DNA from: a virus
IMG/VR virus record: IMGVR_UViG_3300043570_000787
Coordinates: 1-64,000 of that record
Direction: 5' to 3' (one strand)
DNA length: 64,000 nt
Part shown: positions 1 through 64,000 of the stretch, piece by piece
How positions within the stretch are numbered: position 1 is the first letter of the stretch
Layout: each line of letters opens with the position of its first letter
The notes under the pieces: generated by a model
What the model was told of the DNA's origin: nothing
Database searches by the model: none
Seen by the model: the letters and a program-made list of their open reading frames with translations, nothing else
Translations under genes and position numbers: made by a program

Positions 1-2100
1 AAATACTGTTGACTTTAATGATTCTTTATTATCAATGTCTTTTTCTAATTGCTGACGCTCTAATTTTAGAGCATACTTCTCTTGGTATAATTCTTTGAAT
101 CTTTCTCCTCTGTACTCAACTTTTTTCAATTCACTATCAATGCTAGCATCTCTAGCTATATTATTTCTAAGAGCTGATCTTGAATCCTGAATCTCAGAGT
201 TAATAGAAGCAAATCTTTCATCCTGAACATTATTATATTCAGTAATCATTTTTGATAATTGACCTTCGTAGTATTTTCTTTCTGTCGGAGTTATGTTCTC
301 AGAGAATTTATATCCTCCATTTTCTCTGTCATATAGTAACTTTCCATCTTCAATTCCGTCTTGAACGAAGTCAGCCATTTTTAATGTAGACTCAAATGTT
401 TCTGATGCATATTTTTGAAAGTCTTTATTTACAAAGCCATTATTCTCAAGATTCGATTTATTCATAAAATCTTTTCTCTTCTCCTCCAAATTATATCTGT
501 CCAAGCTCATATCCTTAGAATATGCCTCGTTAATCTCAGTATTAATTTCTTTTGCAGTGTTGAAGTACTCTTGAGTGTCTTCTAGTATCTTTTTTACGGC
601 TCCTGCTTTGAGATCGCTATACTCACCATCTCCAATTATCTTTTGAATTTCTCTTTGCTTTAGAATCAAATCTTCACGTTGTGTTGGAGATAAGACATTG
701 TCTTTTCCAAATATGTACATGATATCTTTATCAGCAAAATTCTGAGCTTCCTCAAATGATTTAGATAACTCTGGCTTTAAATCTACAGTATTTTGTTTTA
801 ACCCTGATGCAGCTTGTAATGTTGCCACTTTATCTAAAGTTACTTTACCGTCTTTGTCAGTCTTGAATTGAGGGCCTTTAGACATAGCAATACTAGTAAC
901 TAGATTCTTACCGGTAGGAACAGCATTAGCTTCTAGTGCAGCTTCTCTTTCTGCTACATTCTGAGTTAGTACTTGATATGACTTTCCTTTTCCTGTATTG
1001 TCAACATACCAAGTTTTATTTTCTTTCTTATATAATACACCTGGTCTATCAGCATAAGTATATACTCCGTTAGGTTTTTCTTTGGTTGATGCATCTATTA
1101 ATGCCCTAGCTTGAGGTGTTGCTGATGCATAGTTTGGATCATAGTTAAAGTTTCTATATCCATTTTGCGTATACATTTCGGCTTTACCTGGTACATTTGA
1201 TTTAGTCAATTGATTAAATGCTAAACCTTGTGTAGTAGCAACATTTCCTCCTGCTGTTACTAAATTACTTTGTCTGAAATCAGTTAAGTTACCTGCTCTT
1301 TGTTGTATAATTGAATTAGCAATATTTACAACGTCAGATTTATTAGCCTGCATTTTAACTGCATTCTTATTCAATTCAGCAGTACGTTTAGCTACATTCT
1401 CATTTAACTTAATGTATTTACCTTTTCCTCCTGCATCTCGATACCAAGCTCCACCTTTGTATTTATATAAATCATTATTGTTGCCATATGTATAAACACC
1501 TTCTCCTTGAAGTCCTTTTTTAACAACAGGAACTTCTGCTTCAGGTACTTCAGTTTTAGTGACTTTAGGTTTAACTTCAACTCTTCCCTGAGGATTAATT
1601 TTTACAGCAGTATTCTTATACTCATCTTTTACAGCTTGAGGATTTGATTGCTGAACTAATATTTCAGGATTATTTGGATCAGGAATAAATTCAATAGGTG
1701 CTTCTATTTCTTCTTCAGCAATTGGTTGAACGGCTGAACCTAATTGAGTACTTTCATCAACAATATCAACTGGAACATCATAAATAGAATTGATATTATC
1801 ATTTTCCTCTTCCTTAATCAATTCATTACCTTCTTCTACAGCAGGTGTTTGTGGAACTTCTTTTTGAACGACAGGTTGTTGTGGCTCTTCTACAATTGGA
1901 CCTTGAGCCATAGCTGCTTGTTGAGCCATTGCTTGTTGTTCCGTTGGAACAGTAGCTTGTTGTGCTACAGGCTTATTTGGTTCGCCTTCAATAGGATTAA
2001 TTTTTACATCAAATTGTTCAGGAGTTTGTGCATTTGTATCTTGCGATTGAATAGTATTACCCTCTCCTCCAGTTTGAGTTTGCATTAAATCTTGTTCCAT
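1..2100 (-). CDS. Large internal/ejection-type virion protein, 3' end missing
   Basis: This reading frame stays open from an ATG at 2100 to the window edge, giving 700 codons without a stop; the C-terminus lies outside. Residues 1-190 are rich in Gln, Pro, Glu and Val and look disordered. Two copies of a ~50-residue motif follow (residues 201-248 and 345-394), sharing GVYTY, LYK, W-Y-x-D, GKGK and NVA-R-A. The last 250 residues are charged and helical, probably coiled coil. It is the third consecutive large protein after the muzzle-like gene, the position where podoviruses and crAss-like phages keep ejected or cargo proteins. That role is inferred from position and composition; I recognise no enzymatic motif. 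Confidence 0.75.
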   Translation of the reverse strand, partial: MEQDLMQTQTGGEGNTIQSQDTNAQTPEQFDVKINPIEGEPNKPVAQQATVPTEQQAMAQQAAMAQGPIVEEPQQPVVQKEVPQTPAVEEGNELIKEEENDNINSIYDVPVDIVDESTQLGSAVQPIAEEEIEAPIEFIPDPNNPEILVQQSNPQAVKDEYKNTAVKINPQGRVEVKPKVTKTEVPEAEVPVVKKGLQGEGVYTYGNNNDLYKYKGGAWYRDAGGKGKYIKLNENVAKRTAELNKNAVKMQANKSDVVNIANSIIQQRAGNLTDFRQSNLVTAGGNVATTQGLAFNQLTKSNVPGKAEMYTQNGYRNFNYDPNYASATPQARALIDASTKEKPNGVYTYADRPGVLYKKENKTWYVDNTGKGKSYQVLTQNVAEREAALEANAVPTGKNLVTSIAMSKGPQFKTDKDGKVTLDKVATLQAASGLKQNTVDLKPELSKSFEEAQNFADKDIMYIFGKDNVLSPTQREDLILKQREIQKIIGDGEYSDLKAGAVKKILEDTQEYFNTAKEINTEINEAYSKDMSLDRYNLEEKRKDFMNKSNLENNGFVNKDFQKYASETFESTLKMADFVQDGIEDGKLLYDRENGGYKFSENITPTERKYYEGQLSKMITEYNNVQDERFASINSEIQDSRSALRNNIARDASIDSELKKVEYRGERFKELYQEKYALKLERQQLEKDIDNKESLKSTVF

Positions 2101-2138
2101 TATAAATATTTTATACAAATATAGCCAATGCGACTATA

Positions 2139-4562
2139 TTATTCATTTGACGATGATGCAGATCCTGATGATTCAGATGATGTACCTCCTTGCATTGTGT
2201 AACCAAATTGTTTTTTGTCATCTCCCCATCTACTATCTTCTGATCTTCTTGAATTTTCATCATTAATATTAGCTTGACTATATATAGTTCCTGGCAATGC
2301 AATTGCTTGAGATTTAGTAGGGTCTGATTCTAATGGTTTTAAGTAATAAGCAGATCCAACAGAATTCTTTATATTTACAGCTCTATCTAATGAATAATCT
2401 CCAATGTTATTTGTATTTATTGGATTCATTTTACCTGTTTGACTACCTACTGAACCCCATGATGATTCATAATATTGAGTCTTAAGTCCAAGTTGATTAT
2501 TTTTAATGGCTGTCTTGTAAAGGTTTATTTCATAATCATTAAATTTCTTAAATGACTTACCATCTTGATACATGAAAACACCTGGTTTTGAATTAGCTAA
2601 TTCATTAGCAGTAATTGTTTTTGGTACTTTTTTACCATTTTTCAATACAAATACTTTAACCATTACAGGAGCTTGAGTATTGCTAGGATTTACTCTATAA
2701 GTTTTTGATGATTCATTAGGTGTAGCATTTTCTTTAAGCACTACTGAATTAGTATGTGAATCCCATGTAGCAGCTGTAAATCCATACTGTCTAGCTGTCT
2801 GAAGCATTTTATTTTTTAATGCAGTACCTGTCAGTCCTTGCTTTTTCATATCTATAAATTCCTGCTGAATTGTTTTACCTGTGGAAGGATTTGTAGATGA
2901 CATCATGTTATTTCTAACAGTCCAAGGAGTTTCACCTTCCTTAATCTTTCTTGCGTATTCAGCATTAAACTGTCTCTTGTCTTCAGCTAATCTAGCAGCC
3001 TCTATATTACCTGAATCGACAAATTTATTTTCTAATTCAACTTGCTCTTGTAATTGACCAGCAACATAATTCATTGCAGCATCTTTTTGTTGTGCGCTAT
3101 ACTTTGTTGATCCAATTAAACCATCAATAACCTGTTCGTAATTTCCAGTAAAGAATTTTTTGAATCCACTAATATACTCAGTCTGTTTTAATGTACCACC
3201 ACCAAGTTTCTGCATGAATTGATCTCTTTCAGCAACAAAAGTAGGATCATCATATACACCACCAGTACGCATATTAATAGGTAATCTACCAACTCTATTA
3301 GGGTCCAATACCTCTTTAAGTACTTTATCTACTTGAGGAATTATGTTCTGATACACCTGTGCCTTAGCAAAAAGTGGAGCCAAATCTTTCTTACCCGTAA
3401 GTATTCCATCAAGATCATCAACAAGTGCTCTCTTAATGTCTTGAGCATTTTTGACTTGTTCAGGATCAATGAACTTAGTATCATCAGCAGCGTCTTTCAA
3501 TACACTACTAGCATATGCATCATATCCATTAACATTCTTAGCTACAGCCTCTAACCTTGAAAACTCTCTTCTTGATTCAGGATCGGCTAAAAATGCATTT
3601 ACATTTCCACCATGTTTCTTATATAGTAAGTTATCCATTGCATCATTGACAGTCTCGTTAAATTTAGGTTTAAACTGAGAAGCGATATCAATACCTGAAT
3701 AATATTTATCTAATGCAGTTTGTTTAGCTTTAGCTGATTCATTCAATGCTCTTTTTCTAGCATCGTAAAGTCCTTGAGGTAATAATCCTCCTGCTCCTGA
3801 ATAAATAGTTTGACTACCTATTCTACTTCCACTAAACGTGCCCACAGCGATATCTCTACCAATCTCAGGGTAGTAATCTTGTACTCCTAGTTTTTCAACT
3901 ACAGCCTCCGGAATGTTACTCGTTAAATCTCTATAGTCTTTGGCAATATCTTTTTCTACTTGCTCTTTGTTTGCTATAGACTCATATGGTGGTCTTATTG
4001 GACCTTTTGGACCTCCAGTTACAGCATTATATGCAGCAGGAGCTACACGTACATTCTCTACGGTTTCATTAGCTGTTTGATTAGCTAATTGATTTGCAGT
4101 TGCTTGCCCATATGCTTGCTTTTGCTCCTCAGACATATTAGTAAATGCATTAACTGCATTAACATCTAAATTAGCTTGTATTTTTTCAGCTTCCTTCTTA
4201 GCTTCCTCTGCTACTTTCGGTGCTTCCAATACTTGCCCTGCTGTCTCAGCGTTATCAATACCTGCTTTAAGTACAGCATTCTCTGTTGTTTGAGCTGCGG
4301 TATTTGATTGAATGGCATTGTTTAGTGCTGTTCCTGGAGCGACATATTGACCTGCTCCAGTAGTAGTTACTTTTCCTGATCCAGAATCAATAGTAACTGA
4401 ATTACCTCCTAATAATGGCTCTTCTTCCTCTGTTGTAGGAGTAGTTACTTCTGAAGTTTTTGATACTACTTCAGCTACTTTACCATTTGTTAAATTATCT
4501 TGAATAGGTGTAGCTTCTGTTGTAGATACTACCTCGGCTATTCTTCTTTGTCTCTTAGCCAT
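2139..4562 (-). CDS. Internal/ejection-type virion protein, 807 aa
   Basis: An 807-residue protein of unrecognised family. The first ~200 residues are Ala/Thr/Glu/Val-rich and low complexity. The middle (about 220-560) is mixed alpha with Arg/Lys/Asp-rich segments, and the end is a Ser/Gly/Glu tail. There is no signal peptide or membrane segment. It begins 2 bp after the stop of the 225-residue protein upstream and is followed by another large low-complexity protein, so the three form a co-transcribed late block downstream of the muzzle-like gene. By position and composition I infer a capsid-internal protein released with the DNA. No catalytic residues can be assigned. Confidence 0.7.
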   Translation of the reverse strand: MAKRQRRIAEVVSTTEATPIQDNLTNGKVAEVVSKTSEVTTPTTEEEEPLLGGNSVTIDSGSGKVTTTGAGQYVAPGTALNNAIQSNTAAQTTENAVLKAGIDNAETAGQVLEAPKVAEEAKKEAEKIQANLDVNAVNAFTNMSEEQKQAYGQATANQLANQTANETVENVRVAPAAYNAVTGGPKGPIRPPYESIANKEQVEKDIAKDYRDLTSNIPEAVVEKLGVQDYYPEIGRDIAVGTFSGSRIGSQTIYSGAGGLLPQGLYDARKRALNESAKAKQTALDKYYSGIDIASQFKPKFNETVNDAMDNLLYKKHGGNVNAFLADPESRREFSRLEAVAKNVNGYDAYASSVLKDAADDTKFIDPEQVKNAQDIKRALVDDLDGILTGKKDLAPLFAKAQVYQNIIPQVDKVLKEVLDPNRVGRLPINMRTGGVYDDPTFVAERDQFMQKLGGGTLKQTEYISGFKKFFTGNYEQVIDGLIGSTKYSAQQKDAAMNYVAGQLQEQVELENKFVDSGNIEAARLAEDKRQFNAEYARKIKEGETPWTVRNNMMSSTNPSTGKTIQQEFIDMKKQGLTGTALKNKMLQTARQYGFTAATWDSHTNSVVLKENATPNESSKTYRVNPSNTQAPVMVKVFVLKNGKKVPKTITANELANSKPGVFMYQDGKSFKKFNDYEINLYKTAIKNNQLGLKTQYYESSWGSVGSQTGKMNPINTNNIGDYSLDRAVNIKNSVGSAYYLKPLESDPTKSQAIALPGTIYSQANINDENSRRSEDSRWGDDKKQFGYTMQGGTSSESSGSASSSNE

Positions 4563-4564
4563 AA

Positions 4565-5242
4565 TTATTGTCCTAATCCCATTATACTCATTAGTGATGC
4601 CCCTTGTTGAGCAAATGCAGGCGTTGTTGCTGTAGTTGCAGTTGCTGCTGTTTCGTCATTCTTAAGGACTCCTATGCCCATTCCTTTTTTCTTTTGAGCA
4701 GGTGTACCTTGTCCTTTGTTAGCACCAAGGGTAGCTAATAAGTTCTGAGTTCCTGCTTTCATTTGATTCTCAGCCTGAGCAGATAATCTATTTGATCTAA
4801 GTAATGCTAAGTCATTAGATAAATTAGCCATTCCTTTAACTTGTTCAGCCTCCATTCCTAATACTTGATTCAATTGCTGACCATTTGCTGCAGCTAAGTT
4901 ACCTGCGGCATTCTGCATTAATTGATTGTATTGACCAAAGTTAACAGGGCCTCCTGCTCTCATAGCTCCAGTCTGATAACCTTTTGCCATTTGACGCATA
5001 GCAGCTCTATCAGCTGTTCCTGCGGTTCCTGTTTGTAATGCTTGTCTCCTACGTCTGATTGTATTGAGCATCTGACGCTCCATTGGATTCTCAGACATTG
5101 GGATAGCAGCATCAGCTTTCTTTCTATTGATAGCTCCTGCAATCATTTGACCTGCTGCAAGTCCTAATTTAGCACCTTGTCCTTGAAATTTTTCCATCAT
5201 TTCAGGGGCCTTACTCATTAACATTCCTAATCCTGGGACCAT
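4565..5242 (-). CDS. Small Ala/Gln/Met-rich internal virion protein
   Basis: A 225-residue protein very rich in Ala, Gln, Met and Gly, predicted almost entirely helical. It has a Met/Gly-rich amphipathic start (residues 1-40, with a GLAAGQMIAGA segment) and a flexible Ala/Thr tail ending in SLMSIMGLGQ. This composition is typical of small ejection proteins that sit inside the capsid and interact with membrane during infection; that is an inference. It lies between the muzzle-like gene and the 807-residue protein, with 2 bp to the latter. I recognise no named family. Confidence 0.65.
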   Translation of the reverse strand: MVPGLGMLMSKAPEMMEKFQGQGAKLGLAAGQMIAGAINRKKADAAIPMSENPMERQMLNTIRRRRQALQTGTAGTADRAAMRQMAKGYQTGAMRAGGPVNFGQYNQLMQNAAGNLAAANGQQLNQVLGMEAEQVKGMANLSNDLALLRSNRLSAQAENQMKAGTQNLLATLGANKGQGTPAQKKKGMGIGVLKNDETAATATTATTPAFAQQGASLMSIMGLGQ

Positions 5243-5268
5243 AATATATATTTTTTCAAATTTAACAA

Positions 5269-8200
5269 TTATTTTAATGCTTTGTATTGTACAGCGGTAG
5301 ATGTAACTAAGAATTCTTCATCTAATGTACTGACAATCTTGAATATTGCAACACGTCCTTGGTTTCTTTCGAACGGTGCAGTTGCTGATCTAGGGATATA
5401 GCATTCATATCCGAAGTAATCTTTTATGCTTAAAGGTACGGCATTTGCATCAATTACTGAATCAAATGTATCAGTTTTATAATCAGCAAATGATTTGTAG
5501 AAGTAAATCTTTTCAGGCTTACTATTTGAGTTAACTCTGATTCTAATGAACTCTTTGTCAGCAATAATATCTTTATCAGATACACCTGTCAAATAACATT
5601 CCATGTCAACTCCATTCATCTGATTACCAATACCTAATTGATATGTACCCGAACCTTTCATTCCAAATAAATTGTTCTTATAGTACAAATACTTATCGTA
5701 GTTGTATGAGCTTTGACACTGCAATGCAGACTGTTGAATACCGTAGATTAATGTACTGAACTCAGGGGCTTCATCCTTTGTACATACATTCATAATATAC
5801 TCTTTAGTTAACACGTTGAATCCTCCTGACAACTTGGCATCGTATCCTTCACCAATCAATTGGTTGTATTTACGGTTAAGTAATTCAAAGAATCCTGTTC
5901 TTGCAATCTCATTCAATTGGTTGTCAGAGAATGTGTAAGCAGAGATACCATTAGCAAAGAATATAGCATTTGAATATTCAGCCCAACTTCTCCATGTCTC
6001 ATCAGACATACCGATAGTCTTATCTATCCAAAGTTGATTTAAGATGCCACCTACATCTGATCCAACTGTCGCTAACTCATTTGCATTAATCTCGTGGATA
6101 ACGCGCTTATCAACAAGTAATAAACAAACTCCGCTATCTGTAAATGCATAAAGGTTATTACCCTTATCATTAGACAATGCGCTCCATCCAAACTTAATTT
6201 CACCTGTATCATCAGAGATATCAAAGTAATTAGATGAAGGGAATGTTTTGATTGATGGTGTATTCTGAACATTCATAGGTCTTTTCAATGACCAAATGAT
6301 ACGTGTACAGAAATCTGTTTGCTCTTCAAAGCCTACCGATGGTATAGTAGTAAACGTATTTGTTGACTGATCCTTAGAGTAATCAAGATTAGTCTGAAGT
6401 TCATTCATAGTAAATCTAAATCCACCTTTGTCCCATAGATTCCATTCGTATCCATAGTCATCAAAGTATTCAGGCTTTAAATTATTATCTGACTCAAACT
6501 GAGTTCTGTCTCCCGGATCACTAGTGTTCCATTTGTTAGGTCTCGGAATATAATTTATTAATGGGTAATATTGATCGCTTACAGCTTTATCAGGTTGTTC
6601 TACATTGAATGCAAATGATAAATTGATTCTTGTTTCAGCTGTCCATACAGTAACTAACTGACGGATAAATGATGAGTGTGTACCGATGCTATCACAGAAT
6701 TCAAATTGTTCATTGAAATTGTAATTCCATGGACTAGTATTTTCCCATGTTGGATATGTATCTACATACTCATATGTCTTCAATGGGAATGGTGAGTTCA
6801 TTTTAAACTCATTGTCTGGGAATAACCATCCTCCATCTGTTCCTGAAGGCTCCCCATTATTATTATAATTGTTATCAATAGGAGCCCAAATAGATTCATT
6901 GATATAAGTATCTCCACCAAATACACGAACAGGAATACGATTATCATATTGAACATATACTTTAGATCCTGCCGGTACTACTGAAAATGCTGTGTAACCT
7001 ACTATATTATTGAAGTTTAGAGTGAATACTCTACATACTCCGTCACTATCACCTGCTGTTTCTGTGCTTGTATATACACCATATATGGGGAATCCATTGG
7101 TTAATGTAGCATTACTATAAGGAACACCTGCTGCTAATCCTGTTAGTACAGTTGTCAAATCACCACCACTAAAGAATTGAACATTCATCCATCTACGAGA
7201 TACTCCATTAGCATCCTCTACATAAACAAATCTTTTAAAACTTGTATAAGCAGCAGATGTTTGTCCTGTGATTTGTGGAATACAATCTTCCCATCTTTCA
7301 GATACTAATACAGCACTTTGAGTAGTAGCACCTGTTGATTCAAGAACTAATGACTTAAATTTAATAAAGTTAGCCCCATACTTATATTGAGTAGTAAGCC
7401 CAGGATTAATATCCGTAGTCTTTATGATATTCAATACATACATTGGCTCTCTCCACTCCATAACGCCTTCTACATCTGCGTTCTTACTTACATTTGCAGG
7501 AGTATTCATTCCTGATCTATTGTAAATAGCACCAAGTCCAGAGTCATTAACTCTCACTTTGAAATAACTTTGTCTAGTAGAATTAGTCGTTACTTCATCA
7601 AATTCTAATATAGGAAATTGTTTGTTTCCACTTCCATTACTTGGATATGCAGGAGAGCTACCCGTAGTGTAGTTTGTGTATCTTCCATAAGCTACATATC
7701 TATAGTTTAACAATGGAAAAGTAGCATCATTAATACCTGATTGATCTGCAATAACAGGATTTAAAGGAGTCAAATCTCTATCTCTTAAAATACGAGCATA
7801 GGTAATCATATCAGCAGATTTTCTTCTCTGAGATCCTGTATCATTTCTACTGCTATACACTTCAGTAAAATAACCTAATGGAGATACTAATTGTAATTTA
7901 TATCCACTTGGGTTATTAATAATGTCATTTGCAATATCAGGATATAGTAATTCTAAATCAGGGAAGTACGCCCAAAACGTATCGACATCTTTCTGAGTAT
8001 CAGCACCAAATACACCTTCAGCAGGCTTCAATGAATAGAATCCAAGTCCTTGAGCAATAACTTGTTGAGCAGGATCAGTCTGAACTACAGAGAATCCATC
8101 TGCCCATGAAGGCCAAGAGTTAATACCCTTGAAACCAAATCCTTGAGAGTAATAATTTAAACCAAATCCATCAGGAGTATAATCTTGCCAAGTAGGAGCT

Positions 8201-9840
8201 ATACCAGAATTTGCAGCTACTCTAGAGTTTACTGCTTTATTTAATTTATTTCTAGTGTCAAATTGAGATGTAGGAGATAACGCTTCATACGTCTCATCAT
8301 CTTTATAATTGTATAAGTAAGGATCAACTGATCTATCATCATCTTGACCTGTTTTCTCTACAGCATCATAATGATCAAATACTTCGTGAGTTTTTGTAAC
8401 TACACCATCAGTATTAGCAGCTCTAACCACACCTTTATATGACGTATAATTAGTTTCTGTTAAGTCTGTAATGATACTTCTTCTGTTCGGGAACTCAAAA
8501 TTGGTCGCATTAGGGATTTGCGTGGCATATGATGGATTATTATTCTTATCGAATAGTACGATACCAAAGCCTGTCTTTTCTCCTCGCATATTGCTTCTAT
8601 GCATTGCCGCATTATATACGTGCTTATGTCCGGGCTTACCCATGTTCTCAATAGTAGCAAATCTACCAGTTACAGAACTGTCTACAAATCCAATTTCCCC
8701 TTGAATATTCTTAGAGTCATACCCAATATTCATTAGATATAATCTCTCATTGTAGTATCTAATAGCTTTAGCTCTTCTAACTGAAGAACCTGTATCAGTC
8801 TGCTCGTCAAGAGTCAAAATTGTTGATCCTTCAAATGTAGCTTCTGCTCTATCTAGTACGTCAATTACTTCCATTCCATCAACTACAGGAATACTAGCAA
8901 TAATTTCAGATACAGGAGCAACTCCAATCGGGTCTCCTGCATACCAAGAATCTCTTCTTAGTTCAATAAATGCAAATTGACTATCGTTTTGATATCTAAT
9001 TCTAATGTGATTTCCGTAAGGAGTTGAAGACGTAATATCAGGTGCACTAGAAAACGTTCTAGAATGAGGATATTGTGGCTCATTCTTAGGGCTATTGTTT
9101 CTAACTACAGGGATTAATTCTGTAATATGCGAGAATGGAGTAGCTTCACCTTGATCATCAACAAATCTATATGAGTAAGAATAACTACCTACACATAATC
9201 CTGAAGTTCCAATAACTACATCATATCCCGATGTACCTGTAACTTGCTTAATAAATGCAGGTTTGTAAAGTGTAGCTGAAACTTGTACCGTGTAATCTTC
9301 TACATTGAAGTCAACAAAGTAAGTTGGCGTACAAGTTGTTCCAGGATTCATGCCTGAATTATCCATTAAGTCTTTAATTGAAAAAACTAATGGAGGTGTG
9401 TTGTTATTTGTTACGTAAATCTCTCCACCTATGCAACTCTCATTCTTATCGTATTGTAGTGGATAGTCTAAATCAAATGGTAAATCAATAGAATATGCGA
9501 CAATTTTACCGTCTACTCTAATTATAGGGTACTCTGTTACCACTGATGATGCCCATATCTCTACAATGTGTCCATTTACTTCTTGTGCCATCATGCACTC
9601 ATATCCTGTAAACGTCAGTGTACCAATTGGATTACATCTATTGTCTATTAAACGGAATAGAATCTCCTCTCCTTTAATTTTCTTTTTAGCAAAGTTATCT
9701 CCATCCATAGAGATACTACGCATATTTAACGCATCAAGGTGCTCTCCATTTGGTGATAAACCTAGTATCTCTTTGTTTGAGTCAGAATTAATGCCCTTCT
9801 CATACGTCTTAATATCTTGGGGATGATGCTGTTGCTTCAT
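5269..9840 (-). CDS. Giant beta-rich tail muzzle/stabilisation-like protein
   Basis: A 1523-residue protein, the largest in the capsid block. Near the N-terminus (residues ~10-60) the run KGINSD..KEILGL, PNGEHLDALNMR and a following VKG-like turn resembles the start of phage tail stabilisation proteins of the P22 gp10/crAss muzzle type, which often open with an N-x-D, LIPNG-Y-DALN pattern. The rest is rich in Tyr, Asn, Thr and Gly with repeated short beta segments, consistent with propeller or jelly-roll domains. It follows the connector-size proteins and precedes ejection-like proteins, the expected place for a protein that plugs and extends a short tail. Placement and the N-terminal motif support the call; exact homology is unverified. 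Confidence 0.65.
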   Translation of the reverse strand: MKQQHHPQDIKTYEKGINSDSNKEILGLSPNGEHLDALNMRSISMDGDNFAKKKIKGEEILFRLIDNRCNPIGTLTFTGYECMMAQEVNGHIVEIWASSVVTEYPIIRVDGKIVAYSIDLPFDLDYPLQYDKNESCIGGEIYVTNNNTPPLVFSIKDLMDNSGMNPGTTCTPTYFVDFNVEDYTVQVSATLYKPAFIKQVTGTSGYDVVIGTSGLCVGSYSYSYRFVDDQGEATPFSHITELIPVVRNNSPKNEPQYPHSRTFSSAPDITSSTPYGNHIRIRYQNDSQFAFIELRRDSWYAGDPIGVAPVSEIIASIPVVDGMEVIDVLDRAEATFEGSTILTLDEQTDTGSSVRRAKAIRYYNERLYLMNIGYDSKNIQGEIGFVDSSVTGRFATIENMGKPGHKHVYNAAMHRSNMRGEKTGFGIVLFDKNNNPSYATQIPNATNFEFPNRRSIITDLTETNYTSYKGVVRAANTDGVVTKTHEVFDHYDAVEKTGQDDDRSVDPYLYNYKDDETYEALSPTSQFDTRNKLNKAVNSRVAANSGIAPTWQDYTPDGFGLNYYSQGFGFKGINSWPSWADGFSVVQTDPAQQVIAQGLGFYSLKPAEGVFGADTQKDVDTFWAYFPDLELLYPDIANDIINNPSGYKLQLVSPLGYFTEVYSSRNDTGSQRRKSADMITYARILRDRDLTPLNPVIADQSGINDATFPLLNYRYVAYGRYTNYTTGSSPAYPSNGSGNKQFPILEFDEVTTNSTRQSYFKVRVNDSGLGAIYNRSGMNTPANVSKNADVEGVMEWREPMYVLNIIKTTDINPGLTTQYKYGANFIKFKSLVLESTGATTQSAVLVSERWEDCIPQITGQTSAAYTSFKRFVYVEDANGVSRRWMNVQFFSGGDLTTVLTGLAAGVPYSNATLTNGFPIYGVYTSTETAGDSDGVCRVFTLNFNNIVGYTAFSVVPAGSKVYVQYDNRIPVRVFGGDTYINESIWAPIDNNYNNNGEPSGTDGGWLFPDNEFKMNSPFPLKTYEYVDTYPTWENTSPWNYNFNEQFEFCDSIGTHSSFIRQLVTVWTAETRINLSFAFNVEQPDKAVSDQYYPLINYIPRPNKWNTSDPGDRTQFESDNNLKPEYFDDYGYEWNLWDKGGFRFTMNELQTNLDYSKDQSTNTFTTIPSVGFEEQTDFCTRIIWSLKRPMNVQNTPSIKTFPSSNYFDISDDTGEIKFGWSALSNDKGNNLYAFTDSGVCLLLVDKRVIHEINANELATVGSDVGGILNQLWIDKTIGMSDETWRSWAEYSNAIFFANGISAYTFSDNQLNEIARTGFFELLNRKYNQLIGEGYDAKLSGGFNVLTKEYIMNVCTKDEAPEFSTLIYGIQQSALQCQSSYNYDKYLYYKNNLFGMKGSGTYQLGIGNQMNGVDMECYLTGVSDKDIIADKEFIRIRVNSNSKPEKIYFYKSFADYKTDTFDSVIDANAVPLSIKDYFGYECYIPRSATAPFERNQGRVAIFKIVSTLDEEFLVTSTAVQYKALK

Positions 9841-10034
9841 TGATCTTTTTTAAATGGGAATCTCTTATTTAAAGTATCTTTTCGTTTGTTGCAGCTACTA
9901 CAGCCACCCGATTTATCTCCAGATGCTTTAGCTACAAATTTAGCAACTTTATCCATTTGTGTGATTCTAGCTACTTTCTCGACTACATCTCCTAATCCCT
10001 GCATCTGTGTCATATGAAATATGTTGTTTACCAT
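9837..10034 (-). CDS. Small CxxC virion-associated protein
   Basis: A 65-residue basic protein. After a helical N-terminal half it carries C-S-S-C followed by NKRKDTLNKRFPFK, a C-terminal motif I associate with a recurrent small protein in tail regions of Bacteroidota phages. Its stop overlaps the start of the muzzle-like gene by 4 bp and its start lies inside the end of the gene upstream, so translation is coupled on both sides. It may bind a metal through the Cys pair with a partner, but only two clear Cys residues are visible. Function unknown. Confidence 0.6.
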   Translation of the reverse strand: MVNNIFHMTQMQGLGDVVEKVARITQMDKVAKFVAKASGDKSGGCSSCNKRKDTLNKRFPFKKDQ

Positions 10035-10300
10035 TTTACTTTATTAGCCCAATAAGCTGCACTCATCTTTCCTTTAGCAATATTCTTTGCATGACGAGAC
10101 TTAAATCTGCTTCTTCTACTTGCATAAGCAGCTGATTCTCCTTCTTTCTTCGGGGAACCTTTTACTCCTTGCTGACCAAAACGAATAATCTTCTCAACTC
10201 CATTAGCACAAGCCTTAACGACATGTGACTTGGTAGCGTGACCAGGAGTACTCTTCGGTGAGTTGCATTTCATCAACTCTTTCTTAAGTTGTTTAGGCAT
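10028..10300 (-). CDS. Conserved small basic phage protein
   Basis: A 90-residue, strongly basic protein. Its second half contains VEKIIRFGQQG, a RRSRFKSRHAKN run and the ending MSAAYWANKVKW. This Arg/His/Trp-rich C-terminal pattern occurs in small proteins next to virion genes in several marine phages, so I regard it as a conserved family of unknown function. Charge suggests nucleic acid or capsid-interior contact (inference). It overlaps the next gene by 7 bp and starts 2 bp after the connector-size gene upstream. Confidence 0.6.
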   Translation of the reverse strand: MPKQLKKELMKCNSPKSTPGHATKSHVVKACANGVEKIIRFGQQGVKGSPKKEGESAAYASRRSRFKSRHAKNIAKGKMSAAYWANKVKW

Positions 10301-10302
10301 AA

Positions 10303-11073
10303 TTATTTATGATACATTGATGAGATGTATTCTTCCATAGATTCTTTCTCTTTTGAATCCATAGATTTAATACGTTTTCTTGCTTTATTCCAACTACCTG
10401 AAGTTAAGTCATTTAATTTGCTAAATGAATCTTGCCATAATGGACGATACATACGTACATCTCTTGACTTCATTGCATTGTAGAATTTCTCCTCTACGTA
10501 ATCAACTACTGCACGCTCAAAGAAACGTGGAATAGTAGGCATATCTCCATTCTCTACACCCATTCCGTTGAATACAATACGAACATAAGGGAAGCCACCA
10601 CATTCTTTACTGAACATGATCAATCCGTTAAGTACATTGTAGTAGAATTTAGGCCCGTAGAAACCTGCTTGATTATGCGTATAAATACGTTGATTTGGCT
10701 GATAGATGTCTGATCCATTACTTCCATCGTCTTTTACTTTGGCAGTATATCCATTTCCATCTGCTGTATTGTTGAATAAACGTTTCCAATATACTACTTG
10801 GCTCTTTGTAGGGTTACATAATGAGCCATTGTACATATAGATCTCACGAATATTAAATACGTTCTTAGGCATCTCAATTTGGAAGTTATCAGGCATTTCA
10901 TAATCATGCTGAATCTTCAACCAAAATGTATCAAATGACAACTCTTGTATTGCATCTTGAATACGTGAGATATACCATCCTTTTGGGAATCCCTTCTTAT
11001 AATCAGTGTCATTTACAGTAGCAGTAATCTCTGCTAATAAATGCTCTATGGATACAAAATCGTTAGCTGTCAT
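10303..11073 (-). CDS. Ring/adaptor (tail tube-like) protein
   Basis: A 256-residue protein. It opens with an acidic helical region (SIEHLLAEITATVND, then a helix with ISRIQDAIQELSFDTFW), continues as a beta-rich core with many aromatic residues, and ends with a basic helix. This outline (N-terminal helices, SFDTF-W, beta core, C-terminal helices) resembles the P22 gp4/T7 gp11-type adaptor proteins below the portal, and ring proteins of crAss-like phages. The start overlaps the stop of the preceding gene. It sits with two other ~240-250 residue proteins between the capsid protein and the muzzle-like gene, as expected for a stacked connector. The family call is by outline only. Confidence 0.55.
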   Translation of the reverse strand: MTANDFVSIEHLLAEITATVNDTDYKKGFPKGWYISRIQDAIQELSFDTFWLKIQHDYEMPDNFQIEMPKNVFNIREIYMYNGSLCNPTKSQVVYWKRLFNNTADGNGYTAKVKDDGSNGSDIYQPNQRIYTHNQAGFYGPKFYYNVLNGLIMFSKECGGFPYVRIVFNGMGVENGDMPTIPRFFERAVVDYVEEKFYNAMKSRDVRMYRPLWQDSFSKLNDLTSGSWNKARKRIKSMDSKEKESMEEYISSMYHK

Positions 11074-11798
11074 TATTCTGCTTGTTGTTGAGTTGTTTCA
11101 GGTAAATTTATGGATCTATTTGCATACATCTGAGTATTCAATTCTGCACCGTCTTCACCATCATTAATATTTTCTTTAGGCATTAACATTACAAATCTAC
11201 CTAATTGTAGTACTTGCATCATTAAGTCCTGAATCATTTCGTCTGGTAATGGAATCTCATCGTCAAGACTACATACTTGTTTTGGATCTAGTGTTGCTTT
11301 AATTGCAATCTCTAAATCAATAACATCAACGCACTCAAGTCCTAATAAATAGATTCTATTTACCTTAACTCCATCAATATGGTCACCAATTCTATAGAAA
11401 TAAGGATTCTTAGCACTAGGTTTAGTGTATTCATCAAGGTATAAGTGTTGAACACTACCTAAATTTACTCCCTGAAACCATACCTGAGCGAAAGATGGTC
11501 CTTCACAATGGCAAGTTTCTTCGTTATATGTGATATAGATTACCCCTGAGTTATTTGGAAGATCCATGATCTGAGCAGGTAAGTCTATGTATTTTCTTCC
11601 TTTGGTATCTGTTAATACAGGTACATTATTAAATGTAGATGTAAACAAATCAGTATTAGTAGCTATAGTTTGCTGTAGACGCATTCTATTAGCAACTACC
11701 ATCACCCAATACATTATTTGATTTAAGGTGAAGTCAGCATCATCAAATGCAGCATTAAAGCTCTTATCTAGATCATATATTACGTATCTGTATGTCAT
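11073..11798 (-). CDS. Second ring/head-completion-size protein
   Basis: A 241-residue protein with an N-terminal helix (SFNAAFDDADFTLNQIMYWVMVVANRMRLQQ), a beta-rich centre containing VIYITYNEETCHCEGPS, and an acidic C-terminal helix ending in polar residues. Length, position and the order of helices and strands fit a head-completion or tail-ring protein. It overlaps the next gene by one base and is 1 bp from the gene upstream, so the three connector-size proteins are translationally linked. I cannot assign it to a named family. Confidence 0.5.
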   Translation of the reverse strand: MTYRYVIYDLDKSFNAAFDDADFTLNQIMYWVMVVANRMRLQQTIATNTDLFTSTFNNVPVLTDTKGRKYIDLPAQIMDLPNNSGVIYITYNEETCHCEGPSFAQVWFQGVNLGSVQHLYLDEYTKPSAKNPYFYRIGDHIDGVKVNRIYLLGLECVDVIDLEIAIKATLDPKQVCSLDDEIPLPDEMIQDLMMQVLQLGRFVMLMPKENINDGEDGAELNTQMYANRSINLPETTQQQAE

Positions 11799-11799
11799 C

Positions 11800-12558
11800 T
11801 TACAATATAGTTAAAAGTTGTTGTACATCTTGTGCTGTTACTGCGTATAAGTTAGTTCCATCTCCTTGTTTGTAAGAGATATAACTCAATGCTTTATCAA
11901 ATAGCAATTGGAATACACTATTTGGGAACTCAATGTTTTGAGACAATGAGATGATAACAGATGGTTTCTTAGCCCAAAATACTGTTACCTTATCATTCTT
12001 AATTTGTGGTCTAATTTCAATCTCTGCCGCTTTATCACCTGTATTTACACCTTGGTAATTTGCAGGAGCTAAATAAGCATATAATTTCAATGCATCACAT
12101 ATCTGATTCCCATCATATCCTGCCTCAAATGGATTAGATGCGTTAGTTGACCATTCCTCAACAGTCAATCGTTTACATGAATCAGTAGATGCTAAATGCA
12201 ATTTGTCACTCAAGAAATAACTTCTAGTTACGTCAGGAGTAGGCACAGGAGGATATCCTGCGATAGTATCTGTAGTTGGGTTAGCAAATACCCCTAAAAT
12301 AGTCCATACTTCGCTAGGGAATACGTTTAGAGAAACCCTAGAGGTGTTCGTTGTTTGGAACACCCCAGAGTATGCTAAGTCTCTAAAAAACTCTTCTCCT
12401 AGTTTATCTTGACCATACGCAGCATTTACGATATTAGTTAACCATTTTACCGAAGCATTAATTGCTGGTATATAGTCTAATGAATCCAAATAGTGATCTG
12501 AATTCTCTGCATCCAATGCGAATGCTAACTGATTACGTAATTCCTGTGCTGAGATCAT
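11800..12558 (-). CDS. Third ring/head-completion-size protein
   Basis: A 252-residue protein. Its N-terminal helices (MISAQELRNQLAFALDAEN, then INASVKWLTNIVNAAYG) and C-terminal helix, which ends in an AQDVQQLLTIL amphipathic stretch, flank a beta-rich core. The arrangement parallels the two following genes, suggesting all three build the portal-tail connector. It begins 2 bp after the stop of the 262-residue protein. Function inferred from position; no diagnostic motif seen. Confidence 0.5.
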   Translation of the reverse strand: MISAQELRNQLAFALDAENSDHYLDSLDYIPAINASVKWLTNIVNAAYGQDKLGEEFFRDLAYSGVFQTTNTSRVSLNVFPSEVWTILGVFANPTTDTIAGYPPVPTPDVTRSYFLSDKLHLASTDSCKRLTVEEWSTNASNPFEAGYDGNQICDALKLYAYLAPANYQGVNTGDKAAEIEIRPQIKNDKVTVFWAKKPSVIISLSQNIEFPNSVFQLLFDKALSYISYKQGDGTNLYAVTAQDVQQLLTIL

Positions 12559-12560
12559 GT

Positions 12561-13349
12561 CTAGTTATTAATTGTTTTTTCAGTAACTATACGTCCTTCT
12601 TTGTCCATAGTTGAATTTCTCAAGTTACCGTAAAGCATTCTATCTTGTTGATTGATAGATCGTTTTGCAGTAAGCTCAACTAATTGTCTACGCATAGCCT
12701 CTGGGCTTTGGTTAATTGTAACTCCTTCTTGTTTAGCACGTGCAATAATCTGCATGTCAGACAATTTAGAGATAGATTGTTGTGCTTCAACCATTTTCTG
12801 AGCCCATGTAGAGTCAACATTCATTGCTGATTCCATGTTCTCGTAAAATGCGATACCATATTGGCTGTGATTTCTTAAGTAATCCAACTCTGATTGGGAT
12901 TGAACCTTAACAGAAGATACAGATACAACTTGTACATCACGACCTTTCTTTCTACGTGTTCTTACTAATGGTTTGAATTTGATAGCTCCGTGTGGAGGTA
13001 ACGACTCTAAACCACGTCTCTTATCACCGTGAATAGAAAAGTTTAATGAGAATGCGAAGAATACTACGGGTTGTTCTAACCAATCTTCTTCTAATTCAGA
13101 TATATAGTTAGATTCCTCATTAAGAGACTCTCTAGCTGATGATGTTTTTAATTTATTAAGTTGATTAGTGAACTTAGTCTCTAATTCTTGCATCCATTGC
13201 TGAACTGTAGATAATGGAATAGCAGGCTCTGCTTTAGGCTCTACGTATTCTTTCTCTTCTTTCTTTACCTCTACTGGTGCGCTCACTTCTTCAAATACTG
13301 ATTGTTCAGCCTGAGGAGTAACGTCTTGATTTGCTTTTTTAATAGCCAT
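12561..13349 (-). CDS. Head-proximal structural protein of unknown function
   Basis: A 262-residue protein directly downstream of the capsid gene but separated from it by a terminator-like hairpin. Residues 1-55 are Glu/Pro/Val-rich and disordered, and residues 55-95 look like coiled coil. The centre has a basic patch (VRTRRKKGRDVQ) and the end is helical with MQIIARAKQEGVTI and an RRQLVEL helix. It could be a minor head or portal-vertex protein. No named family recognised. Confidence 0.5.
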   Translation of the reverse strand: MAIKKANQDVTPQAEQSVFEEVSAPVEVKKEEKEYVEPKAEPAIPLSTVQQWMQELETKFTNQLNKLKTSSARESLNEESNYISELEEDWLEQPVVFFAFSLNFSIHGDKRRGLESLPPHGAIKFKPLVRTRRKKGRDVQVVSVSSVKVQSQSELDYLRNHSQYGIAFYENMESAMNVDSTWAQKMVEAQQSISKLSDMQIIARAKQEGVTINQSPEAMRRQLVELTAKRSINQQDRMLYGNLRNSTMDKEGRIVTEKTINN

Positions 13350-13376
13350 GACTAATTTATTTTAAATGATTAAATA

Positions 13377-13400
13377 AAGGGGGAGATTTTGTCCCCCCCT
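13377..13400 (-). terminator. Hairpin after the capsid gene
   Basis: GGGGGA at 13379-13384 and TCCCCC at 13392-13397 form a GC-rich stem with a short loop, 14 bp beyond the capsid stop codon. Read on the minus strand the hairpin is followed by TTTATTT. It probably terminates part of the transcripts, or protects the capsid mRNA 3' end, giving the capsid gene more message than the downstream connector genes. Confidence 0.55.
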
Positions 13401-13413
13401 GAATTTTTAAATA

Positions 13414-14652
13414 TTACATTGTAAGGTCTAACCATGCACATGCAAGTGGGTTGTGGAATTTAACCCCCATGTTACAGTCTACCCATACATCTCCGTAACG
13501 TTTCGGAACACCATCCTCTAATTTCAATGTGTCTCCAGAACGCTCACCCCAAAGTTGTGTACGTTTGATGTTTTTCATATCCAAGATTACGATACGGTTT
13601 TCGAATGAACCTGGGAATGATGCTTTGTCTTCAAAACGTTTGAAAGGCACAAGAACGATACGAGAAGAACCTAAGTTTACTTCTTTCAAGTTCAATAATG
13701 CGATATCATCGTTAGGAGCGTAACGTGTCAATTCTTCTTTGTAAGCCAAAGATAATGCACGGTGAACACGTGGAGTCATGAATGCCATACGAGCTTGACC
13801 GTAGTCACCATACTCAGAAGACAATACCATATCCTCGAATGCGTCAACTAAAGATGCGTTCGTAGCCAATGCGTTTGGAGAACCTGCCTCTAACATTGAA
13901 GAGAATACACCACCTGTAGTTTTTGCAGGAGTACCATCAGCAGTGATGATTTCACCTTTTTGTCCTGTCCAGAATGCGTTAGACAAATCGATACGGTGTT
14001 GGTTGAACATTGCGTTACGTTCCATTTCAAGGAAGTTAGCAGTTGTTCCCAAAGTTTTCAATTTGTGTAATTCTACTTCAGAGTAACGAATCGCTTTGTT
14101 AAACAATTGGATGTAGTTGTTACGCTCGATTGTAGAAGCACGGAAGTACTGAGCAAAACCGTCAGATCCATCGTGGTCAACGCTAGATACGTTAGCCAAT
14201 ACATCGTCAGGAGAAACTGCTGGTAAAGTATCACCATTGTAAGGAGAAACAGTAATTGTCAACAAAGACGTATCAACAGAAACAACACTACCTTTTTGTC
14301 CGTTAGGGTAAGAGATAATTGTGTTAGTTGAGATGTTGTCTGTAGACGTTACAGAAATTGTTTGAGTTGTAGGCCAAGATACAGTCGCAGATGCAGCTGT
14401 AGCTACAAGAGGCTCACGTTGGTAACCCATTTCTTGGTAGAAGAACTCGTCAGAGTTAACTTGCTCTGCTGCTACCATGTTTAACAATTTCAAGTCCATG
14501 AACTGCTGAGGAGCAGCATCAAAGATTGCACGATTAGTTAATTTTTGTACTAACAATGAAATATCATGTCCGTACAATGCAGCGTACTCAGATCCTACGG
14601 AGTTGTAGTTCTGATTGTCGAACTTAATGTTCGGTTCATTATATAAAGCCAT
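13414..14652 (-). CDS. Major capsid protein
   Basis: A 412-residue protein in the position expected for the HK97-fold capsid protein: portal, acidic scaffold, then this gene. N-terminal residues 20-110 are helical (ISLLVQKLTNRAIFDAAPQQF). A ~60-residue beta insertion (about 85-155) is rich in Thr, Ser and Val, the middle holds a long helix bounded by RASTIERNNYIQLFNKAIRY, and the C-terminus is beta-rich, ending VKFHNPLACAWLDLTM. It is isolated by an intergenic gap on each side, with a terminator-like hairpin downstream, fitting strong independent expression. Identity rests on order, length and fold pattern. Confidence 0.75.
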   Translation of the reverse strand: MALYNEPNIKFDNQNYNSVGSEYAALYGHDISLLVQKLTNRAIFDAAPQQFMDLKLLNMVAAEQVNSDEFFYQEMGYQREPLVATAASATVSWPTTQTISVTSTDNISTNTIISYPNGQKGSVVSVDTSLLTITVSPYNGDTLPAVSPDDVLANVSSVDHDGSDGFAQYFRASTIERNNYIQLFNKAIRYSEVELHKLKTLGTTANFLEMERNAMFNQHRIDLSNAFWTGQKGEIITADGTPAKTTGGVFSSMLEAGSPNALATNASLVDAFEDMVLSSEYGDYGQARMAFMTPRVHRALSLAYKEELTRYAPNDDIALLNLKEVNLGSSRIVLVPFKRFEDKASFPGSFENRIVILDMKNIKRTQLWGERSGDTLKLEDGVPKRYGDVWVDCNMGVKFHNPLACAWLDLTM

Positions 14653-14686
14653 TTTGCTTCGGTTTTAAAAATTTACAATTTAATTA

Positions 14687-15853
14687 CTATGCGTAAGGGT
14701 CTCCTTTAAATAATCCACTTAAGTGTCCTGCCTCTTTAGCAAATGCACCCTGTTGAGGAGCAGCAGCTTTATTCTTGCGAAGTGCAGTTGGACTTGAGTC
14801 AACTATTTTTTGGTTCGCTTTACTCTCACCTTGTCGTTCAGCAATCTTTTTAACAGATTCTAACATTTTCTTGCCGTACATAGCGTATGCAACTAACTCT
14901 GCTGCATCCTCTTTATATGTACCATCAGCATTCACAAACAGATTCTCCGCTTTCCCCTCAACCAAGATAGTCCTAATTTTTGCAACCTCGGACTTACTGA
15001 AGCTTGGGTAAGCCTTACTTAGATTTTCTACGGAAAGGAGGGCTGTCTTTTTCAAGTTTTGAAACTCGTTTTTTTGACGGTTGGTAAACTCCTCACGCTC
15101 TTTTTCTAATGCTTGTTTATCTTCAGCGAATAAACGTTTTGTTGAATTTGCTAAAAGCCTTACGCTATTATCGAACTCAGACTCTGAGATATCTCCATCC
15201 TCTAAAGATGTTGTTAGCTCATCATACTGCTCTCCAAAATAGTGCTGGACAAGGCTCTCTGGATCTTGACCTTTATAGTCTCCTGAGAAGTCCAGTCTTT
15301 GTGAAGATGTAAATGCTGTAGTGTGATCTTCTCCATTTGCCCACAATTGAACTGCCATACGGATATCGCTTGGCATCGCTTGTAAGTCAGCTGTTAAAGC
15401 CTCATACTCTTTCTTTACTTCAGAACCCTCTTGGGCCTGATTTCTCCATGTATCGACAGATGAAAAGAACTTAGAAGCATCATTAACCCCAAACTTAGAA
15501 GAGATGAGGTCAATCATTTCCTTCGGTGCTTCAAAGTTAAGTTTAATTTCTTTACCCTTTTTTGGAGTAGCCATGATTCCAAAGATGTCATCGATGTCTG
15601 CGCTCTCGTCACTATCATCTTCGTCTTCTTCTTCCTCTTCTTCTTCCTCATCATCTGCTTGAACGCTTGCTTGTCTCATGCTAGCCATCAAGTCTTTATA
15701 CTCTGTTGAGTTTGCGAAGCTTGGGTCCATTGCGGCCAATGCTTCAACTTGTCGAAGTTGTTCTTGCATCTCTGGCTCCAACTGCTCCAATGAAGGAGCG
15801 TTAGAAAATTCACCAGATACTCTTTCAACTTCTTTTTCAAAGTTAGTATCCAT
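14687..15853 (-). CDS. Acidic scaffolding-like head protein
   Basis: A 388-residue, very acidic protein. Residues ~74-95 are an almost unbroken Asp/Glu run, followed by SADIDDIFGIMATPKKGK. The rest is helical with predicted coiled coil around 245-285 (KQALEKEREEFTNRQKNEFQ), and the C-terminus is basic and Ala-rich. Acidic, coiled-coil proteins between portal and capsid genes are usually scaffolds that guide capsid assembly and may be cleaved or expelled. No protease catalytic motif is visible, so I do not call it a maturation protease. Confidence 0.6.
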   Translation of the reverse strand: MDTNFEKEVERVSGEFSNAPSLEQLEPEMQEQLRQVEALAAMDPSFANSTEYKDLMASMRQASVQADDEEEEEEEEDEDDSDESADIDDIFGIMATPKKGKEIKLNFEAPKEMIDLISSKFGVNDASKFFSSVDTWRNQAQEGSEVKKEYEALTADLQAMPSDIRMAVQLWANGEDHTTAFTSSQRLDFSGDYKGQDPESLVQHYFGEQYDELTTSLEDGDISESEFDNSVRLLANSTKRLFAEDKQALEKEREEFTNRQKNEFQNLKKTALLSVENLSKAYPSFSKSEVAKIRTILVEGKAENLFVNADGTYKEDAAELVAYAMYGKKMLESVKKIAERQGESKANQKIVDSSPTALRKNKAAAPQQGAFAKEAGHLSGLFKGDPYA

Positions 15854-15888
15854 AACTATTTATTATTTGATTCAAAAATACACATTTA

Positions 15889-18090
15889 TTATAAACCCTG
15901 TTTTTTAAGAAGGTCTCTTTCCGTCTTAGAATTCTCCTTAAATGCTATTTTCTCCATTTCTTGTTGGTGTAGCATCTCTTGATCATCCATTACATCTTGT
16001 TTTTGCTGTTGTTGTGCAGCTTGTAATTGCTGTGCCATATCTGCCTGAGCAGCTCTTCCCTCAATCATACCTTCGTTAGCAGCTTTGTCAGCTTGTTGCT
16101 GTGCCATCAATTTATCTCTATGGAATTGACGTAGTGCTTGAGCTACTAAATCAGGACTTGCTCGGTTAAACAAGTTAGCAAATGTGATTTGATCAATCAT
16201 ACCTGCTTGAAGTAACGTAAACAATAGCTGATTTGCTGCATTTAAGCCTTGCTCAGGAGTTTCTGAACGCTTAATGAAGATTCTATAGTCTTGTAGTAAA
16301 TGATCCTCTGTAATCGTAATTCTAGATAACCCTTCGTCACCTACCATCATCGCTAATTTACGAGGATTGTCGTGATAGATTGATTTACCTACAGTTGCCA
16401 TGTGCTCGTATGCTTGACGTAAGATAGATGTCAATGCCCAATAGAATGGTTCCTGTACTAATGAACCTCTTTGGATTTGAGCTTCAACAACTCCTACTAG
16501 CATATCACTACCACCTTGAGTTCCTGTCATCGCTTCGTTCACTCCTGTAACATCCTGAATAGATTGCTGTACAGTTTGAATAACTTGGAACATCTGAAGT
16601 GTACCTGATCCAATGTTTGTTCCGTATGTACCAATAGCATTCTGAACTGATCCAACTCGGTCTGTGTCTACGAAGATTGGCTTAGATGAGTTAATGTTAC
16701 GCATGATATCTGCTTCTCCATCTCTATCGTCAACTGCTGACTTAGAAATAACTGTACCTGAACCACGCATGTTAGCCATCTGAGACTCTACAACAGATAA
16801 AGTTCTGTTTAAGAAACGCTGTGGATCAATAACATCATCAAGTGGAGTCAATACTTCACCTCTATCGTATATGTAAGTGTAGCATTTGTACGGAAATTTT
16901 ACGTTAGCTGGATCGTATAATTGTTTTTCTTGGTAAGGTAATACACCATACTCAAGAATGATATCACCATATCCAATCTCCTCTTGAGGGATCATGATAC
17001 AGTAGCGAAGAACATCAACATAAATTGTTTGTTTCTTGCTCTTGCCCATTTTCTTTTTGTGCTCTTCTGTTTGAGGCTCAATTAAATCCTTATCGGTATA
17101 CTTGGAATCCTCATTGTTGATCATCGTGTAGTATGGATATCCTGCTTCATCAAGAACCCAACCATAATCTCTTCTCTCAACGTCTTTCCAATATGTCTCG
17201 TATGTAGGAACTTTACCACCTGGTATAGTATAGATACCATTTACAATCTTGTGCATATTGTTTTGATTCGTATGATTAGAATACTCCTCAATAGCTTGTC
17301 TCTCGTCCTTTGTTAAGTGTTGGTATCTTTCGAAAATAGTCGGACTATCCATATAATACCATTCCCCCATAAATTCAGCATCAGATAGATCAGGCTTTTT
17401 AGCCGACATATCCCACATGAAGAACAATGGATTGATGGACTCAGCAGCGTAGTTCTCATTAGCTTCATATCCTTTGTATATTCCTAATCCACAAATAGCT
17501 AGGTTACGAGTAATCTGAGTCTTTAACTCATCAATGTTTACTTCGTTAGCAATAAATTCAAGTAAGTTATTAATGTCCTTCTCGTAGTTCTCTACGAATG
17601 TGTTGTAGAATAACTCTTCGGTCTCCATCTCTGTATCTTCGATAGGAGCATTCTCTTTGATGATGTCCTTGAAGAATGGTAAAGCATCAGCTACTTTTTG
17701 AAGTGACTTCAATTTAGCTAGCTCTTCTTCTCTTTTGTTGATTACGAAATCAGAAATACAGTTTGCTTTTGCATCGTATCCTAAGCGAATAGCATTACCA
17801 ATGTATTGTTGTACCATTGGCTTGATAACGTTCTTTGTCCATTTAAGGCGATTACGTACATCACCTGATTCATCTAGGAAGAAAGCCTCGATATCCTCTT
17901 CGAATATCCATTGACCATCTTGCCCTTTAAAGAAAGACCAGTTGATTAAGCATTTGTTAATGTATCTGCGGTAGATGTAATTACTCATTATGGCAAGGCA
18001 ATACTTCGCATATTCCTTATGGTAATCTTTATCTTTTTTGGAGGTTAACTTATTAGGTCTTTGTCTCCCTGTGCTAAACATGTAACTCAT
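15889..18090 (-). CDS. Portal protein
   Basis: A 733-residue protein of typical podovirus portal size. A basic N-terminus leads into an acidic, aromatic wing region (about 45-200), a helical core with the stem and tunnel-loop region around 400-560 (VIDPQRFLNRTLSVVESQMA, GTQGGSDMLVGVVEAQIQRG), and a C-terminal Gln/Ala-rich helical tail (660-733) that resembles the barrel of P22-type portals. It lies immediately upstream of the scaffold and capsid genes and 1 bp from the gene before it. Only the terminase of the packaging motor is encoded away from this block. Confidence 0.8.
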   Translation of the reverse strand: MSYMFSTGRQRPNKLTSKKDKDYHKEYAKYCLAIMSNYIYRRYINKCLINWSFFKGQDGQWIFEEDIEAFFLDESGDVRNRLKWTKNVIKPMVQQYIGNAIRLGYDAKANCISDFVINKREEELAKLKSLQKVADALPFFKDIIKENAPIEDTEMETEELFYNTFVENYEKDINNLLEFIANEVNIDELKTQITRNLAICGLGIYKGYEANENYAAESINPLFFMWDMSAKKPDLSDAEFMGEWYYMDSPTIFERYQHLTKDERQAIEEYSNHTNQNNMHKIVNGIYTIPGGKVPTYETYWKDVERRDYGWVLDEAGYPYYTMINNEDSKYTDKDLIEPQTEEHKKKMGKSKKQTIYVDVLRYCIMIPQEEIGYGDIILEYGVLPYQEKQLYDPANVKFPYKCYTYIYDRGEVLTPLDDVIDPQRFLNRTLSVVESQMANMRGSGTVISKSAVDDRDGEADIMRNINSSKPIFVDTDRVGSVQNAIGTYGTNIGSGTLQMFQVIQTVQQSIQDVTGVNEAMTGTQGGSDMLVGVVEAQIQRGSLVQEPFYWALTSILRQAYEHMATVGKSIYHDNPRKLAMMVGDEGLSRITITEDHLLQDYRIFIKRSETPEQGLNAANQLLFTLLQAGMIDQITFANLFNRASPDLVAQALRQFHRDKLMAQQQADKAANEGMIEGRAAQADMAQQLQAAQQQQKQDVMDDQEMLHQQEMEKIAFKENSKTERDLLKKQGL

Positions 18091-18091
18091 A

Positions 18092-18655
18092 TCACTTCAG
18101 TACGTCATTAATTTTTACGAGTACCTGTTTTCTAGTTTTTCTCTCGACAACTTTAGCTCCGTATGAAGATTCTAATGTCTTCACCATCTGAGGTAGCTCT
18201 CCGTATACTTTTACCACTAGGTCAGTGTACTTTTTCTTTTCATCAATGTCCATCCCTGCCAAGGTTACCGAGTCAAGGACAATCATTTCGTTTAATACTT
18301 CAAACATATACTGACTCATTAATTTCGCTCTTAACCTGTATTCAGGATTAAAAGATTCCATCTTCTTGATGCCAGCAACAATTTCATCCGGGAGGTCTCC
18401 GTTTACTATTCCTCCCAAATCTTTTCTTATCGCATAATCCTTACCATAAGTAAGTTCAAGAGCTTTAACAACTCTTTCTCTTTTGCTCAAACTGTAAATA
18501 GGACTTGTTCTGTTTCCTAGTAACCAGCAGAGTCTTACCTCTTTTGCCTTTAGGCTTTTAAATTCATCTACGTCAGCTAGTTCGGGATATTCTAATCTTA
18601 AATCTCCGTCTCCTTCCATTCCAAAGATGATCAATTCAACTTCTTTCTCTGCCAT
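18092..18655 (-). CDS. Unknown protein upstream of portal
   Basis: A 187-residue, mostly helical protein starting MAEKEVEL. The frame can be extended to a GTG at 18682, but the extra nine codons lie inside the terminator hairpin of the preceding gene, so the ATG at 18655 is preferred. It has an acidic N-terminus, a basic middle (SKRERVVKALELTYG) and a basic C-terminus. Its stop is 1 bp from the portal start, so both are probably translated from one message. No family recognised; a small packaging or head-assembly role is possible from position only. Confidence 0.55.
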   Translation of the reverse strand: MAEKEVELIIFGMEGDGDLRLEYPELADVDEFKSLKAKEVRLCWLLGNRTSPIYSLSKRERVVKALELTYGKDYAIRKDLGGIVNGDLPDEIVAGIKKMESFNPEYRLRAKLMSQYMFEVLNEMIVLDSVTLAGMDIDEKKKYTDLVVKVYGELPQMVKTLESSYGAKVVERKTRKQVLVKINDVLK

Positions 18656-18660
18656 AAAAT

Positions 18661-18698
18661 TAGTAAAAATAAGGGTAGGCACTTTTGATACCTACCCT
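18661..18698 (-). terminator. Rho-independent terminator after Ala-rich virion gene
   Basis: AGGGTAGG at 18672-18679 pairs with CCTACCCT at 18691-18698, an 8-bp stem with an 11-nt loop. On the minus strand it is followed by a T-rich tract (TTATTTTTACTA). It stands 22 bp downstream of the Ala-rich gene's stop, so that gene has its own abundant short message and portal expression depends on read-through or another promoter. Confidence 0.75.
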
Positions 18699-18719
18699 AC
18701 AAAGATAATTAAATTTTAA

Positions 18720-19523
18720 TTATACAGCTGGACAACCTAAGAAGTCAGCAACAGGAGTATAAGAACCATTTAAAATTGAAGTCAATTTAGTAACAGTTGC
18801 AGCAGCTCCAGCATCAGCAGCGTTCAAGTAAACCAAAGCGATAACAGGTTTAACAACCTCAAGGCCATTAACGATGTTATGTTTGATATTTTTACGGTAG
18901 ATGATTTGGTATGTTTGGTAGCTAGCAGCAGTAACGTAAGTTGCGTTATTTGTTTGAGCCAATACCTGAGCAGGTGTTCCAGCAGGAGCAACCCAAGCAG
19001 TTTGATCAGTGATAACAGAAGCAGCAGGAGCTTTAACGATTAACGCACCGTATCCAGCGTTGTCAGCAGTGATACGAACCGTAGTTCCACCTGTAACAAC
19101 AGCAGAGAAATAAGCATTAACGTCAGCATTGATACGTGCAGTAAACAATGTAGCTAATTCAGCAGTAGTTGCAGATCCATCAACTCCAACTTCGTAAGTA
19201 CGAGTTTGGTAAGTTGCACCTGTTTCTTTACCTCCACCGAAGAAGTTTTGTACGTTTGGAGCGTAAACAGTCAACACGTAGTTACCGTTGTTAACCATTG
19301 TTACAGCAGACAAAGCAACATCAACAACGTTAGCAGTTCCAGCAGCATTTGCAGCATAACGGAAACCTAAAAAGTCAGTAGCTTTGATTTTTAAAGCTGT
19401 AGCACCAGACTCATCTTTGATGCTTAAAAGTCCTGAAGCCAAAACTACGTCTGTAGCCGCAACCGGAGTGTTTAGAATCAACGCTGAATCAGCATTGATA
19501 ACTGGTAATTTAAAAGTAATCAT
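18720..19523 (-). CDS. Ala/Thr/Val-rich putative abundant virion protein
   Basis: A 267-residue protein starting MITFKLPVINADS; an in-frame GTG at 19541 would add six residues and is less likely. Composition is dominated by Ala, Val, Thr and Asn with alternating beta pattern throughout, and ends near a Cys (FLGCPAV). It has its own promoter-like box, a 5' hairpin and a dedicated terminator, the arrangement expected for a highly produced structural protein. It could be a head decoration, fibre or tail-tube-like protein. I do not recognise the family. Confidence 0.6.
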   Translation of the reverse strand: MITFKLPVINADSALILNTPVAATDVVLASGLLSIKDESGATALKIKATDFLGFRYAANAAGTANVVDVALSAVTMVNNGNYVLTVYAPNVQNFFGGGKETGATYQTRTYEVGVDGSATTAELATLFTARINADVNAYFSAVVTGGTTVRITADNAGYGALIVKAPAASVITDQTAWVAPAGTPAQVLAQTNNATYVTAASYQTYQIIYRKNIKHNIVNGLEVVKPVIALVYLNAADAGAAATVTKLTSILNGSYTPVADFLGCPAV

Positions 19524-19572
19524 AATAATTTGTTTTTTCACTGACCGAAGTCTGTGTTGGTTAAAATTAATT

Positions 19573-19602
19573 AACTACACCGTGTAGTTCTCTGCAAATG
19601 TA
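19573..19602 (-). promoter_or_regulatory. Promoter -7 box with 17-bp palindrome at the predicted transcript start
   Basis: TACATTTG on the minus strand (19595-19602) matches the Bacteroidota -7 consensus TAnnTTTG; no good -33 box lies 19 nt upstream. Just downstream, AACTACAC and GTGTAGTT flank a single C (19573-19589), a perfect inverted repeat at the predicted transcription start. It may be a repressor operator or a 5' hairpin that stabilises the mRNA of the Ala-rich gene. Confidence 0.6.
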
Positions 19603-19761
19603 AACAAAAAATTTAATTAAAAATTATGGGTTTGGGTTTTTTCTTTTTCTTTTTGATTAAGTATATGTGAGTATATACGTAGTATATACGAATATATAGT
19701 TAATCTTTTCTTTTCTCTTTTTCTTTTTTTGCTTCTTTTTTTAAAAAAAATGCAGAAATAG

Positions 19762-19792
19762 TTTGGAGATTAAAAAATGATTCATAGATTTG
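19762..19792 (+). promoter_or_regulatory. Bacteroidota-type promoter
   Basis: TTTG at 19762-19765, a 19-nt spacer, and TAGATTTG at 19785-19792 match the host consensus at both boxes with ideal spacing. Transcription should start about 4-6 nt after the -7 box, at the first base of the 19797 structured RNA. It is divergent from the minus-strand promoter at 19595-19602. Confidence 0.8.
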
Positions 19793-19796
19793 CAGA

Positions 19797-19895
19797 GTGT
19801 TGGCGCATAAGCATAGAAAAAATTTAAAGGTTATACTAGCCCCCTATTCTCCAGTAACGCCAACACACACTCAATGGGGGGCTTTTTATTTTTGT
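19797..19895 (+). ncRNA. Candidate small RNA or attenuator with interleaved stems
   Basis: GTGTTGGCG (19797-19805) is complementary to CGCCAACAC (19858-19866). A second stem pairs 19838-19848 with 19073 bases later at 19873-19883 (11 bp with one wobble) and is followed by a T-rich run, so it looks like a terminator. The first complement lies inside the terminator loop, so the two stems interleave, either a pseudoknot or two competing states. The promoter places the 5' end at the first stem. The gene at 19900 begins right after the T-run and would need read-through. Confidence 0.65.
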
Positions 19896-19899
19896 TGGT

Positions 19900-20184
19900 A
19901 TGGAACAATTTAGAGTAGTGTGTGTGAATGACAGATTTTGCCCAATGGGCTTCCCTCCTCAGTTGTGGATTATGAAAGGAGAGATCTACACCGTGGTAGA
20001 CGCAAAGTATTTAGCAAGGCAGCATATGACGATAGGCTACAAGCTTGCAGAGATTGAATTACCTGAGGATTCAGTGTATCAGTACTTTCTTTCGAATAGA
20101 TTCAGGCCGTATACTGATGAGGATGAAATGCTAGAAGCAGCACTAGAAGAATTGTTAGAAGAAACAGAGCCTATTGTTGTGTAA
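19900..20184 (+). CDS. Small acidic protein behind the attenuator-like RNA
   Basis: A 94-residue protein with a beta-rich N-terminal half (FRVVCVNDRFCPMG, LWIMKGEIYTVVDA) and a very acidic C-terminal helix (DEDEMLEAALEELLEET). The start lies 5 nt after the T-run of the structured RNA, so expression should depend on terminator read-through. The N-terminal part looks like a small SH3-like barrel of the type found in many phage mini-proteins, but I cannot name the family. It is one of only two plus-strand genes inside the otherwise leftward virion region. Confidence 0.6.
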   Translation: MEQFRVVCVNDRFCPMGFPPQLWIMKGEIYTVVDAKYLARQHMTIGYKLAEIELPEDSVYQYFLSNRFRPYTDEDEMLEAALEELLEETEPIVV

Positions 20185-20203
20185 CGAATAATTTATATAT
20201 TTG
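20174..20203 (+). promoter_or_regulatory. Bacteroidota-type promoter inside the end of the previous gene
   Basis: TTG at 20174-20176, a 19-nt spacer and TATATTTG at 20196-20203 fit the -33/-7 consensus. The -33 box is within the last codons of the 94-residue gene. It should drive the gene at 20245 independently of the attenuator-like RNA. Confidence 0.65.
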
Positions 20204-20244
20204 TTTCATAAAAAAAGAAATAAATTGAATTTAATCGCCACATT

Positions 20245-20601
20245 ATGAGTACCTCATCTTCGTACTCAAGCAACAAACTAAGACAAGTCCTAACGAATGG
20301 GACTCAACACTTCATCATCAAGTCTTATGTCTATACGGCTTTTGAATACGACAGAAAAGTTCCCGAATATCATCTTTATTGGATCAACATGAATAAAGGT
20401 TTACTTGAGGATATGCCCATGTATCAGAGATTGTCATGTAAGCATATGAATAAGAAAGAGAAAAGCTACTTCTGGTCTATAGCTGATCAATATAATGTTG
20501 TGGTTAGCGGTGAAGATGGAATAGTTTGGGAAAATAAAAAACTAGGCCTCAATAAAGACCTAGTTCAAAATCAATCTTACGAAGAAGATATTATTTCTTA
20601 G
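20245..20601 (+). CDS. Unknown small protein
   Basis: A 118-residue protein with a Ser-rich start, many aromatic residues in the middle (YVYTAFEYDRKVPEYHLYWINMN) and an acidic, polar end. It has its own promoter. Its 3' end overlaps the convergent tail-fibre gene by 11 bp, and its last ~20 codons also carry the minus-strand terminator for that operon. No family recognised. Confidence 0.55.
   Translation: MSTSSSYSSNKLRQVLTNGTQHFIIKSYVYTAFEYDRKVPEYHLYWINMNKGLLEDMPMYQRLSCKHMNKKEKSYFWSIADQYNVVVSGEDGIVWENKKLGLNKDLVQNQSYEEDIIS
20531..20565 (-). terminator. Minus-strand terminator embedded in a plus-strand gene
   Basis: AACTAGG (20540-20546) and CCTAGTT (20559-20565) form a 7-bp stem. On the minus strand it is followed by a T-tract (TTTTTATTTT, 20531-20540). 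It lies 26 bp beyond the stop of the leftward fibre gene, inside the coding sequence of the convergent gene. The plus-strand side has no T-run, so it should act in one direction only. Confidence 0.7.
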
Positions 20602-21412
20602 ATTTAAGAGCTTTTAATTCAGTAGATAATTCCTGTATAGCTTTAACTAAGATAGGAATTAGTTTACCGTATGATGCTTCTAGCTTCTCAGGGTTCTCGT
20701 CATAAACTAACTTAAGCACTTCAGACATCTCTACTGCTTCTTCAGCTGATTTCAATTCTTGAGCAATAAATCCAAAGTCAGCGATGTCATGTTTACCATT
20801 CTCGTCACGGTCATCCCAAACAAATGTTACAGGGCGAAGACCATCAATAAACTCAAGACCTACATTTAAGTCTTTAACTTCTTTCTTATCTCTTGCATCT
20901 GATAAAGATGTAATCGAAGTAACTGCACAACGTAAAACATTGTGATCTGAGCTACCTAATGTAATAGAGTTTGAAGTAGTTGCCGCAGCAGCATTAGATT
21001 GATATCCTAATACAATATTGTTTGTTCCTGTTGTCGTTGTTCCTCCTGCGATATGACCTAAAAAAACATTATTGTTTCCTGTAACTTGTTGGCCTGCACC
21101 TGTACCAACTACAACATTAGCTGTACCTGTAGTTATAAGCTGACCTGCTGCTGCTCCAATAGAAACATTACTAGATCCTGATGAAATATTAGCTCCTGAT
21201 TGTTTACCAAATAATGTATTACCATTTGATGAACCATTTAACATTCCACCTGTTCCCCAACCTATATATGTATTATTTATTCCAGCTACAGCAGTACCTG
21301 AATACGTAAGTTTCATTGAACTTAATGAATCATCTAGATCCAAAAATACATTACTTACTCTTACACCATTTCCACTAAATGGTAATATCTCATCTACGTT
21401 TATTTGACTCAT
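20591..21412 (-). CDS. Tail fibre with S74 self-cleaving chaperone (copy 1)
   Basis: A 273-residue protein. After a conserved start (MSQINVD), residues ~50-155 are Gly/Asn/Thr-rich repeats of the trimeric beta-roll type (GTNNIVLGY, NNNVFLGH). The C-terminal ~105 residues are a Peptidase_S74 intramolecular chaperone with the S-D-A-R-D-K motif (Ser171, Lys176 as candidate dyad), PVTFVWDD and FGFIAQEL. In this family the domain trimerises the fibre and then cuts itself off just before the Ser. The mature fibre would be ~170 residues. It is a tandem paralogue of the next gene, which has the same length. Confidence 0.8.
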   Translation of the reverse strand: MSQINVDEILPFSGNGVRVSNVFLDLDDSLSSMKLTYSGTAVAGINNTYIGWGTGGMLNGSSNGNTLFGKQSGANISSGSSNVSIGAAAGQLITTGTANVVVGTGAGQQVTGNNNVFLGHIAGGTTTTGTNNIVLGYQSNAAAATTSNSITLGSSDHNVLRCAVTSITSLSDARDKKEVKDLNVGLEFIDGLRPVTFVWDDRDENGKHDIADFGFIAQELKSAEEAVEMSEVLKLVYDENPEKLEASYGKLIPILVKAIQELSTELKALKSKK

Positions 21413-21414
21413 GT

Positions 21415-22236
21415 CTATTTATTTTTTAATGTTTCTACTTCTGCAGCTAAATCTTTTATAGCTTGAACTAATACAGGAATTAATTTACCATAAGTGGCTT
21501 CTAATCTTTCAGGATTAGACTCATATACTAATTTTAATGTATCGGCCATCTCAATATCTTCTTGTGCGGATTTTAAGTCTTGCGCGATAAAACCAAAGTC
21601 AGCTATATCGTGCTTACCTTCTTCTCTACGGTCATCCCAAACAAACTCTACAGGACGAAGTGACTTAACAAAGTCAAGTCCTGCACGTAAGTCAGTAATA
21701 TCTTTTTTATCTCTTGCATCAGATAATGATGTGATAGCTGTTACATTACAACGAAGAGCTGAAATCAAAAAGTTACCTAATGTTATTTCATTACTTACTG
21801 TGTTTGAAGATGGAGAAGCAAAGTCTCCTAATAATATATTATTAGAACCTGATTGTAGCATATATGATGCTAATGAACTACCACCAATAATTACATTTTT
21901 GTTACCATAAACAAGATTTGCTCCTGCCTGTACTCCCAAAAATATATTACCCGACCCGCTTAGTGATGGATTTGATGGATGAGTTTGAAGATAATATCCT
22001 GCCTCTTGTCCAATTGAAATATTATGAGCTCCACCTGTTAAAAAGTTTAATGATTGCTTACCAATTGCAACATTACCAAGACTACTTGTTAATGACTCTA
22101 AACTTCCTTCTCCAATAGCTATATTGTAATGTGTAGGATTTGCTACAGTTGGTTTACTAATATTAATTCCACTAACAGTAACAACATCAGATCCTAATGT
22201 AAATGGTTGTACTATGTCTACGTTAATCTGACTCAT
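21415..22236 (-). CDS. Tail fibre with S74 self-cleaving chaperone (copy 2)
   Basis: A 273-residue paralogue of the neighbouring fibre gene, 2 bp away. The first residues (MSQINVD) and the last ~105 residues are very similar between copies, with SDARDKK, PVEFVWDD and FGFIAQDL. The fibre part (about 30-160) has diverged but keeps the N-x-x-I-G and N-I-F-L-G turns of a trimeric beta-roll. Conserved ends with divergent middles fit two receptor-binding variants on a shared attachment and maturation scaffold. The S74 domain should autocleave before the Ser of SDARDKK. Confidence 0.8.
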   Translation of the reverse strand: MSQINVDIVQPFTLGSDVVTVSGINISKPTVANPTHYNIAIGEGSLESLTSSLGNVAIGKQSLNFLTGGAHNISIGQEAGYYLQTHPSNPSLSGSGNIFLGVQAGANLVYGNKNVIIGGSSLASYMLQSGSNNILLGDFASPSSNTVSNEITLGNFLISALRCNVTAITSLSDARDKKDITDLRAGLDFVKSLRPVEFVWDDRREEGKHDIADFGFIAQDLKSAQEDIEMADTLKLVYESNPERLEATYGKLIPVLVQAIKDLAAEVETLKNK

Positions 22237-22254
22237 TTGTCTTTGTTTTTATTG

Positions 22255-22530
22255 TTATAAAATATTTAATGTTGTTCCTAATGGAATAGTTAATGCACCA
22301 GACATAAGTAATGGTCCAGTATAGTTAATTGTTGCTCCAGCAGGTAAAGTAATGTCTTGTGTAATTGCACCTACAATAGTAAACCCATTAGCATAAATAC
22401 TAGATCCTAATACTTGTTGATTTCCACCTGCATTTAATTCAGATACAATCTGTTGAATATCTTCTACGATATATTTTTCATTTGATTTCTGACCGAAACC
22501 AGACAATGATGATCTTTGAGTAATTGCCAT
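22255..22530 (-). CDS. Small fibre-associated protein
   Basis: A 91-residue protein: polar N-terminus, a helix (EKYIVEDIQQIVSELNAG), then a beta-rich hydrophobic end with ITLPAGATINYTG and LTIPLGTTLNIL. The C-terminal pattern looks like a short beta-helix or fibre-shaft segment. It lies between terminase and the two S74 fibres, so it may be a fibre base or linker. No family assigned. Confidence 0.5.
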   Translation of the reverse strand: MAITQRSSLSGFGQKSNEKYIVEDIQQIVSELNAGGNQQVLGSSIYANGFTIVGAITQDITLPAGATINYTGPLLMSGALTIPLGTTLNIL

Positions 22531-22563
22531 AATTATTTATTTTCTACAAATATACTTGTTTTA

Positions 22564-24624
22564 TTAATCTAATACTTTTAGGATCTTTCCGGTGCGAGAG
22601 TCGACCCGCGCCCTCTTCATCCTGAAGTTAGTCTCCTTACACTGCACATATCTGATCACTACGTGCGTATTCTTATCTTCGTTACGTATGTTCTCAGGTT
22701 CGTACCTAGAATGCGACTGAGCGTTTATATAAGCAAATGTAATAGCGAATATAGCATCATCATAATCGTATCTAGTATCAGCTGCCTGGTATCTAGTCTG
22801 TCTATGACTCGTAGTACTCTTTAAATCCTTCTCAACAAAGGTCTTCAGCTGCTCCCACAACCAAGGTACATCTATGTTGATGCCGTAGGCATCAATCATC
22901 TCCTCTGTTTTCGCAATTATACGTGGTGCTGTGTTTGATTTGTTGGAAATGCCGAACCATTTCCCTCCATGAGTTTGAAAGTATTCAGCTAATTGCGTAT
23001 TTGCAGTAAACTTATTCTTAAATCCGTGTATTTCTTGGAAATCGACATGCATATCGCCAATATTATTCTCTACTAGCTCCTTTACACCGCCTCTACGTTG
23101 CTGATCGTAGTATAAACTCTGCAATAGCACCTGTAAATAGGTCTGTTTGAACTTTCTGTCCCTATGGAATACTACGGAAGACACACAATTAGTCAATGCA
23201 TCCCATATTGCACTACACATCATGGAGTGTCCTGTCTCTGAGTTGATGGGGTCAGTACCTTGATACCATCTATTCTTCCAAACTTCGTTATTTGGTGGGT
23301 GATGAACTATCATTGCTGAGGTTGATACGTCTTCTCTGCCACTTGTGTTCACCCATCTAGCTCCAATTATCCTATAATCAGTCAATAAGTCAGGTGTTGG
23401 TTGGCTCATATCCATAATTGGCTCGAAATAACCGTATTCAATGGGCACATCCTTGCCATATATGTCTGCTAGACGTTGATTGCAGGTATGAATTGGCACT
23501 AAAGTACGTGCTTTACGCAAGAACATGTCATCTATGGTGATTGGGTAGTGCTGATGGAACTGTACTTTGGCAACTTCACCTTTCTTTGTTCCCTCTAGGG
23601 ATAGATATGCTTTACGTTCGTTATTGATGTGCTCATCGCTAACTCCTCTACGTGCGTATGCGTTAAAAAACAATGGAATGATACCGTATTCAAAGTTTTT
23701 CTCTCTCCATTGGCTTAGACACATCTTAAATTCTGCCTCGAATACTGATCCACCCTTATCCATTTCACCTCCTGTACCCCAAGCAATGAACTGCTGTTGC
23801 ATAGTCATTTTACCTGTCTCAGGATTGTACTTAAATAAAGCAGGACGACCTTCACGCATCATCTCACCAAAGATATCGAATAAACCAATCTCATCGATGA
23901 ATACCGCAGAAGGAGATCCCCCGTTGATTGCATCAATCTGTGGGCTGTCTACTTGGAATCGTGATGCTCCACCATCGTCTCGTCCTTTCTTATCGCCCTT
24001 CTTATCGAATGACATTACTTGATCGGTCCAGTTTTTTACATCCTGCGCTAGGTAGTCAGGAATCTTTGTGTATGTCCACTTAACTTTATCCCGGAAAATC
24101 TCCACCCCTTTATCTTTGGAGTGAGTAACGAACTTAATGAAATAAGATTTGTTTAGGTTGACACGTTTCATTCCTGCAAGACACATGGTTGTAGTAAATC
24201 CAATCTGACGGGCTTTACCAATCATCATAGAGTATCCACAGTCGAATAGGAATAGAAGAACCTTCTGTGCATCCCACGCTTGGTAGCGTAGCATACCATT
24301 CTCAGCTTTATCTTCTTTAATCCATCCGTATTTATTACAGAAGTAAAGTGTGTTATCGTTACACTTTTGGATTTCAGTAGCTAAGAAATTGTATTGATCT
24401 TCTTCGTTGTCGAGATCGGTAATAACCGTATCATCTTCTAGCCATATTCTGGCTTGTTCGCAATATAGATCAAAGGGCTTAAACCTCAATTTGTTTTGCC
24501 ATCCTGAGTTAATGCTGTTTATCCAATCTACAAATTCTTTTGGATATTCAAACTCTTTATGTGATGGTTTCCACTCTGTTGTAAGTATCCTCCTTTGAAC
24601 TACATCGTCTTTTGATTGACGCAT
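22564..24624 (-). CDS. terL: Terminase large subunit
   Basis: A 686-residue packaging motor. The ATPase has a terminase-type Walker A (KARQIGFTT, residues 137-145) and Walker B (AVFIDEI, 240-246, with the catalytic Glu in D-E). The C-terminal half (about 400-640) should be the RNase H-like nuclease; candidate acidic residues include the D of YQGTDPIN and the late DYDDAIFA. It moves DNA into the prohead through the portal. No small terminase subunit is evident; the three overlapping mini-genes just upstream are too short and basic. Length is typical for Bacteroidota podoviruses. Confidence 0.9.
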   Translation of the reverse strand: MRQSKDDVVQRRILTTEWKPSHKEFEYPKEFVDWINSINSGWQNKLRFKPFDLYCEQARIWLEDDTVITDLDNEEDQYNFLATEIQKCNDNTLYFCNKYGWIKEDKAENGMLRYQAWDAQKVLLFLFDCGYSMMIGKARQIGFTTTMCLAGMKRVNLNKSYFIKFVTHSKDKGVEIFRDKVKWTYTKIPDYLAQDVKNWTDQVMSFDKKGDKKGRDDGGASRFQVDSPQIDAINGGSPSAVFIDEIGLFDIFGEMMREGRPALFKYNPETGKMTMQQQFIAWGTGGEMDKGGSVFEAEFKMCLSQWREKNFEYGIIPLFFNAYARRGVSDEHINNERKAYLSLEGTKKGEVAKVQFHQHYPITIDDMFLRKARTLVPIHTCNQRLADIYGKDVPIEYGYFEPIMDMSQPTPDLLTDYRIIGARWVNTSGREDVSTSAMIVHHPPNNEVWKNRWYQGTDPINSETGHSMMCSAIWDALTNCVSSVVFHRDRKFKQTYLQVLLQSLYYDQQRRGGVKELVENNIGDMHVDFQEIHGFKNKFTANTQLAEYFQTHGGKWFGISNKSNTAPRIIAKTEEMIDAYGINIDVPWLWEQLKTFVEKDLKSTTSHRQTRYQAADTRYDYDDAIFAITFAYINAQSHSRYEPENIRNEDKNTHVVIRYVQCKETNFRMKRARVDSRTGKILKVLD

Positions 24625-24630
24625 AGTAGT

Positions 24631-24732
24631 CTATTTTTTTTTCGGCATTTCTTTTTTGCCTTTCTTAATCTTCTGTCCTAATGCATAAGCTTTCTTAAGC
24701 AAGATAGGATTGATTTCTTTTTTCTTGTCCAT
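24631..24732 (-). CDS. Lys-rich mini-protein upstream of terminase
   Basis: A 33-residue peptide, about 40% Lys, ending EMPKKK. Its ATG overlaps the stop of the preceding mini-gene as TAATG and it ends 6 bp before terminase, so it looks like a translated link in the operon. The high positive charge suggests DNA contact, but no function is known. Confidence 0.5.
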   Translation of the reverse strand: MDKKKEINPILLKKAYALGQKIKKGKKEMPKKK

Positions 24733-24893
24733 TACTTTTTCTTTTTAAACTTAGACATCATTTTTTCTTTAAACTCTGCTCTCTTTGATTCACCTTTCTC
24801 GTGCTTCATTTTAGCTTTAGGAGATTTGTATGACTCCTCAGACATTGACCCTTCGTATTCCATTAGGGCTTTCTTAATTGCTCTTCCTTTCAT
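24732..24893 (-). CDS. Basic 53-residue mini-protein
   Basis: A 53-residue, Lys/Met/Glu-rich helical protein ending in FKKKK. It is coupled on both sides by TAATG overlaps, with the 59-residue gene before and the 33-residue gene after. Three such consecutive overlaps would be unlikely if the frames were not translated. Function unknown; small basic proteins by terminase may act in packaging (inference). Confidence 0.55.
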   Translation of the reverse strand: MKGRAIKKALMEYEGSMSEESYKSPKAKMKHEKGESKRAEFKEKMMSKFKKKK

Positions 24894-25072
24894 TAGTCGC
24901 AGTATTTTTTATCTTTAGTATTCTTGTACATCAACTTAAACTTAGGTTGACAAGCACATGACATATCTTGTGCCAATGTAGGTGTAGCTACAGGTCTCCC
25001 TTCTACACGACCTTTGTCAGTATAGCTTCCACTTTTCTTGGGATCTGATGCGTAATATTTATCTGTCTTCAT
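24893..25072 (-). CDS. 59-residue mini-protein with CxC motif, first gene of the terminase operon
   Basis: A 59-residue protein with a polar start, a C-A-C near residue 39 and a final C-D. It is the first gene after the leftward promoter box at 25087-25094, with a leader of roughly ten bases, and overlaps the next gene as TAATG. No family recognised. Confidence 0.55.
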   Translation of the reverse strand: MKTDKYYASDPKKSGSYTDKGRVEGRPVATPTLAQDMSCACQPKFKLMYKNTKDKKYCD

Positions 25073-25086
25073 GATTAATGTTTTTT

Positions 25087-25094
25087 CAAAGGTA
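25087..25094 (-). promoter_or_regulatory. -7 box of the terminase/fibre operon
   Basis: TACCTTTG on the minus strand matches TAnnTTTG. The first operon gene starts 14 nt downstream. A clear -33 box is not seen 19 nt upstream, so strength may depend on a phage activator. Confidence 0.55.
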
Positions 25095-25320
25095 TAAATT
25101 ATTTTTGTTAAGTTATTTTATATCAGAAAAATGCATATAATTATTCCGTTATTATGGACAAAAATGGGTGTAATGTACGTTAAAACACACATTATAATAT
25201 GTATTTATCCTTTATATGACCACTTATGAATAATATAATATGCAAAATCACATTGTAATGTGGATTGCGATATGCAATATGTCAAGTTTTTTGTCCCATT
25301 AACTAGAGAAATTTGGGACT

Positions 25321-25358
25321 AAAAAAAAGGAGGGCCGCTTTCAACTGGAACCTCCTTT
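25321..25358 (-). terminator. Rho-independent terminator of the phosphoesterase operon
   Basis: AAAGGAGG (25326-25333) pairs with CCTCCTTT (25351-25358), loop 17 nt. On the minus strand it is followed by TTTTTTTTAGTCCC. It lies 40 bp beyond the phosphoesterase stop and insulates that operon from the terminase operon. Confidence 0.8.
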
Positions 25359-25397
25359 CTTGTAAAACTAAACAATTTAACAGAACAAATATACTAA

Positions 25398-26276
25398 TTA
25401 AATCGGGAACTTGATACTATCTATTGATTTTAATAATACATCTTTTCCTCCTGTAGAATCTCTGCGTGTATCGATGATTAAGATTCTACTTCCTACAGGT
25501 TTTGGAGGGGCACCTCTTTCTACGTGCCATCCTTTAGATCCATCACCAAACTCTTCTTTGTAAGTACCGGTAATCATTAAATGGATTTGTCGTTGCTTAT
25601 TTCTATATCCTGAAATAGAGTGGTGCTCAATTACATCACGTGCTATGTTAGTGCATTTGTTTTCGTGAATATGCCCCATAGCAAACACATCAAAATCCTC
25701 ATACATTTCAAGGGCTCTAGTCAAATTGATCTCGCCACGTGTAACAATTCCACCGCCCCCAGAACCATGAAAATATTTTATCTTGCTGACAACGTGATAC
25801 TTAGGTCTAGCTTCTTGACGTACAAGAAACCATCCACCGTATCCACCTGTTTGAACATTGCTGCCATTCTTGTAGTTAAGCAAGTCAACAAAGCGTTGAA
25901 GGATGTCAGTCTCTTGGCGTTTAATCACAGAAGTCTCATGGTTACCATAACCAATCACAGTAATTAAGTGTGCGTATGGTGAAAAGAAATCTACCGCAGT
26001 TTCTACGATAGAGTCTAGGTATTTAATGTTGTTATGCTCAGGACGGATATCAGACTTAGTCCCCCTTGGGTCCCATTTTCCTTGCATGAGGCAAAATGTG
26101 TCTCCGTTGAACATCATTGGTATTGAGTGTTTAAGGCAATAGTCTAAGTCTCTTCTTAGCAAGTCCCAATCACATTTAGGATTATCCCAGTGTATATCTG
26201 AGAACATTCCAATCTTAACTTTTGATCCCGTAATATTTAATTCGTGGATGTTTTTTGCATGCCTAATTAATTCCAT
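25398..26276 (-). CDS. Calcineurin-like metallophosphoesterase
   Basis: A 292-residue protein with all classical metallophosphoesterase motifs in order: SDIHWD (26-31), FNGDT (56-60), GNHET (111-115), FHGS (169-172) and GHIHEN (201-206). These supply the two-metal site that hydrolyses phosphoesters. There is no signal peptide, so it should act in the cytoplasm. Phage members of this fold include DNA nucleases of the SbcD type, but no SbcC partner is encoded nearby and the substrate is open. It is the last gene of a three-gene operon with an RepL-like protein and an HNH nuclease. Confidence 0.85.
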   Translation of the reverse strand: MELIRHAKNIHELNITGSKVKIGMFSDIHWDNPKCDWDLLRRDLDYCLKHSIPMMFNGDTFCLMQGKWDPRGTKSDIRPEHNNIKYLDSIVETAVDFFSPYAHLITVIGYGNHETSVIKRQETDILQRFVDLLNYKNGSNVQTGGYGGWFLVRQEARPKYHVVSKIKYFHGSGGGGIVTRGEINLTRALEMYEDFDVFAMGHIHENKCTNIARDVIEHHSISGYRNKQRQIHLMITGTYKEEFGDGSKGWHVERGAPPKPVGSRILIIDTRRDSTGGKDVLLKSIDSIKFPI

Positions 26277-26279
26277 AAG

Positions 26280-26819
26280 TTAGTCGTTTGATTCATATTC
26301 TTCTTCTAGATCAACATTGCGCTTGGGCATTCGATCATATTCTTTTGAGCAATAAAATATCTTCTTGATTGTTCCTTTGTAAAAGTAGATAGGATTAACC
26401 ATGTAGGTTCTCCTGTTTTTTTCTTTGGTAAATCTAATCACATCACGCTCACATAACTCAGCAATACTCTTCATGACATATCGCATGTTCATGTCAGTCA
26501 GCTGCTGAATATCTCTAAGGCTATAATTCTTGATTGTATTTCCGTAGTTCATCTGTCTAGTAAAAAACCTCAGCATCTTATTAGCCGCAGGCTTCAATTC
26601 GTCCATCACTTCTAAAGACTCCGTAAAGGTAATCATATACCTCATACGCTTTCTTTTAAGCAGGTTACTAATTACATCATCAACCTCAGCAGTATAGCTA
26701 TCAGCCAATGGAATCAACTCACCGTGAAAATCCTTGTAGTATAAATCAAGGTCCTTCATCTTATGTGAGATTACCCTATCTGCCTCTAGCAAGATAAGGT
26801 CAAATACAATGTCGCTCAT
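26280..26819 (-). CDS. RepL-like winged-helix protein
   Basis: A 179-residue protein. The middle (about 85-145) reads as a winged helix (SLRDIQQLTDMNMRYVMKSI, then a wing with RRTYMVNP). The following MVNPIYFYKGT is the NP-x-Y-F-x-K-G signature I associate with RepL-type plasmid replication proteins and related phage regulators. It may initiate replication or regulate this divergent region. The start overlaps the stop of the HNH gene by 4 bp and it precedes the phosphoesterase by 3 bp. Confidence 0.6.
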   Translation of the reverse strand: MSDIVFDLILLEADRVISHKMKDLDLYYKDFHGELIPLADSYTAEVDDVISNLLKRKRMRYMITFTESLEVMDELKPAANKMLRFFTRQMNYGNTIKNYSLRDIQQLTDMNMRYVMKSIAELCERDVIRFTKEKNRRTYMVNPIYFYKGTIKKIFYCSKEYDRMPKRNVDLEEEYESND

Positions 26820-27118
26820 TTCTTTTTGGTATTAATTATTTCATCTACATTAATCTTAATCTTCTTCAGATTAGATATACTCTCACGATGTCTAGTATGC
26901 TCATAGAATATTAATCCATTCAACGCCCTACTAAATTCAGTAATACTCATATTACCTTTCATCTTATTACAATCGCCACAACAAGGAACCTTATTATCAT
27001 TACTCAACTTACCACCCCTGCTCTTAGGATACAGATGATCCACAGTCCTGCTATAGTTATCTAAGGTTGTCTTACAGTAAGCACACACACTTAGATCTAT
27101 TCCGCTTTTAGTTATCAT
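26816..27118 (-). CDS. HNH endonuclease
   Basis: A 100-residue nuclease with the HNH core: C-A-Y-C, then VDHLYPKSRGG (catalytic His of D-H), N-D-N-K, and C-C-G-D-C-N-K-M-K-G. The four Cys form a zinc site around the beta-beta-alpha metal fold. Small HNH proteins in phages act in packaging or as mobile nucleases; as the first gene of an early-type operon rather than beside terminase, either is possible. Its promoter box starts 4 bp upstream of the ATG. Confidence 0.85.
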   Translation of the reverse strand: MITKSGIDLSVCAYCKTTLDNYSRTVDHLYPKSRGGKLSNDNKVPCCGDCNKMKGNMSITEFSRALNGLIFYEHTRHRESISNLKKIKINVDEIINTKKK

Positions 27119-27122
27119 AGTA

Positions 27123-27130
27123 CAAATATA
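27123..27130 (-). promoter_or_regulatory. -7 box for the HNH operon
   Basis: TATATTTG on the minus strand matches the host -7 consensus. It lies only 4 bp from the annotated ATG, so the message would be leaderless or nearly so, or translation begins further in. The 19-nt-upstream -33 box is poor. Confidence 0.5.
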
Positions 27131-27685
27131 ATACTATTTACACAACTACTAGGAAAAGTGTTACCACTCGTCTGGCACAACTTGTATACACTTTTTACAC
27201 CCTTAACTATCTGTACTACAAACACTTAAGAAAAAATCCCTTATATTGTTTATCTCTAAAGATCTCTTAATCGAAAAACATGACACCTGGAGATAGTATA
27301 ATTCGATGATACTTCATCTGATTATCTGTCATAAGGATAGGATCACATAAACATCAATGATAGCCCTCTCGTGTATAACATCAATGATTCTGTACTTGTA
27401 TCTACCCTATCCCATCTAGCTAACCTATGGTTACGCTTGTAATGCTACCCCCATAGGGTACATTAATGGTACTACTATCCCTCCCCCTTTTTATATCGGA
27501 TGTTCCTAACCCCAATTACAATACCCCCTGTCGTCAGGAAAAAGTATCTGTGTTTTTGAGGGACTTATACGCGCTAACCTATCCCCTCCCCGTTTCAAAA
27601 GGAAAACCGACATTGTCAAACCCTTGATTGTCAATCAGTTAACTATCTTTTTTGTCCTGTGTTACTCTTCAAACCCCCGTTGGTA
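27131..27685. other. Gene-free divergent region with nested inverted repeat (candidate origin/regulatory DNA)
   Basis: No convincing gene on either strand. TACCCTAT (27403-27410) and ATAGGGTA (27453-27460) form an 8-bp inverted repeat that encloses a smaller hairpin, TAACC-TAT-GGTTA (27421-27433). ACATCAATGAT occurs twice just to the left (around 27350 and 27378). The plus strand is C-rich here (several runs of 4-6 C), unlike its surroundings. The region separates leftward and rightward early genes, a typical place for an origin or control region; that role is inference. Confidence 0.45.
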
Positions 27686-27715
27686 TTGGGTTTCAGACGT
27701 TCGGACATATATTTG
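27686..27715 (+). promoter_or_regulatory. Bacteroidota-type promoter for the long leader
   Basis: TTG at 27686-27688, a 19-nt spacer and TATATTTG at 27708-27715 match the host consensus. The predicted start near 27721 lies ~820 nt upstream of the first rightward gene at 28544, implying an unusually long untranslated leader or a separate RNA. Confidence 0.75.
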
Positions 27716-27720
27716 CACCA

Positions 27721-28543
27721 TTTTAGGTATTATTCACCCTCTTTTTTATGTACTTTTTTGCTTCAAATATGCATACATTTTAGCCTTTTAATTCCTTTCA
27801 TTTGTGCCAAAAATCACCTATTTATTGGGAAAATCCAGTATTTTTATCAATTTGTAACTCATTGATTTTCAGTAACTTAAATACAATTTCAAATTTATTT
27901 TCACATTAGATTGTAATTTATTCAAATTTAATTATTAATATTGCTCCATGTTTGAAACGTCAAACGTATTGAAACAAGCGGGAATTAATATAGCACGAAT
28001 GTAGGGGACGAAATTAGTAATCCTTAATGCGTAATGCGTTACTAAGTAGATAGGCTACCTTATCGAAATGTAATTAAACGAAAAGTACTGAAATTAACGC
28101 CGTCCCTAGTGGACGTAACCAAATAGCAATATTGGGGACATATTGGAAAGTAATTAGATAGCTTGGATTTTAAAAAATTGCCTTGAAATTCCCTACCAAC
28201 ACCATTTAGCGAAATGCTAGGCGAAAGGTAGCAAGTAGTGGGGATTAAGTAATACAAAGTTTTTTTATCGGTTTGTCATCTAGTAAAATTCAATAAGGGA
28301 ATAAGTTGCAACGATAGGGTGAATGTTAATAAAATCCCCGAATACTTGAAATAGTATACGCAATACCTAGTAGAATAGTGAGCGTCAACGTGCTAATCAA
28401 AATAACGTGATTAGGTTTAAAGATAGCAATTTAAACAAAACTGCAAAATTCCCGATAAGGTTAACCGATGAGCTTTTATTAAGCGAAACGTAGGTAAACG
28501 AAATAATTTTTGCCTACGTCTTAACCAATTAAATTTTTTTATT
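27721..28543 (+). ncRNA. Candidate large structured RNA / long 5' leader
   Basis: Between the promoter at 27686-27715 and the gene at 28544 there is no credible gene, yet from ~27960 the plus strand is full of short stems: TTAGTAA/TTACTAA (28014/28039), CGTCC/GGACG (28101/28111), CTACC/GGTAG (28193/28227) around TAGC-GAAAT-GCTA, CTAATCA/TGATTAG (28393/28408) and an 11-bp stem with two arms at 28488-28498 and 28509-28519. CGAAA occurs seven times on the plus strand in ~550 bp. This looks like a folded RNA with GNRA-like loops. I cannot match it to GOLLD, ROOL or another named class by eye. Confidence 0.5.
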
Positions 28544-28915
28544 ATGGCAACAACTGCTAACAAAACAAAAGTAAACGTAGTTAAAACGACAACTACGAAA
28601 GTAATTAACGCAACTAAAAAAGTTGAAAAAGTTGCAAAAGTAACCTACTTAACAGAAGGAGTAACAGGCAAGCAAATGATGCGTTCAATTTTCGATGCGA
28701 ATAACGCACATAAGCAGGACTTAGGTACATTTAGCCAATGTTTGAAGCGTGCAACTGAATTTGGTGCAACTGAATTAGCAAAGAATATCAAAGGATTTGA
28801 TGTCAAAGAATGTACACCAAAGAATTTAATTCCATTACGTACAAAGGACATGGACGCAAAATTTAGTGTGTACGAAGTGCTAATGTTAATCAAGAAATTC
28901 TACCAAACAAAGTAA
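28544..28915 (+). CDS. Basic Lys/Thr/Val-rich protein behind the long leader
   Basis: A 123-residue protein. Residues 1-35 are Lys/Thr/Val/Ala-rich and disordered, like the tail of a small DNA-binding protein. Residues 40-123 form a compact alpha domain (GVTGKQMMRSIFDANNAHK, then LGTFSQCLKRATEFGA, ending YEVLMLIKKFYQTK). It is alone between a long leader and a strong terminator, which suggests separately controlled, possibly very early expression. The C-terminal domain is not one I recognise; a nucleoid- or host-interacting role is only a guess from charge. Confidence 0.6.
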   Translation: MATTANKTKVNVVKTTTTKVINATKKVEKVAKVTYLTEGVTGKQMMRSIFDANNAHKQDLGTFSQCLKRATEFGATELAKNIKGFDVKECTPKNLIPLRTKDMDAKFSVYEVLMLIKKFYQTK

Positions 28916-28936
28916 TTCAATGAGTTTTAATCAATG

Positions 28937-28965
28937 AGGGGATGCGATAACGTGTCCCCTTTTTT
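28937..28965 (+). terminator. Strong rho-independent terminator
   Basis: A 10-bp stem (28937-28946 with 28951-28960, two wobbles), an ATAA tetraloop and a T-run (28960-28965). It closes the single-gene transcript that starts at 27721. Confidence 0.9.
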
Positions 28966-28977
28966 AATATCTACCAA

Positions 28978-29151
28978 ATGACAAAAGCCATTTTTATTGT
29001 GATGCTAGTTGGAGTACTAGTATCGTTTTGTGTTATGTGCGTATCTATGTGCATAACAGACGTGAATCTGTTTACATTCAGCGTTTTCCAGACGTTGCTA
29101 TGTCTTGCAGGAATGTGTATAAGTGTTAAACAATTAGATAAAGAAGCATGA
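28978..29151 (+). CDS. Two-pass membrane mini-protein
   Basis: A 57-residue protein with hydrophobic segments at about 4-26 and 32-50 and a short charged tail (KQLDKEA). Its stop overlaps the next start as ATGA. Phage membrane mini-proteins in early operons often alter host envelope functions, such as superinfection exclusion, but nothing here fixes a role. Confidence 0.5.
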   Translation: MTKAIFIVMLVGVLVSFCVMCVSMCITDVNLFTFSVFQTLLCLAGMCISVKQLDKEA

Positions 29152-29360
29152 AAAAGAACGTACTAATCAATAGAGTATTCAGTTTAGAGTACTCATTGGA
29201 ATCAAACCGAACACTAATCCTTCAAGGAGGGAAATGGATAGCCGTTAACACGTATCTACCATTGAAGAAAATTGTACGCAAGTATAAGAACGCAACGGAC
29301 GTAATGTATGAGAACGTCCAGCAGGATCTATGCACACGTTATTACTCACTACATAAATAG
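29148..29360 (+). CDS. Small basic protein
   Basis: A 70-residue, Lys/Arg/Tyr-rich protein, with a beta-rich N-terminal half (SLEYSLESNRTLILQGGKWIA). It is coupled to the membrane mini-protein upstream by a 4-bp overlap. No family recognised. Confidence 0.5.
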   Translation: MKKNVLINRVFSLEYSLESNRTLILQGGKWIAVNTYLPLKKIVRKYKNATDVMYENVQQDLCTRYYSLHK

Positions 29361-29366
29361 AAGGAT

Positions 29367-29459
29367 ATGAATGCAGGAGAACTAATGTACCTGAGTGTAC
29401 TGGCGAACGTGTACCTACTAATGAAGTACATTCAATACAAACCGAAATATAAGAAATAA
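29367..29459 (+). CDS. Single-pass membrane micro-protein
   Basis: Thirty residues: a hydrophobic helix (about 5-22) followed by a basic end (YKPKYKK), predicting an N-out single-pass protein. It is the last reading frame before the terminator at 29492 and starts 6 bp after the preceding stop, which supports translation. Confidence 0.4.
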   Translation: MNAGELMYLSVLANVYLLMKYIQYKPKYKK

Positions 29460-29491
29460 CATTCTGTTGTGGTAGATAGAGGCGGGTGAAG

Positions 29492-29518
29492 GCGTATACA
29501 TAATTGTGTACGCTTTTT
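29492..29518 (+). terminator. Rho-independent terminator
   Basis: GCGTATAC (29492-29499) pairs with GTGTACGC (29506-29513) through eight pairs including one wobble, loop six bases, followed by TTTTTGCTTT. It ends the 28978-29459 operon. Confidence 0.8.
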
Positions 29519-29556
29519 GCTTTATACCATGACGCAAACCTTTAATACAAAAAGAA

Positions 29557-29652
29557 ATGACACAAAAAAAGAAAGAAAGAATAGGGATGATACTGATGTA
29601 TTCATTCGTATTGAGCGTAGTAATTACATCTATATTACTAACAAGAAACTAA
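29557..29652 (+). CDS. Membrane micro-protein overlapping the next gene
   Basis: Thirty-one residues: basic start (MTQKKKER) then a hydrophobic helix (about 9-27). Its TAA overlaps the next ATG as TAATG. The other frame over this stretch would only be a low-complexity Asn/Lys/Arg extension of the next gene, so this frame is the better reading. Confidence 0.45.
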   Translation: MTQKKKERIGMILMYSFVLSVVITSILLTRN

Positions 29653-29906
29653 TGGATAAGATGGATACGAACATAGACTTGATGAATGACTTGATGCTTA
29701 ATCAACCTCATCAAGCTGTATCGCAAACATTTATCCTTACAGCTATCCAGGATTATTGCCAAAAAATGTTATCTAATAAGAATTGGATAATACAATTTGA
29801 GGAGAGAGCAAAGATAGAAGGGTTGATACCTAACCTACCTGCGAGTACTTGGATTGAGGTGGCCGGTAATATTAATGATAAGTTGTACAAGTTTTACAAT
29901 CGTTAA
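29652..29906 (+). CDS. Helical mini-protein
   Basis: An 84-residue protein starting MDKMDTNIDL. Longer in-frame starts exist upstream (to TTG at 29517), but they run through the membrane micro-gene and give a low-complexity extension, so the ATG coupled to that gene's stop is chosen. It is mostly helical (SQTFILTAIQDYCQKML, then STWIEVAGNINDKLYKF). No family recognised. Confidence 0.5.
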   Translation: MDKMDTNIDLMNDLMLNQPHQAVSQTFILTAIQDYCQKMLSNKNWIIQFEERAKIEGLIPNLPASTWIEVAGNINDKLYKFYNR

Positions 29907-29927
29907 CCACTGTCAAAGCAATAAAAA

Positions 29928-30161
29928 ATGAGCAAGATAATTCAGAAATTCAAGAAAGAAAAAGATATCATCGGGAGTGATGTTATCAAAAAGCTAGTCG
30001 CTGAGTGTTTAAGTCAAAGAGGCGAAGACAGCCTTATGTCATGTCTAAAAAACTATCAAGATGAAGAGAATTCAAATTACGTGAACGCCCTTCATACTTG
30101 GAGTTCATCTAAGGATGGTCGTGAGTATTGGGATGATTTAAACAATAAAGTAGGATATTAA
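29928..30161 (+). CDS. W..S..G..YW-family mini-protein (member A)
   Basis: A 77-residue protein. It shares with four other mini-proteins in this block an N-terminal helix ending LVAECLSQR and a C-terminal signature, ALHTWSSSKDGREYW. The start lies 7 nt after a CACTGTCAAAGCA motif (29908-29920) that also precedes member B. Function unknown; repeated copies in an early phage operon suggest host-directed or regulatory proteins (inference). Confidence 0.6.
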   Translation: MSKIIQKFKKEKDIIGSDVIKKLVAECLSQRGEDSLMSCLKNYQDEENSNYVNALHTWSSSKDGREYWDDLNNKVGY

Positions 30162-30223
30162 CATAAGTAAATAGGGGTAGCTGAAAACCTTATAGAGTAA
30201 GCACAATTAATTATTTAACTACC

Positions 30224-31681
30224 ATGAATAATAGAAATTTATTACCCGAAGACTTCTTAATTAAGAGAGATTCAAACGATCCATTATGGACTGAGTACAT
30301 TAACTACCTAAACACATTCTTTGATGGTGTTCAGCCTAGTGTTTCAATTATGGGACAAGCAGAAGGATACTACGGGCTTATTGATGATTGCCCTATCGTT
30401 CTCGATTCACCAAATTCATTAACATTGCTATCTCTTTCAGAATGGGATGCGATTGTTTCTGGTGCAGAGGTTGTTCATGTAACTACCTATGATGGTCACG
30501 AAGAGATTGAACGCAGATGTGTTTCGCTATGCAGTGATGCACCCAACAATGCGGGAGAATGGGCTAGACGCTCGGACTGTAGTTATGTTGAGAGTATCGG
30601 TTGGGTATTGTCAGAAGATACCATTACAACTCACGATGGCACAATTATGCTAGAGGGGGATGAAGATGCTGTATGGAGTGATTGGCATGGCGAGTGGCTA
30701 GATAATAGCGACTCAAGAACTTATCATGGACATGTGGAGAGCGGTCGGCAAGATTACTTCTTCGATAGACATGATGATTCAGTCTATATCCATGGTGAAC
30801 ACTATAGAAATAATAGTGTTGCCTCAGATTGTGGATGGAGATACATCAGTAGAAGAGATGAGTGGGTAGATGCCGATGACTACTGTTGCGTTGATGATTG
30901 CAACGCAGGTTATCACGACCTTGAGCGAGTTCATAAGTTTGGCAGAGATGCTAAGTTTACCATTGGATTCGAGATTGAGAAGGAAGATGACGATGCCGGT
31001 ATGATTCATTACGAAGACCTATACCTTGATACCAAATGGATTAAGGAGCATGATGGTTCATTAGATGACGACACTGGCTATGAGTTAGTTAGTCCTGCCT
31101 TCAATCTATATGACGATGGCTTAGACAAAGACATCGAGTCTGATGATAGACTTGTTAGACTAATCAATGCTGACAAATCAAATAGTTGTGGTGGGCATAT
31201 CAATGTAGCCGCCAAAGATTACGACACCGAGCAATTGTTCGAGGGTCTGTCACACTTCTTCCCATTGTTGTATTCATTGTACGATGGTCGATTAGATAAG
31301 ACATACTCTAAGGCTAAAAAGAAACACAGGTACTACGACAAGGATAAGTACTCAGCAGTATACATCAAGTCTGAGGTGCTTGAGTTTAGAATCTTCTCAG
31401 CTGTTAGTAGTGTTGACAACTTACTATGGAGACGTGACTTAATACGTATCATGTGTGACAACATCAATCAGTCAGAGCTTGACGTACTACGCATGCTTCT
31501 CAATCACAAGTCAGACTTATACCTACACTTACGCAAGGTATACTCTCAGGAGAAACTGATAGATAAGATTGAGCGATTCATCAGAATGTGTAGCGACTTC
31601 AATAGTAAGAAGTTACCTGAGATTGTTCGAGCATCAATCAAGCCTGACAACTTAGACGTGTCAAACGAATTAGGAGCATAA
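30224..31681 (+). CDS. Putative amidoligase (glutamine synthetase-like COOH-NH2 ligase)
   Basis: A 485-residue protein. The C-terminal half carries the order of motifs of the Amidoligase_2 family: IGFEIE (247-252, metal/ATP Glu), KEHDGSL (274-280), YELVSP (286-291), GGHINV (323-328), then EFRIFSAV (387-394) followed by WRRDL. These enzymes join an amine to a carboxylate using ATP. The first 240 residues are a phage-type extension rich in Trp, Asp and His, with a Cys cluster (YCCVDDC). The next gene is a class II glutamine amidotransferase, which can supply ammonia from glutamine, so the two probably work together. Substrate unknown. Confidence 0.75.
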   Translation: MNNRNLLPEDFLIKRDSNDPLWTEYINYLNTFFDGVQPSVSIMGQAEGYYGLIDDCPIVLDSPNSLTLLSLSEWDAIVSGAEVVHVTTYDGHEEIERRCVSLCSDAPNNAGEWARRSDCSYVESIGWVLSEDTITTHDGTIMLEGDEDAVWSDWHGEWLDNSDSRTYHGHVESGRQDYFFDRHDDSVYIHGEHYRNNSVASDCGWRYISRRDEWVDADDYCCVDDCNAGYHDLERVHKFGRDAKFTIGFEIEKEDDDAGMIHYEDLYLDTKWIKEHDGSLDDDTGYELVSPAFNLYDDGLDKDIESDDRLVRLINADKSNSCGGHINVAAKDYDTEQLFEGLSHFFPLLYSLYDGRLDKTYSKAKKKHRYYDKDKYSAVYIKSEVLEFRIFSAVSSVDNLLWRRDLIRIMCDNINQSELDVLRMLLNHKSDLYLHLRKVYSQEKLIDKIERFIRMCSDFNSKKLPEIVRASIKPDNLDVSNELGA

Positions 31682-31711
31682 TTAATTAATAACATTCAAA
31701 AAATAAACATC

Positions 31712-32596
31712 ATGTGTATAGCAATTTTAAATACCAATAGATCAACCTTAAAGAAACAAACTCTTCGTAACTGTTGGGAGAATAATGGCGATGGTGCAGG
31801 GCTACTGTATATCGACAACGATAACAAGTTAGGTGTTATCAAGGAGATGCGTAGCTTCGATAACTTCTACAACAACTATCTCGACATCAAAAGAAAGTAC
31901 GGCAAACGTAACATCGTGCTACACTTCCGTATCTCTACTCACGGTAAGGTCAACGAGACTAATTGTCACCCATTCATTACCAATGATGAGGTAGGGTTTG
32001 TACATAACGGAATGATTTACGATGTACCTACAAGTACTGAGTTCTCCGATACTTACATGTTCAATGAGACAATACTTAAATCGTTCAAGCATGGCTTCGA
32101 GACCAACGAGATTATCTTAGATATGATTGAGATGTATATCGGTCCAGGTAGTAAGTTAATCTTCCTTAATACTGACGATACATATTCGATTGTCAATGAG
32201 AAGGCAGGTCATTGGTCGATGGGTTGTTGGTTCTCTAATCATTCATACGAGCAAGTTAATAGTTGGGTTGACTACGGTGGTGTTAGAAAAAGCAAGGCGC
32301 AAGTCGGCTTCACCCCTAAGTACAGTGCTCCACTTGTCAAGCAAGAAAACAATTGGTGGTCAGCAGATAGACAGATGTGTTCATGCGTAGGATGTGACTC
32401 AACGCTGTATGGCGTACAAGAAATCAATGATGGTATGTGTACGTATTGCAAATGGGATGAGATAGATGAGCAAGAAGCAATCAAGATATTAGAGTCTGCC
32501 AATGCATGCGACATGTGCGGCATAGACAAGGATAAGTTCGTGCCAATGGAAGATTGTCTAATATGCGAAACTTGTAATGAATACCTAGGAGCATAG
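31712..32596 (+). CDS. Class II glutamine amidotransferase with zinc-ribbon tail
   Basis: A 294-residue protein starting Met-Cys, so removal of Met exposes the N-terminal Cys nucleophile of Ntn-type amidotransferases. Further class II landmarks are HFRISTHG (71-78), NCHPF (84-88) and GFVHNGMI (95-102). Residues ~225-294 hold Cys pairs (C-S-C-x-x-C, C-x-x-C, CDMC, CLICETC), probably two zinc ribbons for binding a partner or nucleic acid. It would release ammonia from glutamine for the adjacent amidoligase. The genes are 30 bp apart in the same direction. Confidence 0.8.
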   Translation: MCIAILNTNRSTLKKQTLRNCWENNGDGAGLLYIDNDNKLGVIKEMRSFDNFYNNYLDIKRKYGKRNIVLHFRISTHGKVNETNCHPFITNDEVGFVHNGMIYDVPTSTEFSDTYMFNETILKSFKHGFETNEIILDMIEMYIGPGSKLIFLNTDDTYSIVNEKAGHWSMGCWFSNHSYEQVNSWVDYGGVRKSKAQVGFTPKYSAPLVKQENNWWSADRQMCSCVGCDSTLYGVQEINDGMCTYCKWDEIDEQEAIKILESANACDMCGIDKDKFVPMEDCLICETCNEYLGA

Positions 32597-32619
32597 TTAT
32601 CACTGTCAAAGCAAAAATT

Positions 32620-32862
32620 ATGAACGCACAACAAAAAATAAAAATGCTTAAAAAGCTCTATCAAGGTAAAGAATTGGTAGAGTTTATGGCAGATGTAATC
32701 GCTCAAAGGGAAGACGAAGGCTCAGCATATAGACTTGACTCATGGTTGAAGGGTAGATATTCAGGATGCACGGATGCTCTATTGGTTTGGGACCAATCTG
32801 TGAGAGGAAGTAATTACTACATGCTCAAGAATAGGCAGGAAGCCGCAATGTCAGACATTTAA
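32620..32862 (+). CDS. W..S..G..YW-family mini-protein (member B)
   Basis: An 80-residue protein with the family pattern: ELVEFMADVIAQR in the first half and ALLVWDQSVRGSNYY in the second, here with Tyr in place of the final Trp. It is preceded by the same CACTGTCAAAGCA motif (32601-32613) as member A, 6 nt before the ATG. First of three family members in tandem. Function unknown. Confidence 0.6.
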   Translation: MNAQQKIKMLKKLYQGKELVEFMADVIAQREDEGSAYRLDSWLKGRYSGCTDALLVWDQSVRGSNYYMLKNRQEAAMSDI

Positions 32863-32873
32863 ATTATAGGGTA

Positions 32874-33098
32874 ATGGTATTAAAGAAAATAAACAAGAAG
32901 TATCGCATAAACTTAGTAGCTGAAATAATGGCTAGAGGTATCGCGAGAGGATCATGTGCGGACAGGTATTTGAGAGATTGTTTTAATGTGTATAGTAACC
33001 CTCAATCATTGATAGATATGCCTACTTGGTCAGAAAGTGCCAAAGGTTTTAATTACTGGCAACAAGCATTCAATGAACACGGACATGAACAAAGATAA
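32874..33098 (+). CDS. W..S..G..YW-family mini-protein (member C)
   Basis: A 74-residue protein; INLVAEIMARG and DMPTWSESAKGFNYW align with the other members. Lies 11 bp after member B and 5 bp before member D, so tandem duplication and divergence is the likely origin. Confidence 0.6.
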   Translation: MVLKKINKKYRINLVAEIMARGIARGSCADRYLRDCFNVYSNPQSLIDMPTWSESAKGFNYWQQAFNEHGHEQR

Positions 33099-33103
33099 AT
33101 ATC

Positions 33104-33301
33104 ATGGAGAGATTTAAAAAACTAACCGGTCAGGAAAGAAAAGAGTATGTAGCTAATATCTTAAGTAGAGACGATGAAGATGCATTAAGGTATAAATTAA
33201 GTTATGATGTAGGCTTATCAAGTGCGTTCACTTGGGACACAACTATTCAAGGTCATGACTATTGGAGAACTATAAATAGAAGAATTGAAAACCTTAACTA
33301 A
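33104..33301 (+). CDS. W..S..G..YW-family mini-protein (member D)
   Basis: A 65-residue protein, the shortest and clearest member: KEYVANILSRDDEDAL then AFTWDTTIQGHDYW and a basic end. It lies 6 bp before the Api92-like gene. Function unknown. Confidence 0.6.
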   Translation: MERFKKLTGQERKEYVANILSRDDEDALRYKLSYDVGLSSAFTWDTTIQGHDYWRTINRRIENLN

Positions 33302-33307
33302 ATACAT

Positions 33308-33922
33308 ATGCCAAATTGGTGCTCAAATACCTTACACGTATCAGGTGATGCAGGTAAAGTAAAATCATTTTTTAATAATGGTATTCACAATGGAATATGG
33401 AAGATGAGTTTATATTTTCCAATGCCCAATGAATTAGAGAATACCACAAGTCCAAGCAAAGAACCTAGTGAAAACCTAATCAAGCGATTCGGTTACGATA
33501 ATTGGTATGATTGGAGATGTGCTAACTACGGTACTAAATGGGATTCAGACTCAGATAATTATGGAGATGACTATGTGCATTTCGAGACAGCCTGGAGTCC
33601 ACCATTACCTTGGCTACAAAAAGTAGCTATGGATTACCCTGAACTAACATTTAGATTAGATTACTCAGAGGAAGGTATGCAGTTCGGTGGCACATGTGTA
33701 GCGTTACATATGCATAATACATTCAAGATTGCAAATCAACAATGCGATTTAGTAATGCAGGATGAGTATGGTGTCAGCTATGATTGGAGTAACGAACATG
33801 ATCGATACATTAACCGTGAGACTGGAGAAAAAATAGCGTGGGATGAATTCAATGGATACGAACACAATCCATTAGAAGAATTGTCAACGGAAGAATTTAT
33901 TAACACATACATAAACGATTAA
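33308..33922 (+). CDS. Api92/YubB-like (DUF1281) ferredoxin-fold protein
   Basis: A 204-residue protein. It opens with MPNWCSNTLHVSGD, the hallmark start of the DUF1281/Api92-like family, and keeps NYGTKWD (about 74-80), VHFETAWSPPLPW (about 91-103) and YSEEGMQFGG (about 118-127). This family occurs on plasmids and phages and has a ferredoxin-like fold; its biochemical role is not established. The C-terminal ~60 residues (after the conserved core) are acidic. It sits among early mini-genes. Confidence 0.8.
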   Translation: MPNWCSNTLHVSGDAGKVKSFFNNGIHNGIWKMSLYFPMPNELENTTSPSKEPSENLIKRFGYDNWYDWRCANYGTKWDSDSDNYGDDYVHFETAWSPPLPWLQKVAMDYPELTFRLDYSEEGMQFGGTCVALHMHNTFKIANQQCDLVMQDEYGVSYDWSNEHDRYINRETGEKIAWDEFNGYEHNPLEELSTEEFINTYIND

Positions 33923-33924
33923 CT

Positions 33925-34191
33925 ATGGAGAAATTTGCAAGACGTTGCGATGCTACGGGAAAAGGCATCAACGAAGGTTATGTATTCGGTGACGGAGAAC
34001 ACTACGCGTGTGATGAGGAAAGCGCAATACAAATAGCTAAACTATACGGGTACATAGGTAACACTTATAACCTTGACGATGCATACAACGATGGTGTGTA
34101 CTACTACACCGAGTGGGATGAGGTTGATGAGGACGAGTGGTACGATGCAGACGGGAATTTACACATTTTAGATAACGAATTAAACAACTAG
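33925..34191 (+). CDS. Very acidic mini-protein
   Basis: An 88-residue protein with a short Cys-containing N-terminal part (RRCDATGKGINEGYVFGDG, HYACDE) and a strongly acidic, Tyr/Trp-rich second half (EWDEVDEDEWYDADG). The pattern is one I associate with a recurrent phage mini-protein. The dense negative charge would suit a DNA mimic, but this is only a composition-based suggestion. Starts 2 bp after the DUF1281 gene. Confidence 0.55.
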   Translation: MEKFARRCDATGKGINEGYVFGDGEHYACDEESAIQIAKLYGYIGNTYNLDDAYNDGVYYYTEWDEVDEDEWYDADGNLHILDNELNN

Positions 34192-34383
34192 AAATCATGA
34201 CAATGTACAATGTATATTACATCGACCAACTATATGGAGGTAAAGATGAGTATGAAATTACGACAAGTAATTTTAATAAATGGCTACAAGAAACCAATGC
34301 CGAAAGAGAGGCTAATGGAGAGATACCATACACTGAAGATGAATTTAGACTAGAAGAAATATTAAACAACTAGAAATCATGAC
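34179..34383 (+). repeat. Duplicated stop/initiation segment
   Basis: Copies at 34179-34201 and 34361-34383 are identical over 23 bp. Each contains the final codons and TAG of one gene and the A-rich leader and ATG of the next (core AACTAGAAATCATGAC). It looks like a translation-initiation element that was duplicated with its gene. Confidence 0.75.
34197..34373 (+). CDS. Acidic mini-protein
   Basis: A 58-residue acidic protein with an N-terminal beta segment (MYNVYYIDQLYGG) and helical rest. Both its start and the next gene's start lie in an identical 23-bp sequence (34179-34201 and 34361-34383) that includes the stop of the preceding gene, so the two upstream proteins both end in LNN. Function unknown. 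Confidence 0.5.
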   Translation: MTMYNVYYIDQLYGGKDEYEITTSNFNKWLQETNAEREANGEIPYTEDEFRLEEILNN

Positions 34384-34681
34384 GGAAATTAAAAATCACA
34401 TCACAGAATCCATGTTAAACTACGTAACAAAAGCATCAGCAGACCAATACGGACAGCTAAGAACAATGGACGTGTACGCAGTATTCGGAGACCGAACGAA
34501 AGAGGCTCTTGAATACCTTAAGGAAGACCGAATGATAAAGGTGCAGACCTACGGAGATAGATACGGGTCATACGCTGGCATCGGTGGTATACACGACATC
34601 AATGATGAGACACTACGGGCTGCGTGTTTAGATGCATGGGGTAAGAACGAGAATAGAATTAGAAACTTAAACCAATGGTAA
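34379..34681 (+). CDS. Small protein with possible winged-helix outline
   Basis: A 100-residue protein with alternating helices (TESMLNYVTKASADQYGQL, then TKEALEYLKEDRMIKVQTYG) and a Gly-rich turn, resembling a small winged-helix domain, though no family is recognised. The last codons overlap the next ATG by 7 bp. Confidence 0.5.
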   Translation: MTEIKNHITESMLNYVTKASADQYGQLRTMDVYAVFGDRTKEALEYLKEDRMIKVQTYGDRYGSYAGIGGIHDINDETLRAACLDAWGKNENRIRNLNQW

Positions 34682-34908
34682 AGATGAGAACAGTACAAAT
34701 CAATGCACCATCATGGTCTAGTGAAGACCTGTACATTGAAACATCTCTTAGTGATGAGCAACTTATAAAGACACTACGCCAAATAATTGACATCGAACGT
34801 GATGAGGGTGAGTGGTATAGTAATGACATATTAGTTGATTGGCTACAGTATCATTACCCAATAGAGTATGTAAAAGCAATTAGTAAGATTGATAAATTAA
34901 TATTTTAA
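34675..34908 (+). CDS. Acidic mini-protein
   Basis: A 77-residue protein, acidic and helical after a short beta start. A second in-frame ATG at 34684 could also serve; the first is coupled to the stop of the preceding gene. No family recognised. Confidence 0.45.
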   Translation: MVKMRTVQINAPSWSSEDLYIETSLSDEQLIKTLRQIIDIERDEGEWYSNDILVDWLQYHYPIEYVKAISKIDKLIF

Positions 34909-34911
34909 ACA

Positions 34912-35154
34912 ATGGAAAGAGTAATATCGAATGACACAAGACAGTTTATGATTATGACAATCGTGACAATTCACAACAACATGGACATCATTGAGCCGGA
35001 AACTATAGCGTCCATATCAATGATGGATGATGAAGATTTAATCTATGAGATGGGTGAGACAGCAATTACATTAAGTAAGTATGTAGCTGAGACAGCATCA
35101 AACGCTAAAAAATTATTAGACAACGCAACAATTATAACAGATGGAAGCATTTAA
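34912..35154 (+). CDS. Helical mini-protein
   Basis: An 80-residue protein, helical and Met/Thr/Ile-rich (FMIMTIVTIHNNMDIIEPETIA; ALSKYVAETASNAKKLLDNA). Ends 13 bp inside the next gene. Function unknown. Confidence 0.45.
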   Translation: MERVISNDTRQFMIMTIVTIHNNMDIIEPETIASISMMDDEDLIYEMGETAITLSKYVAETASNAKKLLDNATIITDGSI

Positions 35155-35377
35155 AGAGTTAATCGGCAAGAAGATTGTCGAGGTTAGACACATGTCTAGA
35201 GAAGAAGCTGATACATGGGGATGGCATAAACGTCCAGTGATAATTTCATTCGAGGATGGTACTACGTTAGTGCCTACTTGTGATGATGAACAGAATGACG
35301 GTGGTGCTATGATATACCTTGGAGGTAATGATGGGGATGAATTCTTTACGGAACATATATTATATACCGAACGATGA
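35141..35377 (+). CDS. Conserved FKELIGK-type phage mini-protein
   Basis: A 78-residue beta-rich protein: FKELIGKKIVEVRHMS, then VIISFEDGTTLVPTCDDEQNDGGA. I associate this FKELVGK-I-EVR, F-DGT, S/CDDE-NxxGA pattern with a widespread uncharacterised family in Bacteroidota phages. It overlaps neighbours on both sides (14 bp and 4 bp). Confidence 0.6.
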   Translation: MEAFKELIGKKIVEVRHMSREEADTWGWHKRPVIISFEDGTTLVPTCDDEQNDGGAMIYLGGNDGDEFFTEHILYTER

Positions 35378-35520
35378 ATACATATCACATATGCTACCTG
35401 CTAGCATCAGAACTTTGTACAGGCATAAACGTACATGCCAATGATTACATGGAAGCTCTTAAAGGATTCAATAGAATCTATGGGAGCAGAAAGATTATTT
35501 ATATAACCCAATTAAATTAA
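35374..35520 (+). CDS. Mini-protein coupled to the FKELIGK protein
   Basis: A 48-residue protein starting in an ATGA overlap with the preceding stop. It has a central polar region and a beta-like end (KIIYITQLN). No family recognised. Confidence 0.4.
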   Translation: MNTYHICYLLASELCTGINVHANDYMEALKGFNRIYGSRKIIYITQLN

Positions 35521-35525
35521 TTATC

Positions 35526-35951
35526 ATGCACATCTCTAAAACAAACAAGAAGTATTTGGATTTCTTACACGACTTCCATAACCATTGTAATGCAAACATT
35601 CAGTTCGCTGCACGTGATCTAATCAAGGACCACAAAGTAACTACCACAGTAACAAACATTATGGCTCATGGTGGGCTAATTAAAGTAACGGGTAGAGGTC
35701 GAACTACTGAGTATAAATGGAACTCTAAAGCTCCTGATATCAGAATGGCAATGGAGTTAAGAAAAAGAATGACTGAGTATCATAAGAAGTATCTTACTGA
35801 GAGAAATAAACCAACACCTATCATTGAAAAGAAAGCTGTTATCGTAGCTTCTAGTGAGCCAGTAAGAAGAAGACGTACTAAAGTTGTTGAACCGCAACCT
35901 AAGACAAGGTCAATCAATATCTTGTGGGGTGCATTTAAAATCGTATACTAA
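35526..35951 (+). CDS. Putative winged-helix DNA-binding protein
   Basis: A 141-residue basic protein. Residues ~5-65 read as a helix-turn-helix with wing (YLDFLHDFHNHCNANIQFAA, then TTTVTNIMAHGGLIKVTGRGR), followed by a basic linker with RRRRTK and a short hydrophobic end. It may regulate transcription of the early genes. Coupled to the next gene by TAATG. Confidence 0.5.
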   Translation: MHISKTNKKYLDFLHDFHNHCNANIQFAARDLIKDHKVTTTVTNIMAHGGLIKVTGRGRTTEYKWNSKAPDIRMAMELRKRMTEYHKKYLTERNKPTPIIEKKAVIVASSEPVRRRRTKVVEPQPKTRSINILWGAFKIVY

Positions 35952-36118
35952 TGATTGATCAATATGACGTATTAAATGTAGCTAACTCATTAGAGATGGA
36001 AGTTAATGAAGATATTATAGCTGAGGTTATATATCAATACAATACATCTGCTGATGGATATGGCACACAGGTTTTAGTAATAGAGAGGATACTGCATCAC
36101 GTAATGAGCAATGGTTAA
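35951..36118 (+). CDS. Acidic mini-protein
   Basis: A 55-residue acidic helical protein, start overlapping the preceding stop as TAATG and end overlapping the next gene by 8 bp. No family recognised. Confidence 0.45.
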   Translation: MIDQYDVLNVANSLEMEVNEDIIAEVIYQYNTSADGYGTQVLVIERILHHVMSNG

Positions 36119-36260
36119 TGTTTCATTATTTCTATTATTAATATCCATGACATTTATGCATGGTATGTCTATAGTACTCAGAGTATTGTACATATTTATA
36201 CTGTGCATAATTGTTATGTCAAGAGTCACTTTACATTTTACAAAAAAGAATAATAACTAA
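36111..36260 (+). CDS. Membrane mini-protein
   Basis: Forty-nine residues, hydrophobic from about 4 to 36 (possibly two short passes), with a basic C-terminal end (HFTKKNNN). Position between coupled genes supports translation. Confidence 0.4.
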   Translation: MVNVSLFLLLISMTFMHGMSIVLRVLYIFILCIIVMSRVTLHFTKKNNN

Positions 36261-36270
36261 ATTAGTAAAA

Positions 36271-36663
36271 ATGAAAGACATGAAAATCTTGGACCTACTA
36301 ATGAATCACCTGCCCAATGAATATGTTGACTGCATAGTTAACAATCTTGATGACTTCCAGGTGCTAGAAGATGAAGGCTTCTCTATTGAGGCTGAGCTGA
36401 TGTCGTTGTTTGATTGGGTTGAATCAAGAGAAGGATATGAGTTTTGGAATCAGGTATTCCATTACATCATTGGCGAAGCTGATCTACCACAATTACCAAT
36501 CGACATTAAATACAAACCATCCCTAACCATAACTATGAAGGATGGCATGTACGTTATGAATGCAGGAGACACAGGTCTCAACATTAGGTATCAAGTCATT
36601 ATGAAAGACCTACCTAAGGCAGAGAAGAAAGCCCAGGAACAAGTGATGATGTGGTTAAATTAA
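36271..36663 (+). CDS. W..S..G..YW-family protein with C-terminal extension (member E)
   Basis: A 130-residue protein starting MKDMKIL; longer in-frame starts would overlap the membrane mini-gene. Residues 15-75 match the family (NEYVDCIVNN and SLFDWVESREGYEFW), with Phe replacing the Tyr of YW. The last ~55 residues are an extra beta-rich domain (SLTITMKDGMYVMNAGDTG). A CACTGTCAAA motif follows directly (36665-36674), the same sequence that precedes members A and B. Confidence 0.55.
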   Translation: MKDMKILDLLMNHLPNEYVDCIVNNLDDFQVLEDEGFSIEAELMSLFDWVESREGYEFWNQVFHYIIGEADLPQLPIDIKYKPSLTITMKDGMYVMNAGDTGLNIRYQVIMKDLPKAEKKAQEQVMMWLN

Positions 36664-36718
36664 TCACTGTCAAACAAAAAAAATATTCACCTAAATTTTT
36701 TTATTTAAAAATGTTTTA

Positions 36719-36726
36719 TACATTTG
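36719..36726 (+). promoter_or_regulatory. -7 box for the 36.7-kb small RNA
   Basis: TACATTTG fits the host -7 consensus. Nineteen nt upstream there is only TTT, so the -33 box is weak. Predicted start is near 36731. Confidence 0.55.
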
Positions 36727-36730
36727 TGTC

Positions 36731-36827
36731 ATCGAATTCGTCCTTCGATCTATAGCTTTGCTTATATCATGGTAGATATATATACAAAAAGCCCTAGCCG
36801 AGGACGAAGAGCGGTTAGGGTTTTTTT
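36731..36827 (+). ncRNA. Candidate small RNA with interleaved stems (second copy of the architecture)
   Basis: TTCGTCCT (36737-36744) near the predicted 5' end is perfectly complementary to AGGACGAA (36801-36808), which fills most of the loop of a terminator hairpin formed by 36792-36800 with 36812-36820 (9 bp, one wobble) and a run of seven T. The stems interleave exactly as in the RNA at 19797, and the predicted length (~97 nt) is the same. The reading frame that crosses this stretch runs through the terminator and is rejected. Confidence 0.65.
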
Positions 36828-37001
36828 ATGCCCGAAAGGCGTTGTATATAAGCAAGATACCCCTCCAAGTCACAAGCAAGGATATCGTGTTCTCTATGTA
36901 GCACGATGTAAAAATAAATGTCTTAAATGATATCAGGGTTTTCTTAACTTGTCTCCCAGTATCAGCCTCAAATGAAACTGACAACTCAACGGAAGTAAGT
37001 T
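36828..37001. other. Non-coding stretch after the small RNA
   Basis: No credible gene. ATCGTG and CACGAT form a 6-bp stem around 36887-36908, and GCC-CGAAA-GGC lies just after the terminator (36831-36841). Further structured RNA or spacer DNA is possible. Confidence 0.35.
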
Positions 37002-37088
37002 ATGGTGATAGATAAGTTGATAACCTTTCTAGTTGGGGTTGGGGTTGTCAACTTGTTTATTGTCACCTTAAATCTACATCCAATCTAA
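37002..37088 (+). CDS. Single-pass membrane micro-protein
   Basis: Twenty-eight residues, nearly all hydrophobic after MVIDK. Supported only by position in a run of similar membrane micro-genes and an intact ATG; could be chance. Confidence 0.3.
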   Translation: MVIDKLITFLVGVGVVNLFIVTLNLHPI

Positions 37089-37107
37089 CAAAAGTAAATT
37101 AATAAAC

Positions 37108-37200
37108 ATGAAGAATGATATATTAACATTCATAAGCTTCTTCTTAGTAGTTGGAGCTTTGATATTAGTAATAACAGCTATAGTACAGCAATTATTTTAG
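37108..37200 (+). CDS. Single-pass membrane micro-protein
   Basis: Thirty residues with a short polar start (MKNDI) and one hydrophobic helix. It ends 2 bp before the next gene, suggesting coupling. Confidence 0.4.
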   Translation: MKNDILTFISFFLVVGALILVITAIVQQLF

Positions 37201-37202
37201 AT

Positions 37203-37457
37203 ATGAAAAGAAGAAAGATAGAACCATGGGACTATAGATCAAGTGAACAATATAATTCATCGTTAGATGCTATTGGAATATCATTACTTGGATTCATCAT
37301 TATAATATTATCATTGATGATGGTAAGTAAATGTAAATCACCTGATCAACCTAAGGTAAAGAAGGAAGTAGTCACTGAATATCAAGAAAAGTATGCAGTT
37401 AATATTACTGACGGCAAACGTAAGTATCTAAACCACTTATTTAATACACAAGAGTAA
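37203..37457 (+). CDS. Membrane-anchored small protein
   Basis: An 84-residue protein: basic start (MKRRK), one membrane helix (about 25-43), then a soluble basic tail. By the positive-inside rule the N-terminus is cytoplasmic and the tail periplasmic. Overlaps the next gene by one base. Confidence 0.5.
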   Translation: MKRRKIEPWDYRSSEQYNSSLDAIGISLLGFIIIILSLMMVSKCKSPDQPKVKKEVVTEYQEKYAVNITDGKRKYLNHLFNTQE

Positions 37458-37684
37458 TGGAAGATAAAATCAAATCAACAGAGAGATGTGTCAACTATGA
37501 ATACATCAAGACAGATCCTGTAATTGAAGCACTGAAAAAAGAGTTTGATCAGAGAAGCTTCGTAGGCATCAAGAAGTACGGAACTACATTACATGACAAT
37601 AATGAAGATGACTTCCTACTGCATTTGCAACAAGAATTAATGGACGCTTGTGCTTACATTATGAAGTTAAGAATGCAAAAATAA
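37457..37684 (+). CDS. MazG-like small protein
   Basis: A 75-residue helical protein: EALKKEFDQRS, then IKKYGTTLHDNNEDDFLLHLQQELMDACAYIMKL. The KYG, D-x-x-x-H-L and E-L-x-D-A spacing resembles all-alpha nucleotide pyrophosphohydrolases of the MazG/dUTPase superfamily, with E of QEL and D of MDA as candidate metal ligands. It is short for an active enzyme. If active it would trim the nucleotide pool during replication. Confidence 0.5.
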   Translation: MEDKIKSTERCVNYEYIKTDPVIEALKKEFDQRSFVGIKKYGTTLHDNNEDDFLLHLQQELMDACAYIMKLRMQK

Positions 37685-37699
37685 AAATGATTTTATTTG

Positions 37700-37729
37700 T
37701 TGTATTTTAAATTAGAATTATTACATTTG
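37700..37729 (+). promoter_or_regulatory. Bacteroidota-type promoter
   Basis: TTG at 37700-37702, a 19-nt spacer and TACATTTG at 37722-37729. It lies 18 bp before the helix-turn-helix gene and should start the replication/recombination operon. Confidence 0.75.
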
Positions 37730-37747
37730 TAAACAATCAGATTAGTT

Positions 37748-38038
37748 ATGAACAAAAAACAAGGAGTTAAGGACTTGATGAAAGCCAAAAGGTATTCAAT
37801 CATTCACCTTACAGAATCCCTTCAGGCAAAGAATGTGCCTGGTAATTGGGACACTTATCAAAATGTATACAACTTTATAAATGGTCGTACACCGCGTGAT
37901 TCATATGCATTCATCGTGTTAGCAGACCTGTTAGATGTAGACTTAAGAACAATCCTTTTGAGATACTCAACCGTTGAGGAAGGAATTACAAAAGCAGTGG
38001 TTGATTTAAACGAAAAGAATTACGAGTATGGATGGTAA
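37748..38038 (+). CDS. Cro/C1-type helix-turn-helix regulator
   Basis: A 96-residue protein. Residues ~5-75 fit an XRE-type five-helix fold: VKDLMKAKRYSIIHLTESLQ, then VYNFINGRTPRDSYAFIVLADLLDVDLRTIL, a typical ending of the domain. As first gene after a strong promoter it may repress its own operon. It overlaps the next gene by 11 bp. Confidence 0.6.
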   Translation: MNKKQGVKDLMKAKRYSIIHLTESLQAKNVPGNWDTYQNVYNFINGRTPRDSYAFIVLADLLDVDLRTILLRYSTVEEGITKAVVDLNEKNYEYGW

Positions 38039-38252
38039 GGAAGTAGTATTCTCTATTATTGACAATGGAGAGTCAACTGACATTAAAGTTCTAGGTCATG
38101 GACATGACTTAATAGCTATGATTGGTGGAGTGTTGCACGAGAATGATGAATTGAAATTCTTAGTTGAGATGTCACTAAAGGCTATATCAGAGGGTGCATT
38201 CAATGACATCCCTAAGTTAGATCCAAAACTTAAGACAAATGGAAATGCGTGA
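38028..38252 (+). CDS. Unknown small acidic protein
   Basis: A 74-residue protein with a beta-rich start and a helical middle (DLIAMIGGVLHENDELKFLVEMSLKAI). Coupled by overlap to the genes on both sides. No family recognised. Confidence 0.5.
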   Translation: MDGKEVVFSIIDNGESTDIKVLGHGHDLIAMIGGVLHENDELKFLVEMSLKAISEGAFNDIPKLDPKLKTNGNA

Positions 38253-38313
38253 TCGATTTTATGAAGCAATAGGAATTGCATTCGGATTATTATTAATGTA
38301 CTTAATTTATTAG
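38245..38313 (+). CDS. Membrane micro-protein
   Basis: Twenty-two residues with one hydrophobic stretch, fitting exactly between two genes (8-bp overlap with the previous, 1 bp before the next). Too short for certainty. Confidence 0.3.
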   Translation: MRDRFYEAIGIAFGLLLMYLIY

Positions 38314-38314
38314 T

Positions 38315-39319
38315 ATGAACTATCAAGAACTATCAAGACCATTAGATATTAGTGACATCGACTTTCGAGTACAGTCAATTAATAACGGTGGCTATGCTAC
38401 AATCTTAGCATACAAAGACGCACGTGTAGATATGGCACGATTAGATGCTGCTGCTGGTCCATTAGAATGGCAACGTAAGCATGAGATTATCAATGGCAAT
38501 CTTTATTGTCACGTTGGTATCTTTAATGTTAGCATTGGTGAGTGGGTATGGAAATGTGACGTAGGTACTGAATCAATGACTGAGGCTACCAAAGGGCAGT
38601 CTTCTGATTCATTCAAGCGTGCATGTTTCAATTGGGGTATTGGTCGTGAACTATATGACTATCCAATGATTAGTGTGAAGCTTAACGATAATGAGTGGAG
38701 CAAAGATGGTGGTCGGCCTAAGCAAACATACAATCTTAAGATTCGTGATTGGGTATGGTACTCTGAGTTTACTGATGATCGTTTATCTTTCTTGGCTGCC
38801 AAGGATGAGAATGGTAAGGTACGATTCAAGTGGGGAACTATGAAGCCTAAACAAACTGAGCCTGAGTACAAGCCTGCATCAGGATCTCCTGAGGTAGCTG
38901 TAGAGGTAGCACCTGAACCTGTAGTTGTTCAGCAGGAAGATGCTAACGTAGCAGGAATTCTCAAGAAAAAGAATGAGGATATTGATGAGCAGAGAGAGTT
39001 GTTAATCACTGAGTATACTCGTGTTATCGGTAAGAAGCCTGATGGTAGAATGAAGAACGAAACCATGAAGAAAGCTATTGATGATGCAGTTGCTCAAGCA
39101 TTAGAGTTACCTGAGGAGTTATTAGCCGAAGAACCTGCTGTTGTTGTTGCAACTTCACTTAGAGATTTCTATGATAGAATCGAAGAGTTCAAGATACCAG
39201 CACAGTTCATTGCATGGGCTAGAGATATCGTGTCTAAGTATGAGGATATCGAAACAGCTGATACAATTGAAGAGTTCAGAATCCTTTGTAATAATCACTA
39301 CAAGAAAATCGCGCAGTAA
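38315..39319 (+). CDS. RAD52-family single-strand annealing protein
   Basis: A 334-residue protein. The N-terminal ~180 residues match the Sak/RAD52-type annealase pattern: a beta-rich start with GGYATILAYKDARVDMARLD, GPLEWQRKHE, then TEATKGQSSDSFKRACFNWGIGRELYDYP, the signature helix where DNA binds. It anneals complementary strands in phage recombination and break repair. The tail (200-334) has a Glu/Val/Pro-rich linker and a helical C-terminal domain that may contact SSB, encoded downstream. It overlaps the next gene by one base. Confidence 0.8.
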   Translation: MNYQELSRPLDISDIDFRVQSINNGGYATILAYKDARVDMARLDAAAGPLEWQRKHEIINGNLYCHVGIFNVSIGEWVWKCDVGTESMTEATKGQSSDSFKRACFNWGIGRELYDYPMISVKLNDNEWSKDGGRPKQTYNLKIRDWVWYSEFTDDRLSFLAAKDENGKVRFKWGTMKPKQTEPEYKPASGSPEVAVEVAPEPVVVQQEDANVAGILKKKNEDIDEQRELLITEYTRVIGKKPDGRMKNETMKKAIDDAVAQALELPEELLAEEPAVVVATSLRDFYDRIEEFKIPAQFIAWARDIVSKYEDIETADTIEEFRILCNNHYKKIAQ

Positions 39320-39798
39320 TGGATATCTTTAAAGAAGATAGCACAGGAATGGTAATAGCCTTGGATAATTTATCTAAGGCTAACCTTTCTAAGATGGCTA
39401 ATGAAATAGTATTGACCTCTATAGAAGGAGGCTACGAGGATCCACTAGAGGCTTACATTAAAGCTAAGGGATTGTCTGAGATTGCTGATGGTATTATGAC
39501 TGGTCTTAAGGACTACGCTATGAAAGAAGCATATCGATATGAGAAAGATCAGAAGGTATTAGGATGTAGTGTATTAGTAAAGGCTACACCTAACACGTAT
39601 GACTTCTCACATAATCCTTCATGGGTTCACCTCAACAATGAGATTAACAGACTGAAAGCAGAGCAGAAAGAGATTGAGAAGCAGATGATTCTCGCTATCG
39701 GATACTCTGAGATGATATCAGCTGATGGAGAATTGATTGAGCCTGCCACTATCAAAAAAGCAGGAGGAGAAACTATTCAAGTAACAATACCTAAGTAG
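39319..39798 (+). CDS. Unknown protein coupled to the annealase
   Basis: A 159-residue protein. It is helical with a coiled-coil region near 110-135 (NEINRLKAEQKEIEKQM) and a short beta-rich end. Translation is coupled to the annealase gene (1-bp overlap), as recombination partners often are; a role as annealase cofactor is only inferred. Confidence 0.55.
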   Translation: MDIFKEDSTGMVIALDNLSKANLSKMANEIVLTSIEGGYEDPLEAYIKAKGLSEIADGIMTGLKDYAMKEAYRYEKDQKVLGCSVLVKATPNTYDFSHNPSWVHLNNEINRLKAEQKEIEKQMILAIGYSEMISADGELIEPATIKKAGGETIQVTIPK

Positions 39799-39907
39799 TA
39801 CATTTTAATAAAGGATATGGGGTAATTTTTACCACTTAAATCAAAACGAAATGTAAAACTACGAGATATTGAAAGAATCTCGCAATTTTAACTAAAAAAC
39901 AAGAACA

Positions 39908-40084
39908 ATGAAAACAATTTTAACATTAAAAATGCCTATTAGTATTGAACCATCAACTGCTGATAAAGGCTATGTAATTACAGATGCTAACAATACAGAA
40001 CATTTCTTTTATGAAGAGAATGGTGAGTTAGTATATGATGGATGGTGTGCAGAAGCTAAGGTAGATGAAGGTCAAGAAAATTGA
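39908..40084 (+). CDS. Small acidic protein
   Basis: A 58-residue protein with a beta-rich sequence and an acidic end. Its leader ends with ACAAGAACAATGA, the same initiation element used by the following genes. The 109-bp gap upstream has two weak hairpins (GGTAA/TTACC near 39823 and CGAGAT/ATCTCG at 39862/39877). Confidence 0.5.
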   Translation: MKTILTLKMPISIEPSTADKGYVITDANNTEHFFYEENGELVYDGWCAEAKVDEGQEN

Positions 40085-40406
40085 GGTACCAATATACAAC
40101 TGTGATCTCACAATCATCCTTAATAAAGACCTGAATGAAGTTGTAAAAAAGTATAAGCTTCCTGGTAATTGGGGTGAGTTTGGGGCACTAACATTTGAGG
40201 ACAAGTCAAAATATAGACACTACGTTGTAGCTTTTACTGATGCTAATCATCTGAGTAATATAGCTCATGAGATAGTACATATTAAGAACTACATCTTCTT
40301 AGGTATAAATGCTAAGGTTGATTTACACAATGATGAACCTGAGGCTTACCTAACAGGGTGGTTATTTGACCAAATAAATAATTTTTTTAAACAACAAGAA
40401 CAATGA
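40065..40406 (+). CDS. HExxH metallopeptidase-like protein
   Basis: A 113-residue protein with HEIVH (68-72), the zincin zinc-binding motif, followed by HNDEPEAYLTGWL (88-100) where Glu91 or Glu93 could be the third ligand. Residues 1-60 form a beta-rich support. It has no signal peptide. The family (HEIVHIKNY..., DEPEAYL) recurs in Bacteroidota phages; substrate unknown. It ends FKQQEQ because its last codons are part of the duplicated initiation element of the next gene. Confidence 0.7.
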   Translation: MKVKKIEVPIYNCDLTIILNKDLNEVVKKYKLPGNWGEFGALTFEDKSKYRHYVVAFTDANHLSNIAHEIVHIKNYIFLGINAKVDLHNDEPEAYLTGWLFDQINNFFKQQEQ

Positions 40407-40612
40407 CACCACAAGAAAAAGCAGAAGATTTATATCAAATGTATTACGAATGTTTATGGTACAGCAGTAGAAAGAGCAGAATAAAAAACGCAAAACAAGC
40501 CTCTCTTATTGCAGTTGATGAGATAATAAAAACATTTGATTGCACAACCCCACAAAGTATTGAATATTGGGAGGAAGTTAAACACGAACTATTTAAACAA
40601 CAAGAACAATGA
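40403..40612 (+). CDS. Small helical protein ending FKQQEQ
   Basis: A 69-residue protein: EKAEDLYQMYYECLW, ASLIAVDEIIKTFD, SIEYWEEVKHE. This Y-x-x-Y, A-L-I-A-V-D-E-I-I, YWEEVK pattern belongs to a recurrent phage mini-protein type. Function unknown. Start and end lie in copies of the shared initiation element. Confidence 0.6.
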   Translation: MTPQEKAEDLYQMYYECLWYSSRKSRIKNAKQASLIAVDEIIKTFDCTTPQSIEYWEEVKHELFKQQEQ

Positions 40613-40836
40613 AAAAAGAAAAACAAAAAACAGCAGTAGAGTTATTTGCACAAAGATTAATTCAAAGAGGAATTGGTTATAATAAGATGGACTTTGAGGA
40701 AGCTAAAGAAATGGAGAATGAGCAGATAAAAGATGCTTATCTAAATGGCAGATATGAGGCTGATAAAATTGTAATGGGACATAGTTTTTATGCTAAGCAA
40801 TACTATAACGAAACCTTTAAACAACAAGAACAATGA
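40609..40836 (+). CDS. QYYNETF-type mini-protein
   Basis: A 75-residue helical protein: VELFAQRLIQRG, MENEQIKDAYLNG and AKQYYNETF. The last part matches the protein at 44859 (QIEDAY, KQYYDETF), so the two are paralogues. Function unknown. Ends FKQQEQ through the shared initiation element. Confidence 0.6.
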   Translation: MKKEKQKTAVELFAQRLIQRGIGYNKMDFEEAKEMENEQIKDAYLNGRYEADKIVMGHSFYAKQYYNETFKQQEQ

Positions 40837-40976
40837 AAATAGTTAGCCTTTACCCAAGCAATGATGTTTACCAAGTAGTAAGTGAAGATGAATCAAGTGT
40901 TCACTTTCAAGGTAGTAAGGAAGATTGTATGAGGTATTTACTTGAACAAGAATTAATTAAAAACGGAATAATCTAA
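40833..40976 (+). CDS. Small beta-rich mini-protein
   Basis: Forty-seven residues: MKIVSLYPSNDVYQVV, HFQGSKEDCMRYLLEQE. The Y-Q-V-V, GS-EDC-x-x-YL pattern is familiar from Bacteroidota phage mini-proteins. Initiates from the shared element. Confidence 0.5.
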   Translation: MKIVSLYPSNDVYQVVSEDESSVHFQGSKEDCMRYLLEQELIKNGII

Positions 40977-40988
40977 ACAACAAGAACA

Positions 40989-41519
40989 ATGAAAGAGAAA
41001 GTAGAGAAGGAAGAGATTCAGTACGACACTGTATACTTGCTTCGTGGTGTGATGAAGATATCCTCAGCATTAGTTGACCTTGATGAGATTATTGATAACG
41101 GAAAGTATTATCGATTCAGATTCAAGAAAGAAGTTGAGAAGTGGGCTAAATTCATGGAGTTACATACTGCTCAGTTAATGAGTTCATTAGTAGAAGAAGA
41201 CTCCACGTTACTCATGGATATATACAAGGCATTAGATGAATCAACAAGCAAGGTTCAGATAAGTCCAGAGAAGACTCCATTAGTTATCTTCTATTGTAAG
41301 ATTAAGAGTGCGATGAATGATATCAATGAGATGAAGGAGAATAGAAATACATTCTATCCACGCTTCATTGAGATATACACCAATGCTGTCATCAATCAGA
41401 TGGAGAAACAATTCAATGCCATCCTTAATACAAAGGATGCAGAGGATAGAGGATTAGATTTTATTATTAACTTCTTCGATGAGTTCGGTAAGAACATCAT
41501 GAAATTCGAGGACAAATAA
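40989..41519 (+). CDS. Helical protein of unknown function
   Basis: A 176-residue, entirely helical, charged protein without membrane segments. The last copy of the initiation element precedes it. No family recognised. Located between mini-proteins and the replication genes. Confidence 0.55.
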   Translation: MKEKVEKEEIQYDTVYLLRGVMKISSALVDLDEIIDNGKYYRFRFKKEVEKWAKFMELHTAQLMSSLVEEDSTLLMDIYKALDESTSKVQISPEKTPLVIFYCKIKSAMNDINEMKENRNTFYPRFIEIYTNAVINQMEKQFNAILNTKDAEDRGLDFIINFFDEFGKNIMKFEDK

Positions 41520-41526
41520 ATTTACT

Positions 41527-41700
41527 ATGTTACATTTTATAGGAATACTATGTTACTCAATAGTTATATTGTTTTGTTGGATAGTATCTACTAGCCTTAC
41601 TATTAACTATGAGATTGATTACGAGACAAGAATTCTTCGTTCAGTACATTTCTTTTTAGCTATTATTTGCTCGATTGGTATTGGATTTCTTTTAAATTAA
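41527..41700 (+). CDS. Two-pass membrane mini-protein
   Basis: A 57-residue protein with hydrophobic segments at about 2-23 and 38-56 separated by an acidic/polar loop. Its end defines the start of the next gene, which would otherwise overlap it. Confidence 0.5.
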   Translation: MLHFIGILCYSIVILFCWIVSTSLTINYEIDYETRILRSVHFFLAIICSIGIGFLLN

Positions 41701-41705
41701 TCGCT

Positions 41706-42023
41706 ATGAGTTGGGAGGATTGGTTAATAAATCATGGACACTCTAATGATATTTCTATGCTTGATAAATTATTGGAATTAGCTGTTAATTCTTATGACAT
41801 TGGAACCAAGAGCAGAAAAATGGAAATCATAGATAGAAAACATTTCTTAGTTTTATGGTGGGAACAGCACAGAGATTACTTCAGTAAGTATGATACCTTG
41901 ACATCTTTAGGTATCTTAATTAATATTGACCACTCTACTGTTATTCATTACAAGAAGACTAGAAAGAAGTCAAGATTATTCAATGAGAATACTAAATGCA
42001 TTAGGGATTTTTTAAATAGCTAA
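41706..42023 (+). CDS. DnaA domain IV-like mini-protein
   Basis: A 105-residue protein. Its second half carries LWWEQHRDYFS, TLTSLGILINIDHSTVIHYKK (50-84); I-D-H-S-T-V-I-H (74-81) matches the D-H-S-T-V-x-H signature of the DnaA C-terminal DNA-binding domain. There is no AAA+ ATPase part, so it can at most bind DnaA-box-like sites. Followed by the loader-like gene and DnaB, it probably marks the origin or competes with host DnaA (inference). Start chosen at 41706, not the in-frame ATG at 41667, because that lies in the preceding gene. Confidence 0.65.
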   Translation: MSWEDWLINHGHSNDISMLDKLLELAVNSYDIGTKSRKMEIIDRKHFLVLWWEQHRDYFSKYDTLTSLGILINIDHSTVIHYKKTRKKSRLFNENTKCIRDFLNS

Positions 42024-42028
42024 CTACC

Positions 42029-42448
42029 ATGGTATATAAAAATTTAGATGCGGTTCTGAATAAGTTATTCGGACCGTTCGCGGAAGAACGCACCCTTATT
42101 TTGAATGCCCTTAAGAAAGATGAAGAATCAAATGCGTCACTCAGCAAGTCTGATGATGTGTCTAAGATTATAAATATCTTCAACGAGGTGTTTAATAAGA
42201 ACTCCAGGGTAATGAGTAAGAAGGTTCTCAACAAGTACAAAGAGATTCTCAAGTACTATTCTCTAACAGATGTCCAGTCTGCTATGCGTAATGCTCAGGC
42301 TGATGAATTTCACATAGAGAACAACTTTAAGTACTGTACGATTGAATACTTCTCAAGAATAGAGCAAATTGATAAATGGATGAATGTTGTTAAGGAAGAA
42401 AAACCTAAGGGTGATTTCGTAATGCCTAAGTTTAATGTTAGGGGGTAG
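42029..42448 (+). CDS. Replication protein, helicase-loader-like
   Basis: A 139-residue protein. Residues ~45-115 (IINIFNEVFNKNSRVM, NKYKEILKYYSLTDVQSAMRNAQ, EFHIENNFKYCTIEYFSR) resemble the conserved C-terminal domain of phage replisome organiser proteins (Phg_2220_C type), where YLTPxxFxR follows a W/F-rich turn. Its place just upstream of DnaB (2 bp) supports a role in loading the helicase. No ATPase motif. Confidence 0.55.
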   Translation: MVYKNLDAVLNKLFGPFAEERTLILNALKKDEESNASLSKSDDVSKIINIFNEVFNKNSRVMSKKVLNKYKEILKYYSLTDVQSAMRNAQADEFHIENNFKYCTIEYFSRIEQIDKWMNVVKEEKPKGDFVMPKFNVRG

Positions 42449-42450
42449 GT

Positions 42451-44856
42451 ATGAATCAGACAAAATTACGTTCAGAAAGATTAGTTATACATGCTATCCT
42501 TGCAAATCCTGCATGCATTCATGACGTAATGAGTAAGATAACGTCTGACATGATTGAATTGCCAGTCAACAGATTGTTATTTGAGAACATAACGGAATTG
42601 TACATCGTTCAGCAACCGATAAATTTAATTACATTAGCACAACACATTAGCCAATCTAAATCTATTTATCGTAATGATGCGATACAAGAGATGGCATCTA
42701 TTCATTCAGCATTCGATTACACGCAGACAAGCGAGGTAAACAGTGCGATGATATACCTGATTGGAGAAAGCATACGTCATGAGCACATAGACCTAGGCAA
42801 GAGCATATCGTCTATGGCAGAGTCAGAAGCATATGATCCTAAGAAGACCATTGATAAGATTCAAGCGCATATCGCAGACAATAGGTTCAAGTCTATCTCT
42901 AACAAGAAAGAATTTAGCAACGAGGATCTCCTCGATGAGTTAGGTAAGCGAATGGCTGATGCATCAAAGCATCAAGGTATTAGTGGTATCCAGACGGGTT
43001 ACAAACGATTCGACACGGTTACGTCAGGTATGCAACCTACCAACTTTATCATTGTTGCGGCACGACCTGCGATGGGGAAAGAATTAAAGAATAGCTCTAA
43101 GGTATATACGCCTGATGGATTTATTGAAATAGGTTCTGCTAAAGCTGGTGATAAGGTGCTAGGAAGCGATGGAAGACACTACAATATTACAGGTGTGTTT
43201 CCTCAAGGCAAGAAGGATGCTTATAGAGTATGGTTTGATGATGGGTCTTATGTTGATTCGGGATTAGAGCATCAATGGGAGGTAACCACTAGGAAAGTAC
43301 GTAAGTCAAAAGATAAAACACCTATAGTTGTAACGACTAAAGACATGCTTGATGATGTACTTTTGAGTGATGGAAGAAAGAATTACTCAATACGAATGTG
43401 TGAACCATTGCAATTCAACCATGTTAATGTTGAGATTAACCCATACCTTCTTGGATTCTTGATAGGAGATGGTCATTTATCTGATGGATCAATTGCATTC
43501 AGTAATACTGAGAAAGATGTTATCGAGAAAGTCGGTTCATTACTTCCAGGAGATGATACCTATTCATTTAGGTCAGGATGTACATACGGGATAAAAGGCG
43601 GTGCAACATTAAGTGCTATAAGAAAATATGGTTTACATGGGACTAGGTCTTACGAGAAGTTTATACCTAATGAATTCCTTTATAATTCTATTGAGAATAG
43701 AGTTGAGTTGTTGCGTGGATTAATAGATAGCGATGGGTATTGTGTTAATAGTAACTCTATTGAATACTCTACTACATCTGAGCAACTATGCAAGGATATA
43801 CTTGAACTTGTACGTGGTCTAGGTGGTAAGTCTAGTTACGTTAAAAAGCAGGGTGCTTACACTAAAGATGGTGAAAGATTTCAATGCAGAGAATATTATC
43901 GAATGTACATATCAATGAACTCAGATATTGTTCCAGCTTCGTCTTCAAAGCATCTAGCTAAGTATAACTCTAACAAGAAGTATCACGCTAAGTTTATATC
44001 TAGGATTGAGAAGCTTGGTTATCAGGAAGATATGACTTGTATTTCAGTTGATGCGCCTGATTGTCTTTATGTTACTGATGGGTATACACTTACTCACAAT
44101 ACTCAATACGCTTTGGGACTTATGTGTCATGCATCAGTGCGTAACAACTACAAAGGGCTATTCATTTCTTGCGAGATGGATGAGGTTCAGGTTATGAAAA
44201 GAGTTATTGCTGTTGACAGTGGCATCCCCGGATACCATTTGAAACGTGGTAACTTAGAGCGACATGAGATCATGCGATATGAGAAGTCAAGGCAACGCAT
44301 CATTAAATCGAATTTAAAGATCGTAGCGGGTGCTTTTACCATTTCTGATGTCTTATCATTGATTTACAAAATGAAGTACTCAGAGGGGCTAGATTACGTT
44401 GTTATCGACTATATTCAGAAGATTACTTCACCAGGTTCTCAGAATCGTACCAATGAGGTAGGTGATGTGTCTAGAAGATTAAAGGATATGGCTAACGAGT
44501 TAAAGATACCTGTCGTTGCATTGGCTCAGTTGTCTCGTGCAGTTGAGCACAGAACTGATAAGAAACCTATGCTATCTGATTTACGTGAGTCAGGTGACAT
44601 TGAGCAGGATGCCGACATTGTTATGTTCTTATATCGTGCAGGTTACTACATGGACTCAGATGAGAGAATGAATAATCCTGTTGCCGAAGATGGCTATGCT
44701 ATTATAGCTAAGCATCGTGATGGTGAGTTAGAGGATATACACTTGAAGTTTGATGGTAATGTACCTGCCTGGAAGAATCCTAACGACAGAGATGAGCCTG
44801 ATGAGGATTATATTCAGACAGCAATTAAACCTAGTAATGATTTTGATATATTTTAA
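42451..44856 (+). CDS. dnaB: Replicative DNA helicase DnaB with in-frame intein
   Basis: The 801-residue product is a 461-residue DnaB interrupted by a 340-residue intein. N-terminal domain 1-150, then the RecA-like motor: Walker A is split as ARPAMGK (204-210) and T551, so it forms only after splicing. Later motifs are YVVIDYIQ, VVALAQLSR and DLRESGDIEQDADIVMFLYR. It unwinds the fork as a hexamer and probably recruits a host primase, since no primase is seen here. The loader-like gene is immediately upstream. An unspliced protein could not bind ATP. Confidence 0.93.
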   Translation: MNQTKLRSERLVIHAILANPACIHDVMSKITSDMIELPVNRLLFENITELYIVQQPINLITLAQHISQSKSIYRNDAIQEMASIHSAFDYTQTSEVNSAMIYLIGESIRHEHIDLGKSISSMAESEAYDPKKTIDKIQAHIADNRFKSISNKKEFSNEDLLDELGKRMADASKHQGISGIQTGYKRFDTVTSGMQPTNFIIVAARPAMGKELKNSSKVYTPDGFIEIGSAKAGDKVLGSDGRHYNITGVFPQGKKDAYRVWFDDGSYVDSGLEHQWEVTTRKVRKSKDKTPIVVTTKDMLDDVLLSDGRKNYSIRMCEPLQFNHVNVEINPYLLGFLIGDGHLSDGSIAFSNTEKDVIEKVGSLLPGDDTYSFRSGCTYGIKGGATLSAIRKYGLHGTRSYEKFIPNEFLYNSIENRVELLRGLIDSDGYCVNSNSIEYSTTSEQLCKDILELVRGLGGKSSYVKKQGAYTKDGERFQCREYYRMYISMNSDIVPASSSKHLAKYNSNKKYHAKFISRIEKLGYQEDMTCISVDAPDCLYVTDGYTLTHNTQYALGLMCHASVRNNYKGLFISCEMDEVQVMKRVIAVDSGIPGYHLKRGNLERHEIMRYEKSRQRIIKSNLKIVAGAFTISDVLSLIYKMKYSEGLDYVVIDYIQKITSPGSQNRTNEVGDVSRRLKDMANELKIPVVALAQLSRAVEHRTDKKPMLSDLRESGDIEQDADIVMFLYRAGYYMDSDERMNNPVAEDGYAIIAKHRDGELEDIHLKFDGNVPAWKNPNDRDEPDEDYIQTAIKPSNDFDIF
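43081..44100 (+). mobile_element. Class 3-type intein with LAGLIDADG homing endonuclease in DnaB
   Basis: The 340-residue element lies between Lys and Thr of Walker A. Its first residue is Glu, not the usual Cys or Ser. Instead it shows the class 3 signature: Trp66 two residues after the block B His64, Cys320 in block F, and Thr338 before the terminal His339-Asn340. The +1 extein residue is Thr. Two LAGLIDADG motifs (LLGFLIGDG, 123-131, Asp130; LRGLIDSDG, 211-219, Asp218) are intact, so the homing nuclease may be active. Removal restores a normal DnaB length. Confidence 0.88.
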
Positions 44857-44858
44857 TT

Positions 44859-45068
44859 ATGACACCAACACAATGGTTATTTGAAAAGCTATGGGATACA
44901 CCCAAGGATAAGTTCACATGGTATGCATTACTGAAGGAAGCTGAGGAAAAGTTTCAGGATCAAATTGAAGATGCCTATGAGACAAGTCATATATCAATGA
45001 TGACAAGTAAACAATACTATGATGAAACATTTGGGGCAGATAATCGGAATAAAACCGATTTAGTATAA
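44859..45068 (+). CDS. QYYDETF-type mini-protein
   Basis: A 69-residue helical protein related to that at 40609 (QIEDAY, SKQYYDETF). Starts 2 bp after dnaB. Function unknown. A hairpin (ATACCA-CAAAA-TGGTAT, 45080-45096) follows it before the next gene. Confidence 0.6.
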   Translation: MTPTQWLFEKLWDTPKDKFTWYALLKEAEEKFQDQIEDAYETSHISMMTSKQYYDETFGADNRNKTDLV

Positions 45069-45121
45069 CTTAGCGAACAATACCACAAAATGGTATAAAA
45101 CGCTCTATAAAACTAAATGAT

Positions 45122-45319
45122 ATGGGTATAACAATGTGTAACGGTGAAGGATGTGAAGTAAAAGAAACATGCCTTCGACATAAAGGAAAATGGGATGAGT
45201 ATTGGCAATCAATATTTGTTGATGAACCTTTTGTAATGCATGATGATAAGCAAGTTTGTAATTATTTTATAAAATTTAAACCAACGAAAGATGAACGAGA
45301 TACAGATATTCATCAATAG
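45122..45319 (+). CDS. Small four-Cys protein
   Basis: A 65-residue protein with Cys at MC-x-x-x-GC, ETC and VCNYF, a spacing that could hold one zinc ion. The MCNGxGC-x5-CxRH start is familiar from small phage proteins. Overlaps the next gene by 29 bp. Function unknown. Confidence 0.55.
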   Translation: MGITMCNGEGCEVKETCLRHKGKWDEYWQSIFVDEPFVMHDDKQVCNYFIKFKPTKDERDTDIHQ

Positions 45320-45527
45320 GATGAAAAGGATAGGTATAGATCTTGAACTATCAGGTAATGTACCATGGATATACCTTGAGAAGGTAAATGGAAATAGAAT
45401 TCAGCGTGAGGACTATAGTTCTAATCATGGATATACAATTGCTTGGCATCCTGTTAGGCTAGGAGAAGAACCTCATCTTGACGAGGATATTAAAAGAACA
45501 TTTAATATAATAAGAAAGTACAGATGA
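45291..45527 (+). CDS. Conserved phage mini-protein (PWIYLEKVNG type)
   Basis: A 78-residue protein: FINRMKRIGIDLELSGNVPWIYLEKVNG, then SNHGYTIAW and FNIIRKYR. I associate this arrangement with a common uncharacterised family in Flavobacterium phages. It overlaps both neighbours, so translation is coupled. Confidence 0.6.
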   Translation: MNEIQIFINRMKRIGIDLELSGNVPWIYLEKVNGNRIQREDYSSNHGYTIAWHPVRLGEEPHLDEDIKRTFNIIRKYR

Positions 45528-45829
45528 AACTAACAAGAGAAAAAAAGAAAGAAAAAGCCCTTGAAGATTTAATCAACCAAATGTTTATCATAGCAGGACA
45601 TGATGTTACATTTGAAGACATTAAAACACGCCAAGATAATTGGTTTCAGCAGTATACAATGACCATAAAACAAAATGAGGAATGGCAAGCATGGGGTAAA
45701 AAATACCTTCAAACCAATTTACGTACCCCAGCCAAACTAGCAGAAAAACAAATGCAATGGTTTAGTTTACAATATGGATTATCATTTTCAGATTTTCCTA
45801 GTTTTGAATCAAATAATACAGAAGATTAA
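45524..45829 (+). CDS. Unknown small protein
   Basis: A 101-residue helical protein with several Trp residues (QDNWFQQYTM, EEWQAWGKKYLQ, KQMQWFSLQYGLSF) and Lys-rich start. Overlaps the previous gene by 4 bp. No family recognised. Confidence 0.5.
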   Translation: MKLTREKKKEKALEDLINQMFIIAGHDVTFEDIKTRQDNWFQQYTMTIKQNEEWQAWGKKYLQTNLRTPAKLAEKQMQWFSLQYGLSFSDFPSFESNNTED

Positions 45830-45835
45830 GCAGAT

Positions 45836-46147
45836 ATGTTTGATATATTTGAGGAGAAGCCTAAACCTAAGATATACTGCTGTGATGTAGTTATTGAGGT
45901 TAAAGTCCTAGCTAGAGGTAAGCAGAAGAAGTATGATTCCATGACGGTAAAGCTTTACAACATATCCCTAGTGATGAATGATGGAGATATAGCTACTCAG
46001 AAACAAAAAGATAATTTGTTCAGAAAGATATTCGATAAACACATACACAGAGGTGAATTTCATAACGCGATATTCGATATTAAAGAAATCAAAGTACTGG
46101 GATTAATGGGTAATTTATCATATGATTTTAATTATCTTCTACATTAG
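45836..46147 (+). CDS. Unknown small basic protein
   Basis: A 103-residue beta-rich protein with CCDVVIEVKVLARG and MTVKLYNISLVM strands and a basic middle. No family recognised. A promoter box for the next gene follows it. Confidence 0.5.
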   Translation: MFDIFEEKPKPKIYCCDVVIEVKVLARGKQKKYDSMTVKLYNISLVMNDGDIATQKQKDNLFRKIFDKHIHRGEFHNAIFDIKEIKVLGLMGNLSYDFNYLLH

Positions 46148-46163
46148 TGTTAACAATTTTATT

Positions 46164-46171
46164 TATATTTG
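46164..46171 (+). promoter_or_regulatory. -7 box before the pyrophosphohydrolase gene
   Basis: TATATTTG, 16 bp before the ATG at 46188. No good -33 box 19 nt upstream. Probably serves the pyrophosphohydrolase, nuclease and SSB genes. Confidence 0.5.
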
Positions 46172-46187
46172 CTAAAAAAATATTAGT

Positions 46188-46808
46188 ATGCAGAAGCAAA
46201 TCCTACAAGTAGTGAAATTCCAGGAAGCATTTGGAATTCAAGGTCCGGAGCAACCTAAGATGCTTAAGAAAACAAGAGCAAGACTTCGTCAGATTCTATT
46301 AGAAGAAGAGGTAAAAGAACTTAGCGAAGCACAAAACTTACTTGATGTTGCTGACGCAATTTGCGATATCATGTTCATCACGTTAGGAACTGCCCATGAG
46401 TATGGTTTAACTGATCGCTTAGAGATGTTATTCGATGAGGTGACTAGATCTAACATGAGTAAGATTGATAGAGTTACAGGGAAGGCTATCTTTAGAGAAG
46501 ATGGTAAGATTCTTAAGCCTGAAACATTCTCAGAGCCGAAGCTTCGACCAATCATTGAGCGTAACTTTAAGCTATACAAAGACAGCGAAGTAATGCAACA
46601 GATTGCTGCGGTACAAAAGAAGCTTACAGAGGACATAATTAAGAATAAGATCAAGTCTAAGTTAAATCTAGTTGACCGTGCTTTGTTTTGGTTATCAGAT
46701 AAGATTGAAACGTACTTAAAGAGACAAGTTCAAGTTACTTTTCCTCAGACTATTGATGGGGAGATTATTGTAAAGGTATACGATGAACAACATACCATCA
46801 ACTCGTAA
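46188..46808 (+). CDS. MazG/HisE-like nucleoside triphosphate pyrophosphohydrolase
   Basis: A 206-residue protein. The all-alpha NTP pyrophosphohydrolase motif is present: LLEEEVKELSEA (38-49), then LLDVADAICDIMFITLGTAHEYGL (51-74), giving the E-E-x-x-E and D-x-x-x-D metal ligands. EVTRSNMSKIDRVTGKAIFREDGKILKPETF continues the family pattern. It converts (d)NTPs to monophosphates and pyrophosphate, probably removing an unwanted nucleotide. The C-terminal ~70 residues are an extra helical and beta region not usual for the family. Confidence 0.75.
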   Translation: MQKQILQVVKFQEAFGIQGPEQPKMLKKTRARLRQILLEEEVKELSEAQNLLDVADAICDIMFITLGTAHEYGLTDRLEMLFDEVTRSNMSKIDRVTGKAIFREDGKILKPETFSEPKLRPIIERNFKLYKDSEVMQQIAAVQKKLTEDIIKNKIKSKLNLVDRALFWLSDKIETYLKRQVQVTFPQTIDGEIIVKVYDEQHTINS

Positions 46809-47178
46809 GTACGGGAACAAAAAAATAGAGGCATATGGGATCAAGTTTGACTCCAAACTAGAATTCTATTGCTACAATGTATTTAAAGATTTGGGATTTG
46901 ATTTTGACTTCCAGAGAACTGTGCTTTTGCAGGAAGGCTTTAGATATGTAGGTAAGGCGATACGACCTATAACAATGATAGTTGATTTTGTCCTGAGAAT
47001 AAATGGAACATCATACTACGTTGATACAAAGGGGTTCGCTACCGAAACATCTAAGCTTAAATACAAAATGCTCAAGTATCAATTGAAGGATGACTCAAGT
47101 ACAGATGTTATTTGGTTGCATTCCCAAAAAGAAATCAAAGAATTTGTAAATAAAGTTAATAAGTTAGAAAATGAGTAG
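46783..47178 (+). CDS. DUF1064-type nuclease
   Basis: A 131-residue protein: YGNKKIEAYGIKFDSKLEFYCYNVF, FDFDFQRTVLLQEGFRY, ITMIVDFVLRINGTSYYVDTKGF. The K-x-x-x-G-x-x-FDSKLE and D-F-x8-Y-Y-V-D-x-K-G arrangement fits DUF1064, a PD-(D/E)XK-type nuclease family of phages; Glu29, Asp71 and the Asp-x-Lys are candidate catalytic residues. It may resolve recombination or replication junctions. It overlaps SSB by 8 bp. Confidence 0.75.
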   Translation: MNNIPSTRKYGNKKIEAYGIKFDSKLEFYCYNVFKDLGFDFDFQRTVLLQEGFRYVGKAIRPITMIVDFVLRINGTSYYVDTKGFATETSKLKYKMLKYQLKDDSSTDVIWLHSQKEIKEFVNKVNKLENE

Positions 47179-47584
47179 TGTAAACAAAGTGACATTATTA
47201 GGAAATGTCGGAAACATCGAGGTTAAGAGCTTCGATAACGGAAAAAAATTAGTTCAATTATCTTTAGCTACGTCTGATGGCTACAAGAAGAATGATGAGT
47301 GGGTAGAGAAAACAGAATGGCACAGATGTATTTTTGCTATTCCTGCGTTAGCTGATCGTGCCGCATCAATTCAGAAAGGTGATAAGATCTATGTTGAGGG
47401 AAGCATTAGTACAAATGCATGGACAACTAAGGATGGTGAGAAGAAAGAGATTAAAGAAATCTCATGTACGATGTTCAAGACATTCTCTAGAGCAAAATCT
47501 GCTGAACAAGAATTCAACCAACCTAAAACAACAGTAACTAAGCCTGCGTCAAGCTTCGATGATTTCGGAGATAGTCCCTTTTAA
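47171..47584 (+). CDS. ssb: Single-stranded DNA-binding protein
   Basis: A 137-residue SSB. The OB fold starts MSSVNKVTLLGNVGN, contains EWHRCIFAIPALADRAA and KGDKIYVEGSI, and the linker ends in the classical acidic tip DDFGDSPF that recruits partners. It coats single strands during replication and annealing. Last of the three-gene group with the pyrophosphohydrolase and the nuclease. Confidence 0.95.
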   Translation: MSSVNKVTLLGNVGNIEVKSFDNGKKLVQLSLATSDGYKKNDEWVEKTEWHRCIFAIPALADRAASIQKGDKIYVEGSISTNAWTTKDGEKKEIKEISCTMFKTFSRAKSAEQEFNQPKTTVTKPASSFDDFGDSPF

Positions 47585-47756
47585 TATTTAAGAAACGGAA
47601 CCACCTAATAGTATTGGGTGAGTACCTTGCGGACGAGGCGCACGTTGTCGCAAGTAGCTGTGTAAGGTATAAAGCCACGCGCTTACACAATACCACCAAG
47701 CTAAAGTCGGGTGGTTTATTACCAAGTAGTAACTTACCAAGTAGTAAGGAGTAATT
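47585..47756 (+). promoter_or_regulatory. GC-rich structured leader with tandem 14-bp repeat
   Basis: Three stems follow each other: CTTGCG/CGCAAG (47626/47649), TGTGTAAG/CTTACACA (47659/47682) and ACCACC/GGTGGT (47692/47710). Next, TTACCAAGTAGTAA occurs twice (47719-47732, 47734-47747), ending 9 bp before the helix-turn-helix gene. The stretch is clearly more GC-rich than its surroundings. It may be a folded leader RNA plus a binding site for the downstream regulator. No tRNA features. Confidence 0.55.
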
Positions 47757-47990
47757 ATGGAAAAATACGAATTAGATTTAACAGCTGGAGATGTAGGAGA
47801 AATCATTGAGATTATCCGTGTTCAGCATTTAAGATTACACGCAGAACCATTCGCTAGTAAGATAGGAATGAAAGAAAAAGTTCTGTTATCTATTGAAGAA
47901 GGGAGAGGGCCACATGGTTTACTTGCCCTCAAGAAAATGAATGAAGCCTTCCACAATGTGAAGGTAAAAATACTTGTAGAGGTATATTAA
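47757..47990 (+). CDS. XRE-type helix-turn-helix protein
   Basis: A 77-residue protein. EPFASKIGMKEKVLLSIEEGRGPHGLLALKKMNEAF fits the recognition part of an XRE domain (F-A-x-x-I-G, I-E-x-G, then the last helix). The tandem 14-bp repeat just upstream is a plausible operator for it. Its stop overlaps that of the convergent gene by 4 bp, marking the end of the rightward block. Confidence 0.6.
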   Translation: MEKYELDLTAGDVGEIIEIIRVQHLRLHAEPFASKIGMKEKVLLSIEEGRGPHGLLALKKMNEAFHNVKVKILVEVY

Positions 47991-48124
47991 CGACCTTGAC
48001 CTACGTTTCGCTTTTTGTACAGCTTAGAACCTTTGATCTTACTTGATCCTTTCTTAGCATGAGTTCCTGGACGCTTCTTTTTAGGAGTTTCCAACTTCAG
48101 TGTTGTACCTGCTTGCTTTGCCAT
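47987..48124 (-). CDS. Lys-rich mini-protein
   Basis: A 45-residue basic protein (LETPKKKRPGTHAKKGSSKI). Start overlaps the preceding stop as TAATG. Last gene of the leftward lysis block. A recurrent basic phage mini-protein type; function unknown. Confidence 0.55.
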   Translation of the reverse strand: MAKQAGTTLKLETPKKKRPGTHAKKGSSKIKGSKLYKKRNVGQGR

Positions 48125-48405
48125 TATTTAAAGAATTTACGTTTCTTGTCTCCTCTATTCTTAGATTGAGATTGACTAATAGTTTTTGTCTTAGATACGT
48201 GAGCTACATCCTTCCCATCATGATTGCCATGAGTTCCGTTTGCACGATTGATTGCCTGTAGTACAGTACGATACTTCTTACGAGCAGGAGTATCTTGGTA
48301 GTTAGTATCATAAGCTACCTTTTTCTTACGGGCCTCCGGATGAGTCTGATAATACTTAGCACTCTTAGAGTTACCTGTTTTAGTACCTGCTAGTTTATTT
48401 CTCAT
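48124..48405 (-). CDS. Conserved basic phage protein
   Basis: A 93-residue, very basic protein: KYYQTHPEARKKKVAYDTNYQ, RKKYRTVLQAINR, DGKDVAHVS, SQSKNRGDKK. I associate the PEARxKK, R-x-x-L-x-x-x-NR and D-G-K-D-x-S/A-H order with a family near virion and lysis genes of Bacteroidota phages. Coupled on both sides by TAATG. Function unknown. Confidence 0.6.
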   Translation of the reverse strand: MRNKLAGTKTGNSKSAKYYQTHPEARKKKVAYDTNYQDTPARKKYRTVLQAINRANGTHGNHDGKDVAHVSKTKTISQSQSKNRGDKKRKFFK

Positions 48406-48980
48406 TAGAATTCATTTATTAAACAGTAACTTACTAATTTCTCAGTCTTTAATAGTCTGATCATAGTCTTGTACTTGTTTGGATTATTTACTACTTGGCA
48501 TCCAGCAGACCACCAGCCGATGTCATTACCTACTGCACCATCAAGATTATAAGTGTTAGGATGAAAGTTTATACCATAGTATCCTTCTTGTAGCTTTCCT
48601 TGCTCTTCAGACTTAACGTCCTTGTCAGTATCACGATATACTTTTATCTTACTGCCTAGCTGAAGTAATCCTTCTACCTTACCGTTGTGCTTTCCGTACT
48701 TCCAAAGATTGTAGTACCACTCATCAGATTTAACGACAGCAGCACCATCATTATTTACTTTCTCGAATTGCTTTAATGTAGGTGTGCCAGGATTAGTGGT
48801 AGCTGTAGTTACCTCGATAAACTCTTCACCTTTGAATAGGTATATCTTATCGTCAAACTTATTTGGGGTGTCTTCGTTAGATCTAACACCCAATAGCCAA
48901 TAGCCTTCAGGTATTTTTTTGTAAGAGTCGAGTTGTTTAACTCTATCTAAAAGTTCTTTATCTTTAAATGTGCGAACCAT
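48405..48980 (-). CDS. Endolysin-like peptidoglycan enzyme
   Basis: A 191-residue protein. The C-terminal region has GYYGINFHPNTYN (about 137-149) and GWWSAGCQVVNNPNKY (about 155-170). His...S-x-G-C is the catalytic arrangement of L,D-transpeptidase-type (YkuD) enzymes, and phages use such domains against peptidoglycan. The N-terminal half is a substrate or linker region (PEGYWLLGVRSNED). No signal peptide, so it should need the holin encoded next to it. Could be a different Cys hydrolase. Confidence 0.65.
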   Translation of the reverse strand: MVRTFKDKELLDRVKQLDSYKKIPEGYWLLGVRSNEDTPNKFDDKIYLFKGEEFIEVTTATTNPGTPTLKQFEKVNNDGAAVVKSDEWYYNLWKYGKHNGKVEGLLQLGSKIKVYRDTDKDVKSEEQGKLQEGYYGINFHPNTYNLDGAVGNDIGWWSAGCQVVNNPNKYKTMIRLLKTEKLVSYCLINEF

Positions 48981-48981
48981 A

Positions 48982-49407
48982 TTATTTCCATTTGTCTAAT
49001 TCGTCTTTTGATCTAGAGACAAATTTCTTCATTGATGATAAGATATTCTTACCGGTAACAGACTCGTATGATTCATTCATGCTCTTAACTTCTACAACTA
49101 CGCAGAAGAATGCTACAAATTTTGTCATTATAAGGTCTATAGAGATGAAATTAGCCACGATATCTCCTGCGATGTACTTCTCAATCAACCAAGTGAAAAA
49201 GATTCCTCCTGAGTAAAGAACGGATTTTGACATTGTGTCAGCTAATCTTCTTGATCTGAATGATACCCATCCATTTTTCTTTACCGATCTCCACACTCCA
49301 AAGCATGTATCAATAAAAATTGCTAGTAAGGAAACGTAAATCATCGGCAACACAGGTGAAATCACCACAACAGCACTAGCAAACATCATCATCATATAGT
49401 TTTTCAT
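48982..49407 (-). CDS. Holin
   Basis: A 141-residue protein with membrane segments at about 5-32, 62-82 and 88-108, a D-x-x-x-G-V motif (DTCFGVWRSVKKNG) after the first, and a charged C-terminal tail. This outline is that of the phage holin 4 family. It permeabilises the inner membrane at lysis time. It lies between the spanin and the endolysin (1 bp before the latter). Confidence 0.7.
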   Translation of the reverse strand: MKNYMMMMFASAVVVISPVLPMIYVSLLAIFIDTCFGVWRSVKKNGWVSFRSRRLADTMSKSVLYSGGIFFTWLIEKYIAGDIVANFISIDLIMTKFVAFFCVVVEVKSMNESYESVTGKNILSSMKKFVSRSKDELDKWK

Positions 49408-49832
49408 AATAACTTCCTGTATATATTATATAATAAGTATACAATAACAAAGATAATTAAAAATGCTAACAGGTTACTTAAGAGCTTCTTCCACCATGGG
49501 TACTTCTCATAGTACTTGACAGGTATCTTTCTCTCAACGATTTTAGTAATGTAAACAGGATCACATTTGCCCTGAATATATACCTTCTTTTCTTTTGGTA
49601 CATACCAAGCCTTTACAGTGACTCTATCTTTAGTTATTGTGATTGTATCAGTGAGTTCTTTTAACGTCACTACGGTGTCCGTATGGACTTCAGGGACGTA
49701 CAATGTAATGGTATCATGCACAATTAATGTGTCCTGAGTTAACAAATAAGGATACTTCTCAACTAAACGAGTGAATCTTTTTAGTGGGCTACAAGAAGCC
49801 AATAAGATTAGGAATGGTAATAGATATTTCAT
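49404..49832 (-). CDS. Unimolecular spanin-like lipoprotein
   Basis: A 142-residue protein with an N-terminal lipoprotein signal (LLASC, acylated Cys14), a periplasmic part of ~90 residues that is Thr/Val-rich and beta-like, and a C-terminal membrane helix (about 116-137) with a basic end. A lipid anchor for the outer membrane plus a helix for the inner membrane in one chain is the u-spanin design known from phage T1. Next to holin and endolysin, it should fuse the two membranes in the last lysis step. Confidence 0.7.
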   Translation of the reverse strand: MKYLLPFLILLASCSPLKRFTRLVEKYPYLLTQDTLIVHDTITLYVPEVHTDTVVTLKELTDTITITKDRVTVKAWYVPKEKKVYIQGKCDPVYITKIVERKIPVKYYEKYPWWKKLLSNLLAFLIIFVIVYLLYNIYRKLL

Positions 49833-50635
49833 TAGTATGTTTTTGTTAATGTGAATAACTCTGAATAGATAATATCTCCTATGTTAGCAGTACCCCATTG
49901 AGCAGTAATTACAAGTGTGTTATCTATTGTTGTGTCGAATCCTGTAGATGTCTCAGTGCTAAAGTTAGCACCTTCAAATGCATTTGATGCATTCTTATTA
50001 TATATAAATGATCCTCCTGTTGCTATAGAAGCTACACCTGATGTCCCAATCGTTCTGATTGTAAAATTAACATCTAACTTCCAATGCTTACTTGTTGTTG
50101 CTGGCATTGTAATTATACCTGTATCAGCTAATGCAATACCATCTGATTTCAGTCTAATGTGAAGTGTATGATTATTAATAGATGATATATGACCTGTAAG
50201 TACAGCTAAGAAGCTATCTCCAACTTTAAATCCATTAGCAGGTACAGTTAATGTTCCTACTCCACCATCTAGTAAAGATGTCTCAACGGTGGTATTCGTT
50301 ATGCGTGCACTTGAACTTGTCTGAGTATATAAACCTTTTGGAGCTGATGAGTAATCAGGAACATTCAATACATTGTTTACAAACGTAGAAGGACCACTTG
50401 ATCCTGTTGTAGTTAATGTGATTTTATCTTGTTTGCTATCTTGTAGATCCGTTATATCGGAGTGTACGGATAACAAATCATTTTCAATTGCTTTGATTTC
50501 AGATGACTGGGCATTAGACAAATTAGCTAACGCCCTTATGTCATCGATGTTTTTGTTAGCCATAAGTCCATTGAGTGTATTCTTTTTCTGAACGCTCCCT
50601 GTTTCGACTAATCGTTTGGACTTAGGCTTGTACAT
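49832..50635 (-). CDS. Tail fibre/receptor-binding protein
   Basis: A 267-residue protein. Basic start, coiled coil at about 40-70 (AQSSEIKAIENDLLSVHSDITDLQDSKQ), a short shaft (DKITLTTTG, VLNVPDYSS), and a C-terminal ~160-residue beta-rich domain resembling a TNF-like jelly roll. Typical trimeric receptor-binding architecture. Just before the lysis cassette. Overlaps the spanin start by one base. Confidence 0.65.
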   Translation of the reverse strand: MYKPKSKRLVETGSVQKKNTLNGLMANKNIDDIRALANLSNAQSSEIKAIENDLLSVHSDITDLQDSKQDKITLTTTGSSGPSTFVNNVLNVPDYSSAPKGLYTQTSSSARITNTTVETSLLDGGVGTLTVPANGFKVGDSFLAVLTGHISSINNHTLHIRLKSDGIALADTGIITMPATTSKHWKLDVNFTIRTIGTSGVASIATGGSFIYNKNASNAFEGANFSTETSTGFDTTIDNTLVITAQWGTANIGDIIYSELFTLTKTY

Positions 50636-50766
50636 TACTCCTCCTCTTTCTTCGACTCTTGTGCCGCAGCATTAAGAATGTTGAGGATACTGATACCATA
50701 CTTTGTTGGCATCTCGCTGATAATTGCTTCAAGTTGTTTAACTTGCTCTTCGTTTAAAGTGATCAT
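50635..50766 (-). CDS. Acidic mini-protein
   Basis: A 43-residue helical protein (LNEEQVKQLEAIISEMP...ESKKEEE). Its stop overlaps the next ATG as TAATG. A fibre-assembly chaperone is possible from size and position; no family recognised. Confidence 0.5.
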   Translation of the reverse strand: MITLNEEQVKQLEAIISEMPTKYGISILNILNAAAQESKKEEE

Positions 50767-50787
50767 AGTATAAAATTTTCGACTAAT

Positions 50788-51057
50788 TTACGAAATAATT
50801 GTTACTCCAATAGCATCTGCTACATATTGATTCACAACTGAATTATCAGTCCCCCAAGTTTGAAACTGCTCCTCAGTCAAAGTGTAGTTCCCTTGTGAAA
50901 GTTGAACGCCTTCTTCGGTTAGTAATTGCCAATACGTTGTGCAAGTCGTTGCAGTGGTTTCAAAGTTCAATACAAGTACGCTTAATCGTGTCGCAGTACC
51001 TTCGTTAAGTGGATATACGATTGGTTGAATCGCTACTCCGTTTGTGTTTGTTTCCAT
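50788..51057 (-). CDS. Small beta-rich tail protein
   Basis: An 89-residue protein of beta pattern with LVLNFETTATTCTTYWQLL and YTLTEEQFQTWG. It lies one base from the fibre gene upstream. It may be a fibre-associated or chaperone protein; no family assigned. Confidence 0.5.
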   Translation of the reverse strand: METNTNGVAIQPIVYPLNEGTATRLSVLVLNFETTATTCTTYWQLLTEEGVQLSQGNYTLTEEQFQTWGTDNSVVNQYVADAIGVTIIS

Positions 51058-51058
51058 A

Positions 51059-52600
51059 TTATGCTAATAAAATTTTTCTTGCTACTCCGTTTATAATTAC
51101 GTTCCAAACTTGTGTGGATGCGTTTACTTCAGTTGTTACGCTTCCCGCATTTGTTCCCGTGCTACCTACTACAAATTGATTGTTTGCAGTTGCCGTTGCC
51201 GTGCGTCCAAGAATTACCGAGCCACTAAAATTACCCGATACTGTATCTGCTCCAAGTACACTATTGCTATCTCCCGTTGTATGTGCAAACAATGCGTTTC
51301 TTCCAAGTATAGAATTGTTTGAACCCGTTGTAAGTGATTGAAGCGCTTGTTGACCAAGAACGCTATTACTACTACCGTTACCCGTTCCTTCAACTGCTCT
51401 ATGTCCAATTACTGTATTTTGAGCTCCCGTATTATTTAACATTGCACGTCTACCAACAGCAACATTTGCTCCATTGTTACTATTTCGTAAAGCAGTTTCC
51501 CCAACTGCTACGTTTTCTTGACCCGTAGTTGTTGCAAACAAAGCTTGATAACCAACTGCCACATTTGAAATAGCAGTTGTATTTGCATTTAATGCTTGAT
51601 ATCCTAAAGCAGTGTTTGTTGCTTGTTGCCCACCACCTAGTCCAATTGTAAGCGTGTTTAACCTCGCAGTACCATTAACGTCAAGTTTGTATCCTGCGTC
51701 TGTGGTGGTGTTGATGCCTACGTTTCCCGTTGCACCAAATAATCTAAATCTTTCGGTTTGAGTGATACCCGTTGAAATTGTAAAATTAGCAGTTGATGTA
51801 TTGTTATATAGTACAATGCCAAAACCATTATTTCCCGATGATGTAAATGTTGCTTTCCGTAGTAAAGAAGAACTTGCAAATGTACTACCAAATATTTCTA
51901 AAGCTCCATATTCTCCTAAATCATTATAAATAGATAAATAAGCCTCACCCGTCGCTGTATTATTTCTTGTACCAATTCCAACTGCTCCATTAGCAACGGA
52001 TGATTTTATAACGCTAATATCTTGTGCAGGACTACTCGTTCCAATCCCCAACCTTCCATTCGTATTATCCCAAAACAAGTTAGCCGATTCACTCACTACA
52101 TTTCCCGTACCTTCAAACAATACACGTCCAACAGTACCCGAAGTGATTGCAGTCGTACCGATTGTGATTCCCGTAGATATAGTGAATGTTCTATCTGCTG
52201 AAAGGTCTTGTGTAGTTCCGTTTATTGTTAGGGTGCGTGATGTTGGGACTGGAGTGAATCCGAGTGCGTTTTGTTTCCCGTTGAATGTATTCCAATCAGT
52301 CGATGACAAAGCACCCGTTGTGGTAGTGTTCGCAGTTGCAATGCTTAAAGTCCTATTTGCTGACAAGTCACCACCTCCGCTCAAAGGTGCAGTTGTTGAA
52401 ATTGTGCGAGTCGTTGGGACGTAGCTAGATAATCCACTTGTTCTTACAAAAGGATTAACACTAGTATTCGTGAATTCAGATAAATCGTAAAGCCCTGGAT
52501 CAATAGATGCAGAGTTCGTTACGTTAACAATGTTTACCGTTGGTGTAGCAATGATATCTACTACATCTTCTGTTATGCTTACTGATATATCTACACTCAT
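51059..52600 (-). CDS. Long tail fibre with beta-roll repeats
   Basis: A 513-residue protein rich in Thr, Asn, Ser and Gly. Residues ~60-140 have fibre-shaft segments (LSGGGDLSANRTLSIATA, repeated as LTINGTTQDLSADRTFTI). Residues ~335-480 hold seven or eight degenerate repeats of the form AVGYQAL...TTGQENVAVG, the trimeric beta-roll also seen in adhesins. There is no S74 domain. It is a probable host-binding fibre. Confidence 0.75.
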   Translation of the reverse strand: MSVDISVSITEDVVDIIATPTVNIVNVTNSASIDPGLYDLSEFTNTSVNPFVRTSGLSSYVPTTRTISTTAPLSGGGDLSANRTLSIATANTTTTGALSSTDWNTFNGKQNALGFTPVPTSRTLTINGTTQDLSADRTFTISTGITIGTTAITSGTVGRVLFEGTGNVVSESANLFWDNTNGRLGIGTSSPAQDISVIKSSVANGAVGIGTRNNTATGEAYLSIYNDLGEYGALEIFGSTFASSSLLRKATFTSSGNNGFGIVLYNNTSTANFTISTGITQTERFRLFGATGNVGINTTTDAGYKLDVNGTARLNTLTIGLGGGQQATNTALGYQALNANTTAISNVAVGYQALFATTTGQENVAVGETALRNSNNGANVAVGRRAMLNNTGAQNTVIGHRAVEGTGNGSSNSVLGQQALQSLTTGSNNSILGRNALFAHTTGDSNSVLGADTVSGNFSGSVILGRTATATANNQFVVGSTGTNAGSVTTEVNASTQVWNVIINGVARKILLA

Positions 52601-52935
52601 CTTGTTACGTCATTTGATACATTAAATATTCCCTCTATCCATGTCTTAACTTCTCCATTGGATAATGTTATTTGGATATCGTACTTATATGAAAAAGCCT
52701 CTAGTTCAATGATTGTTTCATTGATCTTAAACTCTCCATTGGCAGCATTAGTAATCGTAATGCCATTTGAGTCTACTGACGTTAGCTCTAAATAAACATC
52801 TCCACCATAGTCAGTACGTAACTGCATACGGATAACAGCTCCCGTTAAATCTAAAGGAACAGCGTTTACGTTGATCTGGAAAGGTACTTCCTCGAAAGTA
52901 TCTCCTCTCTTAGTGGATAGGTTTAATGTATTCAT
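52597..52935 (-). CDS. BppU N-terminal-like baseplate/fibre protein
   Basis: A 112-residue beta-sandwich-type protein: LSTKRGDTFEEVPFQINVNAVPLDLTGAVIRMQLR. The R-G-D-T, P-x-D-L-T-G-A-x-I pattern resembles the N-terminal domain of phage baseplate upper proteins, which anchors fibres. Overlaps the long fibre gene by 4 bp. Confidence 0.6.
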   Translation of the reverse strand: MNTLNLSTKRGDTFEEVPFQINVNAVPLDLTGAVIRMQLRTDYGGDVYLELTSVDSNGITITNAANGEFKINETIIELEAFSYKYDIQITLSNGEVKTWIEGIFNVSNDVTR

Positions 52936-53183
52936 TAGAATGGACTTGGTGTTGGTTTCGGTTTGTACTCAATAAGCTCAAGGTCTTTAACCCACATGAA
53001 CTCCTCGTTCGTGCAGTAAATCATCTCCTCAGTTGAGATTACCCATTCTTCTGTAATCATTTGCACAGGGTTGAATAGACTGTCAGCAGAGTAAGGCTTA
53101 CCTGCAATCTCATCTTTTTGTTCTACTGTTAGCAATCCTACTAAGGTTGCTAAATCTTCGGTTGTTATGTCTGCTAGTTTCAT
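52935..53183 (-). CDS. Small tail-region protein
   Basis: An 82-residue acidic protein: helical start (DITTEDLATLVGLLTVEQKDE), then beta segments, Pro-rich end. Overlaps both neighbours. No family recognised. Confidence 0.5.
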   Translation of the reverse strand: MKLADITTEDLATLVGLLTVEQKDEIAGKPYSADSLFNPVQMITEEWVISTEEMIYCTNEEFMWVKDLELIEYKPKPTPSPF

Positions 53184-53914
53184 ACTTGTTCTTTAAATTT
53201 CTTTAATATATCTCTAAATAGCTCATCCTTATATGTACCACGCGCTTTGTTTGCCCATACACATACAAATTGAACGTTACCTTCTACATATCCTAAGTCA
53301 TTATCAATTCTATCCAAAGATACTAAATAAGGACTAGATGTCATTTCACGCTTCTCAAGAAATGTTTTTGGACATAACATTTCTATATTTGTATAAGCAC
53401 ATTTAAAATCTTGCTTCTCTAATATATCCTGCAAATTATCTATACTTACTGTAAATGGATATTCTCTTGACTTAGCACCTGCTTTCCACCTCCCAAATAG
53501 TGAATTATAAATATTTTTAGTACCTCCTTTATTGCAGTTACTAGGTTTTCTTTTTCCCGATGCCCACGTACTTAATGTTCTTTGCCCTCTTCCTTGTTTT
53601 CTATCTACATTATTTCTTTCAAGAATCATTTTTACTTTTTCTTGACCTACTGAATACTTTTTAAGTATACCAACTAAAGACATACCATTTTTATAGTCTT
53701 CACATAATGCGTCTTCATATTCAAACTTTAATTGATTGATGTTTGAATACAATGCAGATTTACCCATCATCTCAACACCATTCATCTTTAATACTCTACG
53801 TACTCTTTCCGTAGTTGCATTTAAATCAGTTGCAATTTGTTGTACTGTCTTCTTCCCATAGTTGCCTACTATATATTCAGCATCTAATGGCTTTAAATTA
53901 TTCCATCTTCCCAT
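53180..53914 (-). CDS. HNH homing-type endonuclease inserted among tail genes
   Basis: A 244-residue protein starting MGRWNN; an upstream in-frame ATG overlaps its promoter and is not used. Residues ~10-100 contain two helix-turn-helix segments (KTVQQIATDLNATTERVRRVL and MSLVGILKKYSVGQEKVKMIL). The C-terminal part is an HNH nuclease (KCAYTNIEM, VSLDRIDNDLGYVEGNVQFVC). The combination fits a free-standing homing nuclease. It has its own -7 box, unlike its coupled neighbours. Confidence 0.8.
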   Translation of the reverse strand: MGRWNNLKPLDAEYIVGNYGKKTVQQIATDLNATTERVRRVLKMNGVEMMGKSALYSNINQLKFEYEDALCEDYKNGMSLVGILKKYSVGQEKVKMILERNNVDRKQGRGQRTLSTWASGKRKPSNCNKGGTKNIYNSLFGRWKAGAKSREYPFTVSIDNLQDILEKQDFKCAYTNIEMLCPKTFLEKREMTSSPYLVSLDRIDNDLGYVEGNVQFVCVWANKARGTYKDELFRDILKKFKEQV

Positions 53915-53918
53915 AAGA

Positions 53919-53926
53919 CAAATATA
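53919..53926 (-). promoter_or_regulatory. -7 box of the HNH gene
   Basis: TATATTTG on the minus strand, 4 bp before the ATG at 53914, giving a leaderless or very short-leader message. The -33 box is not clear. Confidence 0.45.
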
Positions 53927-53946
53927 CAACAGTGTAAGCATATACC

Positions 53947-55317
53947 CTAAATATTTCTACTCAAACTTGTTTGATATGCTTGAACTCGTGTGTATAGGTT
54001 TGATGCTTCGGTGTCGGTAAGTCCATCTCCTATTGAAGAGAATGCACATTGTTTGTTATCATATGAATTTGGTGAACCTGAACCGCTTAAAGCTCCAATA
54101 TAATTATTTGTATTTTGAACGCCAATTGAAGCATCAGTTTGTGCTATTATTGAACTTTGTACAAAATTTCGTGTTCCTGCAGAACTTATTCTATTTGCAA
54201 CAAAATAGCCTAATGAATTTGTAGTTGATATAGGTAAAGTAGTTCCTGTACTATTAATTCTTAAATAAGTTTGATTTGCTGCAAATGTTAAAAATATAGC
54301 TGATTGAGAGCCGCCTGAACCAACACCACCCATTGAACACGACGAAAAAACGGAATTAGTGCGTGAATAAAAACTTAAATGTCCTGAATTTGCATCAGTT
54401 ATTTTACACTTCGTATCAGCATATCCATTAGTTCCATTAGGAGTAGCACCATTACTTGAATGCGTCCATCCTCCGTTGAATACTAATCTAAACGCAGCGT
54501 CTGAGTCAACAGGATTAACAAGGTTATACTTGAACTGTGATGCGATGTATGCTTGTTGTGTAGTTGCTATTGGTTGGTAGGTTGTAGCGGTTGAGCCTTC
54601 TTCTAATTGAATACCCCAAATAAATGCTCCTGATACTGTATCACCAATAAATGATTGAGCGCGTGTTGCACTTAATGAATTAATTAATAAAGTGTAGATT
54701 CTGTTACCTGTTCCTGTTGATGTTGCTGTTCTGCTAAAAGAACATCTATACCAACCATTTCCTGCACTTGTTATCGTAGCAATTCCACCTAAAACAGTTC
54801 CTAAAACTCCATTTTGTAAATCAAAATTTGCATATTGTGCTGCACCAAACTGACCTGTATCATAAGTCAATTGAATATTCCTACCGTTATATTTTGCATA
54901 AATAGTAGAGGTATAAGTAACGCCTGATGTTGCATTAATATTATCAGTCATTATAATTCCGTGATAGGAATTAACCGTATTGTCAGTTAATTTATCTGCA
55001 GTTAATGTTCCATTCGGAGCGGTTGTTGAATTAATAACTACAGTTGAATCTTGTTTACCCCAATAAGCATTACTGAAATCCTCAGTATAACTTAATAAGT
55101 TTCTATTATCAGTAACAAAAGGATATACTGCTTTCATTTTTGACCATAAGCCATCTGATTTAAGTCCTTTGACTAGATTGTCAATCGCAGCTTGTTGAGT
55201 CGCTCCTGTGATTCCTGAGGCAGCAAAGAACGCAGCGGCATTTGCATCAATAGATGGTGCAATAATACCTCTGAGGCCTATACCTACATATTTGTCAGTA
55301 TTTATAGAATTACCCAT
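53947..55317 (-). CDS. Tail protein with carbohydrate-binding-like domains
   Basis: A 456-residue beta-rich protein. Residues ~70-240 (NLLSYTEDFSNAYWGK, APNGTLTADKLTDN, NGWYRCSFS) match the pattern of the carbohydrate-binding-like module common in phage tail proteins. Residues ~265-450 look like a concanavalin A-type lectin domain. It probably binds surface glycans. Confidence 0.65.
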   Translation of the reverse strand: MGNSINTDKYVGIGLRGIIAPSIDANAAAFFAASGITGATQQAAIDNLVKGLKSDGLWSKMKAVYPFVTDNRNLLSYTEDFSNAYWGKQDSTVVINSTTAPNGTLTADKLTDNTVNSYHGIIMTDNINATSGVTYTSTIYAKYNGRNIQLTYDTGQFGAAQYANFDLQNGVLGTVLGGIATITSAGNGWYRCSFSRTATSTGTGNRIYTLLINSLSATRAQSFIGDTVSGAFIWGIQLEEGSTATTYQPIATTQQAYIASQFKYNLVNPVDSDAAFRLVFNGGWTHSSNGATPNGTNGYADTKCKITDANSGHLSFYSRTNSVFSSCSMGGVGSGGSQSAIFLTFAANQTYLRINSTGTTLPISTTNSLGYFVANRISSAGTRNFVQSSIIAQTDASIGVQNTNNYIGALSGSGSPNSYDNKQCAFSSIGDGLTDTEASNLYTRVQAYQTSLSRNI

Positions 55318-55326
55318 ATTAACTTA

Positions 55327-55848
55327 TTAAGCTACGTATGTAACGATAAATGTAGTTCCTGTAGCATTCCATGTTACAGCTCCTGAGTAGAATTTACAAC
55401 CAAGTCCTCCTGCATCAAAGTTAAGAGTAACTCCAGCACCAATAGATACAGCTGTACCACCTGACAATGTTACTGTCCCTGCGGCAGCTCCTGAATTGTA
55501 GATTGAGAAACTATTACATTCTCCTGCGATTGATCCTGCTGCGGTACTAGTAAGTATGTAAGGATATCTAGCAGTCATCGTAGCATTGTTCGAAGATGCC
55601 CATTGCGATATAGTTCTTACTAAATCAATAGCACTAGTTTGAGTATTTGATAACCCTAAATTAGTCACATCCTTTACGTACAATCTCAATGAGTTGTTCT
55701 TGTCGTTAGCGATGAAGTTAATTAATACATACCAGTTATTCTTAGCATCCACCTCAGGTGAGAAACTTTTCATCGTCTCAAACTTGTAGAATTCTTGATT
55801 ATTACTAGTAATTATCTGTAGCTGATTATTTATGTTATATAATTCCAT
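55327..55848 (-). CDS. Tail-region structural protein
   Basis: A 173-residue, beta-rich Ala/Gly/Thr-rich protein with a polar N-terminal half. It ends in a hydrophobic strand (TTFIVTYVA). No family recognised. Between lectin-like and Cys-rich tail proteins. Confidence 0.5.
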   Translation of the reverse strand: MELYNINNQLQIITSNNQEFYKFETMKSFSPEVDAKNNWYVLINFIANDKNNSLRLYVKDVTNLGLSNTQTSAIDLVRTISQWASSNNATMTARYPYILTSTAAGSIAGECNSFSIYNSGAAAGTVTLSGGTAVSIGAGVTLNFDAGGLGCKFYSGAVTWNATGTTFIVTYVA

Positions 55849-55859
55849 TTCTTTATTTA

Positions 55860-56417
55860 TTAAGTAGTTATTCTAATGTAGTAACAATCGTTAGCCTTGC
55901 GTCCATTCGCATCAGTAATTCTAACCTTAACCAACGCATCGCTTGAAGCAATCGTAGGAGCCAATGTAACAGATGCTGAAGTAGATGATCCACTAATAGT
56001 AATCTGAGCTCTTGAGTCCTGAATAAACCATTGGTATGTATAAGGAGCAACTCCACCCGTAGGAGTAGCTAACAATGTATTTGAACCTGTCTTAGTTACA
56101 TCCACATATACTTGGTATGTTGTCAATGTATTCAAGTACGTAGTGATGGCAGTAATGACTTGTTGGATTGAATATGTCCCAGGAGCTAACCCGTAAGGAT
56201 TCTCAGCAACAGTAACACTAGTCATTCCATCCAATTCATTCACCATGTTAGTAGTGTATGCCTCTAACAAAGCAAGGATATCATTCAATGAAGCTCCACA
56301 AGGAACCTCTAACGTATTCAATATACCATCAAATACCGTAATATCAGAAGTCTTATTCGGACAGTTATCCGAGCAAGAACAATTTGAATTTGTGCTTCCG
56401 CAACCTGTACAGCTCAT
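55860..56417 (-). CDS. Cys-rich N-terminus plus Ig/PKD-like tail protein
   Basis: A 185-residue protein. Residues 1-20 hold six Cys (CTGCGS, C-S-C-S-D-N-C). The middle is helical and the C-terminal ~80 residues form an Ig/PKD-like domain (GGVAPYTYQWFIQD). First of three consecutive Cys-rich proteins read in reverse genome order, presumably stacked tail components. Confidence 0.55.
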   Translation of the reverse strand: MSCTGCGSTNSNCSCSDNCPNKTSDITVFDGILNTLEVPCGASLNDILALLEAYTTNMVNELDGMTSVTVAENPYGLAPGTYSIQQVITAITTYLNTLTTYQVYVDVTKTGSNTLLATPTGGVAPYTYQWFIQDSRAQITISGSSTSASVTLAPTIASSDALVKVRITDANGRKANDCYYIRITT

Positions 56418-56420
56418 ATC

Positions 56421-57650
56421 TTAACAATTACAATTTTCACTTAAGTTATTCATTAAACACTGCTCCGATTCTTCGCATAACACTCCGTAAGGTAAGCAAT
56501 GTAATACATCCATGATCAAATGGTGCTTGAATAAAGTACTCCATTCAGGCCCACATTTTAATCCGAATAATTCTTTTGGTCGAATAGTATCGATATCCTC
56601 TACTAATTCGTATTTCTTTTTCTTGATAAAGTTACTAAATCTTGGCGTATAGTAATCACAGCAGTCAAAGCACTCAGTACCTGTTACGCTGAAACGATCA
56701 AATAATCCACCTGATAAATATGGTCCAAATGGACATTCATTAGTTGAATTTAACAATGTGAATGTTGCAGCTGAATTTGAAACAGTTTGTGCCACGGCCC
56801 ATTTATCTCCTTTAAAGAATAAATAAAATATCATAGGCGTACCTAAGTACGTAATACTAAATGAATAGTATGGATAACCATTAAATCCTAAGGTATTGCC
56901 AAATTCATCTAAAACTATCGAAGCTACAGGTGTATAGCTATTGCCAGCGTATGTGAATGCTAAATTTAATTTTTGATCGCAACATCCACACTCTTTATCG
57001 TATACTTTAATGTAATATCCTGATACACCTAATGCTGATGTAGCTACTCTGAAAGTACCAGGGCCAGGAAGAGTCTGCCAATTACCTAGTGGACAAGCTA
57101 ATGTTCCATCTGTTAATTCAGCTACGTTAACTCCTGTATCAGTTCTTCTAAAAGTCCATCTACCACTTGTTGTATTGTAGTAAATCTCATAATTAATATT
57201 TGATCCTGACAGGTTAGAAGTAAATTTATATACTTTCTTTCCATTGATATATTGACCTCCCCACGTAACTACTATAGCTGTTCCACTCTCTGGAACAAGT
57301 CTAAAAGAGATACAATCTAAATCCCAATCACACATTGATGTTGGACAAGGACTAGTCGTAGAAGGAAGGACTCCAAATACTACTGTTGAACTCAATGGAG
57401 TACTGAAGTAAGACATCTCCCATTGTTCATTGACAGAATCGTAATCTATACGAATAGGAGAAGTAACTCCCGGACTCCAAATAGTTGTCTCTGTTGTTTC
57501 AAAGAAATTATTTGTACCATCGTTGTATACATTGAAATCAACTGTATCTACAAGTAAATCTGTGGACGAATTATATATGTCCATAGTTACTCCGCAGAGG
57601 CAAGTCATTACCTCATCACAATTGATATTTTGGTTACAAGTACAGCTCAT
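56421..57650 (-). CDS. Large Cys-rich tail protein with internal repeats
   Basis: A 409-residue protein with more than twenty Cys. After a Cys-rich start (MSCTCNQN) there are three related ~95-residue segments, each with a W-x-x-x turn followed by a CP and an aromatic (SPCPTSMCDW, LACPLGNW, NECPFGPY). The C-terminal ~70 residues are helical with HCLPYGVLC and CNC. Possibly a tail scaffold held by metal or disulfides. Confidence 0.55.
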   Translation of the reverse strand: MSCTCNQNINCDEVMTCLCGVTMDIYNSSTDLLVDTVDFNVYNDGTNNFFETTETTIWSPGVTSPIRIDYDSVNEQWEMSYFSTPLSSTVVFGVLPSTTSPCPTSMCDWDLDCISFRLVPESGTAIVVTWGGQYINGKKVYKFTSNLSGSNINYEIYYNTTSGRWTFRRTDTGVNVAELTDGTLACPLGNWQTLPGPGTFRVATSALGVSGYYIKVYDKECGCCDQKLNLAFTYAGNSYTPVASIVLDEFGNTLGFNGYPYYSFSITYLGTPMIFYLFFKGDKWAVAQTVSNSAATFTLLNSTNECPFGPYLSGGLFDRFSVTGTECFDCCDYYTPRFSNFIKKKKYELVEDIDTIRPKELFGLKCGPEWSTLFKHHLIMDVLHCLPYGVLCEESEQCLMNNLSENCNC

Positions 57651-58399
57651 TAGTTACAGCAACAAAGTGATTTAAGTATATCAATGTGCTTCTGAGCACT
57701 TACCCAGTCTTGCGCACACGCAGCGAATTCTAATCCATCCATTACTACTCGCATCTTCATAGCTTTCATAAAGTCCTTATTATCACACATATCTTTACAT
57801 GGAGATGACTGCATTCCGCAGAAAGCATCAGATACTGCCTTACGGTAGCAATCCATGATTGAAATACATAATACTACAATCTTTTGAGTACTGCAATAGC
57901 GAGTGTCACTACAAGCAGAGGTATCAGTATAAAGACTCCAATAAGTATGGTTCGTATCAAGAGCAGGATCAACATTAGTAGAAGAACCAACAGCTTTGTA
58001 CAATACGCCATTGCGTAAGACAATCGGTTGTAAAAATGCTTGGTAGTAAACATCGTCTCTCCAGTTTGGATATGTACAAATCTCAACAGTCCAAATTCCA
58101 TCAACGTCCGTATTAATGAAGTTGTATGCAAATGAATTGCTTGATACTAAATGAGATGGGATCGTCTTGTCCTTGTGTGCAACATCTGCCGTAGCCATGA
58201 TGTATGAACTACCATCTCCTCTTGTGATAGTGATAGTTCTACTAGTAAAGTCTGTTGACTCATGTCCTGGCAAGTCATTAGTAGTGTAATTTGACGTGTC
58301 TTTAAAAGAAATCTTCTTGCAATCACAAGATATTTCTAATGAACTACATCCATCAACTAGTAATGAAGCTTTAAATGGGTTATTTATAGGTGTTGCCAT
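57650..58399 (-). CDS. Cys-rich tail protein
   Basis: A 249-residue protein. The N-terminal ~170 residues are beta-rich with CDCKKISF; the rest is helical with Cys pairs (CISIMDCYRK, CKDMCDN) and an end of LKSLCCCN. Its helical end resembles that of the 409-residue neighbour, suggesting a shared assembly contact. Coupled by one-base overlap. Confidence 0.55.
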   Translation of the reverse strand: MATPINNPFKASLLVDGCSSLEISCDCKKISFKDTSNYTTNDLPGHESTDFTSRTITITRGDGSSYIMATADVAHKDKTIPSHLVSSNSFAYNFINTDVDGIWTVEICTYPNWRDDVYYQAFLQPIVLRNGVLYKAVGSSTNVDPALDTNHTYWSLYTDTSACSDTRYCSTQKIVVLCISIMDCYRKAVSDAFCGMQSSPCKDMCDNKDFMKAMKMRVVMDGLEFAACAQDWVSAQKHIDILKSLCCCN

Positions 58400-58415
58400 C
58401 TTATATTATTGTTAC

Positions 58416-58423
58416 AAATTTAA
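58416..58423 (-). promoter_or_regulatory. -7 box before the Cys-rich tail genes
   Basis: TAAATTTG on the minus strand, 16 bp before the ATG at 58399. It could start the tail-fibre/lysis transcript. -33 box not evident. Confidence 0.45.
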
Positions 58424-58453
58424 GTTTTTATTCGATACTTATTTTTTAGTCAA

Positions 58454-61400
58454 TTATTGTATGTTTGAAGCATCATCAATTTCATCGATGGTTTCTGATT
58501 CATTATAATCATCTATGTCATCAATACTTACTCCTCCTGTAGATGATTTATATCTTGGTTTAAAATTCTGAACACCTGCTCCAAGTAAGTTTAGCATAGT
58601 TAATCCTGTTCCTGCTACAACGCCATGCTCATCATTCAATTTTTTAACATCTTGAGTCCAAATAGGAACTGTTAAATCTTGTGCCCATACAGGATATCCT
58701 AGATCATTCCAAATACTATTTTCTTTTTCTTTTTCTAGTTTGTCTTTTTCTTGTTGAGATGCTGTTTTATCAAGGAAATCATATCCCATTCGTGGAATAG
58801 GAGCTAATTTATTAGCAAAAAAGTCTTTAGCTATATCAAACTTTGTTGTTCCTCCAAATTTTTGATTTAATTCCTCAACTTGTGCTGAAGTTAAGTTTTT
58901 CTTTTGGCCCATTAATATTTGAGATGCACTTCTGTAGAATGGTAAGAAACCTCCTAAGAAATCAACTCTAGTATTTCCATTTTTAATTTTGCCAAAATCA
59001 GAGCTTCTTGGATCTAATTCTACTGATGTATCATCATCATCATCATTATTATAATATAAAGCAGCTAATGCAGTCATTGTTGTTGCCATTGCAAAGAATG
59101 TACCTGTTTTCTTTAATGCCATTTTTCTTGCAGCAGGAGATAATTTAGCATAATAGAAAGGATTCATACCTACATTAATACGAGACGAAATTAATCTAGG
59201 TGAAAAGAATACTGATCCTAATTTTAATGCTAGATTCGGGTCCATTGTACCTCTACCTGTTGCATTATTTATATAATTAGCCCAAGATTTGAATTCATCT
59301 TTATTTGCTTCTGGAGTAAATCCCATTTCTTTTAGTGCATTTGCTCCATCTAAAAATGATTGAACACGTAGATTATTTAAGAATCCTGAATATGCATACT
59401 CAGATCTTTTATATAGATTGGTTCCTGGAAGTACTGTCTTTCCTTTTATCTTGTATGATTGACCTAATATTGGAATTTTGTTACCTAAGTTATTAGCTAA
59501 TACCTCTTCCATTGCTGATAATTTACCGCTTTGTTCAGCAATAAATAATCCACTTTCTTTTAATAAAGGATAATATTCAGATGATTTTAATTCAGCTATC
59601 CATTTGTCATATTTATCAGGATTAGCCCAAAAAGAAAACATTTGCGCTATTTGCTTTCCTGATTTAATAGGATTTTGAGTAAGCATCATAATGATGCCCT
59701 GTCTTAATGGAGCAGATACATCTATTGATGCTTTTAATCCTTTAGGTAAATTTGAAATTGACGAAAGACCTCTTCCTGCTTTGGCATACCAAGGAGCTGC
59801 TGCCATCTCGGCTTTTTCTAATTCATACTCATAATCAGTAATCAATTTTTGACGCTCAATTTCTAATTTTCTAGCTTCATCATCTATTCTGATAGATTCA
59901 GGTTTAGGTTTTTTAGAGAAATCTTTTTCAGTGATACGTCTCTGCAAATCTTTATTACGATCAGATAAACGTTTCTTATACTGCTCTAATCTCTTGGCTC
60001 TTCTTTCTTCTATTTGCTCATCAGTTAATGGCTGTTGTCTTCTTAACTGCTCAAGTTCAGCATTTAAAGCGTCTCTCTTATCTTTAAGTTCTTGAGCTTC
60101 TTTATCTAATAATGTAGATTGCTTACCTTTCTTAGCTAAATCATTTCTAAGTATCTTCTCCTCAAGTTCGGCAATTTCATTTTCTTTTCTCTTCTTGTAA
60201 GATTCAAGCTTTTGTTCATTCATGAACTCTATATCTTCAAGTGATAATGGCAACTTAGCCATCTCCTCTCTGATTGCTCTTTTTAGTTGCTCTTCCTGTT
60301 CAGATAATCTTCTTCTAGCATCTCTCCTCGCTTTTTTACTTTTTAAGTTATCGAAAAGAGAATTATTAGCTAATGCTTTTTGTATATCCTCAAGCTTAGA
60401 TAACATTCTACCAATGCTTTTTATTTCATTGATTTTCTTTTGTACCTCATCTTTAGTAGGATTTACTTGCTTACCGTAATTACTAATAGCATCTCTTATC
60501 TGTCTATCACTAGCATCAGTAAACATTGCCTGAACATCTGCTCTAACATAGTTGATTACATCCTCTATCGTCTCTGCTCCTTGCTCTACTGCTTCGCGAA
60601 TTAATGCTGTACTTACAGATATTTTACCATCTTTAGATGACACATACGTATTATCTTCTTTGGTTTTCTTCTTGCCTTTTCTACGAGCATTATCTTCCTT
60701 GATGTCATTTACTGCTTCAGAATCACTTGATTTTTCAGCTTCTTTTTTAAGTCTTTCAATTTCTTTATTAAGATCCTTAATTTTATTGCTTGCTTCTCTT
60801 AGTTTCTCCTCAAGACCTTCAGGCATTTTAGTATCAGCGTACTTAGCTCTTACTTTATTAACCATCACTGCAGCATCATATTGAGAGTTAAGCATTACTC
60901 TTCTTAAAGCCAATGATAGACCATTAAAATACCCTGTAATGTTAGCCATTACATCATAGTCAGCAATTTTCTGTTCAACTATATCTATTTCATATTTTAA
61001 TAAATCTTCAATATCTGCATTGTTATTTTTAGATAATCTTTCATATAAATCAGCTAATTCATTATCAAGTCCAACTTTATAGTAAGACATAGCAACTGTC
61101 TCAATTGGATCTAATGAACGACCTTTAACATTAATGATTTGATTGATTATTTCAGAAGGATTAATTTCACCGCTTTCGATTGCTCTTTGACCAGCATCAA
61201 GAGCTTCTTTATATGTCATTTTCTCAATCTTCTCAGCAGACAATTCTTTTGCAGCATCACTAGACAATGCATTTTTCATTCCTGAATACTCAGGTCTTAA
61301 TCTAAAATCATCACTAGACACATAATTAATAACTTCCTGAGCTTCTGCTTCAGTCATTTTATTTTCCTTAACCATTTGATCAGTGACTTTCTTAGCAGCA

Positions 61401-63346
61401 TCATTAAGTGCAAATGTCAAGTCAGCTCCAGCTAATACTAGTTTCTTAGTTAATTCAATTATTGCATTCCATGATATCTGAATAATAGGAGTAGAATTTA
61501 ATTGACCTTTTAAATTAAACTTTTTGCTATCAAATGCTTCAGATATTTTTCTTTTAAGATCTTCTCTTTTGCTTTTATAAGCTTTCTCAGCAGCGTTAGC
61601 AGATGGTTCAGTTACATTAATTAATACACCATCCCCATTGACTTCCATCCATTTATTAGTGGTATTACTGAATACCATTTGTCTATTTCTTGTGCCAGCC
61701 TCTAGTGCTGGTAGCGAAACAACTTTAGCATCAGTTCTTGTCTGTTGGTATATTGCCTCTGCCTTTTCTTTTAAGGTATCACTTGTCTCATAAGTAGTGC
61801 CGTCAGATCTAAGTGCTTGCCATTGATTGGTTCTTTTGTTCTTAACCATTTTGACTACAGGTGAAGACACGCTTCTACCCGGTACATCAACGGTGATATT
61901 AGCTCCTTTTCCTTCAGATACTCTTTCTTTTGCTTCTGTAGTTTCTTCTACTTTCTCTGCAATTGGTTTATCTAGGTAAATAGTGTCTCCTGCTGGAGTT
62001 TCTACTACTCGTTGACCATTTATGTTAGTTGTGATTGGTAAGCCCTTGTAAGAGGCTCCAGGGACCATTTTAGTATTGTCCATTGGACTTGGTCTCTCTT
62101 CACCTTTTACATCTGCTGTATTACCATTTACTTTAACGGTAAATGCTTTTTCTCCTCCACGCTTATCAATTGCTTTAGCTTTGTATGATTCTTTAGCTTC
62201 TGCTTTAGGTGCTTTTTCTGTTTTTACAGGTTCAGCTTTAGCTTCTGCTTTAGGCTCTGCCTTTGTTTCTGCTACAGGTGCTTTCTGCTCAAGCTTGGCT
62301 TTTCTATTTTCTTTTCTTTTTAAATCAGCCTTCTCTTGTTTAAGCTCATCTTTATTGTAATTAATAGTAGCATTTCTATCTTCGATGTAGTCTTCTAGAT
62401 TAGCATCAAGTTCATCAAGCTTCTCTGTCTTTTCTGCCTTAGACATTTTAGATGCTTTAATCTTTTCTTTCTCTGCCTTAACTCTTTCTTTCTCCTCTTG
62501 AATATTACTCTTTTCGATACCTATCTCTTCCTCTAAGTCCTCAATCTTCATTGTTGTGGAACTAATGTCTTTATCTAATTGAGTAAGTTCTTGTTGTTCT
62601 TTCTTAGATAAAGTAGGTTCAGCTTTAGGTGTTTCTGCCTTAGCTTCAGGTTGTTTAGTCTCAGCAACAGGAGCCGCCTCTTGTGTTGGAACCTCTAATC
62701 CTAAGTCTTTAGCGAATGCACGGAATTGTTCTTCAGTAGCTAATTGTGTATCATCTGAAATAATGTAGCCAGCTAATTCTTCCCAAGTCATTCCATTTTT
62801 ACCACCAACATTCCCTCCATTTCGAGATTCATTATTTGCTCTAGTAAAATATGGATCTATATGCTTTCTGTATGCATTACCAAATTTTCTAAATGGAACT
62901 GAATTAAATGCTTTTCTAATAGCAGAATCAATATAACTTGATTTTAATTTACCATCCTTATCTACAGGAGATATTGATTCATTATGTTCTTTAGTAGCTC
63001 TTATAGATTGTTCATTAGATCCTTGATATTCAATTTTCTTTCCTGATAAATTAAAACCAGATCTTCTTGATTCACCTTGAATTTCTTTGATAGCTTCTTC
63101 TTCAGAAACTTCTTTTCCATCAATAAAGAATTTACCTTCTTCTTTAACCTCAGCAACAGGTGCTTCTACGATAGGTGCTTCTGCAACAGGTTGTGCTGTT
63201 TCTGTCTTAGCCTTGAGTCCGTTAATGTTGATTACCTCATCATTAATATATTTATCAATAAGACCATCATTCAATGTTTTCTTAAAATCAGCTTCAGACA
63301 GCCACGTATCCGTACCTGGCAATCTATATCTACAAGGCTTCGCCAT
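58454..63346 (-). CDS. Giant polyvalent/ejection-type protein
   Basis: A 1630-residue protein, the largest in the window. Residues 1-430 are Glu/Lys/Ala/Pro-rich with long coiled coils. Further coiled coils occur around 860-920 and 1010-1190. The last ~400 residues are a helical, partly hydrophobic domain with FSPRLISSRINVGMNPFYY (about 1430-1448) and a hydrophobic helix near 1470, a pattern I associate with C-terminal domains of large phage polyvalent proteins. I infer injection into the host with the DNA. No enzyme domain could be assigned. Confidence 0.6.
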   Translation of the reverse strand: MAKPCRYRLPGTDTWLSEADFKKTLNDGLIDKYINDEVININGLKAKTETAQPVAEAPIVEAPVAEVKEEGKFFIDGKEVSEEEAIKEIQGESRRSGFNLSGKKIEYQGSNEQSIRATKEHNESISPVDKDGKLKSSYIDSAIRKAFNSVPFRKFGNAYRKHIDPYFTRANNESRNGGNVGGKNGMTWEELAGYIISDDTQLATEEQFRAFAKDLGLEVPTQEAAPVAETKQPEAKAETPKAEPTLSKKEQQELTQLDKDISSTTMKIEDLEEEIGIEKSNIQEEKERVKAEKEKIKASKMSKAEKTEKLDELDANLEDYIEDRNATINYNKDELKQEKADLKRKENRKAKLEQKAPVAETKAEPKAEAKAEPVKTEKAPKAEAKESYKAKAIDKRGGEKAFTVKVNGNTADVKGEERPSPMDNTKMVPGASYKGLPITTNINGQRVVETPAGDTIYLDKPIAEKVEETTEAKERVSEGKGANITVDVPGRSVSSPVVKMVKNKRTNQWQALRSDGTTYETSDTLKEKAEAIYQQTRTDAKVVSLPALEAGTRNRQMVFSNTTNKWMEVNGDGVLINVTEPSANAAEKAYKSKREDLKRKISEAFDSKKFNLKGQLNSTPIIQISWNAIIELTKKLVLAGADLTFALNDAAKKVTDQMVKENKMTEAEAQEVINYVSSDDFRLRPEYSGMKNALSSDAAKELSAEKIEKMTYKEALDAGQRAIESGEINPSEIINQIINVKGRSLDPIETVAMSYYKVGLDNELADLYERLSKNNNADIEDLLKYEIDIVEQKIADYDVMANITGYFNGLSLALRRVMLNSQYDAAVMVNKVRAKYADTKMPEGLEEKLREASNKIKDLNKEIERLKKEAEKSSDSEAVNDIKEDNARRKGKKKTKEDNTYVSSKDGKISVSTALIREAVEQGAETIEDVINYVRADVQAMFTDASDRQIRDAISNYGKQVNPTKDEVQKKINEIKSIGRMLSKLEDIQKALANNSLFDNLKSKKARRDARRRLSEQEEQLKRAIREEMAKLPLSLEDIEFMNEQKLESYKKRKENEIAELEEKILRNDLAKKGKQSTLLDKEAQELKDKRDALNAELEQLRRQQPLTDEQIEERRAKRLEQYKKRLSDRNKDLQRRITEKDFSKKPKPESIRIDDEARKLEIERQKLITDYEYELEKAEMAAAPWYAKAGRGLSSISNLPKGLKASIDVSAPLRQGIIMMLTQNPIKSGKQIAQMFSFWANPDKYDKWIAELKSSEYYPLLKESGLFIAEQSGKLSAMEEVLANNLGNKIPILGQSYKIKGKTVLPGTNLYKRSEYAYSGFLNNLRVQSFLDGANALKEMGFTPEANKDEFKSWANYINNATGRGTMDPNLALKLGSVFFSPRLISSRINVGMNPFYYAKLSPAARKMALKKTGTFFAMATTMTALAALYYNNDDDDDTSVELDPRSSDFGKIKNGNTRVDFLGGFLPFYRSASQILMGQKKNLTSAQVEELNQKFGGTTKFDIAKDFFANKLAPIPRMGYDFLDKTASQQEKDKLEKEKENSIWNDLGYPVWAQDLTVPIWTQDVKKLNDEHGVVAGTGLTMLNLLGAGVQNFKPRYKSSTGGVSIDDIDDYNESETIDEIDDASNIQ

Positions 63347-63347
63347 A

Positions 63348-63815
63348 TTATTTTCCTAATTCTTGATCAATTAAAATAGGTTCGCTAGTTCTCATCAAGC
63401 GAGCAATTAAATCACCGTACTCTCCAACGCTTTCTACTTGAATCTCAATGTAATGGTGAATAAGGGGTTTCATCTTAGGACTGCATTTATCCCAAGCTTC
63501 TTCGTATTTACCAAGAAGGTCCATCTCCATATCAAGAGCAACTTCAAATGCTTCCATTAAATCATCTACATCAATAGATACAGCTTGTAATGTTGGTACT
63601 TCGATTTGCTCATTCATATCATTCATGAATGCCTCTAATCCATTAAAATGCTCTCTCTCACTATTGGACTCTGCCATGAAGAATTTCTCAGCTCCTGTGA
63701 AGCCAATAGTTTTCATAGTATTAGATAGGTGTAAATACGCTTGACTAGCCGTAAGTTCTTCTACACCAAGTGCATTAATCATTTTAACTTCTTCTTTTGT
63801 TAATAGCTTTTTCAT
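63348..63815 (-). CDS. Ferritin-like protein
   Basis: A 155-residue four-helix protein starting MKKLLTKEEV. All ferroxidase ligands of bacterial ferritins have candidates in the right order: Glu20 (EELTASQAY), Glu53 and His56 (SEREHF), Glu97 (DMEMD), and Gln126 with Glu128 (EIQVES). Length and spacing fit a ferritin rather than Dps. It could store or detoxify iron, or be a virion component. It starts in TAATG overlap with the truncated gene upstream and ends 1 bp from the giant protein. Confidence 0.8.
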   Translation of the reverse strand: MKKLLTKEEVKMINALGVEELTASQAYLHLSNTMKTIGFTGAEKFFMAESNSEREHFNGLEAFMNDMNEQIEVPTLQAVSIDVDDLMEAFEVALDMEMDLLGKYEEAWDKCSPKMKPLIHHYIEIQVESVGEYGDLIARLMRTSEPILIDQELGK

Positions 63816-64000
63816 TATCCGCAATCTTTTTCAATTAAATTATTCTTCTCTAGGTCTCTAACGATACTAGCAAAGTTAGTATCTATTTTTGAAATTCTAT
63901 TATAGTCAGGCCCATACTTTTGCTTTAAGGCTTTCACTGCTTTAGTTTTTGCCGTACCCTTAAGGCTTTTGGTTGATTCTAGTTCAGTAAATGGATTACC
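63815..64000 (-). CDS. Unknown protein, 5' end missing
   Basis: The last 61 codons of a minus-strand gene whose start is beyond the window. The visible part is Lys-rich and helical (STKSLKGTAKTKAVKALKQKYG) and ends in KDCG. Its stop overlaps the ferritin start as TAATG. No family recognised. Confidence 0.6.
   Translation of the reverse strand, partial: GNPFTELESTKSLKGTAKTKAVKALKQKYGPDYNRISKIDTNFASIVRDLEKNNLIEKDCG

Follow-up and report, generated by a model that had tools for sequence, protein, structure and literature searches.

A predicted small phage RNA whose 5′-terminal loop pairs with the loop of its own terminator

Comparison among related phages shows that the 5′-terminal loop (S) of a predicted small phage RNA pairs with a complementary segment (S′) in the loop of the intrinsic terminator that ends the same RNA. 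This RNA is found near 36.7 kb in the window, the 64,000-nucleotide stretch of DNA that was analyzed, which makes up most of the 64,972-base virus record of an uncultured, Bacteroidota-type phage. As judged from its orthologs, it is the pairing itself, and not its letters, that is preserved by evolution, and the clamp that S and S′ are predicted to form is a strongly supported structure. The original prediction had assigned this RNA and another at 19797 to a structural class in this phage. The existence of the class is borne out, but not its restriction to one phage, as predicted RNAs of this clamped-terminator class span a clade of uncultured phages. Our best reading, held tentatively, is that of a self-locked small RNA or terminated leader in which the loop pair would act as a fast-evolving specificity element.

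Architecture of the 36.7-kb RNA and its surroundings

The positions given in the original prediction for the promoter box, S, its loop complement, the 9-bp hairpin and the seven T residues are all correct, and the exact reverse complement of TTCGTCCT (36737-36744) is present in the terminator loop as AGGACGAA (36801-36808) (Table 1). Transcript starts were estimated with the spacing of 4-5 nt between the -7 box and the start site measured in Flavobacterium (PMC6847099), and because this spacing was applied, the RNA is predicted to extend from about 36731 to 36827, in agreement with the anticipated length of ~97 nt behind a TAnnTTTG box. The AT-rich stretch upstream of TACATTTG (about 36693-36718) is conserved, as is the box. 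The arms of the terminator hairpin occupy 36792-36800 and 36812-36820 and enclose the loop at 36801-36811. A feature that had gone unmentioned is that TTCGTCC fills the entire 7-nt loop of a 5-bp hairpin (TCGAA/TTCGA), the stem of which carries one compensatory change, in ortholog L109. Since S is the whole loop of this 5′ hairpin, the S:S′ interaction would be a loop-loop (kissing) pair between the first hairpin and the terminator hairpin. A small hairpin is located between the two; in L012, the middle hairpin retains the center TCATGGTAGA and has a different flanking stem (GTTGG/CCAAC). With the clamp left out, the fold energy of the RNA corresponds to z = -3.0. The middle ATGGTAGATATA was considered as a short ORF and dropped, as it is unconserved and its stop codons vary among relatives (by eye).

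Table 1. Features of the two RNAs and their neighborhood, in window coordinates
Feature	Position	Strand	Basis
130-aa protein gene, function unassigned	36271-36663	+	ORF, orthologs
-7 promoter element (predicted), TACATTTG	36719-36726	+	sequence; kept in all orthologs; Bacteroidota sigma consensus TAnnTTTG (PMC6847099)
Predicted RNA, about 97 nt	36731-36827	+	4-5 nt promoter spacing (Flavobacterium) and terminator end
5′ hairpin, TCGAA (36732-36736) / TTCGA (36744-36748)	36732-36748	+	sequence, fold
S = TTCGTCC, 7-nt loop, 5′ half of clamp (TTCGTCCT extends to 36744)	36737-36743	+	sequence, comparison
Middle hairpin, TATATC-ATGGTA-GATATA	36763-36780	+	letters invariant in close orthologs
Terminator hairpin, CCCTAGCCG / CGGTTAGGG, 9 bp, 11-nt loop	36792-36820	+	sequence, fold
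S′ = GGACGAA, 3′ half of clamp, in terminator loop	36802-36808	+	sequence, comparison
Terminator T tract, exactly seven T	36821-36827	+	sequence
Module B, conserved structured non-coding stretch, terminator to next ORF	36828-37108	+	comparison
19797 RNA, -7 element TAGATTTG	19785-19792	+	sequence
19797 RNA, S = GTGTTGGCG, at predicted 5′ end	19797-19805	+	comparison
19797 RNA, S′ = CGCCAACAC, in terminator loop	19858-19866	+	comparison
19797 RNA, terminator hairpin (AGCCCCC.../...GGGGGGCT) and T tract	19838-19887	+	sequence, comparison

The same geometry is observed throughout the class. In 24 of the 25 RNAs tabulated, S begins at most about 8 nt from the predicted start site; for most RNAs of the 19797 type, this is at about the first nucleotide. 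S′ is held within the terminator loop, clear of the stem, in 31 of 34. Because S′ is inside the loop and S is near the 5′ end, the clamp and the terminator can coexist, and the finished RNA should therefore be a closed pseudoknot or kissing complex with both ends buried.

In most relatives, an ortholog of the 130-aa gene precedes the RNA by 23-70 nt; in L123, a gene is inserted between the two. The AlphaFold model of this protein (pLDDT 83.5) has no PDB match and no informative fold match, and a scan of bacterial and archaeal genomes for the family found no relative, so no host or prophage was identified. Downstream, the expectation that no gene starts directly behind the RNA was confirmed: no ORF of 60 codons or more begins before 37203, and a short one begins at 37109. 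The terminator is instead followed by one of two unrelated, mutually exclusive, strongly conserved and structured modules of about 280-330 nt. Module B is present in the window, L104, L107, L109, L113, L117, L118 and L120, and module A in L102, L103, L105, L110, L112, L114 and L116. Neither module has an Rfam match or a phage DNA match, and both may represent large non-coding RNAs or mobile RNAs that resemble introns. In L003 (5800-6105), an HNH-nuclease-like frame follows module B and is succeeded by TATAAAAGCGAAGCTATAAATAA, which ends module A in other phages; this arrangement suggests that the modules may be exchanged or mobile.

Several further features of the window were recorded. Its 30000-54000 region has no near match among 50,697 annotated phages. 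A DUF805b RNA (Rfam RF02914) scores just over the gathering score at 30171-30203, 21 nt before the gene at 30224. The DnaB-type helicase encoded at 42451-44856 contains an inserted, apparently intein-like segment, after which the DnaB match resumes at residue 555; the insert is shared with terminase and primase profiles. Small early proteins with a W-x-x-S/T-x-x-G-x-x-Y/F-W-like motif (29928-30161, 32620-32862, 32874-33098, 33104-33301 and 36271-36663) look, by eye, like a repeated family.

Conservation of the clamp with changing letters

Orthologous loci were found by way of the nearby annealing protein (the window encodes one of the Erf/Rad52 type), the conserved core and the gene just upstream. 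Downstream of the 130-aa gene, each ortholog for which the contig extends far enough has the same plan, with a TAnnTTTG box, a 5′-terminal S and an intrinsic terminator with S′ in its loop. S and S′ are complementary over 7-12 nt in 24 of 25 sequences, and their letters differ between alleles: TTCGTCC/GGACGAA in the window, CTCGTAC/GTACGAG in L102, L004 and L110, TCCACAC/GTGTGGA in L103, L104, L112 and L008, CTCCACT/AGTGGAG in L105, CTCCACC/GGTGGAG in L109, CCTCAAC/GTTGAGG in L113 and CTCACTC/GAGTGAG in L120. Beyond the range in which the RNAs can be aligned, S is TACGGAAGGA (L114), CACGCTACCA (L116), CTCCAAC (L117), GTCGCAA (L118), CATCTCAC (L119), TCATCCTCCT (L124) or ACACGACATAA (L122), among others, and the clamped plan is retained even in L126, in which the protein is only 33% identical over part of its length. 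The 5′ part pairs with the loop of its own RNA with a mean score of 20.1, compared with 11.2 for the loops of other members.

In an alignment of the ten alignable sequences (A3), all seven clamp pairs have changed on both sides and 94% of the clamp cells pair, with every failure coming from the single contig L107. The covariation of the whole structure in this alignment is 0.314, relative to 0.142 for shuffles and 0.02-0.08 for slid partners. L107, which is the same contig as L009, has a mismatched S (CCTCACC) and S′ (GTGTGGA), and could be either a chimeric assembly or a real intermediate.

The RNA at 19797 provides a second case. Among its orthologs, which were found through the gene at 19900, the S:S′ pairing is kept with new letters in nine of ten, the exception (L145) having one mismatch. 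The two RNAs share topology, length and promoter position without detectable sequence homology, and the 19797 RNAs are, by this comparison, a separate family at another locus. They also differ in form, the 36.7-kb RNA being of the kissing-loop type and the 19797 RNA a plain pseudoknot. The two loci are not connected by a covariance model: model R1, of the 36.7-kb RNA, finds only its own orthologs and not the 19797 RNA.

Chance complementarity in an AT-rich genome was weighed with several controls. Interleaved stems of this kind were expected to be rare in shuffled sequences, which holds well for the 19797 RNA (7 of 20,000 letter shuffles equal its score) and less well for the 36.7-kb RNA (216 of 20,000, ~1%), so that the latter, taken alone, is moderately unusual. 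The pairing is nevertheless beyond chance because every ortholog except one retains it in other letters, and it is conserved independently, again with different letters, at two loci. A scan for any terminator whose loop complements an upstream segment gave 25 non-redundant matches in 1.16 Mb of related contigs, 23 of which are on the gene strand, and one match in 1.22 Mb of second-order random sequence; the larger number of terminators in the real sequence (189 versus 85) accounts for only part of this difference, and close relatives among the contigs are counted more than once. In agreement with the earlier proposal that a topology and length shared by two loci reflect a structural class, the relatives' retention of pairing with changed letters refutes chance complementarity, which is thus regarded as vanishingly improbable.

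The 36.7-kb RNA has each of the features by which the class is recognized: the TAnnTTTG box, a segment S close to the 5′ end and its partner S′ within the loop of the terminator, a length of about 85-115 nt and re-lettered pairing. Among cultured Bacteroidota phages, no member was found in the first 50 kb of crAss001, phi14:2, phi38:1, phi10:1 or immuto. In Rfam release 15, no family reaches its gathering score in 36700-36850, the best sub-threshold score being 23.9 bits where 50 are needed. Direct DNA similarity to annotated phages is limited to the promoter stretch, which is matched in Tenacibaculum phages, and no matching description was found in the phage-RNA literature on kissing-loop or pseudoknot RNAs. 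A third promoter and terminator unit, which would give a third very short predicted transcript, is located on the minus strand at 25393-25313; about 20-30 nt beyond its box, TATATTTG, stands a long-looped hairpin (AAAGGAGG/CCTCCTTT) with a run of eight T. This unit was rejected as a class member, as no S:S′ pairing is seen by eye.

Rapid change of the loop pair and possible roles of the RNA

In most pairs of orthologs, the divergence of the clamp letters is several-fold that of the remainder of the 36.7-kb RNA. Differences number 12/14 in the clamp and 5/94 in the rest of the RNA for L105 and L112, 8/14 and 8/96 for the window and L104, and 7/14 and 9/94 for L110 and L112, the flank of which differs at 28/452 positions; the compared pairs share ancestry and hence are not independent. 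No significant clamp excess is observed for the window and L102 or for L105 and L109. The alleles also recur. In a tree of the upstream gene, some forks of which are weakly supported, L110 is placed beside L112, and the window, L102, L103 and L104 are placed apart. The CTCGTAC allele is common to L110 and L102, and TCCACAC to L112 and L103/L104, so that each is found in two gene-tree lineages. Unlike the loop alleles, the middle part of the RNA tracks the gene lineages.

These patterns bear on whether the clamp is purely structural, stabilizing the RNA and no more, with letters that drift by compensation or template-switch correction and no selection for novelty. Such a role would fit the observation that all alleles pair about equally well (-8.5 to -11 kcal/mol), and mutation mechanisms can keep inverted repeats matched. 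However, S and S′ outpace the stems, core and flanking gene several-fold in most pairs and change as whole blocks: L107 and L008 differ at five of the seven letters of S and are otherwise identical over the 153 sites compared outside the clamp. The reappearance of identical alleles in different lineages argues in the same direction, and a purely structural clamp is judged unlikely.

The reading that we prefer over a cis leader, with some reserve, is that of a stable, self-locked small RNA that would use its loops as a recognition element. A short RNA, either stand-alone or derived from a leader, would be made from its own promoter and ended by the intrinsic terminator. S:S′ would then close it, alongside the terminator, into a clamp of the kissing-loop or pseudoknot kind; with its 5′ end buried against the 3′ hairpin, the molecule would be compact and stable. 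The 36.7-kb loop pair may double as a recognition element, and its letters would change fast and in matched pairs, with stems, core and flanks kept, because of this role. Its likely mode would be loop-loop recognition of another RNA, which might be a partner transcript, a second copy of the RNA or that of a co-infecting relative; S would act as a built-in mask of S′. Elsewhere in the sequences searched, neither S nor S′ has a copy that could serve as a common target.

Trans action had been suggested in the original prediction. It is not established. A gene lies close behind the RNA in L119, L121, L122 and L124 and in all of the 19797-family relatives that were read. A cis role as a leader is possible because some 36.7-kb members and the 19797-family relatives closely precede a gene. 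Such a leader would be a promoter-proximal conditional terminator, in which the clamp, formed upon the emergence of S′, would tune the frequency of polymerase stopping, and readthrough would later turn on the downstream region. The RNA and the gene that follows it invariably share a strand. The terminator lies at most about 20 nt from the next start codon in the 19797 family (12 nt from the ATG at 19900 in the window) and in L020, L023, L027, L056 and L059, and in L119, L121, L122 and L124 a distance of 2-43 nt separates the 36.7-kb-locus RNA from the next gene, a placement that equally suits a leader. In addition, L119 and L122 have a copy of S (9 shared nt) immediately upstream of the next gene's ATG, with weaker or shorter copies in L121 and L156/L157. 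In most 36.7-kb orthologs, by contrast, the next ORF is 270-410 nt away with non-coding sequence between, and the S copy is not general, swapped controls being nearly equal over all gene-proximal members. The 19797 family shares with ordinary attenuators a promoter, a short leader, an intrinsic terminator and a gene. Whereas the alternative pairing of ordinary attenuators overlaps and destroys the terminator stem, in the clamped RNAs it is the loop of the terminator with which the upstream complement pairs, and S′ avoids the stem in 31 of 34. A cis leader is therefore regarded as possible but rather doubtful. The S copies themselves (L119 4514-4521, L122 4542-4549, L156 and L157) could pair with the terminator loop; start-codon targeting was dropped as a general function, since the copies are limited to one subgroup.

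A further proposal is an immunity or incompatibility RNA that would work in the manner of plasmid RNAI/RNAII loops or the c4 RNA of P1/P7. The S and S′ of resident and incoming phage RNAs would pair in trans, with interference between like alleles and none between unlike ones. The 7-nt loops swap in matched pairs, the alleles recur across lineages, divergence exceeds that of the surroundings in most pairs, and most unlike alleles cross-pair weakly. Nevertheless, intramolecular pairing should beat intermolecular pairing, and no target was found except the RNA itself, making this role improbable. We give an equally low weight to the related notion that the matched hypervariable loops of the 5′ end and terminator are a phage-specific RNA identity tag; like alleles might interact in trans in superinfection or copy control and unlike alleles ignore each other, with new alleles spreading by frequency-dependent selection, a scheme that would make these RNAs a new class of phage RNA and that we likewise hold to be improbable.

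Relation to known RNAs and significance

The preferred self-locked RNA would work by analogy with the loop-loop RNAs of ColE1 and c4, yet by the comparisons made here it appears to belong to neither group. In the c4 antisense RNA of P1 and P7 (RF01695), hairpin loops are believed to hold the complementary segments, and sequence differences underlie heteroimmunity (PMC12197685). The clamped RNA is likewise a small phage RNA with complementary loop segments. In contrast to c4, which pairs with a downstream mRNA target, it carries the complement of its loop within itself, and an extra complement at the start codon is confined to a few relatives: loop complementarity to the start of the following mRNA is absent from the window RNA and most orthologs, with an S copy in L119 and L122 and a partial one in L121, L156 and L157. 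The RF01695 covariance model gives no match at the gathering score in 36700-36850.

The kissing loops of ColE1 are 7 nt long. ColE1 RNAI and RNAII have complementary hairpin loops, as does the clamped RNA, and their loop letters determine replicon specificity (PMC9458437). RNAI and RNAII are transcribed from opposite strands and are thus automatically matched, whereas both loops of the clamped RNA are on the same strand of one RNA within 97 nt, and so do not come from two opposite-strand transcripts of one replication origin. The matching of the loops must therefore come from selection or a repair process.

Packaging RNAs of the phi29 type are about 100 nt long and have two loops that are complementary to each other and vary from one relative to the next. 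The clamped RNA resembles them in size and in its loops; the packaging-RNA loops, however, pair between molecules, and no intrinsic terminator serves as an arm. No sign of a link between the 36.7-kb RNA and the terminase gene (22564-24624, other strand) was found. The phage P4 CI immunity RNA and its leader (seqA-seqB-seqC) combine an antisense segment with its complements and act via Rho-type termination. In L119, L122 and L156/L157, the S - S′ - S order is reminiscent of an antisense segment flanked by two complements, but this order is absent at the 36.7-kb locus of the window and in most relatives, and S′ is placed on an intrinsic terminator rather than a Rho-type one.

A conserved RNA topology can thus be seen from sequence alone, with its letters free and its 5′-end-to-terminator pairing fixed. 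Family searches based on nested structure or on sequence miss most members of the class; with a covariance model, divergent members are found at E values of 0.02-0.3 or are not scored at all. If the loop pair serves as a clamp and nothing more, it would still represent a generally applicable way to obtain a terminated RNA or leader that is stable. If it is a specificity element, a 7-nt loop pair would constitute a self/non-self code of these phages, the alleles of which could be read from metagenomes.
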